Source: Antedon mediterranea
Lineage: Eukaryota > Echinodermata > Crinoidea > Comatulida > Antedonidae
Assembly (NCBI RefSeq): GCF_964355755.1
Contig: NC_092672.1
Location: forward strand, 33,414,501-33,478,500
Direction of reading: 5' to 3'
Length of the DNA: 64,000 nucleotides
Part shown: positions 1 through 64,000 of the stretch, in pieces
Layout: each line of letters opens with the position of its first letter
How positions within the stretch are numbered: the stretch's first letter is position 1
Made by a program: the position numbers and the translations under genes
Notes under the pieces: model-generated
Seen by the model: the letters and a program-made list of their open reading frames with translations, nothing else
What the model was told of the DNA's origin: nothing
Database searches by the model: none

Positions 1-490
1 AGATGCTCTTTGTATTTAAATGTCCGCTAAGATTTAATTATTATTATTTTTTTTTATTATTGTACTGTACCGTTTGTGGTAAACAACAAATGCGTTTTGT
101 TTTTACTCCATTCATAAAAATCAATCATGTACACGTATTTATCTTTTTTATGGGAAAGTAATTATATTGTATTGCTGTGAAATTCGGTGATTTGTTTAAT
201 GTTTACAAGTGGTATGCCATGTAACGATAACGAGTGCATTTCAAAGCTATAAATATGAAAATATCTTGTTAATGTAATGTGGAATATTGTTATTGTTGTT
301 ATAATGTAAAATATGAAACATAAGTATTATCACAGTGCATTCCAAGCTAAATGGAAGTAATTGGGAGTAATTTATTTTGTGGATGATAACTGGGTTTTAT
401 TTGGACGTTGTTGAAGGCTTATGTCATGTCTGTGGTCCACATAAAGATCATTTTAAAAGCGATAACATAAGTTAAGACACACACAATTAC
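1..490. other. Gene 1 intron, nothing recognised
   Basis: AT-rich sequence left of the first visible exon. No exon, RNA gene or repeat could be supported. Confidence 0.5.
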
Positions 491-829
491 CATTTGTTAA
501 AGCTGTTACTGTTGCATGGAATCCTCTATATGTCTTACTAGAGTCCGTGTAGAAACGTATCCACAGTGTCGAGTTTTCGGAAATTATAGAATGAATGGTG
601 GATGAACCTGTGAAAGTATACTCATAACTGTTTTCTTCAAACCCAACATACAGATAATCCCATCTATACTCTAGTTGAAAGTCGTTGAACTGAAGGAGAA
701 TGACAAACTCTGATGAGGTGGACACTGTCCATTCGCAATTTAAATTGTTGTAGTAATTATTCGGATAATTTGGAGACGAAAATGAATATAAAACATTCGC
801 ATCCTCAAGATATATATTGGTTATGCATT
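491..829 (-). other. Gene 1 exon 2, CUB domain
   Basis: A single phase 1-1 exon of 339 bases holds a whole CUB domain. Hallmarks are SSPNYPNNYYNN, CEWTVS, QFNDFQLEYRWDYLYV and a terminal RGFHATVTAL. CUB modules are extracellular beta-sandwich domains for protein or glycan binding. Confidence 0.8.
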
Positions 830-3174
830 CTGAAAAATATAACAAAAAATTAAAGAGTAAAGTAGTTATTATCCAGTGACAGTTTAAGTTTGGTCATCCA
901 GGTAAGTAAATATATATTTAATTATTTATAATAAGTGAGAGAAAAAAAAAACTACTTCTTTCTTTCGTCAAATTGACAAATGAAATTAAACAAAGGGGCA
1001 CAAAAAAGGAAAAAAAGAACAGTCTTAAAGCAATTGTGAAGTACTAATGTTTTAAATAGTTTGAAATAAGTATTTGTTTGTATTTTGTTTTAAATGAATT
1101 ATTTATGATGGGTATTTCCTTTAGAGACAAAAGAGTAGTGGGCCAATGATTGACCCTTGACCCCACAGGTAACATGCAAGAGTTGAGAATTGGTTGAGTG
1201 TATTAAGTATATTGTTAGCGAAATGATAAGTAGTCTTTTAAAAGTAGTAGTGGAAGGCCTCTGAAATAATAATGTTATGATTTATGGTGTCAAATGCTTT
1301 GGACTAATCTAAAAAAATACCGATAGTATGGTGCTTGTTTGTTTGTTACTTGGCCAAATTGAAAATTGGCCAAGTATGTTGATCTGTTTGGTGTGTTTGT
1401 TACTTGGCCAAATTGAAAATTGGCCAAGTATGTTGGTTGGTGCGGTTTGTGTGTGTGTGTGTGTGGGTGTGTGTGTGCCTGTGAACAGCCTGGAGGCCAC
1501 AGTTGTTATCCGATTCTCACCAAATTTGGCCACAATGATCTATACCCCAAAAGCTTGGATGAGTTCGAATTTGAAGGGAAACGGTCATAGGTCAAGGTCA
1601 CAACTAACAAAATACTATTTTACTGCCCAGAGACCACAGTTTTTATCCGATTCTCACCAAAGTTAGCCACAATGATCAATGACTCATCATATAATTTTGG
1701 TTAAATTTTGAAGGGTCAGGGTCAAAGATCAAGGTCCTAAAAAAAAAATAAAAAAATAATAAAAAAAAAACCCTCAGTGGGACTTGAACCAGCGATTTCA
1801 ACTGTGAGAGGCTGGATACATAACCATTACACCAAACTCTCATCCACAACTTTGTAGTGTGCAGTTAGCCTTTTTACACTTTTAAAACTAATAAACAAAA
1901 TTTTAAAAAATATATATATATTTTCCGGACACATTTTATGTAGGGGAATTTTACAGTAGGTGGAGGTTTGTACTCTCCGAGTACCCTCTAGTTATATATA
2001 ATTTATCCAGAATTAATTAAGTATGATTTCAGTGACATTGCAGTAATTTACACACTAATGACACCCACAGAGTTGATCCCTCTCAAAATAACCAAATGTA
2101 CTCAGTTTTGAATACTTTAAACTACTTATATAATAATTAAGAATAGTTTACAACTAATGAAATTGAGAAAGACCAACATACTTTGTCATACAAACAATAC
2201 AAAAAACAAATTTTGAAAATTCTAAACAACCATTTTATTATAGAAATAATATCAATGGTATTGATGGCTACTGCTGCATTTTGTCAATCGAATGTATTCA
2301 AAGTGAACTGAGAGAGATAAACATAATGCTACTGAAATAAAAAAATATTATGAACGTATTGATTGGATAAATGACGACGATACTGAAATAAAATCTGGTT
2401 AAATGTACATGAATCAAAATAATTGCATGTGAACACAATAACAACAAATACAGAATTTGGGAAAATATGATTAGGCCTACAACCAGAGAGACTTTTTCTT
2501 CGGTAGAAAATGAAAAACTGCAAAGTTGGAAGGTATGGTGGATACTTTTCAATATAGCACGAAAATAAAAATCTGAAGTTGAAAAGGCCTAAATACACCA
2601 AAAATAAAAAAAAACTCAAGTTATAAATATTATCTTCAGTCATTTTTTAACACACTGTTTTTATTTTTTTCAGATTTTTAAAAGATAACTCTTTTATAAA
2701 AGAATATATACTTTACTGTTCTCTCCTAACTGATAAGAATGTTAGGGAAGAAAAAACCCACAATTATATGATAAAGGGAAAACTATAGAGATTAATAATT
2801 AAAACGTTTGATCAATAAATGGTTTGCCCGCACCTAGCGACTTGGACACTCAACGCAATTCGCCGCAACCCAACGTCGACTGCTAGAAATCAGAACTAAA
2901 ATAAATGTATAGTTTTAATTTATTTCAGCAACACGAAGCAGCTAGCGTCCTACAGCATGGTGAAACATGTTCATAGCTGTGAAGGCAATGTACAAAATAT
3001 ACTATCGGAATATATAACGCAGCGTTTTAAGAATTATGTTTAATTTTTAAGTCTAAAAAAATAAGACATGATAGTTCAAGCATCACTAGTAATTGTAGGC
3101 TACTTACCACATGAGTCAGATTGACAAACTGTAATTACTACTGCTAAATATGTTAGACCTAATGCAGTACGCAT
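491..3174 (-). CDS. Gene 1: 5' part of a CUB-domain gene of the adhesion-GPCR array (partial)
   Basis: Two exons are visible. Exon 1 (3174-3108) encodes a signal peptide beginning MRTALGLTYLAV and ends in phase 1 at a GTAAGT donor. Exon 2 (829-491) follows a TTTTCAG acceptor and encodes about 113 residues of a CUB domain, with the typical SSPNYPNNYYNN start, NCEW, the WDYLYV strand and a closing RGFHATV; its donor is GTAATT. The third and fourth canonical CUB cysteines are not visible. The signal peptide is nearly identical to that of gene 2 and the upstream DNA is paralogous, so this is a sister gene whose remaining exons lie left of the window. Its CUB is clearly more diverged than those of genes 2 and 3, and whether it ends in a 7TM domain cannot be seen. 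The start codon is supported by conservation with the other two copies. Confidence 0.75.
1325..1985 (-). repeat. Dispersed repeat with tRNA-like head
   Basis: Contains two copies of the palindrome ACTTGGCCAAATTGAAAATT (continuing GGCCAAGT) spaced about 55 bases, a (TG)n run near 1448-1477, two CACCAAA-TTNGCCACAATGATC segments and a tRNA-like block at 1771-1850. It looks like a SINE or composite interspersed repeat inserted in the gene 1 intron. Confidence 0.45.
1771..1850 (-). repeat. tRNA-Glu-like sequence (SINE head or pseudogene)
   Basis: On the minus strand a box A (TTGGTGTAATGGTTATG), a CTCTCAC anticodon-loop-like stretch (CTC, Glu) and a box B (GGTTCAAGTCC) have tRNA spacing. The acceptor and anticodon stems pair poorly, so a working tRNA is unlikely. 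Confidence 0.5.
1986..3107. other. Gene 1 intron 1, mosaic of two gene 2 introns
   Basis: 2025-2330 matches 14505-14830 (intron before the gene 2 SRCR exon; ACATTGCAGTAATTTACACA). 2335-3107 matches 33160-34000 (gene 2 intron 1; AACGTATTGATTGGATAAAT, CGCCGCAACCCAACGTCGAC). No coding exon is seen here. Confidence 0.6.
3108..3174 (-). other. Gene 1 exon 1, signal peptide
   Basis: The exon codes for 22 residues (MRTALGLTYLAVVITVCQ then SDSC) followed by a phase-1 GTAAGT donor. It has a short basic start, a hydrophobic core and a small-residue end as in secretory signals. The same exon recurs at 34069-34000 and, more diverged, at 59487-59421. Confidence 0.75.
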
Positions 3175-3420
3175 TGTGTGGCGCTCCGGAGGATAGGTGG
3201 TACATTCATTAACGTATTGCGGGAGTAATGAATTTTCTATAAAAGAGTCATCGTTAAAGTAGTTCAAGTCTGTATCCGAGTATGAGACCTATTGGTCAAA
3301 CTCAACTTTTTGATTGGATCGACGCTAAAATAATTATGTAAACCCGTTTGTATGAGGAGCGAACAACTGTATGTTGTTTCTTTGAATGCAAACAATATTA
3401 AACTTGTACAAGTTTGCTTT
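3175..3420 (-). promoter_or_regulatory. Probable promoter of gene 1
   Basis: An inverted ATTGG (CCAAT box on the minus strand) at 3291-3295 lies 117 bases before the start codon. A block TGTTGTTTCTTTGAATGCAA continuing ACAAT at 3372-3396, about 200 bases upstream, is kept almost unchanged in all three genes. No TATA box is convincing. Confidence 0.4.
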
Positions 3421-3999
3421 ACAGATATTAGCTTGCTTAAAAACATAATGAAATTTATGATATAAACAATCAATCCATCTCTTTTAAAAAGCGTCTTCGT
3501 GGTTTTTTCTTTATCGTAAAATTTAAACCAAGAATCCTTTTCTAAGCTATACCGTACTAATTTATGTATATTTCGAATGTTTTAATGTTGTAGTTCGATG
3601 CAATTATTGTATATTATAGAATAGTCTCTGCTTTTTTCTTGAATATACAGTAGTAGCTGCTGAATCTTATTGGCCTGTAATTTAGTATTCCGATCAACAA
3701 ACACATTTGCTTTCATTGGGGCCTCCAAGGCTTGGTAATTGCATTTAAGGCTGCTCATGTTCTGGGACCCCTTAAGCCTTGGCTTTCTGTAATTAGCCAG
3801 TGTGTGCTCATAGCGACCGTTATGCCATAGTTTCACCGATATACCAAAATCTTATATGAATAAATATATTTGCAATTTAGAGTTCTACATTTCTTGCTTG
3901 TATTCAATATAAACACAATGTAATATTATTATTATTATACAAAGAATGAATTATGTAAGATAAAGAGGATAAAATATTCAGTTGAAAGATGACTGTCAT

Positions 4000-4765
4000 A
4001 TTTATCTGTCTGATCACAGTTTATAGAGTCAATAACGTTCCCATGAATATGTAAATCGATATTTATTTGTTTGCTATAGAAAATAAAGTTTGTTCATCAA
4101 ACTTAATTAATTTACAATTAGCTTTGTAAGACAAGTTGTTCAACTACAGTATATCACACTCGGCACGGTGACAGATTGTCTGAAACTGAGGGCGGTATAT
4201 TCGTAAATTTGTATGTGTATTGTTTGTTTTATCTTTATACTGGGTGACCTCTTCAGTCAAAGACTGATCTCCCAGAGGGCCCAGTTGGTGATCAGTGGCT
4301 GTGATGTACTAATACACCGGGGTAACCCCCTACTCGTCTCGAAAGATGTACTAGGTTCTTTAAAGTGCACACGAGCAAGTTGTGTACACTGGACCTACGG
4401 TTTATAGTCCTTATCCGAGAAGACTCGTTCTACCACCAGAACCATGGAGTGAGTGAGCCTCGAACCCCTGCCGATGTTATGGCTACGTGATTACGGTTCC
4501 ACTGTCTTAACCGCTCGGCCACTCACTCACTCGTATGGTTGATACGTATTTCGTTGTCATATTTATCGGTCGGAACAACAAAGTTTATAGAGTCAATAAC
4601 GTCTCCATGAATTTGTAAATCAATATTTAAATGTTTGCGATAGAAAAGGACGTTAATTTAATTAAATTTACAATAAACTTTGTACGATAAGTTGTTTAAC
4701 TATATCACACTTGACACGGTGACAGCTTGTCTGAAACTGAGGGCGGTATATTAGTAAATATTTAC
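4000..4765. repeat. Duplicated upstream block, gene 1
   Basis: Two tandem copies (about 4010-4215 and 4560-4765, separated by the SINE) of a unit with GAGTCAATAACGT, ATGTAAATCAATATTTATTT and ACGGTGACAGATTGTCTGAA. The same unit is found at 34860-35130, 52380-52550 and 60520-60860. Confidence 0.65.
4222..4533 (-). mobile_element. tRNA-derived SINE in the gene 1 upstream region
   Basis: The right end read on the minus strand has a tRNA head (GTGGCCGAGCGGTTAAGAC as box A, GGGGTTCGAGGC as box B), followed by a body shared with 16715-16940. In the paralogous gene 2 upstream DNA (near 35010) the flanks are contiguous (TATGTGTATGGTTGATACG), so the SINE arrived after duplication. Confidence 0.7.
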
Positions 4766-5114
4766 GTGTGTGGCTGATATTTGGTTCATACACTTTGCAT
4801 ACCGTAAGAACTGGTAGAAATCACTCGTATCACTGTATTGACCGTTGGATGAATATCGAAATTGTAACCTTTCGTAGAATACCACCCCCACCCAACCCCA
4901 CTACAATGTTCTTCATATACGCCGCGATTTGTCGTAGTAGGCTATCGCATCACCAATATTTTTCTTGTGACACTATGTAACAACACTATTGCTATTTGAC
5001 ATGTGAAAGTAGAATAGGTCTAGTGTAGATACAATCGCTTTAACTTTGCACTAGTGAACACACTCAGCACATACCTTTACCTGATCATTACCAATATAAA
5101 GTGGCCTCACCATG

Positions 5115-5174
5115 AGGAGAAATTAATTGTAATAAGCGAACATTACGTTGAATTACTTACAATTAATTTCTCCT
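5115..5174. repeat. Perfect 18-bp hairpin
   Basis: AGGAGAAATTAATTGTAA (5115-5132) and its exact inverse (5157-5174) flank a 24-base loop. Upstream of gene 1; function unknown. Confidence 0.7.
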
Positions 5175-5299
5175 TATCTACTAACACAGAAGCTACATTA
5201 TTTGATCATAAAAGCTCATTACAATCTTCTCGAGAAAATTTGCTGAAATATCATAGCGCGCCCTCAGGGTGGTAATTATCTCAGTTTCTGGGCCTTTAA

Positions 5300-6449
5300 T
5301 TTATTTATTTTGTTTTTTCTGTAAATATAATTGTTTTTTTTTTATTATATAGTTATATTTCAATATACAAGTATGATAATAAAACAAAATCCGTCAAGGC
5401 TAATCAAGCATTACGTTTCTTCGAAATCAACTTGAATCATCATTTCTTGCTGGTATTCAACGTAAAACACAACTTAATTTATGCTGAAATTATCCTGTGT
5501 GTATTTACAGTAAATTTATTATCATAACCTAATGTGAATGTCCGTAAGGTTGATTGATACACTGATACACTGTTTAGAAATTCTTTACCTCACAACAAGC
5601 AGAAAAGCCTGTTTTTTCCATTTGTGAATTTGTTCGCACGAATCGAATGCGTCAGCTTACATGTAGGCCTAAGCATGCATATCCATATTCATCTTTCAAA
5701 TTCCTTTCCGCGAAGATTCTAAACCTCGTTCTAAACGTATTTTTCATCGACAGTGGTTAAGCATCATAAGCATCGTGAAACAAGCCCATTTATAAAAAGT
5801 GGTGCTATATGATTTTTTCGCAATGTTATAAGGTAGGAATTGTATTGATATTCAATGACTTGTCATAAAAATTATTTCTAAATAAAACTGCCCCAAATTT
5901 ATAATCAATTGGATTTAATTGAACACAACTTGCAGCTAAAAAGTTTACTTAAGTTTATCTAAAGTTGGTCCTTACGTGCTGCGTGAATATACTTAGTGCA
6001 TTAAAATGAGTATGTATTTACAACATTTTTAATTACATTACATTACAAGTGTATGCATAAATTAGTTGGTAAATTACTCAACTGTACACATATCCACTGT
6101 TAGTGGCACTCTACCCGCCAAACAGATGCTTTATCTAATCGTACTTTATATACGTACGTTATATTTAAGGTGCTTATTTTATATTTCAGGTTGGAATGTT
6201 CGTCTCATTTATATTGTAACCCTAATGACACCAAACTTTATATTCGTCGTTGAAGTGCGGTTCCACCACAGAATGCTGTAACTATAACTCGACCACCAAA
6301 CAACCATTCATTGTTTTTAAAATGGTATAACTAGTTTCAATTTCTTAACGTCAACTTTAAAGGTACATTTGTTTGAGTTGTTTGTTGACACTGTTAATAC
6401 ACTGTTGCTGTTATCGTTATTTACTGCTCTATGTCAATGATAACACCGC
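5300..6449. other. Intergenic DNA between genes 1 and 2
   Basis: 5400-5720 matches 36610-36880 and 6060-6300 matches 37565-37805, so it is the paralogue of the gene 2 to gene 3 spacer. 6320-6450 resembles the coding tail of gene 3 but is not open. Confidence 0.55.
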
Positions 6450-7430
6450 ATTTACTTACAGAATCTATACAAAATATTTTGATGTTAATAGTCTTTCGAT
6501 TTTTGATCCAGAAATCATCGCATGTACTCCTCACATTAATTGTGAATACGTTAATCATGATCAATTTAATTATACATTTTCAAAGATAATAATACAAAAA
6601 TGATATTTTAAGAATAATATTGATAATATTAGCAACTATAAAGTATACTTACTACTATGTCACATTTATTCAGCAATATAAATATATTTACATTACAGGG
6701 ATTTTACAGAGAAAAGTAATTGTCTGTAGTCGTAAGACCCTTTAAAACAAAACAAATATTATTACAAAGAAAAAAAAATATAGGCAAAAGCATGAATACA
6801 TATAATATATAACAAACTAATACAAATGTGTGTACACTCACACTCACCACGCATAATATATGCATATTTATGAGTGAAGCATTTTAAGTGTTATATTTCG
6901 ATAAAATGTCTCTTTTAACATATTTTTTTAGTATTTTATAAATTTTTTAAACAACATCTGTGTCATTTCTACAGAGCTCGTTCCATAGTTTTGGTCCATG
7001 TATACTGATGAAATGTTAAACAGACGTTAACCTAGAGAATATTTCGAATAGTAGTATTCCGATGGGTAGTATTTTCGTTTCTTTTGAATATCATTTGAAT
7101 TCGTCTGGGTAAAACATTACTTCTAATCTGGGCCATGAAACCATATGACGGTAACTCTGTAGTTATTTTATGTTGCCATGGCTTTTTAAATAGAATTCTA
7201 GCAGCCTTTTTCTGGAGCTTAAGAATTGATTCTAGTGTACTACCGTATCATATGGGGTAGAACTAGTGTATTATACAGATTTGTCTAATTTTTAATAATA
7301 CTCCAACAGACCTAGCGGTTCTTTTGCTAATAAGCCTATTTTTCCAGCAACGATTCTCATTTATTACAACCCTAAGAAATGTTACGTTTTTCTTTTGTTC
7401 TAATGTAGTGTTATTCATTTTCATGTAGGT
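6450..7430 (-). mobile_element. Retroelement fragment inserted in the gene 2 tail
   Basis: The minus strand at 7010-7240 reads ESILKLQKKAARILF, TELPSYGFMAQIRSNVLPRR and then GPKLWNELC-like residues, the C-terminal pattern of LINE reverse transcriptases. Sequence homologous to the gene 3 tail stops at 7430 and resumes near 6450, so this about 1-kb block is an insertion. Its exact ends are not defined. Confidence 0.6.
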
Positions 7431-8729
7431 GATGGTCCGGTGTATACATAAATTTTAAATTCTTTCTGTCTAAATATGAACAAATAAAATATTGCAACTC
7501 CCTGGAAAGAGTTAAACACGCAGAACAACATTAGAAACATATGGTCAGCTTTGCTCTCAAAAGACAGAAATCCGAAAACCCATGTCAGGCCTAAGAGCAA
7601 AGATATAGCGATAGCGTTGAAAACTCGTTTCTTCTTCTCCTTTAGAGTTACATTCTTCGATACGTCAGATCGCGAGCAGTATAAACTGTTAAGAATCAAT
7701 ACGAATATAATCGAGTTAAACACGATAGCAATTGCGATTGGAATGAGAACAGCGTAGATGAAGATGTCGAATTCCTTTGTGTTGAGATAACAACTGTAAT
7801 TAAAAAATAAATATAAATAATGTTTACTAGTTACGTCGGCCTACTGTTTTATAAGAAAGACCAACAAAGGACATTATATATCAATTGTCACATCATGACC
7901 AATTTATCACATCAAACCAATTGTCACATAAAGACCAATTTGTCACATAAGGACAAATTGTCACATAAAGACTAATATTCACATAAATACCAATTTGTTA
8001 CATAAAGACCAATTTTCACATAAGGACCAATTTGTCAAATAAAGACCAATTTGTCAAATAAAAACCAATTTTCACATAAAGACCAATTTGTCACATAAAA
8101 CCAATTGTCACATAAAGACCAATTTTCACATAAAGACCAATTTTCACATAAAGACCAATTTTCACATACGGACCAATTTGTCACATAAGGACCAATTTTC
8201 ACATAAGAACCAATTTTCACATATGGACCAATTTTCTCATAAAGACCAATTTTCACATACGGACCAATTTGTCACATGAGGACCAACTTGTCACATAAGG
8301 ACCAATTTGTCACATAAAGACCAATTGCGACCAAAATCACTAGAAACAGAATATAAATTACATAGATCTTAAACATTCACTCGAAATTACACAATCACTT
8401 GCCTATACTTTGAAATATGAAATGAAATATATAAATCTTAGATTTTACTCATTTAACTACACATATTCTATTATTCACGTTTATTAAAATATCATTTTAA
8501 CAATGTTAAACGGTATCGTATTAGTATAGACTTTTATTGTTACGTCCATGCTAATTAGTTTTTGTAAATCCATCTTGGTTAGGAATTTAGAGAATAAATA
8601 ATGACTGTTTTGGAGGACGGCGCTGTCTGTAAGGTGGGAAGTAACTTTAGAGTAATACTTACTAGTCTTTGTTTTCATAGAACGACAAATCTACTGATAG
8701 TAGAACTACCGGTGGAATGCAGGGAATAC
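7421..8729 (-). other. Gene 2 extracellular loop 2 and TM5-TM7 exons
   Basis: Exon 8729-8663 encodes [21 protein letters not shown] and exon 7793-7421 encodes [19 protein letters not shown] (TM5), [17 protein letters not shown] (TM6) and [12 protein letters not shown] (TM7). After RQKEFK the frame leaves the sequence shared with gene 3 and stops within 10 residues. The genuine tail homology resumes in non-coding form near 6320-6450. Confidence 0.85.
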
Positions 8730-11700
8730 CTAAAAAAATCAAAATAATACTGTACCCATTAGTCATGAATGTAATTAACTAATTCGTGCATATCACATAG
8801 GCGGCTGTTAAAAGGCCAAACGAGAGTCTGGAGTTCATACATTCTAGTAAAATATAACATCATGTGCACGATACAAACAAAACAACATGAAAACATCAAC
8901 AAAAACACTATGAAAAGCACAATATGCGAAAAGGGCAAACAGATCCAACCTTAACAGAAAGGGCAAACGTAGAAAACTTTTGACTGTAGAGGGATTTCGG
9001 TCGATTTAACTGTTTTTACGCGCCGCTGAAGAAAAACACAACCAGGTGCGATATAAATCAAAAGTCCGACGAAAGTGCTATGATTCCAATTATAAATTAT
9101 AATTGCCGTAAAGATGATTACATTTCGATCAGTTTTATTTTTTCCACAAAAAAAATTGATTAGGCCTAATCATTGAAAAAATGGCCATTTTAGTGGTTTT
9201 TGACGTGACGATCATCACTGCCGTATAATTGAATTTCGGTAATGAAGCACAGAAAATGCAAACGCAGATAGAGCAAAATCGGAATGGGCAAACGCGAAAA
9301 GGGCAAACGCAGGAAGAACAAACGCGGAAAGGACGAACACGGAAAGTGGAAACGCGGAAAGGGCAAACGCGGAAAGGGCAAACGCGGAAAGGACAAACGC
9401 AGAAAGTGTAAACGCGGAAAGGGCAAACGCGAAAAGGGCAAACGCGGTAAGGGTAAACGCGGAAATGACAAACACGGACATTGAAACGAAAACAAAGAAT
9501 TCAATATATTTAACTTACAGTAAATCATACTCACAAATACACCATACAAATCAATCAATACGCACGCATCAAGTATTGACGTGCTACCTTACTACTACCT
9601 TTTATGATAATCGACGATAAGGATTATAATTATTTAAATGTTTGTCACTACCAACAATTCAATATACTTAACTTACTGTTCTTGACACTTACCCCAAGCA
9701 AAGATCATAAAAAACGGCAAAGACTTGGTGGTATCAGCGTTGAAAACTTTAACAAAAAACAAATACATATTGACTGCTTCCATGGATGTCCATGCGACAG
9801 ACGTCAACAGAAAGTAATGTAACAATACAGCTATTGTTGTACAAGCCACAGTTCCTGGAGTTGCAGTAGCAATGCCACATGTGAATGTGAGATATAGACA
9901 AGTTAGTGAGATGGAAAGGTTTATTAGTATTTTCTGAGGTTGACGTTCGCGAAGAGTTCTGTTGAAAAAGAATAAGATTATTACTGCATGTATATTATAC
10001 ATCGCCCTGGATTATTTTATTTGGCAGCGCGGCTCTCCTTTTTAAATAAAACTCGAACTCGGAGTGCTTCTAATGGGAACCTCCATGTACCAAGAGTGAA
10101 GCGTGAATGCTGTAGGTTCCTTTAGTTATTTGGCTCCTAAATTGTATAATAAATATTATTAAATAATAATATAAAAAAAATGTTATATTTTTAATTATAG
10201 GCCTATATCATAAACTAAATTGTAGGCCTTTATTTTAATATTTTGTATTGCTTATATTTGTAAATACTATATTGTAATGTAATTTATTTTCCATATATAT
10301 TTTATTGGAATTGAAGAGGGCCCTGAATATCAACTATCAATTTGTCCAGCTGGAAGGGTTATCCTCTATAAAAATAAAAACAAAATTGTTTTACTATTTA
10401 CATTGTTACTCAGAGTTGTAATTTTGTATGAACTTACTTAATTGAGAGGCTGGACACTATTGTCACCAGTAGGCACAATATCGACATCACACTTCCTACA
10501 TACGTCACTATGTCCAAAATCAATTCAACATGTCCTGACAAATTGTTATGAAACTGAAAAATCTCGAATATTTGAATGTTTATATCGATTTTTATTGGAG
10601 GCCCAAAATAATTGACTGAGAAATGAATGCATCAATTTCGTAAATAAGGAAATCAAAGTAAAAACTTACAAATAAAACTGCAAAATTTGTAAGATGTGTA
10701 CAGTGGCATTCTATACTGCCCTCATCGTCTATATTGACTAGCATACACCCTTCTTCTGACCAATCACCAAAGCCGTTGAGAGTTGAGTTCCAAAACACAC
10801 AGGTAGCATTTTGATTTGCATTAACCTGATCCAAAAAATGAATAAAATTATTCCTTCGTTATGATTTTGATGTGATCCATTTGTCTTTGTAGATTCGATA
10901 GTCGATTTTTACGTTAGGTAGTGGTGGATAGACGTAAATGTAAATCCAAACTCGTCCGAGTCGTCGCTTGTTATTGCTCAAATGTCACAGATATCATAAA
11001 ACGAGTTATATATAAAATGAACATTTTTGCTTTCTGAAAATGATAGTAGTCTACCTTAGGAGTATTGAAGACAATTTTAACAGGTTCTTCAAACACAGTT
11101 GGAAGGCTGTCGTCATACACAGTGGCTGATAGAATAACACTCGATAATTTGAGATCTGGATAACTCGACGACTGGAACAATTTGGAATTGTAATATGATG
11201 TAAAACTCACATTGGACCACGCATTATCTGTTCAAAAAAAATTATGTGAAGCATTTTGCAGATTATAACACAATATTAATAATATGTTATTAATTATTAT
11301 TTAATATAGGATATGCCTGTAATATCATGTAGAATTATTACTACTATTACTATCGTAATTATTACATCAGAGGTAAAAAAGAATATTTTAAAGCGAAATC
11401 AAAAGAGAGCGGCTCGAATTGTTACTCAAATATTTGATTTTATTAAGAGGTGATGGCTAACTTTTGAAGAGAGAAGATATTCCTAGTTACTCTAATTTAT
11501 AAATGTGTTCACGGCCTTGCGCTAACGAGATTATTAAACGAAATTAGCTGATTGGCGTTATTCATACTCACTTGAAACGTGGAGTAGAACGCCTAAATAT
11601 AACAATACAATTAGTAAGATGAACTCGTCGTTCAAAATTGCAGGCGCAAAAATATGGAATAACCTGCCAACTGAAATTAAATTTTTCCCAACAATTGCTT

Positions 11701-14700
11701 CATTCAAAGCTAGATGCAGATCTTTCTTCTCACAAACATATTTTTCCCTGATTTTAAATAAATAAATAAATCAATCAATTAGGACTATAATTATACAGTG
11801 GTACAACTGAATAATGCAATGTAGGCCTACATACCGTTTGTAACCAGATCACGTGGTAATGTGATAGACTGATGATGACTCCTACAACGACCATCAACAC
11901 AAACCTGAGTCACTTTCTTATCTTCTTTCACCAGGAATACAACATCGTGTCTAAGATTATCAGAGTCGAAACTTAAAATCTGCACAGACAGCGTTTCTTC
12001 ATGTTGGGTATAATTCTGACCATCAGAGGCTGCTGTACTAATTTGTTGTTCTACAGACTCAAGGATGACAGAGGTTGTCTCAGGAGGGAGATCATTGTCT
12101 GATGAATCAGATGAGAGCACTGCATCTACAGTACCAACTACTGCACCAGTCACCTGTAAGAATAAACGTATTATTATACCAAGTTCTCAATGCTCCTAAA
12201 GGCTTTAGATTGAAATATTAAAAGTTATTTTGTATAGATGAGCTCATTTGGTTAATTTATAGATGGCGATTCGTAAAAAGAGAATATTGGTGACACATGT
12301 GACGTGGCCCGTCACACATACTCTAGTTTCAAACAAAAATCAAAACAATTTGGAGCAAACAAAAAATCTTTCGGTAGTCGAAAGTGTGCCTCATACTAAC
12401 AAATACATTTACTTCGAAGAATAACACTGAAATAGCAAAAGCAATACATATCAATGAAATTAACATATAGGAATGAAAGACATAAACAAAACAACAACAC
12501 AACACCAAGAGATGGGCTGCCATAAATCAGTATCTTGGACGACAACGCAGGTGAGTTGACCAATCACAAACGATCTATCGCATCGTGATCGGCCAAATGA
12601 AGTTTGGTTGCAACAGTAGAAAATTCAAAGCTTCTATTGATTTATTTATTTAATTTATTATTCTTTTTCTTACATTTTCGTTTGTTGATTCAATATCAGT
12701 TATTGTTTCCAATGCTCCTGATACTTGTTGTATATCAGCAGGTTGAAGGTCACCAGAGTCTTCTGTTTTCTTTACTATTTCCTTAAGCTCAATAGCAACC
12801 TCTTCTACATTGTTTTCATCAACGCTCTAATAGTTATTAAAATGATAATACTAGTTTTAAAAATGCCAAAATCAAGTGGGGACATTAGAGTAGGGAAAGG
12901 TATCTACAGATGTGTAGCTTAAACTCCAAACTATCAAAATGTGATGTGAAAATGTTGACATGATGACGTCATATCGTTTCATTTCGTTTATTTTCCACTC
13001 ATTTCAATCAATCGTTCGATTTATATAGCGCCATTCCAACAGTCATTGCTCATGGCGCTGCCAAAAATATCAGAAAATGTTTTTAGTAGTGACTTAAAGG
13101 TGCTCAATAATGATGTTTGTTTAATATTCAGAGGTAGGTGGTTCTAGAAATGAATTTAAACAAACATACATCGCACTACCCTTATCATTGAGTATAACAC
13201 TACAATATTTGGTCAAACTATTTTCATTTTATTTTTTCTGAGTGTTGTTGGATGAGTGTTCGGTGAGGTTTTTAATGTTTCATGTGACCCCTAACATGAA
13301 AGATCGTTAAAAAATGAAAAATCGATAATCCTACCTTGGTGAGATTTCTTATTTTTGTAGTTAGATTAGTTTCTATAATTAATAATAAAACAAAATATAT
13401 GACAGATAAATAATATTAATTTGTCAAAACCAAATTATGTACTCACGATTAATATTTTTTTTCTCAACACTTCGGAGACTTCGGAAAAGAAGATCGTCAT
13501 TCTGACAAAGTCTCCCGGAGTGACGACGAAATATTATTCGTGAGTACACAATTTGGTTTTGAAAAACTAATATTATTTCTCTGGATTTAAAACAAACCTG
13601 ATGAATCTATTCTCTGAAAATATATGACTTTTAGAAGTTATTAATACTATTATCGTTATTTATTGGCATTAAATTTATTTTATTAAAAAACAATAATGTT
13701 TATTTCAACAATGTTTAGTTATACATTGGCATAAGATACAGAAGGAAAGGAAAATTAAATTACAGAAGATTACATAATACAATATTTCTATGTGTTATCG
13801 TTTGAATATTATTCTGTTTATTCATTATTTTGTATTGGAATACAAAAATACAAGAAACCTTTTGTGGTCACTGATTCCGACAATGTAGTCACTGGTGAAA
13901 ACGTTATTGGTTCTGTACTTGTTGTTACTGATGCTGATGGTGAAAACGTTGTTGGTTCTGCACTTGTTGTTACTGGTGCTGATGGTTCAAGCGTTGATTG
14001 AAACGTTGGTAATGCATCTGTCGTATGTAATAAAGCGCGTTCATTATCACCATTAGATCCTTTTTTCGTTAGATATGGCTAATTCCAAATGAAAAGTCAT
14101 GACTATCATTTTGCAAGTATGCAACCAGGTGTGTTATAATATTATATATACTTACCAGTAGGGCTACATATGACACCGGCGTCTTCGCAAAGATCACAGT
14201 TGTGAAGTCCTATTCCATTATGATAGCAGTCACGAAGACGGGTCTCTAATCCACTACATCTAACATTATCCAGAATAATATCGCCACATCCCTGTCCAAA
14301 CCAGGCATCTGTTATAGCAGCAAGTGCGCTACCAAATCCTAGCTGACGACAAACAACGTTAGCATCATCAATGTCCCAATTATTATCACATACTCTACCA
14401 ATCTTTCCATCGATAGTAACTTCAACACGACCTTCAAATTCATTTGATCCCCCAACAAGTCGAAGGGCACTTGTGTTGCCTATTAAAAAAACATAAATAT
14501 AATTTCAGTGACATTGCAATAATTTACACACTAATGGCACCCAGAGAGTTGATCCCTCTCAAAATAACCAAATGGGCTCAGTTTTGAATACTTCAATACT
14601 TCTTATAATAAATTAAGAATAATTTTATTTTTTATTAATGAAATTGAGAAAGACCAACATACTTTATCATACAAACAATACAAACACCACATTTTGTAAA

Positions 14701-17700
14701 GTATAAACAACCATTTTTTTTATTATAGAAAAAATATCAATGAAATTGTTATATCTAGTGCTGCATTTTGTCAATCGAATTTATTCAAAGTGAACTGAGA
14801 CAGATAAACATAATGCTACTGAAATTTAAAAATGTGCGGCTTGACGGAATTTTATAACTGGCTTCGCGATTAAAGTACATTTTTATAGTAGGCCTTTTAG
14901 GCTAGGCCTAGGCGTTTTAGCTTTGCTAGGCCTACGATTGTTTGGTTTGTTGACATAATTAACACTAAAGTAGATGTGTTTATAAAATCCATTTAAATAT
15001 AATATTTAATATATTAAAAACCAAATGTTACTGTGAATCAAATGTAGATCTTGGCTAGGCCTACTTTTTATTGGATTCAAATGACAGGAATCTAGTTAGT
15101 TTTAAAAACAAATAATTATATTATGAATGTTTTATATTCATGAGGTGATGATTTTTTTTTATTTAGGCCTAATCGGTATAAAAAGACTCAAAATACAACT
15201 CATAGTTGAAATGAAGAGCTTACATATGAAAAGGATAATTCACATAAAACAAAGTTAAACGAAGAAAAAACACATTAAGGCCTATGAAACAGTAATAATT
15301 ACTGTATAATTCATTAAATTTAAAATTACTATAATAAATACACAAAGATCAAAAGATAAGAATAATAATTACAAATTCTTAAATATTTACAATTTAAAAA
15401 AATAGAGACTAATATTAATAATCACATTAAAATATATGTAAAATTCATTAAACTAAAAAAACTATAAAAATTGCACAAAGTTCAAATTCAAAGGATGATA
15501 TTAATAATGAAAGGTTATTTCAACGAGGCGAAGCCGAGTTAATATATCACCTTTCACCATTCACCAAATGTCATTATTTTTGTACTCATTACACTCATTA
15601 CACTCAAACATTCATTATTTGTATATGTGATTCATGACTGATTTGGCCTGCAACATTTTGAAAAAATATTTGATATTGGAACAAAAATTGAAATGTGTAA
15701 ATTAATCAATATTCATTGTATAATTAAAAAATAATAAATTTGATTAAATAGAAAAGTAAACAAAAATGAAATAAACTGTGTTTGAAACCTGTTTCGAATA
15801 GAACCTCTTACTAGGAATCGAGGCATAATTCTATAGCGGCAAGCACCACTCTGCTCGGCGACCAAATCACCGCCTAGCCTAGGTCTAACAAAACAATCGT
15901 GTACCAGAAATCACAAGTATACAAGTAGTGTTTGTGTGGTTTCTTTTTTTTTGCTGCGCACTTTCATCAGTGTAGTGGTGCGCACTGGTGACTCGTTTTA
16001 GCGCGTCTGATAGGCTACATCCTTGGGGCCACATAAAAATTAAATTTAACTCTAAGGTTTTAATTATTTTACAAACGTAATCAGTAGATCCCCTCTTAAA
16101 ATGGACCTGAAATAATATTTTTTTTCTCTCATTAGAATGATGTTTTGGGGGCAATTAGGCTAGGTGTTAGTAGAAGGTATATTGTTACAAAATATAAATT
16201 CGCCATTTTTGGGTAAGCCTGCGGATATATTCCTATCCCTCTAAAAGCGTTAGGGTTAGGGTTTGCAATTTATTGGCTATAACTTTTAACATCTATAGAG
16301 TATTTTCTAAAAAAAATGCGTGTGCTTTTGTAGAAGCGTATTTAAATTTTTTTTTTGTAGATTGAAACGGTTATTCATCGAGTAAATGACGATTTAAAAT
16401 CTCAAAATCAACGATTTTTTATGACAATACTGACATTAGTAAATTGAGTTAGATAATTAGTTATTGACAATTAAAATGAATTTAGGTTCAACGATTTGCC
16501 CCAAATAGGGGTGTTTTCCAATCGTGGTATACACTGTCTAATGGATGTCATTTTGAAAAATACTTGCACACAATCATTTTTTTTAATTTTTTTTTATTCG
16601 ACTTCTCACTAACTCAGTTAGTGAAGGATCTGGACCAACAGGCGGTAAACACCTCTAAAACGGTCCATTCCCAATTTTCACAGTGGCTGTGTGTGACAGT
16701 GGCTGTGTTATGTGGACTATATACACCGGGGTAACCCCCTACTCGTCTAGAAAGATGTACTAGGTTCTTTAAAGTGCGCATGAGCTATGTGTACACTGGA
16801 CCTACGGTTTATAGTCCTTATCCGAGAAGACTCGTTCTACCACCAGAACGATGGAGCGAGTGAGCCTCGAACCCTTGCCGATGGCTATGTAATTACGGTT
16901 CCACTGTCTTAACCGCTCGGCCACTCACTCACTCAAATATTGTCAAAGTATTGCAATACTATATTTCAGTTTTAAGTTTATTCTCCAAGGGCCCATAATA
17001 CTAGGATGGTTCGCATTTTCCTATCTCCTCCTACGATAATTGTTTTTAATAGCTGAAAACCGGTTGACCAGCTCGAGTACAGTATCATAATGTTGAAGAC
17101 TGGCCGATTTTCTTAAAAAAATACTATTTTGATAGATTTAATATACGTTTATACAAATGTATTGATTTGCGATGAATGGAACATTCCAATCTCTCCCAGT
17201 TTGTTTGGTAAATTTATGAGCCCTTGGTTTAACACAAGTAGGTAGATTTATGGGCCCTTGGAGAATAAACTTAAAACTGAGATATAGTATTGCATACTTT
17301 AAATATATTGGAAATACTGTACGTATTAACCATTTTTGGTTGCCATTTGAATCAAAATTGTCTTACTGTGAATGTGGTTACTGTTTATATAAACACATAT
17401 ACAAAGAACATTTATTACTGTGACTGTGGGTAGTCTCTACTGCTGGAAATATAAAAACGTAATATACAAATAAAAACTTTATTACTGACAGTTGCTTCTC
17501 AACGTTTGTATTAATTAATAATTATAACAAATATAAACTTCGTAGTGGTGTATCGTTACGTGTACTTTACTATTTCCACCGACTATAACAGGCACAGTTT
17601 TAAAAAGGTATTAAATCGTAAATGTTTTACTGTTTTTAGTGGTATATTATTGATAGGTCTATTAAACATTTAAATATTTCGTTACTGAGTGAATAAAGAA

Positions 17701-20700
17701 TATATTTAATAATTGTTCTTCCCATCCTCTTCCCCATCCTTCAGCTCTAATGTTATATACAAAACACAAATTGGGTTTATTTAAATGAATGAAAATAATA
17801 AATATAAAAAATAAATGATAAAAAATTTGGACTCATTTTTAAGACAAGTTTCTCCTTCGGAAGTAGGCCTAATTCCCAGGGTGCTAACTTTAGTTGACTA
17901 CATTAATCATCGTGTCTATTTGTTCGTTTCTGAAAACGACAATGTATTTATAGTCCTGCGGCACGTACATTTGAAATCGCCAGTTTTTTTACGCTGATAT
18001 TTCTGTGTATTCGAGAACATCTATAGACACGACCTAGATGGTACGCGAGCGAATGCCTCTCCTTCAACTAATTATGGTTCTGATTGGTCATGTACCATAA
18101 ATAAATCGGGTATAGATAATTTTTACAACATTGAATTACTCGTATGGTAGTACTTGGCTGTATACAAGATATGCATTTCTCGAATTTCAAATTGAAAAGA
18201 AAAATTACAGCAGAATCCCTTCCATCCATAATCGGAAATAAAAGAAAATATGTTCATTTAATACACCAAATGAAACATGCCCTATCTAATTAAAATAATA
18301 ATATTATAATAATATTATATGGAACGATTTTTCAAATGTATCTTTTTTAATATTAGGATCTCACATTTATGTTGGCCTCTTTCTGCGCTCTTGTATTTTT
18401 TTAACTAGTGTAATTTTGTTTTTTAGTTGTATGTTATGTGAGTCCAGAAAAACATGAAAAACAAATAAACAAACTTTTTTCCCTACCTAATGAAGCAGAA
18501 AAGATGTTCGATAAAAACATGGCCAATTTGTATACTGAGTTACTGTAACTGATTTTTCCCTGATATTTTTCTTTTTTCATTGATTTATTGTATTTCATTT
18601 GTATGTTTTTAAATATTCATTTGTATGTGTTATTTGAAATTGCGAAAAAAAAACTGATGGAAAGAATTAACAATGGAGATAACTTTAATGGTTGAAAATA
18701 AAGTTCAAACACATAAAAATGTACTTACATGGTGTTTTAGAAGATTTAACAAATACCTCAGCCAGAAATCCGCGGTTAAAAGAGAACCGATCCAGATTCT
18801 TGTATGAAGCAAAAACGACACTTAGTGTGTTACTTAATGTAGATATGGTTATTGGTGGTGTATAGTAACCAGTGAGACAGGCAATCACTTCTCCGTCGTC
18901 ATTGTAAATAGTCACATAATTGTAGGGGGGATCAAGTTCAATATCATGGAATTTAACAGCAAGCAAGTTATCAACGTGTGTAGTAAATGTCCAGTTAGTG
19001 TGCACATTATTCCCATAGCAATGTGGATATCCAGGCGATGAAATATATTTGGTTTCATTACCAATGAGAAATGTTGTATGGTTCGGTTGGACTGAATCTA
19101 CCGAAAAAATGAAGATATTTAAAGTATTATTAAAATGGCAATTCAGATCAAATATCTGAATATGCAAATTTTCAGATACAAATACAAAATATTTTCGATA
19201 TGCACAGACTACCATTTAGATTTGACGTACTTATGACATGTTAAAGAAATATTAATATCGGCATATGGAAATAGGTTTACACAAAATATAGAGACGGATT
19301 AATACTTGAAAATTACTTCATCGTATTTCAATCACAATCGTTTGACAAGATCGGTTTTCAAAGTTGGCTAGTGTAGGGAAGTTACAATAGCAAACTATAG
19401 TTGTAAACCAAAATCGACCGGCTTTGACAAGATAAGTTCTCAGAGATTGCTAGTATAGACAGTTGCACCAGGAAACTTTTGTTTGTAAACTTGGGAAAAC
19501 TCAACCGAGTTTTAATAGATAAGTTTCCAAAGTTTGCTAAAAGTGTAAACCAGTTGTTTGCAAACTTTAGCAAACTCTGAGTTTGCCAGTGTATATTTCA
19601 CATAATGATTGTATACCTATTCTATTCTATTCTATACCTTCTGAGTACACATACACCTCAGCCAGAAATCCTTTATGATGAGGACACCGTTGATTTTCTT
19701 TTGATGTTAGAATAATAGTTACTACCGGTACGTTACTTGTAGATAGTATGGTTTGTGGTAAGCAATGCATGTCAGTATAATTGTCATTCCTTTCTCCATC
19801 AGTGTATATAGTCACAAAATCTTCACCGGGCTCCAAATCTAAATTGAACAATTTAACTGCGAGAATTCTACCGAGGTTTGCAGTAAATGTCCAGTGGACA
19901 TACTGATTATCTCCATAGTAATTTGGATATCCAGGTGATGCAAAGGTATGCGTTTCATTATCAACGACAAATGTTGTAGAGTTCGGTTGTATAGAATATG
20001 CTGATAAAAAATAAAGACGCATTGATTAATAAAAAAAAAACATGGAAATTACTTCATCGTATTTCAATCGTAATCGTTTAAAGTTACCAAATCTCTACCT
20101 ATAAAAAAATGAGGTTTTCTTTGCGGTTTTATCATGTAGATGTTGTATCCAATTTCTGGTCAAATTGAATAAGTAATACTTGACAATAGGCCTAAAGTGG
20201 AATGGTTTATGAAAATATTTCTGGCAATGAGGCAATTGTAGTTTGGAAATCAATAGACACTGCATGAAAAGGTAACGTGTATGGTACTAAAAATGGAATT
20301 GAAACAAGCTTATCACCAATTATGTTTTTATTAATATATTTAAGAAATTACCTGTGTCAAATGATCGACTCTAGGCGTAAGGATTACTGAAACTGGTTAG
20401 GATGTCTATTTTTTAGCAGATGATATTTTATTGCTTACAAATGAAGAAAACGCTTATTTAGCCTCTTTTTGAAAAATACCGGAAATACAAACTTTGAGAA
20501 ATCAAATATTTATACTTCAAATTAAAAACAATTTCCCTTCCTTCAATTGATTATGGTTCTGATTCATCATGTATAAATAAATCGGTAGTGCCTGGCTGGA
20601 TACAACGCATTTCTCGAATTAAATATTTTGGTAATATTTTATTGAAAATTACTTTCGCAGGCCAAAATTTCTTTTTTTAAACATTATTTTAAACTCCAAT

Positions 20701-23700
20701 ACTACGGCAATCGAGACAATTATTTAAGTTGGTTTCTGAGCTATTTGGAAAATAGAAAACAATTTGTTTCAACTAAATAATGTAAATCGTCGATTGAGGA
20801 TATCACTTGTGGTTAATATCCTGCCAGTGAGAAGCTACAAGTGACATCCTTCGCCGACGATACTACTTTATTTTACTCCTCTTCAAATGTTGACAATTTA
20901 TTTACTACCATTAACCATGAATTGTTTAATTTTAATGATTTATTTTCATTTTCATTTCATTTATTTCTATATCGTCATCACAGCCTTAGCTGAATTACAA
21001 AGATATTTACATATTCTCAATATTAACATTTGTATAAAAGTATAAAACCAATGGTAATTATATAAAAAAAGATGCAATAGACACCAAAAATACTATACAG
21101 GAAGATTATAAAAGTTTAGCTTAAAATAGTAAAATTAAAAAAAAACATCTGAAAAGACCAATAAGACTAACATAGACAATTAGAATAGTGAATAAAAGGA
21201 AACTAAAAACTGTTCTGCGCTGAATATTGGGTGATACATAATAATTATTCATTTAGAAGCGAGGTAAGGTATGGTATTGCACTTTTTCTATATCTTTAAA
21301 CTCTGCATTTGGGTTGTTGATACTTTACACGTCTTAGTTTCATGTTACTTACAATCAATCAATCAATCGTTCGATTTATATGGCGCCATTCCAACAGTCA
21401 TTGCTCATGGCGCTGTAAACAAATCAGAAAAGGTGAGTTTTGAGTAGTGACTGAAAGTGACTCAATAATGATGTGTGTTTAATGTTCAAGGGTAGGTGGT
21501 TCCAGAGCCTAGGTCCAGCAACACTGAAAGTCCGATCTCCCCAACTATGTTTGCTCCTTGGAATGTCCAGTAGCACCTGATGACTAGATCTTAGTTCTCG
21601 CTTTCCCTTCTTGACTGTCAACAATTCTGAGAGATATTTTGGAGCACAACTATTTAGGCATCGGAACACCAGCAGCAGGATATTAAATTTAACACGTGAC
21701 TCCATGGTTAGCCAATGTAACTATTTGAACAATGGTGTGACGTGATCATACTTCTTGGCACACATCACCAAGCGAGCTGACCAATTTTGCACCTTCTGGA
21801 GAGTCCGCAACTGCTTCTTTGGCAGACCATACCGCAGAGAATTTCCCATATCAAGCCGACTGGTAACAAAAGCATGTACAATCTGCTCTGTTGCACAATG
21901 GTTCAAGTAACGTCTGATCTTGGCGATGTTACATAAATGGAAAATAGCAGATCGGCAGATTTTGTTGATATGTGATTCCATGATCATTTTACAATCAAGT
22001 TGTACACCAAGGTTACGAACTTCTGATGATGGATTGACTAGTACGCCACCAATATGTAGGCCATCAAACCGGATCTTTTTTCTCTGCTGAACAGAACCAA
22101 ATAGGATCACCTCGGTCTTTTTATCATTTAGCTTGAAGAAGTTGGAGCCCATCCATTTCCTAATCTCAGCAGTGCATGCTTCTAACCGTTTTACGGCGGA
22201 CAGAAACTTGGTCTGGCAAGGCTTGACAGAAACGTAGATTTGTATATCATCTGAATAGAAATGATGACATAATCCGTGTCTTCGTATTATTTCAGCAACT
22301 GGGGCAACATAGATGGAAAACAGCTGTGGTCCAAGCACCGAACCTTGTGGGACGCCACATATTAGAGGAAGGTCATCTGATGAAACATCACCAATGCAGA
22401 CGGCCTGGGTTCTGTTCCTTAGATATGATGTGAACCAAGACAATGCTTGATCTCTTACCCCAATATCATGTGACAATCTATGAAGAAGCAGTGAGTGATC
22501 TACTGTGTCAAAAGCAGCCGGTAAGTCTAGTAAAACTAGAATAACACGTTCTTGATTATCTATTGATGTCAAAACGTCATTCTGAACACGTAGAAGCGCT
22601 GTCTCCACACTGTGGTTAGCTTTGTATGCTGATTGGTAAGTTTCATGCAGGTTGTGATTGACATATACTTAGAGAGTCTAACTGCAACAACACGCTCAAT
22701 AAGCTTCGAAACAAAGGATAAATTTGAAACCGGTACATGTGCTTTCTTTAAATTCTGTGGTACTGTGGATGTGATAAGTGAAAGATTAACGAATTTCATT
22801 AGCACTAGAACTATTACAGGAGCGCAATCCCTTAAAAGCAAAGTTGGAATAGGATCTAGCTCAAAAGACTTTATCGGGGATGCCTTGATCAATTTCTCGA
22901 TCTCCTCATCTGTGGTTGGTTCAAGAATAGACAGTTGACAGCTTAAAGGAGCCCTTGTACTAAATGTATGCGCATCTTGGAGAACAGATTGAGAAAATCC
23001 TGATCGAATTTTAGTGATCTTTTCATTAAAAAACTCTGAGAAACGTTCAGCAAGAATACTGGTTGATTTACAGGTAGGTAAGGGTGTCTTATTTCCTCTA
23101 TGCAGTAACGTGTTTACAATTTTGAATAATTGCTTCTGGTCGCCTACAGCATTATTTACTAGAGCTGAGTGATATTCCAACTTTGCAGTATGAATATGTG
23201 ATCATACACATTGGCATTGATGTGTGTAAGCATGCCAATCAGTTTCAAGACCTGTCTTACGCCATTTCCTCTCCAGCTGCCTTCTTACTTTTTTCTGTTT
23301 TCGTATCTCATCAGTATACCATGGAGTTTGCGGTCGAACAGTCACCAGACGTGACTTAGTTGGAGCAAGTTTATCAATGATTGAACGCAATGTAGAGTTG
23401 TACATACATATAGCATCATCAATGTCACATGGAAGAGATACAGTCAGTGTTAGTGGTAGTAACTCGCTGACAACAGAGTCAGCACAACAAAGCAGATAGG
23501 CACACAACAGCCTACACAGCCTATGCTACAGAACAATAACAGCTATACTGTATATACTGGTGAAATAAGTGTAATAAGCGTATAAATGCGATCAACACTG
23601 TGCTGCCAGAAGCCATTTTCCAAAATGAATACTTTTTGAACAATCCAGAGCAAACTTATAGCATAGATTACGCCTTCTATCAGATAAAGTGTCTAAAGAA

Positions 23701-26700
23701 AGATCCTTGAGTGCTTGGTCATAACATTATGTAGTCATTACACAGTATTATTAGAGTCTATCATATCACTTTGTTTCTTAGTGAGACTAGAATGCCATAC
23801 TGGGACATCATATTCAACACCTGATCTTATGTAACTCTTAAATACATCTAACAGATCATATTTCGGAAGATTGAACTTTCTTAATCTACACAATATATGC
23901 AGACGTCTGCTGGCTTTGGATACAACTTATTTAACATTACGATCCCATTTGAGGGTATCCATAAACCTAGTAACTTAGTTTCATTAACGATTTCAATTGT
24001 AGCACTTCCAATCAAAAGGGGTTCATGTTCATATTGATTTCTTTGGAAGTTAAAATACATAGTTTTACATTTAGTTGGGTTAAGTTTTAGTTTGTTTTCA
24101 TTAGAACATACATTCAGTAAAGCAACATCATTCTGAATTGAGGAAATTTCATCGTTTTTTACTACCTGCCCTATGCACAAATCATCTACATATTTCCAAG
24201 TTTTACATGGCGAGTCTTGCATGGCATCATTAATTAGAGCAAGAAAAATCATAGGCCCAAGGAGCGTGGCAGTTGAGGGACGCCACATGTTAGATTAACA
24301 CTCAATGTGGATTTATAGCGTACTTGTTGGGTTCTGTTTGACAACAAGCTAATTATCCACGGTACAATTTCAGGTCTACAGCCAAGTGTTACTTATGTAA
24401 AAACTGCTATTGTGTGGTCAACACAATTGAATGCTTTACTAAAGTCAATTAAAACTAACTAACCAACAGATTCGGGAATGTTACTACCGTCATATAACAC
24501 ATTTAAAAGATCAACCAAATTATGGGTTGTTATCAAGATTTTTTTCGATATCTTTTAAGAGCCACTTTTTAATGAAGGCCTCAGCTACCTTAGCTTGGAT
24601 ACATGTAAGCGAGATTGGTCGAAATTTATCAACCATTTTCTTTGGGGACCGGAGTAACAATAGCATCGTTCCACATAGTTGGAACATGACCCTCACTGAG
24701 GGAGGCATTTAAGATAGTAGTCATAGGGATGCTTAGTTTGCATGAAAAATCTCTTTAATCTGTTAGGCACATTATCATGGCCCGGGGACTTATTTACTTT
24801 AACTTTTCTTAATTGGTTTTACATTTCCCATTAATACGGAGGAAGCTTACATAAATCAATACTAAGTCTGCTTTGGGAAGTTATAGCGAAATAGTTGTTT
24901 ACAAAATTACTTATACCAGGATAGTCATTCTGCGGAATATCCTCTACACTAATAAGCGGTTGGGGTTTAGTTTTATTTTCTATATTTATTATTTCAAATA
25001 AGTTATTTATTAATACCCTAAAAAAATAATTATATATTACTAGATGAACGCTCCCTACGCTCGCGTACCATCTAGGTCGTGCCCACATATGGTTCTCGAA
25101 TACACAATAATTTCAGCAAAAAAAAACGACAATTCAAATGTACATACCGCAGGATTCTTATTACTTAATACAGAAACAAAGAGGAAACATTTTTAAATAT
25201 ATTCTTTATCCACTCAGTAACGAAATATTTGTTCATGTTTTATAGGTATATTCATTATTTACCAAAAATTCAGTAAAACATTTGCCATTTAAAACTTTGT
25301 GTTAAAACTGCCACTGTCATAGTCGATAGTAAAGTACATGTATGATACACCACTACGACTTTTATATGTTTTGTAATTATTAATTAATACAAACGTTGAG
25401 AAGGAACTGTCAGTAATAAAGTTTATTTGTATATTATGTGTTTAACAGTACCCACACTAACAGTAATACATTTATTTGTATATATCTAACAGAAATTTGC
25501 GATTCAAATGTCGACCAAAAATTTTATTCATTTGTCATTTCCTTTTCTGTCTAATTTAAATGTTTGAATGTGACCTTTTTGATAATGTAAATGTGAGCAC
25601 AGAATATTTTAACGAAGATAACTTAATTTCTTCACTTGAACATTCTAATTTATCATCAAACTTTTCTATTTTTGGACTAAACTGTCGTAGTGTTGTTAAT
25701 AAGTTTGACTTAATCTCAAACTATTTAGACTCACTCGTACATGCCTTCTCCGTCATTGCCTTCAGTGAAACCTGGTTAACCGAAAAAGATAATATTAATC
25801 TATACCAGTTACCAGCTACAGTTTGATTCACAATGATAGGAAAAATATAACGTACTGAGTAAAACACAGTATGGATTTAGACAACACCATTCAACTAGTC
25901 ATGCTTTAATACAATCGATTGAAAAAATCACAAACGCTATTGAGAATAAAGAGTTCACACTAGGAGTTTTCCTTGATTTATCAAAAGCGTTTGATACAAT
26001 CGATCATGATATATTATTAGATAAGTTAAGATTTTATGGTATAAAAGGAGTTCCGCTAAACTGGTTCTCAAACTATCTTAAAAAAAGACTACAATACACA
26101 TTTATTGTTAATACTGCATCTAGTAAAATGACAGTAAACACTCAGGGATCCATATTGGGTCCATTATTATTTCTTATATTCATTAATGATATTAGTCTAG
26201 CATGTAACCATGTAGACATGATTATGTATGCAGATGACACAAATGTGTTTTATAGTCACAATGATATTACTCAAGCTTTTGATACAATGAACCAGGAGTT
26301 ATCTATACTTTCGGACTGGTTTATTGCTAACAAATTAACGCTAAATGTAAACAAATCAAAATATGTTATATTTAAGGCTAGAAATAAGTCAGCTGACACT
26401 ACCTCACTAGAATTGAGGATGGGAAATGAATGTATAGTAAAAGCTACTGAAGTTAAATTTCTAGGCTTATTTCTGGATGAAACTTTATCGTTTAATTTTC
26501 ATGTAAATGAGGTAGCAAACAGTATTTCTAGAATAATTGGTGTCTTAAACAAAGTGAAGTCTATGTTATCAAGTAAAATCTTGTTAACGGCATACAATGC
26601 ACTTATATTACCTAGAATAACGTATGCTATCACAGTATGGGGTGCTACTTCTGCTACAAACTTAAACCGTATACATATTCTCCAGAAAAAAGCACTTAGA

Positions 26701-29700
26701 AATATTTGTCATGTTCATTTTATGCATCCTTCTCATCCACTTTTTATTTCAACCCAAACATTAAATATTTTTGACCTTTATACGAAACACACTGCTATAT
26801 TTATGTATCAATATAAACATAATCTATTACCTGAATCATTTAATAACTTATTTAGTACATCTGCCTCATTCCATAATTACTCAACTAGAAACAGGTCAAA
26901 CTACTGTCCACAACTAAAACGCACCAAAGTCGGACAGCAATGTATTTCCTACCAAGGAACACATATTTGGAACAATTTAACAGACTATATAAAACAATCC
27001 CCCACTTTAAGTTTGTTTAAACAGAGATTAAAGCAATATTATAACAATAGAAATATTTAAGTTAAGTAAATCACATTATGTTATTTTGGTTTGTTCTTTT
27101 TGTTTGTACTAATTGTTTGATCTTTTTGTTAGGGTTACATGCTTAAAAAGCACTTGTGCTTATTTTGTATCCCATTCCATTATCTTATTATTTGTATTGT
27201 ATTTGTATATGTTTTTATTTTGATTATGGAATAAAAATGTCGATGAATTGAATTGAAAAAAATGGTTAATATACGTATTTACAGTATTGTCAAACTATTG
27301 CAATACTATATCTATATGCAGACAACACTACCATTATACTTGATGGGTCTGAAGCATCACTGCATGCAACACTCGATACACTGGATACATACGAGAGTAT
27401 TTCCGGTTTAAGAATAAATGAAGAAAAAACAAAAGTTGTATGGATAGGTAGTAAGAGAGGTAGCAATGTAAGGTTAAAAACAAGAAAAAAGATAAACTGG
27501 ATAGGTAATGCCATATTTTCAATTTTAGGTATTGACTTTTCATTAGATGCAGTTCAAATGATTAATGTAAACTATGAAAGAGTGTTTCTAACGATAGAGC
27601 GTATGATAAACCAATGGTCTAAAAGAAACTTGACAGTAATTGGTAAAATAAATATTATAAAATCACTCTTGTTACCAAAACTCATTCATATGATCATGTC
27701 CTTACCGAACCCATCAAATGAATACGTAGTACGTCTTAATAATTTATTTTTTCGTTTTATTTGGCAAAACAAACCTGATAAAATAAACCGGCATCAGATG
27801 AAAAGTGATTACTTACATGGTAGATTAAGAATGGTAGATTTAAATTTTTTTTATGTCATTAAAAATAACTTGGTTGCGTAGAATTTTCAACAATAAATCC
27901 GAAGACAACCCAATATTTAGGCTATTTAAGTACATAACAAATTTGTCTAACTCTATGCAACTTGAAACGAATTGTAAACGTCTGTCCAGCATTAGAGATA
28001 ATATTAAAATTCTCTTCTTGAAAGAGGTAATAGATGCATGGAGTAATTTTATTTCTATTCATTATCCAAAGTCTGTTGACGAGCTATTACGAATGCAAAT
28101 TTGGAATAATGAAGTAATAAGAATAGGTAACGAATGTATAAGATATGGAAATTGGGAAAAAGCAGGTATTTTGTTTGTTAATGATTTGTTTAACAGCAAT
28201 GGGCAATTTATGAATAAAAAAGAAGTCGAAGATACCTATGGTATTAAGATAAATTATATAAAATTAATAGGATTAAAAAGGCTTCTTAGGGAAAAATTTA
28301 ACAATTTAAAGATATGTGAAATTAAAAAAACAGTTTTGCCAGATATTCCATTTCATATAAAATTACTCTTTCAACAAAGAAAGGGATGTCGTATTTTTTA
28401 TGATGTTTTAAATAACTCAATGTTTAAATCATGGAAAGCACAAAAGAAATGGGCAGAAAATAAATTTGTATTCAATAACGAACAATGGAAAACAATCTAC
28501 CTAGCTCCACATACGTGTACAATGAATATTGTTTTAATATATTTTCAATATAAAATTGTAAATAGAATAATTGCAACAAATGAACAATTATTTAAAATGA
28601 ATATAAAAGAAACTTCAATGTGCTCATTTGGAGATGGTAAAATTGAAACCATTCAGCACTTGTTCTGTAATTGTCCAATAGTAAAAAGGATATGGAACCT
28701 CCTCCAGGAAAAAATTGCAGAAAAAACTGGAGTGCAATTTATTTTTAGTAAAGAGAGCATAATTTTCGGATACCAAGAAGCGCATCAGTTTTTTAATTTA
28801 AAAGCCATTAATGCAATTATTCTAATTGTAAAATCATTTATTTATAAATGTAAACTAGTTAAATGTAAGCCAACTATCAAAATGGCTATGAACGAGTTAA
28901 AACGGTTTTATGAAACAGAAAAATTTATTTATCATCAGAATTTTGAGGACAGTATTTTTAATAGAAAATGGATAAAATTAGAAGAATTTATAAATCAAAA
29001 ATGAAATGGTTAGAGAGTAGAATAATTTTTATGAACCTTTATTTAATTTGTTAGATGGATATCTTTGTTGTTTTTGTTTGTTGCTTTTAATTTTAATTTT
29101 TTATTTGATTATGTTTTTCCTTTGTAATGTATTATATGATGAAATAAAAAAAAAAAAAAAAAAAAAAAAATACTATATCTATAGGTTTTAAGTTTATTCG
29201 CCAAGGGCCCAGTGACCTACGTGTGTGAAACCAAATAATTAAACTGGGAGAGATTAGAATGTTCCATTCATGGAAATCAATGCATTTGTATAAACGTAAA
29301 TTAAATTTAAAAAAATTCCATTTTTAAAGAAAATCGGCCTGTATTCAACACTATAATGCTGTACTCGAGCTGTTCAACCGGTTTTCAGCTATGCATCCTC
29401 GTATTATTGTGTGCGGGTATTTATCATGATGGACATCCATTATACAATATATATACCACGATCAGAAAACACCCCTATTTGTGGCAATTCGTTTTAATTG
29501 TCAATAACTAAATATCTAACATAACCTAATTAGTTTTATGCTTTGCATTAGCTGTTAAAAATCAGTATCGACAGTATGTACCAACTTTATATACCTTCGT
29601 GTAAAAATTCCAGAAGTTACGCGCGAGTTACCGAATTTTGCCCTTACGTAAATTTATATATAGAATCAATACTTTCAAGCATAAATTGCAGATTGATAAA

Positions 29701-32700
29701 CTCAAATTGTCTCTAAAATGATAAAATATTTTAACGTAACATGCAATCATCTTGTTAGGGGTTTACATCCAAGAACATTTGCAATGCACCAGTTATCATA
29801 ATTATATAGCTAAATTTATTGGTATTATGAACCGAATTAAACGTATTTTCTAGAATATATTTTACTTTCTTATTACAATACACTCCCGTATTTCTAATAT
29901 TGTAATATTATTAAGAAAATCTTCCGCCAAGTAGCTTGAAAAAAGGACAAATAATATAATATGAGCAATATGCATACTGAGTTACTGCAAGTTTAAATTG
30001 ATTTTCTCCTGATAATTTTCATTAGCTATTCATTTTTTAATGTATTTAAGGATGTTATTTGTTATTTAAAGTTGAAAAAATAATTGTGGAAAGAATTAAC
30101 AATAACAATTAAAACACAACGAACACAACATATAAGTGTACTTACATAGTGTCTTAGAATAGGTCACAAATACTTCAGCCCAAAATGTTATATGGCAATA
30201 CGACTGATATGTTGAGGAACTGACAACGATACTTAGCGTGTTACTTGTAGATATAATTATTTGTGATGAATGTATATAATAATAAGAGATACATGCAATC
30301 ACTTCTCCGTCTTCATTGTAAATAGTCACATAATCGTTGGGGGAAAAAAATACCATATCGTGGAATACAACAGCTAGCAAGTTATCGACGTCTGTAGTAA
30401 ATGTCCATTTTTGTTGCACATTTCTTCCATAGTAATTTGGATATCCAAGCGATGAAAAAGTTTTCGTTTCATTACCAATGAAAAATGTTTCAGGGTTCGG
30501 TTGTACAGAATCTGCCAAAAAAAGATATTTGAAGCATTGATTAATTAAAATGAAAATTACTTCAGCGTATTTCAATCGTAATGATACATCATTTTCGATA
30601 TGCACTGATGCATAAATACCGGCATATAACCGTTAATTACACTTGATTAGGAATGACTAGGCCTCTGTCGAATTGAAGACTGTCTGACTGACTGTTAAAA
30701 TGCTGACGTCTGATTTGATACCTTGTTGTCTTGTTAGTATGTCTTCATTCCACCTACAGAAGATAAAAGTCTGTCAAAACTGCTCGTTCGTGCGTGACGG
30801 CGTACAGAATCGGATTGATGCACGAGTTAAACCATGGTAATAGTTTACGTACTCCCAAACAAAATTACTAATCATATACTGTACGGCGACCAACAGATTA
30901 CGAAAACGGTTACCGGCTAACATAACGGCTGCTTTTCGCGTTTGTCACAATCCTCAACGTAGTCAATAGTGGTCTTACCAGTAATCACCTCCCAGAAGAA
31001 AATGCTTACTCCGTAAAACGGAACGTGTTGTATCTCATATTGTTCTTCACCATCCAATACCGATCTAAGCTGAGCAGGATGATGTACAGATAAAACTGCA
31101 CAGGCAGTGAAATCGAAAAATAAATAGGTTTTACAGCGTGTTACAGAAAAGGGCACCCGGGTAGAAGGATTATATACACTACCAGGAATTAAAGAGACCT
31201 TAGTTAGTTATATATTTTTTTAACGTTAGGTTTTAACTCTAGGGAGAGGAAATGGATATTTACGTCTAAGGTTGTACTGATTCTCCCTAGGTTTAAGAAG
31301 CGAAAGATGATGAAGCCTATGAGACGATAATTTTAATTTTTGAAAATAATCCGTGCATTGCCGGGTGCGCCTTTCTGACAGGAGTGGGATGTTCAGAAAT
31401 GTTCTAGCACAATCATAGCTGACCCCAGGCAAAATAGTCCCCAAAGCTCTACGTTGAATTCACTCCAATTGCTTACTCTGAGATCCGTTAACACAGGTTA
31501 CCCAAACTGGAACCGCGTATTCTAAAACGGGGCGGATAAAAATGCGTACTAACCGCATAAGACAAACTCCAGATCTACGTAGTCGTTTAAGAAAATACAG
31601 TCTGGTATTACATTTACAAACCATAGAATCCACATGGGTTTGCCAAGACAAGTCATTGGAAATATTCAAACCTAAAAGATTATATGAGTTAACATTATTA
31701 ATAGTAGTTTCATTGATGATGAGGGGATCAACATTGGATTTAATAGATCTACAGCTTATAAGCATTCCAACTGTTTTATTCGAATTTATAACCATATGAT
31801 TTTCAAGAGTCCATTCAACAGCATGGTCAAGGGTGGACTGGATCCCACTAGACCCACCCCCGCCAATGCACTCATACACCTAAGTATCGACCATATTTTA
31901 TGCACGAAAGACAATGAAAAGTATAGGCCACAACCAAGACCTTTGGGGAACATCTCTGTTAAGGGAAACTCAATTTTAAAAAAAACAGACCCAAGCTTAA
32001 TACGTTTTTTTCTCTTGCAAAGAAAGGATGCCACCCATAAAATTCAAAATTCCTCTACTTCAAGATTCCTTAATTTATTTAATAAAACTTTAAAACCAAA
32101 TAATAAGCTTTTTCAAAGTAGAGTAGAAGCTAACCTCCTCACGGATATCCGTCGCTCTATAGCAGTTGTGAAAAAATTCAACCAGGAGCGTCAACTGTCG
32201 ATAACTCTTTGGAGAAACCAAATTGGTGGAGGTTAAGCTTATCTTTAACCTGAGACCAAATTATCTCACCAACAACCCTTTCCAAAATTTTTACGGAACA
32301 TGAAGTGAGAGAGATTCCAATTACTATTGATTTAAATTCTCCATTAATTTGTACTGAGATTTTGACTAATGAGGTGCAGTGTCACATTAAAGGCCTAACT
32401 TTGCAATAAACGCTTTTCGAAACAAAAACAAAACAATCAAACAAGCAACCTTCAAAATAAAAATCATTAACGTTATATTTTAATACATATAAGTGAATAC
32501 CTACCTTTTCCAAGATACACATTTACATCAGCTATAAACCCCCTTTCCACTATAGAGCCATCTGTACAGAAAATAATAGATATTGTGTTGCTTGTAGATA
32601 TAGTTATTGGTGGTGTATTTCTACCAGAGAAAGCGCCAGTAATTTCTCCGTCACTATAAATAGTCAAGTAATCGAAGCAGAGCTCAAGTTCAAAATCGTG

Positions 32701-34069
32701 GAATTCAACAGTGAGCAAGCTACCGACATATGTAGTAAATGTCCAGTTTTTCTGCACATTGTTTCCATAGGAGCATGGATATCCAGGCGATGTAATATTT
32801 TTTGTTTCATTACCAATGAGAAATGTTGTAAAGTTCGATTGTACAGAATCTACCGAAAAATGAAGATATTCGTATTAATTGGATATCCCGGTGATGACAT
32901 TATGTTGGGTATCATTACCACAGATAATTATTTAAAAAACATACTTACTGTATTACTTCATGTTTACTTATTCACACATGGTGCATTCAGTGTATAAGTA
33001 TATATACAATACTTGCAATTAAATGTAGATAAATGGTTTAAAATGACGGCGATACTGCATCGCGGCAAGGTACACGCCACTCGTTAAAGTATTGTAACCA
33101 TCAATACATAGCATATTATATTATAACACATTAATTATTTTGGTCAACAGTTTGCAATAAAAAAAATATTATGAACGTATTGATTGGATAAATGAAGACG
33201 ATACTGATATAAAATCTGGTTAAATGTACATGAATAAAAATAATTGCATGTGAACACAATAACAACAAATACAGAATTTGGGAAAATATGATTACAACCA
33301 AAGATACTTTTTCTTCAGTAGAAAGTGAAAAACTGCAAACAAAGTTGGAAGGTAAGGGGGATACTTTTAAATGTAGTACGAAAATAAAAATATGAAGTAG
33401 AATAGGCCTAAAAACACCAAAAATTATTTTAAAAAGCCCACAAGAAAACCACAAACTCAAGTTATATTTATTATATTTAGTCATTTTTTAACACACTATT
33501 TTTGAAAGAACTCTAATTACAACTTTCAAAAGAATATATATTTTACTGTTCTTAACTCATTGATAAGAAAGTTAGGGAAAGGAAAACAGTTACACACAAA
33601 AAAAACCCCAAAATTATGATATAGAGGGGAAACTATAGAAATTAATAATTACTCAAATGTATGATCAATAAATGGTTTGCCGCACCTAGCCTTTAACGAC
33701 TTGGAAACTCAACGCAATTCGCCGCAACCCAACGTCGACTGCTGGAAATCAGAACTAAAATAATTGTATAGTCTTAATTTTTTCAGAAACACAAGCAGCG
33801 TCCTACAGTATGGGAAAACATGTTCATAGCTGCGAAGTCAATGTACAAAATATACTATCAGAATATATAAAGCAGCGTTTTAAGAATTATGTTTAATTTT
33901 TAAGTCTAAAAAATAAGACATGATAGTTTCAGCATGGAGGTATAAAAATAGATTTATACCTCCATGGTTCCAGCATCACTAGCATTGTAGGCTACTTACC
34001 ACACGAGTCTGATTGACAAACTGCAATTACTGCAGCTGCTAAATATGCTAGACCGAATGCAGTACGCAT
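7421..34069 (-). CDS. Gene 2: adhesion GPCR with four CUB domains, SRCR, mucin-like stalk, GAIN/GPS and 7TM
   Basis: Sixteen exons join in frame (about 1218 residues): 34069-34000, 32849-32505, 30511-30146, 20000-19638, 19097-18729, 14479-14156, 14017-13859, 13372-13335, 12826-12674, 12153-11835, 11227-11055, 10825-10670, 10553-10438, 9958-9693, 8729-8663 and 7793-7421. The order is signal peptide, CUB x4, SRCR, Thr/Ser/Pro stalk, GAIN ending in a GPS, then a secretin-like 7TM domain. The GPS reads [13 protein letters not shown], with the HL/T self-cleavage site and a tethered agonist starting TNF. Combined CUB and 7TM resembles ADGRG6 (GPR126), so a surface receptor sensing matrix or pattern ligands is plausible; ligand and pathway are unknown. 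The cytoplasmic tail is cut to about 11 residues where foreign DNA enters. The 10-kb intron between CUB2 and CUB3 is packed with retroelements. Splice sites are inferred by eye; the phases all agree. Confidence 0.85.
7857..8333. repeat. 18-bp minisatellite, gene 2 intron
   Basis: About 25 imperfect copies of ACATAAAGACCAATTTTC. The unit is six codons, which is why both strands show spurious open frames. A short version lies at 38440-38565 in the same intron of gene 3. Confidence 0.85.
9240..9485. repeat. 15-bp minisatellite, gene 2 intron
   Basis: About 16 copies of GGAAAGGGCAAACGC. Being a multiple of three it opens Lys/Arg/Gly frames that are not genes. The corresponding gene 3 intron has a relative at 38815-39545. 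Confidence 0.85.
9693..9958 (-). other. Gene 2 TM2-TM4 exon
   Basis: Encodes [17 protein letters not shown] (TM2), [18 protein letters not shown] with the conserved cysteine at the top of TM3, and [13 protein letters not shown] leading into TM4, ending FAWG at a GTAAGT donor. The pattern is closest to the ADGRG group of adhesion receptors. Confidence 0.9.
10020..10435 (+). mobile_element. LINE 3' fragment in gene 2 intron
   Basis: Reads [15 protein letters not shown] and [12 protein letters not shown], typical of a LINE C-terminus, followed by an AT-rich 3' region ending TCCTCTATAAAAATAAAAAC. Nothing equivalent is visible in the matching gene 3 intron. Confidence 0.45.
10438..10825 (-). other. 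Gene 2 GPS and TM1 exons
   Basis: Exon 10825-10670 encodes the [24 protein letters not shown], then [13 protein letters not shown]. The HL/T site is intact and the tethered agonist would begin TNFAVLF. Exon 10553-10438 encodes TM1 ([20 protein letters not shown]). Confidence 0.9.
11390..11775 (+). mobile_element. LINE 3' fragment shared with gene 3
   Basis: Broken frames read [11 protein letters not shown] and later [15 protein letters not shown] and [10 protein letters not shown], the end of a LINE reverse transcriptase, with a short (AAAT)/(CAAT) tail. The same fragment lies at 45340-45765 in the same intron of gene 3. Confidence 0.65.
13007..13160 (-). repeat. Truncated CR1/L2-like LINE tail, gene 2 copy
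   Basis: Matches the 3' end of the LINE at 21350-23510 (ATAGCGCCATTCCAACAGTC). Only about 150 bases remain. The same truncated copy lies at 49745-49920 in gene 3. Confidence 0.65.
13404..13628. mobile_element. Hairpin MITE in gene 2, with a 12-bp duplication
   Basis: Arms of about 40 bases (near 13413-13455 and 13535-13575) are inverted copies centred on CCAAATTATGTACTCACGA. AAAATATATGAC occurs at 13392-13403 and again at 13617-13628. Gene 3 has a single copy at 50155-50166 with nothing inserted, an empty-site control. Superfamily unknown. Confidence 0.7.
13859..14017 (-). other. Gene 2 Thr/Ser/Pro stalk exon
   Basis: The exon encodes 53 residues rich in Thr, Ser and Pro, with two 15-residue repeats ([15 protein letters not shown] and [15 protein letters not shown]), as expected of an O-glycosylated spacer. 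The donor GTTTCT is weak but conserved in gene 3 and gives the phase needed by the next exon. Confidence 0.65.
14156..14479 (-). other. Gene 2 SRCR domain exon
   Basis: One phase 1-1 exon of 324 bases encodes a full scavenger receptor cysteine-rich domain: [16 protein letters not shown], then [37 protein letters not shown] and CEDAGVIC. Eight cysteines are present, as in group B SRCR domains. No equivalent exon exists at the matching place in gene 3 (50.6-51.0 kb). Confidence 0.9.
14500..16400. other. Gene 2 intron, mostly unrecognised
   Basis: 14505-14830 is shared with gene 1 intron 1. 14880-14950 is rich in GGCCTA-type motifs. The remainder is AT-rich with no exon or open frame I can support. 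Confidence 0.4.
16420..18050 (+). mobile_element. Helitron-like element, copy A (degenerate)
   Basis: Shares with copy C the segments around 16440-16560 (ATTTGCCCCAAATAGGGG), 17010-17290 and the end CACGACCTAGATGGTACGCGAGCG near 18028-18050. The right half of the terminal hairpin is missing. A SINE (16715-16940) and an inverted duplicate of its own interior (16936-17000 against 17235-17310) lie inside. Confidence 0.45.
16715..16940 (-). mobile_element. tRNA-derived SINE, second copy
   Basis: Same body and head as 4222-4533 (CTACTCGTCT, GTAGGTCCAGTGTACAC inverse, box A and B near 16860-16930), about 90 bases shorter at its 3' side. It lies inside Helitron-like copy A. Confidence 0.65.
18055..18280 (+). 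mobile_element. Fragment related to the L1-like relic at 20.5 kb
   Basis: The stretch CCTTCAACTAATTATGGTTC and its continuation match 20535-20625 with small gaps. It abuts the degenerate end of Helitron-like copy A. No usable frame remains. Confidence 0.4.
18729..19097 (-). other. Gene 2 CUB domain 4 exon
   Basis: Phase 1-1 exon starting [17 protein letters not shown], with [29 protein letters not shown] and [12 protein letters not shown]. Similarity to CUB1 and CUB2 suggests internal exon duplication within this gene. Confidence 0.85.
19638..20000 (-). other. Gene 2 CUB domain 3 exon
   Basis: Phase 1-1 exon starting [16 protein letters not shown], with [31 protein letters not shown] and [12 protein letters not shown]. 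It is the closest partner of the third CUB of gene 3 (51379-51029), which shares the YSIQPNS start. Confidence 0.85.
20280..20660 (+). mobile_element. L1-like reverse transcriptase relic
   Basis: Broken frames read GTKNG then SLSPIMF, then [16 protein letters not shown] and later [11 protein letters not shown], matching the order of the L1-type catalytic region. Stops are frequent. A related fragment lies at 18055-18280. Confidence 0.55.
20680..20950 (+). mobile_element. CR1-like reverse transcriptase relic with deletion
   Basis: Broken frames give [23 protein letters not shown] and then [13 protein letters not shown], a FADD box resembling the LINE at 57.5 kb. The part between the VPQG region and the catalytic box is lost. 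Confidence 0.6.
21350..23510 (-). mobile_element. LINE of CR1/L2 type, 5' truncated and broken
   Basis: Minus-strand frames at 23507-23202, 23180-22569, 22608-21721 and 21705-21424 together give the linker and reverse transcriptase: [59 protein letters not shown], and [11 protein letters not shown] where YADD is expected. An in-frame stop follows PLFK and frames shift at about 22.6 and 23.2 kb, so it is dead. No endonuclease remains. The 3' end has a (TTGA)n tail at about 21352-21370. Confidence 0.85.
23640..25030 (-). mobile_element. Second broken LINE reverse transcriptase
   Basis: Minus-strand fragments read [19 protein letters not shown] (24.6-24.7 kb) and [18 protein letters not shown] with KYVDDLCIG and [17 protein letters not shown] (23.9-24.3 kb). 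The catalytic box is YVDD. Stops and frameshifts interrupt it repeatedly. I do not assign a clade. Confidence 0.75.
25525..27258 (+). mobile_element. CR1/Jockey-like LINE with internal deletion
   Basis: The first frame (25560-25826) holds the start of the endonuclease ([25 protein letters not shown]). Then about 25850-27060 is one open frame with [35 protein letters not shown] and [13 protein letters not shown], through to [10 protein letters not shown]. Most of the endonuclease and the start of the reverse transcriptase are deleted at the join, and GVPQGS has become VNTQGS. The tail ends AATTGAATTGAAAAA. It interrupts Helitron-like copy B. Confidence 0.8.
27317..29170 (+). mobile_element. 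L1/Tx1-like LINE, 5' truncated, with poly-A and target duplication
   Basis: The copy starts inside the catalytic box (ADNTTII, from YADD) and runs to a stop at 29004, with one frameshift near 27855. The C-terminal half shows the Cys/His cluster typical of L1 and Tx1 ([18 protein letters not shown]). A poly-A tail (29149-29170) and a 13-bp duplication TACTATATCTATA (27304-27316 and 29171-29183) mark target-primed insertion. The sharp duplication suggests a fairly young event. Confidence 0.85.
30146..30511 (-). other. Gene 2 CUB domain 2 exon
   Basis: Phase 1-1 exon starting [17 protein letters not shown], with [29 protein letters not shown] and a terminal WAEVFV. The second canonical cysteine position is not a cysteine. 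It is an intact reading frame between CAG acceptor and GTAAGT donor. Confidence 0.85.
30745..31156 (-). pseudogene. Fragment of a rhodopsin-type GPCR pseudogene
   Basis: Minus-strand residues [11 protein letters not shown] (TM6 CWxP motif) are followed, one frame away, by [21 protein letters not shown] (TM7 with NPxxY) and a stop soon after at about 30748. An upstream frame (31156-30917) may hold earlier parts. Stops at the TM6 end and between frames show it is broken. It is unrelated to the adhesion receptors around it and was probably carried in by a retroelement. Confidence 0.55.
31160..32300 (-). mobile_element. LINE reverse transcriptase relic
   Basis: Minus-strand frames give [16 protein letters not shown] (32.2 kb), then [42 protein letters not shown] (31.5-31.7 kb) and [15 protein letters not shown] with [13 protein letters not shown] (31.2-31.4 kb). 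The catalytic box is lost and several stops occur. Confidence 0.75.
32505..32849 (-). other. Gene 2 CUB domain 1 exon
   Basis: Phase 1-1 exon starting [19 protein letters not shown] hallmarks are [28 protein letters not shown] and [11 protein letters not shown]. It carries a cysteine after SPGYP and one before FDYL, and several N-X-S/T glycosylation sites. Confidence 0.85.
32870..32935 (-). pseudogene. Relic of a CUB exon
   Basis: The stretch GGATATCCCGGTGATGACAT followed by TGTTGGGTATCATTACCA mirrors the SPGYP and GNET parts of the neighbouring CUB exons, with a one-base deletion. Only about 60 bases survive, just upstream of gene 2 CUB 1. Confidence 0.45.
33933..33966. repeat. Perfect 14-bp hairpin in gene 2 intron 1
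   Basis: CATGGAGGTATAAA and its inverse flank a 6-base loop. The gene 1 counterpart (near 3075) lacks it, and CAGCAT is repeated on both sides, so it is a small insertion of about 46 bases. Confidence 0.6.
34000..34069 (-). other. Gene 2 exon 1, signal peptide
   Basis: Begins [17 protein letters not shown] and ends phase 1 at a GTAAGT donor. The start is fixed by conservation with genes 1 and 3 and by absence of another in-frame coding stretch upstream. It is 23 codons, one longer than gene 1. Confidence 0.8.
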
Positions 34070-34330
34070 TCTGTGGCGCTCCGGAGAGGATAGGTGGTAC
34101 GTTCATTAACGTATTGCGAGAGTAATGAATTTTCTATAAAACAGTAATCGTTAAAGTAGTTCAAATCGGTATCTGAGTGCGACACCTATTGGTCAAACTC
34201 CACCAAGAAAAAAATAAATTTTTGATTTTATCGACGCTAAAATAAATATGTATATGTAAACCAGTTTTTATGGAGAGTGAACAACTGTATGTTGTTTCTT
34301 TGAATGCAAACAATATTAAACTTGTACACG
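34070..34330 (-). promoter_or_regulatory. Probable promoter of gene 2
   Basis: CCAAT box (ATTGG at 34188-34192) 119 bases before the start codon, and the same conserved TGTTGTTTCTTTGAATGCAA block at 34290-34314. Confidence 0.4.
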
Positions 34331-34859
34331 TTTGCTTTACAGATATTAGCTTGCTTAAAAACATAATGAACTTTATGATATAAACAATCTATCTATCTCC
34401 TTTAAAAGATATCTTCGTTTTTTTTTAATTATAAAATATAAACCCAGAATCTTTTTCTAAGCTATGGGCCTACTGTACTAATTTATTTATATTTCGAATG
34501 TTTTAATGTTGTAGTTCGATGCAATTAATGTACATTGTAGAATAGTCTCTGCTTTTTTTTTGAATATACAGCAGTAGCTGCTGAATCTTATTGGCCTGTA
34601 ATTTAGTATTCCCATCAACAAACACATTTGCTTCATAGGGGCCTCCAACGCTGGGTAATTGCATTTAAGGCTGCTTATACTCTGGGACCCCTTTAGCATG
34701 GGCTTTCTGTAAATAGCCAGTGTGTGCAAGTTAGAGTTTAATACATTTCTTGCTGGTATTCAATATAAACACAATGTAAAATATTATTATACACAGAATG
34801 AATTATGTAAGATAAATAGGATAATATTCACAAGTTAAAAAATGACAAGATGTTATATT

Positions 34860-35130
34860 TATCGGTCTGATCACAGTTTATAGAGTTAATAACGTTTCCA
34901 TGATCAAACTCAATTAATTTACAATTAGCTTTGTAAGACATTTTGTTCAACTATATCCCACTTGGCACGGTGACAGATTGTCTGAAACTGAGGGCGGTAT
35001 ATTCGTAAATCTCTATGTGTATGGTTGATACGTAATTCGTTGTCATATTTATCGGTCTGAACACAGTTTATAGAGTCAATATCGTTTTCATGAATTTGTA
35101 AATCAATATTTATTTGTTTGTCATAGAAAA
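34860..35130. repeat. Duplicated upstream block, gene 2
   Basis: Contains GGCACGGTGACAGATTGTCT and two AGAGTTAATAACGTTTCCAT-like segments, partly truncated relative to gene 1. No SINE interrupts it. Confidence 0.6.
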
Positions 35131-35630
35131 GGAAGTATAGTAATCACGTATCGTATATTTGTAGAACAATCAGTTATACACATCTGCAACGGAAACATCT
35201 ACTTTTTGTAGCCTATAACTTAATGATTCGGAAAAAATATTTGAATGCTTCTTTTAACCCCGACAATGCACCGTAAAGGTTTGTATTATTCTTTCCAATT
35301 TGAAATGTAATAACTCAAAGCATATTTATATGTATTGATATGACAATTTAATAAGTCTCTCTGTCTTAATAAACTAAAATTCTGGTAAAATGTCTAAGCA
35401 TAAAAAAAACCCAGAATTTTCCTCTAACCTAAGTTGAATTTATTTTTTATGTTTCACATGCTCTTTTATTGCTATTGTGACCCCGACATGACTAGGAATG
35501 TTATATGTCTCACGCGAAGCAATATTAGCCTTTGACCTATTGGTAAGTTACCGGTATTTGGTGTATGTTTACTGTATAAATAGGCATCAAAGTGTCACTT
35601 GAATGTTGTTTAAAGAACATACATTTTTAA

Positions 35631-35949
35631 AGATGTATTGTCCCCCTGAAAAAATAATTCTTAAACAATTTTTTGTTGAATATTCCATTTTAATTTAACA
35701 TAATAGTTATCCACTTTGACCAAAAATTGGATCGAAAAAAAATGTATTTACCTGAAAAAAATGCAATTTAAAGCAAAAAATGGTCAAATTGGCTGCCAGC
35801 CAAAGGATTTTTTGTTGAATTTAACCATTTTTCACGGTTTTTTTTCTACGGAAGTGATTCACTTTATTAAAACTACAAAATAACGTATTCAAAGTCTGAT
35901 TTAATTAATCTTCATTTTTCATGTTTTTGGGGACAATAGGCCTACATCT
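35631..35949 (+). mobile_element. TTAA-flanked MITE, copy 1
   Basis: Begins AGATGTATTGTCCCCC and ends in the inverse form; TTAA lies immediately outside both ends (35627-35630, 35950-35953). TTAA targets are typical of piggyBac-type elements. The right TIR is interrupted by GGCCT. Confidence 0.7.
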
Positions 35950-35999
35950 TTAATTTGTTGTGATGGTTTTTAAATTGATACTACTATATTTGTCTTTAG

Positions 36000-37842
36000 C
36001 CTAAGTTCCAAATTATAAAACATCGCATGATGTTCAATCAGGTTGGTAAGTATCCTGACAAATACAGACATTTTGGTGAAATACGTCAAATTGAGGGCGC
36101 TATGCTTACCCAAATACGGAAATCATGAAAAATTTGGCAATTTGAGGGCGCTATGTTTTGCCAAAATACTTGTCAGAATAATTATCCTGGTTTTGTCGCC
36201 ATATTTCTTAAGGCAATACAAGAACTCCACTATACCGCTTGATATAAAATATGAAGCGCCTAAAAGCATTGTGCATACAATAAGCGGTATTAAGATATTA
36301 TATAAGAATATTATTATAGGCCTACCACCTTTCTTAAGTTATCAGTGTGTAACTTCAAAGAGTGACAGCAATATTAAATAGCGCACCGTAAGTTTGTCTC
36401 TGCATTTTGCCAAGTAGTTATCTTGTTTTCTGGGCACTTTATATATTTTATAGGAATCACCTTTATATCGATGGCACACATCAATATTAATGATGCATTG
36501 TACGTTTTACAAAAAAAAATATAAATAATTATATCCTTTTTTTTCATCTGTTTGTTTTTGATTATTTTTTGTTGCTATCAATACCGTCTACTACAAGAAT
36601 GATATAAAACACACAAGCATTACGTTTCTTCGAAATCAAATTTAATCATTATTCTTACTGGTGGTATTCTACATAGATACTTAACTTAATTTATTATAAA
36701 ATTATCCGGTGTGTATTTAAGGTAAATTAATTTACATAACTTAATGTCCGTAAGGTCAATGATACACCGTTTAGAAATGTTTTACCCAGCAACACGCAGA
36801 TCAGCCGCGGCTAAAAAGAATTGTTCGCGCGAATTGAAAGCGTCAGCTTATACGCATGCGTAATCATATTTTCATACCTTCCATTTTAGTTCCTTGAGTT
36901 TTTCACTTCAGCGAAATTAGTATAGTTTATAATAGTCAGCGAATAGTTTATACTTTTTGCGAAGCAAAAAAATGAGCAACCAATCAGAGCTTATGCGAAT
37001 CAAAATGCCCAGCTGACTTCAATCTTCAATCTCTGTTTACACTATCAAACTTTATGTGAAAAAAAATGTATGGACACGATGACATTATATCATATTTGGG
37101 CATATCACATGGGTTTGCCGTTTGAAAAAATAGTTCGATAGTGTAGACTATAGAATGGCTGCGACACAAAATCGCAGCCATTCGCTCCATTGTATCGTTT
37201 TTTTCCCTCTGCGAAAACATTGAATTCACATAAAACAAATAACGTGCCTATAAGAAAACAGTATAACTGGTCACGTGTTTCATGAATATAATATTAATCG
37301 GTGCTTGTGCATTATGAGTGTGTATATGTACGTACAACATACTTACTTTACACGTGTTTACTATACAAAGTTTATATTTTAGTGCAATGGTCATTATATT
37401 AGATTCATCACTGTTTAAAGGATAATTCCTGGTTTAAAATTGCTATTGTTTGTTATAATATATAAGCATTTGGGATAACAATGATGATAAGCTAACTTAT
37501 GTTCCGACAGCGTCTGTAAAAAATACGTAATTACAATGTATTCAATGCAGTTGACGGTATAACGTTTGTTTGTAAGGTACTCAACTGTAACAAATATCTA
37601 CCGTTAGTGGCACCATACTCGGCAAACAAATGCGTACTTAAATTAACGTAATCTAAATTCATTTTAACTGATTTAAGGCCACTGTTCATTTTATATTTGA
37701 GGGTGGCATGGTCTGTGTTCGTTTGCATGACATACTGTAAGCCTGCTGAGACCTAATTTTCTAAAAAAGTCGTTGAATGGCTGTTCACAGTCACCACAGA
37801 ATACTCGACCCACCAAACAACGACTCGTAATTATTATTTGTA
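36000..37842. other. Intergenic DNA between genes 2 and 3
   Basis: Shared in part with 5300-6300. A GGCTGCGA/TCGCAGCC hairpin lies at about 37158-37180 and TTGAGGGCGCTATG occurs twice near 36090 and 36140. No gene recognised. Confidence 0.45.
37032..37152. repeat. Possible small MITE with GTTTACACTATC ends
   Basis: GTTTACACTATCAAACTTTATG at the left has an inverse near 37135-37150 (GATAGTGTAGAC). Similar sequence is found near 12915-12975 and 49650-49725 (ATGTGATGTGACAATGTGGA). Boundaries are approximate. Confidence 0.35.
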
Positions 37843-38708
37843 TTAAATGTTTTCGTCACTAGTTTCAAATGCTGGATTTTGAACGTCACAGGTACTAACG
37901 TTATTTCGTTGAGCTGTCCTGGTCGTCGATAACGTTGGCATGGTTAGTGCACTGTTGCTGCTGTCGTTAGTTGCTCTATGTAAACGATGTTGCGGTGAAT
38001 AAGTTGTGTAACGTTTCTTTAAATCTTTAAATTCTTTCTGTCTGAACGTGAACAAGTAGAATATTGCGACTCCCTGGAAAGAGTTAAACATGCAGAACAA
38101 TATTACAAACACGTGATCAGCTTTGCTCTCAAAAGACATAAATCCAAAAACCCATGTCAGGCCTAAGAGCAAAGATATAGCGATGGCGTTGAAGACCCGT
38201 TTCTTTTTCTCTTCTAGAGTTGAATCTTTTTTCAGCATTGCGTTAGATCGCGAGCAGTATAAACTTTTCAGAACCAATACAAATATAATAGCGTTAAACA
38301 CGATGGCGATTGCGATTGGAATAAGAACAGCGTAGATAAAGATATCGAATTCCATTGTGTTGAGATAGCAACTGTAATACAAAATAAATATAAATATTTG
38401 CTAGTATCCATAAGAAAAAGAGCATAGGAAAATTAGACTAATTGTCACAAAAATGCCAATTGTCAGATAAAGATCAATTGTCAAATAAAGACCAATTGTC
38501 ACATAGCGACCAATATTTTTATACAGAAAAATTGTCACATAAAGACCAATTGACATTGTAATGATTTTTACCTAATTTTTGAGTGATTAAGATACGAAAT
38601 GATGAAAAATTGAATAAGAAACAATATATTACTGTACTTACAAGTCTTTGTTTTCATAGAACGATACATCTATGGTTAGTAGAACTATCGGCGGTATGCA
38701 CGGGAGCC
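37843..38708 (-). other. Gene 3 loop 2 and TM5-TM7 exons with complete tail
   Basis: Exon 38708-38642 (LPCIPPIVLLTIDVSFYENKD) and exon 38371-37843. After TM7 ([20 protein letters not shown]) comes an 80-90-residue Ser/Thr/Asn-rich cytoplasmic tail ending ETSDENI, absent from gene 2. Confidence 0.9.
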
Positions 38709-41700
38709 CTAAACAAGATAAACGACAAATGTATTAAACATATAATATATCATATGGGCGGCTGTTGGGGCCAAACTAACAAATGCCAGTAAATGATTGT
38801 CCTATACACGATACAAAAAGGGCAAGCGTAAATGAAGAAAGGACAAGCTCAAACGCGGAAAGGACAAGAGAAAATGCGGAAAGGACAAACGCGAAAAGGA
38901 CAAATGTAAACGCGCACGGAAAGGACAAACGCGGAAAAGACCAACTCAAACGCCGAAAGGACAAACGCGAAAAGGACAAATGTAAACGCGCACGGAAAGG
39001 ACAAACGCGGAAAAGACCAACTCAAACGCCGAAAGGACAAACGCGAAAAGGACAAATGCAAACGCGCGCGGAAATGACAAACGCGGAAAAGACCAACTCA
39101 AACGCCGAAAGGACAAACGCGAAAAGGACAAATGCAAACGCGCGCGGAAATGACAAACGCGGAAAAGACCAACTCAAACGCGGAAAGGACAAACGCGAAA
39201 AGGACAAATGCAAACGCGCACGGAAAGGACAAACGCGGAAAAGACCAACTCAAACGCCGAAAGGACAAACGCGAAAAGGACAAATGCAAACGCGCACGGA
39301 AAGGACAAACGCGGAAAAGACCAACTCAAACGCCGAAAGGACAAACGCGAAAAGGACAAATGCAAACGCGCACGGAAAGGACAAACGCGGAAAAGACCAA
39401 CTCAAACGCCGAAAGGACAAACGCGAAAAGGACAAATGCAAACGCGCACGGAAAGGACAAACGCGGAAGACCAACTCAAACGCCGAAAGGAGCAATGCAC
39501 ACCCGAAAAGGACCAACTGAAGCGCGGAAAGGACAAACGTCGTAAACGTGCAACAAATCACAACGAAATGACAAATCAGTCAATCTTATAATTCCTTATT
39601 TTTAATTGTCACTGACCAAATCTCTAAAGGCAGGCATACACAGTCATACATTTGTCTGTCATACACATCATACAATGTATGATCAGACAAAATCTGATCG
39701 TGTATGCCTAAATCAGACTTTGTCTGATTGCCATTTTATGTGTCTGTCAGTGTCTGATGAGAGTAGAACAATGCTCTACTCATAATACATGTATTATGAA
39801 TGTCTGAAGACAATATTCACTATTGACCAATCAGAGCACAGGGATTTTGACAGACTATTATTTATTTTTGCAAGATCAAGATGGTTGAGCGTGAGGATTT
39901 TATTGACACTGACAATTTGATTGATCTCTTTGAAGAGAATCCATGTTTATGGGATGTCAAATCCCATGAATATCACAATAAAACTCTCAAGACGGCCACC
40001 TACAGTAAAATTGCTGAACGGTTGGAATCAGAAGGTATGTTTAAAGCTAGGCCTAGGCCTAGGTAGGCCTATACTATAGGCCTGGCCCTCTAGGATAGGC
40101 CTAGGGCCTAGGTAGGCCTAGCTAGGCTAGAACTAAATTTTAAAGCCTGTCAGAAGTTCTTCAGTCCACTTAAAAGCAAACGAAACCAAAGTGTAAGGCT
40201 ATCCTAGCCTTGGCCAAAATGCTTATTGTTCTTACCCAATTCAGCCAATATTATTTTTATAAAAAGCAGTAGGGGCCCCTAGTAGGCCTAGGCCTAGGCC
40301 TAGTCTCTAGAGCAGAGGCTAGGCCTAGCTTAGTGAGTAAATTATAGGAGAAGTAAAAAACAAATTTAACAAAACAAACTATTATTTTTACTATTTGTAT
40401 AGGCAATATCTTTATTTTTCTTCTAATGTTTTGCCAAAATATTTATATTGTAATATTTAAAAAAAACTCTAGGCCTAGTACTGTATTACTAAATGCAATT
40501 CATACAGTATTTAACAATAAGTCTACATACAATGTAATAATGTATTCATTGCATATTCAGTTTAAAGTATTGAAATCATAAAAAAAATCATTGTTATTTA
40601 AGTATAATCATTACTTATTTACAGTATTTGACATCAAAATTGTTTTTAAATTTTAGTGGACCTAATTAAACGAAAATGGAACAATATAAGAAGCCAATAC
40701 AGACGAGAAAGAATGAAAGAGAGGGTAAGAAAGAGTGGTAGTGGGACAAGTGAGAGATACAAAAGTCGGTGGAGATTTATGGATAGGCTTGTTTTTTTAA
40801 ACGATAGCCTGTCCTCAAGAAAAACAATTTGTAATATGGAGGTAAGCTATTGAGTAATATATAACAGGATCCGTTTATCTTAAAATTATAGCCTAATGTC
40901 GCCACACATATAGCATCTATATCATTTGCCACTGCCATGGTATCTGACCCTCTGAGTTGAAGTAATTGCAGAATCTGTCTCTGACATCTTTGGCATCGTT
41001 GCTGTAAAAGTTGCTACCCTGTGGAGCCAAAGGTATCATTTCTCCTGCTTTAGGCTCCTGTCGCCATTGCCCTTCATGCACCTCATGCGTTATCCTGTCC
41101 TCCACATCTGTATAGCCATATGGTGTATAAACGTTTCTATTAGCACTTTGACCCCTCAGGAGGTTGTGAAGCGCACAGGCTGCCAGCACAATCTTCTCAA
41201 CAGATTCTGGTTGTAGATTAACTGGCTTGAGAAAGATTCTGAAACGATTACACAGAATTCCAAAAGCATTCTCCACAATTCTTCGTGCCCTGCTCAAACG
41301 ATAATTGAATATCCGCTTTTCTTCAGTAAGGCCTCTGGAGCTGTAGGGTTTCATCAGGTACTTCTTTAATGGGAATGCTTCGTCTGCAACCACAACATAT
41401 GGCATAGATATACCATCTTCAAAGAGAGGTCTGGCTTCAGGGATATTCAGCAGATTTTTATCTAAAGCATCTGAAAGCGTTGAATTTTTGTACACACCCC
41501 CATCAGAAACTCTTCCATTGCACCCAACATCAATATAAGAAAACTTATAATCTGCATCTACCAATGCAAGTAAAACAATGCTGAAGCTGTTCTTGTAGTT
41601 GAAATAGTAAGAACCACTATTATTCGGCGCAGATACTACAACATGCTTGCCATCCAAAGCCCCAATGCAATTATCAAAATTCCATCGCGTCGCAAACTCA

Positions 41701-44700
41701 TGACTTATCTTTTGCCACTCATCTTCTGTATTTGGGACCTGCAAGATTAATGAAGTAAAACTTTATAGCCATGAATCAAATATTTTAACTCATATAATAA
41801 TATCTATTTTTTAGACACCACTTGAAGATGCTGATTGTATGCTTGATGACATGGAGGAAGAATCAGCAACAGAAGATAAAGAAAATATAGATATTGCAGA
41901 AACATCATTCTCTACAAAGCGACCCCTTAAAAAATCAAAATTAAACAAAAAAAGTGAGGTTGATGAGCAGAAGCTTCTGGAAAAGGCCATCACTTGCTTG
42001 GATATGGCTACAAACAAACCGGCTGCAAAAGATGATCCAGATATAAATTATGCAAATTACATTGTAGATGAACTGAAAGCGATTAAAGATCCAAAACTAA
42101 AATTAATCACCAAACACAAAATAAATTGCCTTTTGTTTGAAGCTCAAAATGATTCACTTACTATGGACATTTTTTAAATAAATTTTTAATCAATCAATCA
42201 ATATATATCTCACCTTAAGATACTTGTCTGCTAAAACGTCATAAATAGCCTTGCATGTTTCCGGAACAATTTTACCAATTGTCTGGGCAGGAATTCTGTA
42301 TGTATACTCCAAACTTTTATATGAATCTCCTATAAGAAAAACAGTTTTACAACCTTTATTAATGACAAAGTTTCAATCCAGTACCAATGTGGGCAACATT
42401 TGAGTAATTTTCATGCTTGAGAAAATAAATATTTCTAATGTACAAATTCAATCTTTAATATACTTTAAAACATAATAAATATACTATAAAATTAACTAAA
42501 ATCTAAAAAAATGTCAGATTATAATGATCCCTGGTGATTATCGACTGGTAATATAATATATTGTAGTTAAGTAGTATTGTATTGGTAAAGATAATTTATA
42601 TTGTAAATGTAATATATCATAATCAATTGATTAATAAATATTGAGTGCAGTGTTTGCATTGATTGTATTGACTTTTACTAGTCTGTATAGGCCTAGAACT
42701 CAAGTAGTAGTACTTACTAGGCCTAGTAATCAATTAGTTAATTTATATAAAGTGATTCAACGAAAAAAATAACTAACCGGTTGCCAAGAATCTTAGAGTA
42801 ACAGCTAATCTTTCCTTGTGATGAATTGCCTCTCTCATCGTAGTGTTTTGCTTGCTTATCAATGGAGCCACTAAATTTGCAAGCTCATCAAAGGTGGCCT
42901 TATCCATGCGCAGGAAGTTTTTAAAATCGTTTTGATTTTCTAAACACAATTCTTTAACTAAAGTATGGTAAGCGCCTAAATGTTGCCTCCTGGCAATCCA
43001 TGTCCGCACCCATACGTTGCGTTTCCGCCGTCTTTGTTTTCTCTGTTTTCGTAAAATTAAAGAAATTATGAGGCCACAAGCAGCCAGATGTTGACTATTG
43101 TCTACCATTTTGTTACTATGCATAGTCATGTATGACAGACAAATGTATGTGTGTGTATGTGACAATGTATGATCAGATTTTGTCTGATCATACATTGTAT
43201 GATGTGTATGACAGACAAATGTATGACTGTGTATGCCTGCCTTAAGACTTACCCCAAGCAAAGATCAAGGAAAACCACAGCAACTTCGAGGTATTAGCGT
43301 TGAAAACTTTCACAAATAACAAGTACATATTGACCGCTTCTACGGATGTCCATGCAACAGACGTCAACAGAAAGTAATGTAACAATACAGCTATTGTTGT
43401 ACAAGCTACAGTTCCTGGAGTTGCGGTATCAATGCCACATATGAATGTGAGATACAGACAAGTTAGTGAGATGGAAAGGTTTAACAGTATTTTCTGAGGT
43501 TGACGTTTGCGAAGAGTTCTGTTGAAAAAAGTATACGAATAGACATTATGAACTAACTTTAAAAAATGTATGTGAATTAAGACTTTCAACTTGTATCATC
43601 TGTTACAGACTGAATGTTTCCACGTTATCGTCATTTATCCATGCATTTACAGAAATATGGATGCTTTCACATGGCGCCCGGATTCGGTTCTGCGCCCTGA
43701 ATCCTGGCATGATGTGAAAGCAGCTTAAGGTTTGTATTGTATATTGTAATGTTGATGAACGGTGTACTGTAACTCACTTTATTGATAGGCTAACAACTAT
43801 TGTCACCAGTAGGCAAAATATCGATACTCCACAACCTACATACGTCACTATGTTCAAAAACAATTCGAAACCTTTCGACACTTTGTTATGAAACTGAAAA
43901 ATTAAAAAAACATTTTGAAAAATGAACGTTCTTTTATATATAAAAAAGATAAAACATTTTTCATTTGAGTGTTTTTATAAATTTGATTGGTTGTACAAAG
44001 TAATTGAAGAACGGATTAAGAAATACAATAAGAGTGGAACGTACAAATAAAACAGCTAAATTTGTAAGATGTGTACAGTTACATGTAATACTGCCCTCAG
44101 TGTCCATATAAACGCGTGTACATCCCTTTTCTGACCAATCACCAAATCCATTAAGAGTTGTGTTCCAAAACACACAAGTAGCATTTTGATTTCCGTAAGC
44201 CTGCTGCTCCAATGAAAAATAACAAAATAAATATGTCATAATGTTTTTTGCCAATTGTGACCCAGGTCTTTATGTGAATACAGTTTTTAATTACACCATA
44301 GATTTTTAAAAAAACATAATGGTCGATTTTGACGTCTGTTTTCCATTTATTGAATTTATTCGCGCGAACGCAATGTTTCGCAGAGAAGATAATCCGTCGC
44401 TTGTCTGCTGAGCATTTCGATTCATATGAGTACTCATGAACGACGTTATGACTTATTTCCTGAGCTCTGATTGTTTGCGGCATTTTTTTCGCTTCGCAAA
44501 AAGTAGAAAGAATTCGAACTACCAACTAGAATTCGTCGCAGAAAGAAATTTGGAGGATAGAAAACACGAATACGGATGCGTAAGCTGACGCTTTCGATTC
44601 GCGCGAACAAATTCGCCTAGTGGGTGGAGAACAGGAAAATTGTTCACGCGAATCAAATATTGAGGGCTATATGTGGGCAAAGACGAACCAGGCGTAATAA

Positions 44701-47700
44701 GCGACTTCGATAACTCCAGAAGTGCCATATTTCAAGGTCAATCGGGGCACACAATTCCATCTAGCGAGCCCTCTGGAGGTATCGAAGTGGCTTATTATGT
44801 TTTTGAATCGAAAGCGTGAGCGTATACGCATGCGTATTAGCTGGTGCTTTCGCTTACCCTAGTGGAAAACATGTTTAAGTCGCGGATAATAGCATAAATG
44901 TAAATTCGTCTAAGTCATCGCTTGTCATTGGTCAGTTACTTTGTTGCCTTACGTCGATTAAAAACTAATCTGTGGCTTATTGAAATGAATATTTAGTTTT
45001 CTGAAATGACAGTACCTTAGGAATATTAAAAAAAATTTTAACAGGTTCTTCAAACACAGTTGGAAGGCTGTCGTCATACACAGTTGCCGATAGAATAACA
45101 CTCGATAATTTGAGATATTGATAACTCGACGACTGGAACAATTTGGAATTGTAATATGATGTAAAACTCACGTTGGACAACGCATTATCTGTTTAAAAAT
45201 AAATGTGAAGCAGTTTGCAAATTATCACACAATATTATTAATATATTTTTAATTATTATTTAATATAGCATATAGCAATAAGTCTGTAATAGCATGTAAC
45301 TGTATTACTACTGTTACTATCTTAATGATTACATCAGAGGTAAAAAAGAATATTTTAAAGCGACATCAAAGGAGAGCGGCTTGAACTGTTATGAACACAA
45401 ATATTTGATTTTATTAAGAGGTGATGGCTAACTTTTGAAGAGAGAAGATATCCCTAACTAGGCTAATTTATAAATGTGTTCACGGCCTTGCGCTAACGAG
45501 ATTATTAAACGAAATTAGCTGATTGGCGTTATTCATACTCACTCGAAACGTGGAGTAGAACGCCTAAATATAACCATTAGTATACCATTAGTATAAGATG
45601 AACTCGTCGTTCAAAATTGCAGGCGCTAAAATATGGAAAAACCTACCAACTGAAATTAAATTTTTTCCAACAATTGCTTCATTCAAAGCTAGATGCAGAT
45701 CTCATTTCTTTTCAGAAAAATATTTTTTCCCTGATTTTAAATAAATAAATAAATCAATCAATTTAAGCAGTATATAAACGACGGACTATAATTATACAAT
45801 GGTACAACTGAGTAATGCAATGTAGGCCTACATACCGTTTGTAACCAGATCACGTGGTAATGTGATAGACTGGTGATGACTCCTACAACGACCATCAACA
45901 CAAACCTCAGTCACTTTCTTATCCTCTTTCACCAGGAATACAACATCGTGTTTAAGATTATCAGAGTCGAAACTTAAAGTCTGCACAGACAGCGTTTCTT
46001 CATTTTGGGTATAATTCTGACCATCATTGACTGCTGTACTAATTTGTTGCTCTAAAGACTCAAGGATGAGAGAGGTTGTCTCAGGAGGGAGATCAGTGTC
46101 TGATGAATCAGATGAGAGCACTGCATCTACAATACTCACTACTGCACCAGTCACCTGTAAGATAATCATATTCTATTGCCCAGTTCTCAATGCTCTAAAG
46201 GCTTTAGATCGAAATATTAAGGTATTTTTTATAGATGCGCTCATTTGGTTAATTTATAGATGGCGATTCGTAAAAAGAGAATATTGATGAGCCACGTGAT
46301 GTGGCCCGTCACACATATACTCTAGTTTCAAACAAAAATCAAAACAATTTTGAGCAAACAAAAAATCTTTCGGTAGTCGAAGGTTTGCCTAATACTAACA
46401 AATACATTTACTTCGAAGAATAACACCGAAAAAACAACAGATATCAATGAAATTAACATACAGTAAATAAGGACATAAACAAAACAAGAAACAACCAGGA
46501 GTAGTCTGGGTTCCAGACGGAGTTTTGTCTTAATATTAGTAAAAAGATAAATATTTTGGCACATATGGCGTTTCATACGTATACTACTTGAATTGGATAC
46601 TCCGTCTGGGGAAACACGCACAAGTCACGTGGTTTGACACCAAGAATTCTTGGTGCATACGATTATCCGGTTGACTAGTTTCAGCTACATGCGATTGGCT
46701 ACTCACTCGTACACTGTTTTAATATTCATATTTCAGAATTTCAAAGACTCAACAACTAAGATGATGCGCATGCGCTATGTTACGTTTAGACAATGGTTCT
46801 AGGACACCTACCCCCTAGACAGTTACCCCCCGGATGTTTACCACCCGGACAACTACCCCCTTAGGACAACTACCCCCCGGACAACTACCCCCCGGACAAC
46901 TACCCCCTTAGGACAACAACCCCCTTAGGATAACAACCCCCCGGACAACTACCCCCCGGACAACCACCCCCTTAGGACAACTACCCCCTTAGGATAACTA
47001 CCCCCCGGGTAACTACCCCCCGGTCAACTACCCCCCGGTCAACTACCCCCCCCCCCCCCCCATCCAAAAGTAGACAAATATATAGGACCGGTTTCTGTAA
47101 AAATGAAATCATCTGTTTTTAACGGGTGTTTCGAAACTAGAGACCCAAGACCAGAGACCTGAAACGAGACCCAATACGAAAAGGGAGACCTATATTTGGG
47201 TCTCCCTTTTCGTATATTAGGGTCTCCCTTTTCGTATAGTGTGGTCTCTCTTTTCGTATAGTGGGGTCTCCCTTTTCTTATAGTGGGTCTCCCTTTTCTT
47301 ATAGTGGGTCTCCCTTTTCGTATATTTGGGTCTCCCATTTTGTATATTTGGGTCTCCCTTTCGTATAATTGGGTCTCCCTTTTCGTATATTTAGGTCTCC
47401 CTTTTCGTATATTAGGGTCTCCCTTTTCGTATAGTGGGGTCTCCCTTTTCGTATAGTGGGGTCTCCCTTTTCGTACGCGGGTCTCCCTTTTCGTATATTT
47501 AGGTCTCCCTTTTCGTATATTTAGGTCTCCCTTTTCGTATTGGGTCTCGGGTCTCTGGTCTCTGGTCTCGGGTCTCTAGTTTCGAAACACCCGTTTTTAA
47601 CCGATTATTCTGTTTAACAGCACGCTAGACCCTAGATGTGCTAGATTTAAAGTACCGTATTTATTGAAAAAACGGCCTGGGCTGTTTATTGTTTAGGTGG

Positions 47701-50700
47701 TTTTTAGGTGGACATTTATTGGAAGAAAGTTGTTTATTCAATGGGAGAGGGTATAATCTAATGGAAATAGACGCCGATTATTTCATATGATGTTTCATGG
47801 GAGTGACATGGTCACCGTTTATTTGAGGGGAATTTATTTAAAGATCGACGTTTATTCGGTGAGTGAACATTGAGGTCAAATATCAAAAGTGATATTATTC
47901 TTCAAGTGTACAAAAATACATATATGACAAATTTGAGACAAAAATTAATTCTTTTAAGACCAGTGGTTATCGAAGCATTGTCCTGACGCAAAAATTATTA
48001 TTATTATTATTAGCGAACCCAGTATTTACAGTAAATACAGGGAGTACTATAATACGTTCGACTATCCTATGATCATGTGTGACAATCTTCAGTTTATACC
48101 AGGCTATATTTATGTTCAATCTTTTACTTTTGTTTACAATAATAATGAATAGTAATTCGTCAAAGTAACGAATTAAAATATAGTTATTAATTCCTATTAT
48201 ACACTGTTGCAGAGTCAGGTTGTTGAATGGTCTGGGTGGTTAGGGTGTTCTAAAGGGATAGTTTTCTGGGTGGTAATTGTCCGGGGGGTAATTGTCCGGG
48301 TGGTAATTGTCCGGGGGGTAATTGTTCCTAGGGGGTAATTGTCCGGGGGGTAGTTGTCCAGGGGGTAGTTGTCCTAAGGGGGTTGTTGTCCTAAGGGGGT
48401 AGTTGTCCGGGGGGTATTTGTCCGGGGGGTAGTTGTCCTAAAGGGGTAGTTGTCCTAAGGGGGTAGTGGTCCAGGTGGTGGTTGTCCGGGGGGTAGTTGT
48501 CCGGGGGGTAAATGTCCAGGGGGTGAATATCCGGATACGTTAGACAATGTGTACTTGGGTACATTTATGAAAGTTTTTGAAGGCTAGAAATTATTTTATA
48601 TGCCTAGTAGTCTGGTAAACATTTGATGGGATTTTTCTCAAGAACATGAAAACTCGTGATATGATAGGCTAGCTTCTCCGCAAAGCAAACATTGAATGGA
48701 TCATTTATTACGCGGAGATAATTTTGATCTAATTCCCACCCAGACCCTGTCCTGTTCTGTGTGGTGGTGTAGCCCTGTTGTTGTGTGCCGCCGGTGGTGG
48801 TATGTAGGCCTACTTTATTGGCGTTTTATTTGGCAGGTCATACGTGCGAATTGAGTAGGACCTACGAAAGAGGCCTAGACCAAGGACTAAACAATTAATA
48901 AACAAAACAACTTGGCATTACGATTTTATATTTCAACAGTCTCGATCGTACATTCAGCACTGTACGTACTCGATTTTTTTCATTTTGAAACAAAATGATC
49001 ATTGGTTGATTCGAAATCCATATTTACATACCTCCCGCCCCATATAGCCAAATACGGTATGATAAACTACGTCATTCTTATCGGATGTTTGCGGTCTGCA
49101 AATCGATTTCTATACGTGTTTCACAAGTCTGTATTTTCAGACAAAAATCGCGGTCGAAATAAAAACAAATAAATAAAAAAAAAAGATAATACAGACTTGG
49201 GGCAAGTCTAAACCAGGAGATGTGCCGCCATAAATCAGTATCATGGACGCAACTCAACGACGTAGCCGCAACGCAGGTGAGTTGACCAATCACAGGCGAT
49301 CTATTGCATCGTTGATCGGGCAAATAAAGTTTGGTTCCCACAGTAGGCAATGCAAAGCCGCTATTTATATATTTATTTAAGTTATTATTCTTTTTCTTAC
49401 ATTTTCGTTTGTTGATTCGATATCAGTTATTGTTTCCAATACTCCTGATACTTCTTGTATATCAGCTGGTTCAAGGTCACCTTCTGCTTCCTTTACTATT
49501 TTCTCAAGTTCAACAGCAACCTCTTCTACATTCTCTTCATCAACGCTCTAATAGTTATTAAAGTGATAATACTAGTTTAAAAATGCCAAAAATCTCCCCA
49601 AGTGGGCATCTTAGAGTAGGGAAAGGTGTCTACATATGTGTCGCTTAAACTCTGTCCACACTCTCAAACTTTATGCGATAAAAAATGTGATGTGACAATG
49701 TGGACATGATGACGTCATATCGTTTTGTTTATTTTCCACTCATTTCATTCAATCAATCAATCAATCAATCAATCGTTCGATTTATATAGCGCCATTCCAA
49801 CAGTCATTGCTCATGGTGCTGCCAAAAATATCAGAAAATGTGAGTTTTTAGTAGTGACTTAAAGTTGCTCAATAATGATGTTTGTTTAATGTTCAAATGT
49901 AGGTGGTTCCAAAAATTAATTTAAACAAACATACGTCTCACTACCATATTGGTTATAGCACTACAATGTTTTGTCAATCTATTTTTATTTTATTTTTTAT
50001 GAGTGTTGTTGGATGAATGTTTGGTGAGGTTCTTAATGTTTCACGTGACCCCTAACCTCATGAAATATCGTTAAAAAATGAAAAGTCGATAATCCTACCT
50101 TGGTGAGATTTCTTATTTTTGTAGTTAGTTCAGTTTCTATAAAAATTAAAAAACAAAATATATGACTTTTAAAAGTTATTAATACTACTATTGTTATTTA
50201 TTGGCATGAGTGATACATTAATTACATATTTATTTTATCAAAGAACAATAAGGTTTATTTCAACAATGTTTAGTTATACATTGGCATAAGATACAGAAGG
50301 AATGGAAAAGAGTTTACCAGAATACAATATTTCTATGTTGTGTGTCTATCGCTTGAATATTATTCTGTTTATGTTATCAATGATCAAGCCTCTGACATCT
50401 AAAATTTGTTCGTGTTATCAGTCAACAAAATCATTATTTTGTATTGTAATACAAAAATACAAGAAACCTTTTGTGGTCACTGATTCCGACAATGTAGTCA
50501 CTGGTGAAAACGTTGTTGGTTCTGCACTTGTTTTTACTGGTACTGATGGTTCAAGTGTTGATTGACACGTTGGTAATGCATCTGTATGTGAAAGTACACT
50601 AAAGTTTTGAACTATTTTACAAACGTTATGAGTAGATCTACTATTAAGGGGACAGCTTCAAAAAATACACCAAAGTGTTCTCTGAATAGGAATGGTGGAC

Positions 50701-53700
50701 CCTAGTGTTAAAACAGCCCCAACCGTCTCATTGATTTCACAGAAAAAATGTCTTTTTATTAGAAGTTTCCCAAAGGACGGCTTGTAGTAAAATTCAAGTA
50801 CCGTAGAGTTAGTATAAAATAAGTCATTCCTCCTGAAGATGAACAAGTTCGAAATATAGAATTACAATTGCCTTACTTTTTTCGGAGCTCCTTTTATATT
50901 ATTTTTTATCCGACTTGTACTAAATAATCTTGACTGATACTGTCATAATAATCTCTAGATTTTTTCATTAAAAATGTAACAATAATAAACATGAATATTA
51001 AAAAAAAAAACTTTGAATGTCTATGTACCTTCTGAGTACACATATACTTTAGCCAGAAATCCTTTATGATTACTGCACCCTCGATGTTCGTTTGTAGTTA
51101 GAATAATACTTATTATGTTACTTGTAGATATTATTAGTTCTGGTGAGTAGTGCTGGCAAGTAAATCTGCCAATGACGTCTGTACCATTGTTTGTTTCCAC
51201 ATAAGAGAACTCCAAATCAATACTGCAAAATACAACTGCCAGAAAGCTGCCGTGGTTTGTAGTAAATGTCCAGTAGGTATACCGGTTGTTTTCATAGTAA
51301 TGTGGATATCCAGGTGAAGCCAAGATCTGTGTTTCATTAGCAACGACAAATGTTGAAGAGTTCGGTTGTATAGAATAGGCTGAAATAAATGAGATAGACG
51401 CATTGATTATTTAAAATGTGGAAACTACTTCATCGTTTTTCAATCATTTAGTCATTTAAACTTTTTTTACATCTAGACAATGGGTTTACTATTCTTTAAA
51501 TTACGGTTCTATCAGGTAAATATTACCCTTGGATAGCAGCGCATATGATGGTCTGAAGAAAAATAAAAACAATTTAAAATTGTTCACAGTTCTCATCAAA
51601 AGAAAACTGTGATTCACTTTATAATATTTTCTGGCCAGCTCTCTATAAGAGTAACAGATAAATATAAACTAAATAAAATATAATAATAACTGAAACATGC
51701 CCTTTTAAATTATTAATAATGAAAAAAAAATTAATGCATCTTTGAATAAACTATTAAGCTACTAAGAAAGCAGAACAGATTGTACATAACGATGTAGTAT
51801 TTTATTTGCTATTTCGAATGGCGACCAAAACAAATGGTGGAAACAAATAACAATAACTTTGGTAGTTGAAAACAAATTAAAAACAAAATGAACTTACATG
51901 CAGGTGTTTTAGTTAACACAGATACCTCAGCCAGAAATCCTCTTTTACAAGAAATGGAATACCATGTGCTGAAAACAATTTTTAGTCTGGTACTTAATGT
52001 GGTTATTGATGTTGATGGGGTATAGTAACCATTGAAAGTGGCAATCTTTCTTCCACAACTGTAAATAAACACATTGTCGTAGTACTCAAGTTCAAAATCG
52101 TGGAATTCAACAGCTAGTAAGCTGCCTAAATTTGTATTGAATACCCATTTTATGTATGTGTTGTTTTCATAACAGTATGGATATCCAGGCGATGAAATAT
52201 TGTTGGTTTCATTAGCAATAAAAACTGTTTGGATAGTGTTTGGTTGTACAGGATGATCTGTATAAAAAAAGATAAATAAGTATTGATTAATTAAAATGTC
52301 ATAACTCTACAGCGTATTTTGATCTTAATCAGAAATACTTTTCTATATAACACTAAAGCAATTTAAATTTGATGTAAAAGTTCCCATGAATATGTAAATC
52401 AATATTCATTTGTTTGCGATAGAAAAATTTGTTCATCAAACTCAATTAATTACAATTAACTTTGTAAGACAAGTTTTTCAACTATATCATACTCGGCACG
52501 GTGACAGATTGTCTGAAACTGAGAACGGTATTAAAGTAAATCTTTAAGTATACTGTATATGGTTGACAAATATTTGGTTCACACCTTGCAGTGGAAACCC
52601 CTCGTATGCTTATTTGTTCTTAAACATGCCAGCTGAATGGTTAAATAATAGACTTGAGGTTATCAAATTCCCTTTTTTTATTTGAGAAATTATTTGTGGG
52701 TTAGGTTCAGTTATATTTTAGAAAATAACAAAATTATATGAATGAATGAGTGAATGAACTCATGGTGAACGGACGTATGTGAACAACGCTCCGTGATTTG
52801 CATTGTTAATTCTACCTGAACCTGCTATTCAAATCCGATTGTAATAGGCACCTGTTCTGCATTCAATTCAACAGTATGTTACCGCACTTCAGCGGTACGT
52901 TACCGTAAACTACAATCTATAAATCAACGATGGCTGCACCAAAAAGCGTAAACCTGTAGCTAAAGCTAAGCCAGAGAGCACCCATAACCTTGATGGCGAT
53001 TCGTCAGATATGGACGAGGCATTGCATCATAAAAAAACAAGGTAACGTAATTAACATAGCAGAAGTAAAAGAACTAATTGACTTTGAGTTACAAAATTTT
53101 ACGCTAAAGATTGCCGAGGCTGTATAAAAAGTGCTACATGATCAACTAACCGGGAAACTAACTGACCTTATCAGAGAGTCTCTAAAGTTCGATACAAGCG
53201 TTACAATGATAAGTTATGTAGTCTAGAAAACAAAGTCTCTGCACTTGAAAATGAATTAGATCTAGCTGAAAAGTATTCTAGAAGAAATTGTCTAGTATTC
53301 ACAGAATACAAGAAAAACAAGAAGAAAATACGGATAAAGAAGTGATAAAGATCTTTAAAGAAAAATTAAATGTCTCTGTAGATTCTATCGACATTGACCG
53401 GTCTCATCGCCAAAACAAGTCCAAAACTAAGCCGATTATCATTAAATTTGCCAGCTACAAAATGAGAAATGAAATCTTCCGGGCAAAGAACTGCTTCGTG
53501 AAGTGAAACATACATATGCAAAATCGATCAAGGCCACCTGGACCCAAGACGGGAAGCTATGTATACTAACCAACAGCATGAAGAAATTAGTCATCAATTC
53601 CCGATCTGATATGTCTCGCTATCAGAACGATCTTAAATAGGCCTACTCAAAGCTTACTTTATGGACCTTTTAAAAGTAGCAGATTGTACTTTATTTATTT

Positions 53701-56700
53701 CTATGTCAATGCATGTCGCGTGTTAAACAATATCAATTAGTTGTTATACCGTGAACCTTGTAATTAATTACATATATACATTTTTATTGTTATTCTTTAA
53801 TTTATTTGTTATATATTTAAGAATGTAAATGGATCTTCTCATCTCCCTTTGTATTCATCTGTTGGCATTCAGTGCACTACTGATAATTTAAATTCAACAT
53901 TTGAACCAAATTTTAATCCTTTTATTCAAAATGAAAATAGATACGATACTCAGGCTGATATGCTAATTAATCACTTAACCACTAGATCCAATAGGCCTAC
54001 ACTTGATCATTGTAAATATTATGATATAGACTGAATTTAACACCCTGCATGACTCTTTAAACAAACCCAAACTATCTTTACTGCATTTGAATATAAGAAG
54101 CTTCTCAAATAATAATAATACTTTTGACAGTTTATTATATTCTTTACACACTAAATTTTCCATAATTGGTATATCAGAGACCTGGCTAAATGATAACAAA
54201 CAATACCCCTTCTATATATAAATTTACGTAAGGGCAAAATTCGGTAAATCGCGCGTTATTTCTAGAATGTATACTCGATGGTATATAAAGTTGGTTAGAA
54301 TCTCGATACTGATTTTAACCACCTGATGTAACCCTGTTTACTAATTAAATTGAGTTAGATAATTAGTTATTGACAATTAAAACGAATTTAGGTTCAACGA
54401 TTTGCCCCAAATAGGGGGTGTTTTCCGATCGTGGTATACTGTCTAATGCATGTCCATCGTGAAAAATACCCGCATACAATAATACGAGGATGCTTCGCAT
54501 TTTCCTATCTCCTCCTACGATAATTGTTTTTAATGGCTGAAAACCGGTTGAACAGCTCGAGTACAGCATCATAATGTTGAAGACAGGCCGATTTTCTTTA
54601 AAAAATACTATTTTGATAGATTTAATATACGTTTATACGAATGTATTGATTAGCGATGAATGGAACATTCCAATCTCTCAGACTCCCAGTTTGTAGGTAA
54701 ATTTATGAGCCCTTGGTTTAACACAAGTAGGTAAATTTATGGGTCTTTGGAGAATAAAACTTATATATTATAGTATTGCAATACCTTGACAATATTGTAA
54801 ATATTGTATGTATTTAACCATTTTTGTTCGCCATTTGAATCGAAATTGTCTTACTGTGAATGTGGTTACTGTTAGATATATAAACAAAATATACAAAGAA
54901 CATTTATTACTGTGACTGTGGGTAGATTACGGAGAGTGGCTTCTCAACGTTTGTATTAATTAATAATTATAAAAAATATAAACGTCGTAGTGGTGTATAG
55001 TTACATGTACTTTACTATTTCAACCGACTATAACAGGGACAGTTTTTAAAAGTAGGATAAATCGTAAATGTTTTACTGTTTTTATAGTGGTATATTATTG
55101 ATAAGCCTATAAAACATTTAAAACAATATTTCGTTGCTGACTGGATAGAGAATATATTTAAAAATTGTTCTTTCCATCCTCTTCCCCATCCCTCAACTCT
55201 AATGTTATATACAAAACACAAATTGGGTTTGTTTAAATGAGTTCAAATAAAAAAAATTGGACTCATTTTTAAGACAAGGCCTAATTCCCAGGTTGCTAAT
55301 TTTACATACATCATCGTGTCTATTTATTCGTTTCTGTAAACGACAATATACTATAGTCCTGCGGTACGTACATTTTTACGCTGAAATTACTGTGTATTCG
55401 AGAACCATCTGGGGACACGACCTAGATGGTACGCGAGCGAAGCGAGCGTACCATCTAGTTTTAAACAATTACACTTTTTTTTGCAAGTAATAGACAATAA
55501 TATAGCCAAAATAATATAACAACATTCTCCTAAAACCGATGTTATATTTCTGGATTGGTCCAAGGCCTTTGATAAGATTTCTCAATACTCTTCTTCTTCA
55601 AAAACCTCACGTTTCTGTGGCTCTACACTTAATTGGATTTCCTCCTACCTAATTGGTCGGTCACAGAGAGTGCTTTTTAATGGGTCCTCCTCCAATTGGG
55701 CCCAAGTAACATCGGTGGTTCCACAGGGATCTCTACTAGGCCCTCTGTTATTTAATATTTTTGTTTCGGATCTTCCCTCTACTCTTCAATCTAATATTCT
55801 CCAATATGCTGATGACACTGTTGTCTTCAAGAATATTCAATCTAACTCTTATTCCCTTATCCAACAATCTGATCTTGACAATATTCTTTCTTGGTCCAAC
55901 GTAAATAAAATGTGACTTAACATCAATAAATGTAAAGTTTTGCACGTTTCTCGCTCTCGAAATTCCACTCTCTACCCTTATACTCTTAATGATATCCCTC
56001 TATCTCTAACTAACAGCCATAAATACCTTGGCATTACCCTTAATAGTACCCTTTCCTGGCACGACCACATTTTAGCTGTTCACTCTTCTGCCTCCAGGAC
56101 TAGGATTTATCCGTCGTACTGTTGGTACCAATGACTCTCATTCTCTTCTTTTGCTTTACAAATCCTTATGTCGTCCGATTCTAGAATATGGTGCTCCTGT
56201 GTGGTTTCCATATTTGGCTTCCCATCTTAATCTCCTTGAAAAACCTCAACGCATTCTTACTAGATACTTGTTTCCATGTAAACACTTTGAACGTCCTACT
56301 TACGCCGAAAGATTAGCTCTCCTTCATCTTCCTTCTTTGACTTCTCGGATTGATTTCCAAACTATTATCTTTGTTGTCAAATGTTTATACACTATTTTTG
56401 ATCTCGATGTTTCTTCTTTTTTTTCCTCCTATTTCTCGTCACAAATTTGATCTTCTATTCAGGCCACCCTTTGCTCGAACTGTCTGTTTTCAATCTTCAC
56501 TTCACAATCTTTCATAGATTCTGTAAGCTTTGGAATAGTCTTCCCTCTGAATTAAGTGAGCTTGCTCTTCTTGGCAGGTTTCGAGAATTCGAGACTAGTC
56601 TTCGCCAACACTATTTCTTTTGATTTTAAAAAAGTATCCAATAAAATAAATTCAATTAAAATCGATAAATACATAATAAAAAATGATAAATCTATATGTG

Positions 56701-59487
56701 ATTATTTTAACAATTATTTTTCATCCATAGAGCCTGATATCAATAAGTCTTTACCAGCTTCAGCTATTGATCCGTTAATATTCCTTCCAACACCAACCAT
56801 TAATTCATTCTATATTAGTCCAGTTACTGAATCTGAGATTCTTTCTATTACATTTAATTTTGATTTAAAAAAAAGGAGGTGGGCATGATAACTTATCTCC
56901 TCACACATTAAAAGCTGTTCTTCAGTGTATTATAAATCCATTAAAATTTGCCATAAATTCATCTTTTTGCTCAGGTACAGTACCAACTAAGTTGAAATTG
57001 GCAAAGGTAGTTCCTATATTTAAGAAAGGAGACACCTGCTTATTATCTAACTACAGACCTATATCTATTTTACCAGTATTTTCAAAATTATTAGAAAAAC
57101 TCATGCATAAAAGCCTTTTATGCATATCTAAAACAATTTGATATCATCAATATGGTTTTCGACCTAAACATTCCACTTGTCATGCCATTCTTGAACTTGT
57201 AAATAATTTCACTGAATCTTTCGAAAATAATTTATTTCTGTTAAGCATATTTCTAGACTTATCAAAAGCCTTTGATGTTATAAATCACCAAATTTTACTC
57301 TCCAAACTTGATAAATATGGGATCAGAGGTATATCTTTCGACTGGTTCAAAAGTTATCTTACTGACCGCAATCAATTTGTTTCTTTGGATTCATGTAAGT
57401 CATCGTCGAGGGACATAACTTGTGGCGTTCCACAGGGTTCTGTTCTGGGACCGTTATTGTTCTTATTATATGTAAATGACTTGACTCGTTTCAGTGACAC
57501 TCTAGATGTTGTGTCCTTCGCCGATGATACTACATTATTTTTCTCGCATGATAATATTTTTTTTTTATACAATACTATAGACACTGAGTTAAAAACAACT
57601 GGTTCTTGGTTTGATGCAAATGGACTTTTAAATAAACATCGAAACAACTAATTATTTATTATTTCATCCCATCCAAAAGAAAGTTAACATATCAAACTTA
57701 AAAGTTACTTTAAATGGGAAAAACATCAACAACAAAATCTGAAACTCTGAACTCTAGGTATAATTGTAAACGAACATCTAAGTTGGAAACCGCACCAATA
57801 TTATGTTGCAAATAAAGTATCTAAATCTATAGGAATAATAAATAAACTGAAGTTTCATTTCCCTCAACATATTTTAATTACATTATACAATTCTCTTATC
57901 CTTCCTTATTTACAATACTGCAACCTTATTTGGTGCAGTGATTATCCTTCAAACATGGATAGATTACTAAAACTCCAAAAACGTGTTGTTCGAATAATCA
58001 ACCTAGCACCATTTGTCTCAACTTCTGAACCATTGTTTAAAAAATGTAATATCTTAAAAGTAATAGATTTACATAGACAACAAATACTTACTTTTATGTT
58101 CCAATATGTTAAAGATCAACTTCCATTTACCATAATTTCATTATTCAAAAAACCAAAGACTGTCCATAGTTATTATCTTAAGGACTCAAATTTACTTTAT
58201 GTTCCTTTTGTAAGACTTAGCAAAAGCCAATTTTGTATTACAGTTCATGGACATAAATTATGGAATAACTTAAAAGAGAAAAAAAATGTGAAAATGGAAA
58301 AATATTCAGACATCAAATTAAGTTTAATTATTTGGAAAATTATCATTCATAAATGTATTATTATTATACCACTTTTACCTAATTTGTATACATTTTTATT
58401 TTGTATTATGTTTTGTTGGGTCTTTCTGAAACAGGCATTGGCCTCTAAGTCTGATCCAAATTAATGAAATATTTATTTGTTTATATTTTCATTGTTTAAG
58501 TTTTCATTAATTAAATAAATGTGAAATGAAATGAAACAAAAAATGGTGTCAACTGCACATGACTGAATCACATGGCAGGCACGAGTTTCCATCAAAAGGG
58601 CCATTTTGGAGATAATAATAATTTGCTATTTCGAATGGCGACCAACACAAATGGTGGAAACAAATAACAATAACTTTGGTAGTTGAAAACAAAATAAAAA
58701 ACAAAATGAACTTACACGCAGGTGTTTTGGTTAACACAGATACCTCAGCCAGAAATCCTCTTTTACAAGAAACGGAAAACCAATATGTCAAGGTCCTGAA
58801 AACAATTTGTAGTCTGTTACTTAATGTGGTTATTGATGTTGATGGGGTATAGTAACTATCGAAACGGGCAATCTGTAGTTCATCACTGAAAATACGCACA
58901 TCGTCGTAGCCATCAAGTTCAAAATCGTGGAATTCTACAGCTAGTAAGCTACTGAAATTTGTTTTAAATATCCATTTTCTGTTTGTGTTTTCATAACAGT
59001 ATGGATATCCAGGCGATGAAACATTTTTGGTTTCATTATCAATGAGAACTGTTTGGATAATGTCTGGTTGTACAGGATGATCTGTAAAAAAAGATAACGA
59101 AGTATTGATTAATTAAATAACTCTAGAGCGTATTTTGATCAATAATCAGATATACTTTTTAATAGAATAACACTAAAGATGGACTTATAACATTTACGTG
59201 GCTCTAATAATAAATTTGTAGAAAATTAATATTTTTCATTTTGTATATTAGAAACAACCACATATAAAATAGATAATTTATTGTTTTTTTGTTTTCTAGA
59301 AAATTAGATACGCAGCATATAATTTGTTACATTTTTATTACGTTTCTTTTAGAAATAAAGTAAGACCTGTAAACGAAGTTACTAAAACCATGATTAGAAG
59401 AGTATTGTACTTATACTCACCACCCCACGATACTAGAGAAACAATCATTACTGATGTTAAATGTGTCAGACCGAATGCCGTGTGCAT
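37843..59487 (-). CDS. Gene 3: adhesion GPCR with three CUB domains, short stalk, GAIN/GPS, 7TM and full tail
   Basis: Fourteen exons join in frame (about 1023 residues): 59487-59421, 59081-58716, 52258-51899, 51379-51029, 50581-50468, 50136-50099, 49547-49401, 46154-45836, 45188-45016, 44203-44045, 43893-43778, 43518-43253, 38708-38642 and 38371-37843. It is the tandem paralogue of gene 2 but has one CUB fewer, no SRCR exon and a stalk 45 bases shorter. The GPS reads CNCTHLTNLAVLF: the cleavage site is kept, but the third residue of the tethered agonist is Leu, not Phe. The 7TM core matches gene 2 closely, and the tail (ending CDVQNPAFETSDENI) is complete. The role is inferred to be a cleaved cell-surface receptor; ligand unknown. 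A 3.6-kb Harbinger transposon and minisatellites sit between the TM4 and loop 2 exons. No frameshift or stop is seen. Confidence 0.85.
38440..38565. repeat. Short 18-bp minisatellite, gene 3 intron
   Basis: About six degenerate copies of CACATAAAGACCAATTGT, the counterpart of 7857-8333. Confidence 0.7.
38815..39545. repeat. 76-bp higher-order minisatellite, gene 3 intron
   Basis: About eight copies of a 76-bp unit, itself built of five 15-bp-like subunits (AAAGGACAAACGCGG and variants). Because 76 is not a multiple of three, the frame rotates each unit; the long Lys/Arg-rich open frame here is an artefact of composition. Confidence 0.9.
39881..42177 (+). CDS. Harbinger accessory DNA-binding protein (MADF/Myb-SANT-like with BESS-like C-terminus)
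   Basis: Three exons in frame, about 233 residues: 39881-40034, 40657-40841 and 41815-42177. The first two make a MADF domain (NLIDLFEENPCLWD, YSKIAERLESEG, then VDLIKRKWNNIRSQYRRE). The third is acidic, then basic (KRPLKKSKLNKK), and ends in a BESS-like segment (YANYIVDELKAIKDPKLKL). In Harbinger elements this partner binds element ends and helps import the transposase; here that is inferred from family knowledge. GTATGT, GTAAGC donors and TTTTAG, TTTTTAG acceptors bound the exons. Exon 3 sits inside intron 2 of the transposase gene on the opposite strand. Confidence 0.85.
40917..43129 (-). CDS. Harbinger transposase (HARBI1-like, DDE_Tnp_4 family)
   Basis: Three exons in frame, about 429 residues: 43129-42778, 42329-42214 and 41738-40917. 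The N-terminal half has the helix-turn-helix type region of the family (WIARRQHLGAYHTLVKEL, KNFLRMDKATFDEL, RLAVTLRFLATGDSYKSL). The catalytic triad is visible: Asp in GALDGKHV, Asp in VVADEAFPLK and Glu in ENAFGILCNRFRIF, followed by ALHNLLR. It would cut and join transposon ends in the nucleus, acting with the MADF partner encoded on the other strand. I chose MTMHSNKMVDN as start because it is the first Met inside the element beyond the TIR; M at 43108 is an alternative. Exon 3 lies entirely within intron 2 of the MADF gene. Confidence 0.9.
43253..44203 (-). other. Gene 3 GPS, TM1 and TM2-TM4 exons
   Basis: GPS exon 44203-44045 (CNCTHLTNLAVLF), TM1 exon 43893-43778 (NIVTYVGCGVSIFCLLVTIV) and TM2-4 exon 43518-43253 ([25 protein letters not shown]). 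The last exon ends at a GTAAGT donor that is followed, after one base, by the TAA duplication of the Harbinger insertion. Confidence 0.9.
44260..45010. other. Gene 3 intron with GTTCGCGCGAA repeat motifs
   Basis: Carries inverse copies of a GTTCGCGCGAATCGAAAGCG / CGTCAGCTTACGCATGCG motif, also seen at 5632-5690 and 36825-36875. No coding sequence. Confidence 0.4.
45016..46154 (-). other. Gene 3 later GAIN exons
   Basis: Exons 46154-45836 (VTGAVVSIVDAVLSS ... LPRDLVTNG) and 45188-45016 ([17 protein letters not shown] ... FEEPVKIFF). Both have the same lengths as in gene 2 (319 and 173 bases). A retroelement tail shared with gene 2 lies in the intron between them. Confidence 0.85.
45340..45765 (+). 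mobile_element. LINE 3' fragment, gene 3 copy
   Basis: Counterpart of 11390-11775, about equally decayed (ALKYGKTYQLKL-type frame, AAATAAATAAATCAATCAAT tail). It sits between the same two GAIN exons, so the insertion predates the gene duplication. Confidence 0.65.
46796..48535. mobile_element. Foldback-like element with tandem-repeat inverted arms
   Basis: Left arm 46800-47061 is a tandem array of 15-17-bp units of the type GACAACTACCCCCCG or GACAACTACCCCCTTAG, ending in a run of C. Right arm 48236-48535 is the same unit in the opposite orientation (GTTGTCCTAAGGGGGTA). Nearly matching direct repeats flank the whole (TACGTTTAGACAATG at 46781-46795, TACGTTAGACAATG at 48536-48549). Sea urchin TU elements and Drosophila FB elements have this plan. 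The core (47602-48235) shows no protein. Gene 2 lacks the element in the matching intron. Confidence 0.6.
47124..47592. mobile_element. Small TIR element (MULE-like MITE) full of 17-20-bp repeats
   Basis: The ends are inverted repeats starting GGGTGTTTCGAAACTAGAGA, extended by further inverted GAGACC-rich sequence. A perfect 9-bp duplication GTTTTTAAC flanks it (47115-47123 and 47593-47601), the length typical of Mutator-like elements. The interior is about 15 copies of a GGGTCTCCCTTTTCGTATA unit. It is inserted inside the foldback element. Confidence 0.75.
48550..49390. other. Gene 3 intron, nothing recognised beyond gene 2 homology
   Basis: 49210-49390 matches 12515-12670 of gene 2. 48550-49200 is unique within the window and holds no supported feature. 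Confidence 0.4.
49401..50581 (-). other. Gene 3 stalk and first GAIN exons
   Basis: Stalk exon 50581-50468 (38 residues, one [15 protein letters not shown] unit), small exon 50136-50099 ([13 protein letters not shown]) and exon 49547-49401 (ENVEEVAVELEKIVKEAE). Phases match gene 2 exactly. Confidence 0.75.
49745..49920 (-). repeat. Truncated CR1/L2-like LINE tail, gene 3 copy
   Basis: Same sequence and truncation as 13007-13160, with a longer (AATC)n tail at about 49748-49774, in the same intron between the small stalk exon and the first GAIN exon. Confidence 0.65.
51029..51379 (-). other. Gene 3 CUB domain 3 exon
   Basis: Phase 1-1 exon starting YSIQPNSSTFVVANET, with SPGYPHYYENN, YWTFTTNHG and GFLAKVYVYSEG. 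It is the counterpart of gene 2 CUB 3. The next exon is the stalk, joined in phase 1, so no SRCR domain is encoded. Confidence 0.85.
51899..52258 (-). other. Gene 3 CUB domain 2 exon
   Basis: Phase 1-1 exon starting HPVQPNTIQTVFIANET, with [31 protein letters not shown] and KRGFLAEVSVLTKTPAC. Its flanking intron sequence also matches that of CUB 1, so exon and flank were copied together. Confidence 0.85.
52380..52550. repeat. Orphan copy of the upstream block inside gene 3
   Basis: Carries CCCATGAATATGTAAATCAA and GGCACGGTGACAGATTGTCT but lies in the intron between CUB 1 and CUB 2. It may be a relic of a promoter of a former gene copy, or the block may be a mobile repeat. Confidence 0.5.
52960..54210 (+). 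mobile_element. LINE ORF1 and start of endonuclease
   Basis: 53.0-53.64 kb encodes a coiled-coil and an ORF1-type nucleic-acid-binding region (LENELDLAEKYSRRN, SIDIDRSHRQNKSKTKPIII, FASYKMRNEIF), with frameshifts. 54.03-54.21 kb encodes the start of an APE-type endonuclease (LLHLNIRSFSNNNNTFDSL, IIGISETWLNDN). The Helitron-like copy C then interrupts it. The reverse transcriptase at 56.63-58.53 kb may be its other half. Confidence 0.65.
54211..55458 (+). mobile_element. Helitron-like non-autonomous element, copy C
   Basis: It begins TCTATATATAAATTTACG and ends CTAG followed by T. Near the end is a perfect 13-bp inverted pair (CTAGATGGTACGC at 55422-55434, GCGTACCATCTAG at 55446-55458). Both ends match those of the copy at 25040-29664, which defines the boundaries. 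TC start, CTAG end and a 3' hairpin are Helitron hallmarks, but both copies are preceded by T, not the usual A. It is inserted in the endonuclease part of a LINE. Confidence 0.5.
55490..56625 (+). mobile_element. LINE reverse transcriptase relic
   Basis: Frames read FLDWSKAFDKI, VVPQGSLLGPLLFNIFVSDL and LQYADDTVVFKN (55.55-55.9 kb), KYLGITLNSTLSWHDHI (56.0 kb), RPILEYGAPVWFPYL (56.2 kb) and KLWNSLPSELSEL (56.5 kb). Several stops and frameshifts make it a pseudogene. Its sequence is less AT-rich than the neighbouring LINE. Confidence 0.75.
56630..58530 (+). mobile_element. CR1/Jockey-like LINE reverse transcriptase, broken
   Basis: Frames give IFKKGDTCLLSNYRPISIL and FRPKHSTCHAILELVN (57.0-57.2 kb), [39 protein letters not shown] and [14 protein letters not shown] (57.2-57.56 kb), then a C-terminal frame 57955-58464 with RLLKLQKRVVRIINLA and GHKLWNNLKEKK. 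A stop replaces a codon before YHQYGF, and another frameshift lies near 57.65 kb. The tail is AAATGAAATGAAAC. Confidence 0.75.
58716..59081 (-). other. Gene 3 CUB domain 1 exon
   Basis: Phase 1-1 exon starting DHPVQPDIIQTVLIDNET, with [32 protein letters not shown] and KRGFLAEVSVLTKTPAC. It is very close to CUB domain 2 of the same gene, a recent exon duplication. Confidence 0.85.
59421..59487 (-). other. Gene 3 exon 1, signal peptide
   Basis: Begins MHTAFGLTHLTSVMIVSLVS and ends phase 1 at a GTGAGT donor. It aligns with MRTAFGL of gene 2 but is more diverged. Confidence 0.75.
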
Positions 59488-59720
59488 TGTGGCGCTGAGG
59501 AGAATAGATCGTAGTTAAAAGTATTGCGAGTACAGAGTTAACACATATATAACCACAGAGTATGTAAGTATCAAGGTAGGCCTACGTATGTTGTCCAACA
59601 CACCTAGAAGTCAACTTGTTGATTTGATTAATTACAAAACTCAACTGGTTTTGTATAACCATGAATAACCTATAATTATAGTTTGTTGTTTCTTTGAATG
59701 CAAACAATTAAACATTTACA
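59488..59720 (-). promoter_or_regulatory. Probable promoter of gene 3
   Basis: The conserved block (TGTTGTTTCTTTGAATGCAA) lies at 59683-59707, about 200 bases upstream as in the other copies, while the rest of the near promoter, including the CCAAT box, has diverged. Confidence 0.35.
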
Positions 59721-59829
59721 TGTAAATTTGCTTAATATCGATTTCATTGGAGTTTTTTCTTTGCCTAAAAACACAAACCATAATGAATTTTAATATATAA
59801 ACAAATTATTTTTTGATCTATATCTTTAA

Positions 59830-60141
59830 AGATGTATTGTCCCCCAAAAACATGAACAATTAAGATTAATAATAAAAGAATTTTAATAGATCATTTCGCA
59901 GCTTTCGTAAAGGTAATCACTTAAGTAGAAAAAAACTACAAATAATCAAATTTTCACGTATAAAACGACAAAATAAATTAAACCAAAAACCCATTGACTT
60001 TCAGGTAAATAATTTTTTTGATCCAATTTTTGGTCAAAGTGAATAACTAGGCCTATGTAACATTAACATGCCATATTCAACAAAAACATTAAACACATTT
60101 TTTTTTTAGGCGACGTTCTATAAACAGATAGAAATATATCT
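59830..60141 (-). mobile_element. TTAA-flanked MITE, copy 2 (inverted, diverged)
   Basis: Left end AGATGTATTGTCCCCC with TTAA outside; interior runs opposite to copies 1 and 3 (AGGTAAATAATTTTTTTGAT). The right TIR is badly decayed. Confidence 0.55.
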
Positions 60142-60519
60142 TTAAAGAGTATATTCCATTTTTATCGTAAAATATAAACCCAGAATCCTTTATAAGCTAT
60201 ACCATACTAATTTATTTATGTTACAAATGTTTTAATGTTGTAGTACGATGCAAAAGTATTCTGTTTTTATTATTAAATGGGTATTGGTGCATTAGATCTG
60301 TTCATGCTCTGGAGACCTTAGCTCTGAGGTTCTTAGAAAGTGAGCGTTCATAACGGCGTTAAACTATTGTTTCCCCGATATACAAGAATCTGAATTGCTC
60401 GTTTCTTCCTTTTCGTTTGCATGTTAAAGTGTAATACAGTTTTTGCTGGTATTTAAAATAAACACAATGTAATATTATACAAACGATGAATGTGTGAGTT
60501 GAATAGGAAGAATATGCAC

Positions 60520-60860
60520 AAGTCATATTTATCGGTCTGAACAAAGTTTATAGAGTCAATAACGTTCCCATGAATATGTAAATCAATATTTATTTATTTG
60601 TGTGCGACAGAAAAGGCAAATTTACAATTAGCAGCTAATTTACAATTAGCTTTGTAAGCCAAGTTATTCAACTATATCCTACTCGGCACGGTAACAGATT
60701 GTCTGAAACTGAGGGCGGTATATTAGTAAATCTTTACGTGTGTGGTTGATACGTATTTTGTTGTCATATTTATTGGTCTGAACAACAAAGTTTATAGAGT
60801 CAATAACGTTTCCTTGAATTTGTAAATCAATATTTAATTGTTTGCGTTAGAAAAGGAAGT
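60520..60860. repeat. Duplicated upstream block, gene 3
   Basis: Two copies of AGAGTCAATAACGTTNCC and one of CGGTAACAGATTGTCTGAAA, about 1.1-1.3 kb before the gene 3 start codon. Confidence 0.6.
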
Positions 60861-61665
60861 TCATCTTTTCCACTTATATTCCAAGTTTCCTGGACGTTCT
60901 GCATTCTCACTCGTGAGGACGATCAAAACATATTTATAGAAACCTCGAGAAAATCAACAGTTCTTTTCAAAACTAACATACGTGGTGTACCAAAACTTAT
61001 ATCAACGGCATAAATTAAGATATTGAGGGAGCTATGAAAACTGATAAAATATGTTAAGTCAACGCCACTCTCTCAAAGACTGCTCAATGGCTAGTTGAGG
61101 TAATGGATCCGGGTTCGAAACCTATCGTTGAATTCTTTTCGAAAGATTATTTAGAAGATTAGATTAGAAGATATGTGTAGGCCTAGTCATTATAGTAAAT
61201 GAACATATTTTGATCATTCAATCAAGTTATTTCGAACCTACGGACGCCTCTGGCTTCATGTTTGGAAACGACTTCTGCGTTTCATATTTTTAGTGTCACT
61301 ACTGTACTGTTTGGTGTGTATACATAAACGCACTTCCGGCCTACGTCACTGGTGCTATTGATTACCTTGTTATTGTTGATGGACAACCAGGCGCTTCTTA
61401 ATCAATAGCAATTTTAACGTTGTAATCTTATCCGAAAACAGTAATTGTGAAACACTCAAAGGCAATATGATACATTCCATACTTACTAGTATACATAATT
61501 GTTATACATATTTGTCAATTAGTAAGGAAAAGTATTGATTGAAATTTATTGAAAAAAAAATCACTGACATTGTTGTGCACATAAAAACTATTAATTGTTC
61601 ATACTTTTAAATTGCGATGATAACCATACTATAATGCAGCAAATGTTGCGCCCACAGGCTTTTAA

Positions 61666-62011
61666 AGATGTATTGTCCCCCTGAAAAAATAATTCTTAAA
61701 AACATTTTTTTTTAATATTTCATTTTAATGTAACATAATAGTTATCCACTTTGACAAAAAATTGGATCAAAACAAAATGTATTTACCTGAAAAAAATGTA
61801 ATTTAAAGCAAAAAATGATCAAATTGGCTGCCAGCCAATGGATTTTTGGTTGAATTTTACCATTTATCTTGTCATTTTATAAGTAAAAACATGATTTTTT
61901 TTCGGTTTTTTTCAATTGAAGTGATTAACTTGATTAAAACTACAAAATACATATTCAAAGTCTTATTTAATAAATCTTAATTTTTCATGTTTTTTGGGGG
62001 ACAATACATCT
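61666..62011 (+). mobile_element. TTAA-flanked MITE, copy 3
   Basis: Best preserved copy: AGATGTATTGTCCCCC at the left, GGGGGACAATACATCT at the right, TTAA on both sides. The interior matches copy 1 over most of its length (TGGCTGCCAGCCAA) and encodes nothing. Confidence 0.75.
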
Positions 62012-62179
62012 TTAAACTTTGCGATGGACTAGAATGGAAAATGTTAGAATTATTGTCTATTTTTATTATGTTGGTCGATTTTTGTATGGAAACTACCAGT
62101 TGAGTTTTTGAAATTAATTAGTATACGTATGAAACGCCATATGTGCAAAAAATGTATGTTTTTACTAATAAAAATCAAA

Positions 62180-62440
62180 ACACTTCATCATTATCATCAT
62201 CAACATCGTCGTCGTCGTCATCATCATCATCCTTTTCCTCTCCTCCTCCTCTTCCTCCTCCTCCTCATCATCATTATCATCCTCCTCCTCATCACCATCA
62301 TCATCATCATCATCATCACTACCACCAGCAGCAGCATCCTCATAATTATTATTATTATCATCACCATCATCATCATTATCATCATCATCACCGTCATAAT
62401 CATCGTCAACATCATCGTCATCATCACTATGGTCATCATA
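62180..62440 (+). repeat. (CAT)/(CTC) trinucleotide microsatellite
   Basis: Imperfect runs of ATC, TCC and CAT triplets. They open low-complexity frames on both strands that should not be taken for genes. Confidence 0.9.
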
Positions 62441-62499
62441 TACCGGATGTCGTTTCTTCTGTCATACTGTACGCTTGTCAATGGGTAATTAATATTATC

Positions 62500-63765
62500 G
62501 TCTTCTTCATTTGGTTAATTATTGTTAATATTTGTACTTTCCCACTTGAATCAACGCGAACCCAAATTAGTAAATGGAATAATGGCCCTAATGACGGTTA
62601 AACTAACTGCGAAACTATAATGTAAATATAATGAAAACACATAACACACACAACGTGAGGTCACCATGACATGTCGATGAAACTAAGATAAATATATAAG
62701 AAACGCATCCATCGCGTGTGATATCATGCTATCAGATGTAATTGTATAAGTATTTAAATTTGTATCCGTTTTTGTCGACAGGACCACAATGCAAAACAAG
62801 TATATTTCTACTTGATTGTGTTTAATCCTGTATAAATATATTGTTAATTAAATAAATAAATAAATAAATAAAATGAATCACTTCAACAAATTTGTTGAGC
62901 GGCAAGGGATATCGTCGTTTACTGCATAAAATGGCGTAAAACAGTTATTAAATTAGGACTTTAATACTAAAATATATACGCGCGGATCACCTCAATAAAA
63001 AAAAATTAAAGAGCATTAAAGTAGCAAATAAAAGTAAGCGTTTGCTTGTGACAAAGAAAGTTCGCTCGAATAATCTTCAACACGGATGATATTCAAACTT
63101 TTATCGAATTTGTGTATTTCATGGAACGACGGTACGAGTTTGCATTCACTCACACATTAACAACGAACGAAACACATAATGTGATTGCAAATATTTACAA
63201 TGATTTATCTGCTGGTTCATTTCTAGAGACTGCTATAATGTTACAGTACATTGTGTGAATGAACTTTAAAAATATTGATTTAACCTTTGAACTCTATTAA
63301 AGGGGAATATTAAAAGTAAATATTATAAACATTATGTGCGTAATTCCAATAATAGGGCGGACGCTAGGTATACATGGTACGCGTATTAATTACATCACGC
63401 TAGTGTTATTCTATGGTAAGGTGTTCGTTTCGATAAGATTCGATGTAAGTTGAAAGGCCAGACAATGTCAATGAAATTAAGAAATTTCCGCGACTTCACT
63501 TTTATGTGTTTTAATTCATATCCATATAGGCCTAGATACAACATATAATAAACACAAACAGTTTTTAAGGAATACTATTTTGCAAACACAATGACAACAT
63601 AACACATTGCCTTACAAATTACACTAAATACTCTTGATACATAATTGCAATCTTTGTTTGCCGCCAGAAATTCCTTATAGTCTAATTTCATGAAGTATAC
63701 ATTCTAATGAGTTAACAGAGTAACAAGTTTTATAATGAATACACATACCTACATGAATATACTGA
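62500..63765. other. Right flank, nothing recognised
   Basis: AT-rich DNA with a short (AAAT)n run near 62850. No exon, RNA gene or repeat supported until the MITE at 63770. Confidence 0.4.
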
Positions 63766-63769
63766 TTAA

Positions 63770-64000
63770 AGATGTATTGTCCCTTTGACTAATTCCCCCC
63801 ACCCCAAAAAAATTTTTTTTTTAATTTCGAAAAAAAGTGGGTCATTTTGAAGTATCATAATAGTTATTAACTTTCACCAAAGATTAGTCAAAAAAAATAA
63901 TAATTTAACCGAAATACAGATGGTTTTTTTGTTCAAAGAGTAACTTTGACTTCCAGTCAAAGTTTTCAATCAAAACATATCCCATAATGCAATGCGCTTG
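63770..64000 (+). mobile_element. TTAA-flanked MITE, copy 4 (cut by window end)
   Basis: Starts AGATGTATTGTCCCTTTG right after TTAA (63766-63769). Similar interior order is seen (CATAATAGTTATTAACTTT, TTGACTTCCAGTCAAAG), but the end is outside the window. Confidence 0.55.

Follow-up and report, generated by a model that had tools for sequence, protein, structure and literature searches.

A PIF/Harbinger transposon of Antedon mediterranea whose two predicted genes hold their last coding exons in each other's introns

Can the two genes of a single transposon be intertwined on opposite strands in such a way that each carries the last coding exon of the other inside an intron? A locus of Antedon mediterranea raises this question; it lies in the stretch of 64,000 nucleotides that was analyzed as a whole (the window). 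According to the original prediction this locus holds a pair of Harbinger genes whose terminal exons interlock, and the coordinates, splice sites and Pfam domains are in agreement with it (Table 1). Judged from its sequence, the 3,615-bp element is a PIF/Harbinger transposon with two intact predicted genes. It combines a DDE_Tnp_4 transposase, a MADF gene, terminal inverted repeats and a 3-bp duplication, TWA being the usual target of PIF/Harbinger elements. The inverted-repeat pair matches at 99% over 77 nt when flanking bases are counted in, and short derivatives consisting of the repeats only exist for this element.

Table 1. Coordinates of the element, its two predicted genes and the spacers between their exons (positions in the window).
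Feature	Coordinates	Strand	Basis
PIF/Harbinger element	39628-43242		TIR pair and TSD; ends read from sequence
Left terminal inverted repeat (TIR), 72 nt	39628-39699		inverted-repeat comparison
Right terminal inverted repeat (TIR), 72 nt	43171-43242		inverted-repeat comparison
Target site duplication (TSD), TAA	39625-39627 and 43243-43245		flanks both element ends
MADF exon 1	39881-40034	+	GT-AG, ends in phase 1
MADF intron 1	40035-40656	+	GT-AG, phases consistent
MADF exon 2, finishes MADF domain	40657-40841	+	PF10545, residues 13-99
MADF intron 2	40842-41814	+	GT-AG, phases consistent
MADF exon 3, last coding, within transposase intron 2	41815-42177	+	homologous exons in L005-L007, L014
Transposase exon 1; in-frame ATGs 43129, 43123, 43108	42778-43129	-	gene model
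Transposase intron 1	42330-42777	-	GT-AG, phases consistent
Transposase exon 2	42214-42329	-	gene model
Transposase intron 2	41739-42213	-	GT-AG, phases consistent
Transposase exon 3, DDE catalytic, within MADF intron 2	40917-41738	-	PF13359
75-nt spacer, MADF 5' splice site, adjoins transposase stop	40842-40916		gene models
76-nt spacer, two back-to-back 3' splice sites, one per gene	41739-41814		gene models
36-nt spacer, MADF poly(A) signal and transposase 5' splice site	42178-42213		gene models, signal scan

The exon and intron coordinates given for both genes were confirmed. As claimed, frames are open and phases agree across the four GT-AG introns, and the predicted spliced products of 233 aa (MADF) and 429 aa (transposase) contain no internal stop. 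The genes have no coding base in common, each last coding exon lying wholly within intron 2 of the other gene: transposase exon 3 fills 822 of the 973 nt of its host intron, and MADF exon 3 fills 363 of 475 nt. The counterpart of the 76-nt spacer measures 94 nt at locus L006 and 161 nt at L014 as modeled, the MADF acceptor of L014 being ambiguous. In Pfam searches the transposase matches the full-length profile of DDE_Tnp_4 (E 3.6e-34) and the MADF protein matches its profile N-terminally (E 1.2e-21). The stretches GALDGKH, VADEAFP and RARRIVENAFG of the transposase contain the D, D and E that we take to be the catalytic triad, and these residues are retained, by eye, in the proteins of 10 relatives. 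For the MADF protein no BESS match was obtained from Pfam at E up to 1; the last exon of L019, the counterpart of MADF exon 3, matches BESS (PF02944) at 8.5e-5, and a profile comparison between the two groups of MADF last exons gave a probability of 16% with an E of 0.0015.

The choice of splice junctions was checked by ranking the best four junctions for each intron. Those used in the window rank first in all introns but transposase intron 2, where a rival acceptor within the catalytic exon (15.3 versus 14.9) was rejected, as it would remove catalytic sequence kept in relatives. Junctions of relatives were partly picked by homology rather than by score. Third-ranked junctions are used in transposase intron 2 of L006 and of L011; ties occur in MADF intron 1 of L006, transposase intron 2 of L014 and MADF intron 2 of L014 (the exon 3 acceptor, tied among several), and the start of MADF exon 3 in L018 is not top-ranked. 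When the window's MADF protein was searched against 3,362 open frames taken from the first loci, its last exon hit frames in L005 (3.5e-5), L006 (8.5e-6), L007 (3.7e-5) and L014 (9.9e-5). Chance is no sensible rival, since the exons match those of other families one by one and in the same order.

Substitutions were also counted by codon position. Among three copies of the window family, which may share history, 25 of 40 changes in the MADF exons fall at the third codon position (p 1.5e-4), and for exon 3 alone 13 of 23 do so (p 0.019). The transposase exons of this family show no significant third-position excess (12, 12 and 18 changes in the three copies taken together, p 0.13; 9, 9 and 11 when only exon 3 is counted). 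For transposase exons of other families the excess is found between L006 and L039 (44 of 77, p 1.5e-5) and between L014 and L038 (35 of 63, p 2.4e-4). Sister-family MADF exons gave no significant excess in any of nine comparisons (e.g., 6 of 12, p 0.18; 28 of 66, p 0.077), and in exon 3 of the pair L014-L038 position 1 changes most (12, 4, 4).

How far does this layout extend? Two sister families of the same genome, with transposases ~50-57% identical, share with the window the transposase intron at which the exons interlock (phase 0, alignment column 166), as seen in L005/L006 and L014; for L007 the interlock was judged from exon order. L014 and L015, both complete and each with TTA duplications, share 99.3% identity across the element and do not match outside it; a single substitution, in a third codon position, separates their coding exons, versus 10 non-coding substitutions. 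Near-identity, distinct flanks and intact exons thus indicate recent copying of an interlocked element whose two genes were both unbroken; these copies could have been mobilized by the proteins of another copy. A third lineage interlocks via other introns, and so, less surely, does a fourth. The weakest interlocked case is the L020 family, whose last MADF exon has a profile E of 0.71 in L021 and L022 and 5.7 in L020, and whose exons 3 and 4 yielded no convincing in-phase donor. It was counted as interlocked because 10 of the 11 genome matches of this exon are located upstream of a transposase match and on the strand opposite to it, the eleventh being without a listed transposase nearby; the ten are related copies and include the query's own locus and one match at E 0.06 with two stops.

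The two genes are convergent in all 13 family groups where both were found, including eight related groups in which no interlock was detected. Genes were paired by nearness rather than by terminal repeats in L013, L017, L018, L023-L026 and L029. Terminal repeats were scanned for in 21 loci, the window counted and L023, L025, L026 and L029 not among them, and turned up in 12. The scan gave nothing convincing in L005, L007, L011, L031, L013, L017, L018, L024 and L032, the far end of L005 being outside the examined stretch and that of L007 beyond its right edge. L011 and L031 have the same transposase introns as the window; a search with MADF proteins found no MADF gene in them, and a 33-aa match upstream of the transposase (E 0.10) was discarded as chance.

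The interlocked layout probably arose more than once, given that the third lineage, and less surely the fourth, interlock through other introns. The transposase tree groups the window with L014, L005/L006 and L011/L031 (90/87; the window's place is not starred), the MADF tree groups the window with L006 and L014 (95/95), and the main groups agree between both trees. Parsimony on the transposase tree gives three changes, a count that fits three gains and one gain plus two losses alike. A single origin before the split of the two transposase clades, followed by two losses, is in line with this count and with the presence, by inspection, of MADF intron 1 in all MADF models and of intron 2 in most. 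Yet the transposase introns that house MADF exons occupy three different alignment columns (166, 122 and 80), and L019 has its transposase exon within MADF intron 1 instead of intron 2, which makes a single origin unlikely. One possible route to the layout would be tandem duplication of a block running from the transposase last exon to the MADF last exon(s), after which the first copy of the transposase exon and the last copy of the MADF exon would be lost. Such duplication and loss could yield every geometry seen, and both proteins could be made at every intermediate. To look for remnants, 12 gap or intron stretches and three whole loci were searched with 24 transposase and 9 MADF proteins (E <0.5, transposase matches within the three whole loci filtered out), and nothing convincing was returned.

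Recurrence in three lineages through different introns could also be read as a selected Harbinger strategy, in which the interlock serves as governor or lock, convergent antisense transcription coupling transposase and MADF output and the intertwined exons making the pair inseparable; we regard this as quite unlikely. A rival reading, hostage linkage, states that the interlock is kept since it blocks one-gene derivatives and gene exchange between families. It draws on the concurring trees and on the same-family copy L003, where one lost block removed MADF exon 2 together with nearly all of transposase exon 3. However, the agreement between trees extends to the non-interlocked L016, L018, L008 and L013 and therefore does not need the interlock, and a single deletion is no test, so that we consider this reading decidedly improbable.

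The original prediction of antisense over more than 1 kb holds if both genes are transcribed, as their primary transcripts would then overlap from 40917 to ~42200 at least (~1.3 kb). Double-stranded RNA that restricts co-expression, or a forced splicing of both transcripts, was suggested there as a possible consequence. AATAAA starts on the final base of the MADF stop codon (42177), and over five interlocked elements 4 of the 10 gene ends have a canonical poly(A) signal at the stop or within 25 nt of it (P 0.011 versus stop-like triplets of the same elements), which points to limited overlap between mature mRNAs in some cases. The end of the window's MADF gene is one of these four; that of its transposase gene is not: no canonical transposase signal is present in the spacer 40842-40916, and the first one lies ~500 nt past the stop, hence the transposase 3' UTR may run antisense across MADF exon 2. 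Under another rival reading the interlock is selected: the two antisense pre-mRNAs would pair or collide, and either gene, when fully expressed, would depress the other, capping transposition as a form of self-limitation or feeding small-RNA silencing. The extent of the primary-transcript overlap and the occurrence of the interlock in diverged families with probable repeated origin are consistent with this. On the other hand, eight convergent family groups of the same genome lack a detected interlock, which is therefore not required, and poly(A) signals at the stop limit mature-RNA overlap at those four ends. We consider such selection very improbable, and a part played by double-stranded RNA, or a regulatory function of any kind, is speculative.

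Concerning the original proposal that non-interlocked family members would mark a rearranged copy, the same-family copies other than the window's, the sole intact one seen, are broken or partial (a fourth, L004, retains little beyond the left end). That the interlock is a one-off accident or misassembly of a family with another normal layout is nevertheless scarcely credible and was ruled out, as the three informative copies at other loci are all collinear over the parts they retain and the sister-family loci L005-L007 and L014/L015 have identical order and the same transposase intron. Since copies and distant relatives in the same genome have it, the interlock is a heritable layout rather than a single-copy accident.

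Taken together, the gene models and their relatives make it quite probable that the window holds a complete two-gene PIF/Harbinger transposon with compact convergent genes, reciprocally interlocked and resolved by splicing. Each predicted gene begins near one terminal repeat and bears the other's last coding exon, antisense, in its own last intron; both genes would be transcribed, and splicing of each pre-mRNA would take out the antisense exon. The interlock itself may be a by-product of compacting a convergent pair. Once established, such a layout could hardly revert, since deletions in the central part of the element tend to strike both genes. In the zebrafish element Harbinger3_DR a MADF/Myb-like protein is reported to bind near the ends and to act with the transposase (PMC9710019), and by analogy the MADF protein of the present element would bind near its ends and cooperate with its transposase.

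In the parts consulted of PMC9710019 and PMC9179366, zebrafish Harbinger3_DR, insect PIF and teleost Harbingers likewise combine a DDE_Tnp_4 gene and a MADF/Myb-like gene with TIRs, a 3-bp duplication and repeat-only derivatives; interlocked exons are not described there, and the present element has each last exon in an intron of the other gene. The domesticated insect pairs APLG/APM and LPLG2/LPM2 are similar in that transposase-derived and MADF genes adjoin and stem from one insertion; as far as this source was consulted, insect PIF pairs are adjacent genes, one of them a single dicistronic transcript, and no TIRs or TSDs were found for the Anopheles pairs, in contrast to the interlocked genes, TIRs and TSDs of our element (PMC9710019). 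No description of interlocked Harbinger exons was found in the openly licensed literature, as far as consulted, including PMC9179366, PMC9710019, PMC5741667 and PMC11893794, the founding Harbinger papers being outside this scope. The present case shows that a selfish element may have its two genes intertwined on opposite strands, yet be copied and kept over long divergence. It offers a small natural system to study how convergent transcripts that are antisense to one another are spliced, and whether overlap serves transposons to limit themselves; gene callers or consensus builders that bar opposite-strand overlap would miss part of each gene. Host gene pairs on opposite strands can be nested or interleaved, with exons of one in introns of the other. 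Unlike in nested host pairs, the interlock described here is reciprocal, is contained within a 3.6-kb transposon and is copied along with the element.

The two genes of the window element are convergent and interlocked, the last coding exon of each lying inside an intron of its opposite-strand partner. Transposase exon 3 takes up 822 nt of the 973-nt MADF intron 2, while MADF exon 3 fills 363 nt of the 475-nt transposase intron 2, and the packed exons are separated by spacers of 75, 76 and 36 nt. All four introns are GT-AG, every phase is consistent and neither product contains an internal stop. Pfam identifies MADF_DNA_bdg in the MADF protein (1.2e-21) and DDE_Tnp_4 in the transposase (3.6e-34). 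The first introns of both genes (40035-40656 and 42330-42777) carry several short GGCCTA-rich repeats, those of the left one matching many other genomic places. The transposon is flanked on both sides by minus-strand exons (37843-38400 and 43242-44269) of an adhesion-GPCR-like gene, recognised by 7tm_2 and GPS matches, and is apparently intronic. Immediately to its left stands a 76-bp tandem array (38850-39491; 8.5 copies, 97% matches).

Features of the window element (window positions)
Feature	Position	Strand	Remarks
PIF/Harbinger element	39628-43242		3,615 bp; 72-nt inverted repeats at ends, TAA on either flank
MADF gene exons	39881-40034, 40657-40841, 41815-42177	+	product 233 aa
Transposase gene exons	43129 (or 43123, 43108)-42778, 42329-42214, 41738-40917	-	429 aa counting from first ATG
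76-nt spacer	41739-41814		two acceptors back to back, one per strand
36-nt spacer			transposase donor and MADF poly(A) signal (first base = last base of stop codon)

The genome search covered 354 Mb in 18 contigs and its copy counts are lower bounds; among the matches listed, the window family has at least four longer copies elsewhere and several short repeat-only pieces. In three of these copies (L001, L002, L003) the parts that each retains stand in the same order as in the window, L003 having lost MADF exon 2 and almost all of transposase exon 3. The fourth, L004, is hardly more than the left end and is uninformative about the interlock. The copies differ from the window at about 2-4% of aligned bases (gaps excluded) and have exon gaps or internal stops; the readable splice dinucleotides are conserved at 7/8, 3/4 and 5/6 sites in L001, L002 and L003, respectively. 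Short places that match both family ends without a gene match, e.g., G000 C8:25067799-25067943, are MITE-like derivatives. Changes at codon positions 1, 2 and 3, pooled over L001-L003, number 20, 19 and 43. The MADF exons account for this third-position excess (8, 7, 25; p 1.5e-4); for the transposase exons it is not significant (12, 12, 18; p 0.13), both tests pooling three copies that possibly share history.

Around transposase matches, 28 further loci (16 + 12) and seven extra copies were fetched. Two sets of related loci, L005-L007 (transposase exon 3 53-54% identical to the window) and L014/L015 (transposase 57% identical over the best part), have the exon order of the window: transposase 1 and 2, MADF 3, transposase 3, MADF 2 and 1. 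MADF exon 1 of L005 falls outside the fetched stretch, and L007 has frame-breaking gaps in transposase exon 2 and MADF exon 3. The transposase intron that encloses the MADF exon sits at one alignment column, with one phase, in all of the window, L005, L006 and L014. L011 has an intron at that same column and phase, yet a MADF gene was looked for and not found there, nor at L031. Both transposases have two introns placed as in the window family (positions demonstrated for L011), intron 2 of L011 measuring merely 306 nt. L014 and L015 are 99.3% identical across the element and do not match past its ends, both with TTA duplications, and they differ by one substitution in coding exons (at a third position) versus 10 elsewhere. 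An interlocked element has thus recently been copied with both genes unbroken; its mobilisation could have relied on proteins from another copy.

Among diverged copies of sister families, transposase exons show a third-position excess (44/77, p 1.5e-5; 35/63, p 2.4e-4). The MADF exons of these families reach no significant excess in any of the nine comparisons tested, and in MADF exon 3 of L014 versus the copy L038 position 1 is the most changed. PF10545 was matched in L006, L014, L019 and L020, and the C-terminal BESS motif in L019. The last MADF exon of the window matches L006 and L014 at 1.3e-8 and 5.8e-8 with only seven sequences searched, and at 8.5e-6 and 9.9e-5 among 3,362 frames. Such cross-family homology adds support for the predicted MADF exons.

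Other geometries occur as well. At L019, MADF intron 1 encloses the main exon of the transposase (3474-4386), and the sole transposase intron encloses MADF exons 2 and 3; the copies L033-L035 of this family retain 6/6 splice sites, but with frame-breaking gaps. In the weaker case, L020/L021, the exons of the MADF domain are found past the transposase, whose intron contains a BESS-like last exon. Convergent genes in which interlock was not detected are found in L008/L009/L012, L010/L013, L016/L017, L018, L023/L025, L024, L026 and L029, the Myb gene of the last four groups being judged from recognisable exons and nearness. Thus, all 13 groups in which both genes could be found are convergent, and five of them are interlocked; no partner gene was found at L011/L031, L027, L028, L030 and L032. 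Beside the L018 gene, a second, inverted MADF exon 2 fragment (L018:5500-5655, +; 93% over 29 aa) represents a partial exon duplication.

In the transposase tree (24 rows), L014, L005/L006 and L011/L031 form a group with the window (90/87, not starred), and L016 and L018 one with L019 (100/99); L020/L021 join L032 next to a group made up of L008, L010, L012 and L013 (95/95). Corresponding groups appear in the unrooted MADF tree (nine rows; L006 and L020 on long branches): window, L006 and L014 (95/95); L019, L016 and L018 (90/94); L008, L013 and L020 (83/85). Over 15 scored rows the interlock requires at least three state changes, which fits three gains or one gain and two losses equally. Separate origins are favoured because the MADF-holding transposase introns differ between the interlocked lineages (columns 166, 122 and 80), and the interlock probably arose repeatedly.

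From the sequence we infer how such a pair would work. Both genes begin near opposite element ends and would be transcribed toward one another; the polymerase on each would have to traverse the partner's last exon, which splicing would then excise. The mature RNAs would need to overlap only slightly where a poly(A) signal directly follows the stop. In five interlocked elements, 4 of the 10 gene ends have a canonical hexamer at the stop or no more than 25 nt from it (P 0.011, against a baseline of stop-like triplets within the same elements), namely those of the window MADF gene, both L014 genes and the L019 transposase. The window transposase is not among them, and its transcript may extend across MADF exon 2. 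As a proposed origin, a block duplication followed by complementary loss would yield the correct orientation in each geometry through functional intermediates; none of the remnant exons expected from it was found.

Two-gene Harbingers are well known (PMC9710019, PMC9179366). In the openly available papers searched, we found no description of interlocked exons in them. The kind of element is already known, and what appears to be new is its architecture, the persistence of that architecture and its probable repeated origin.
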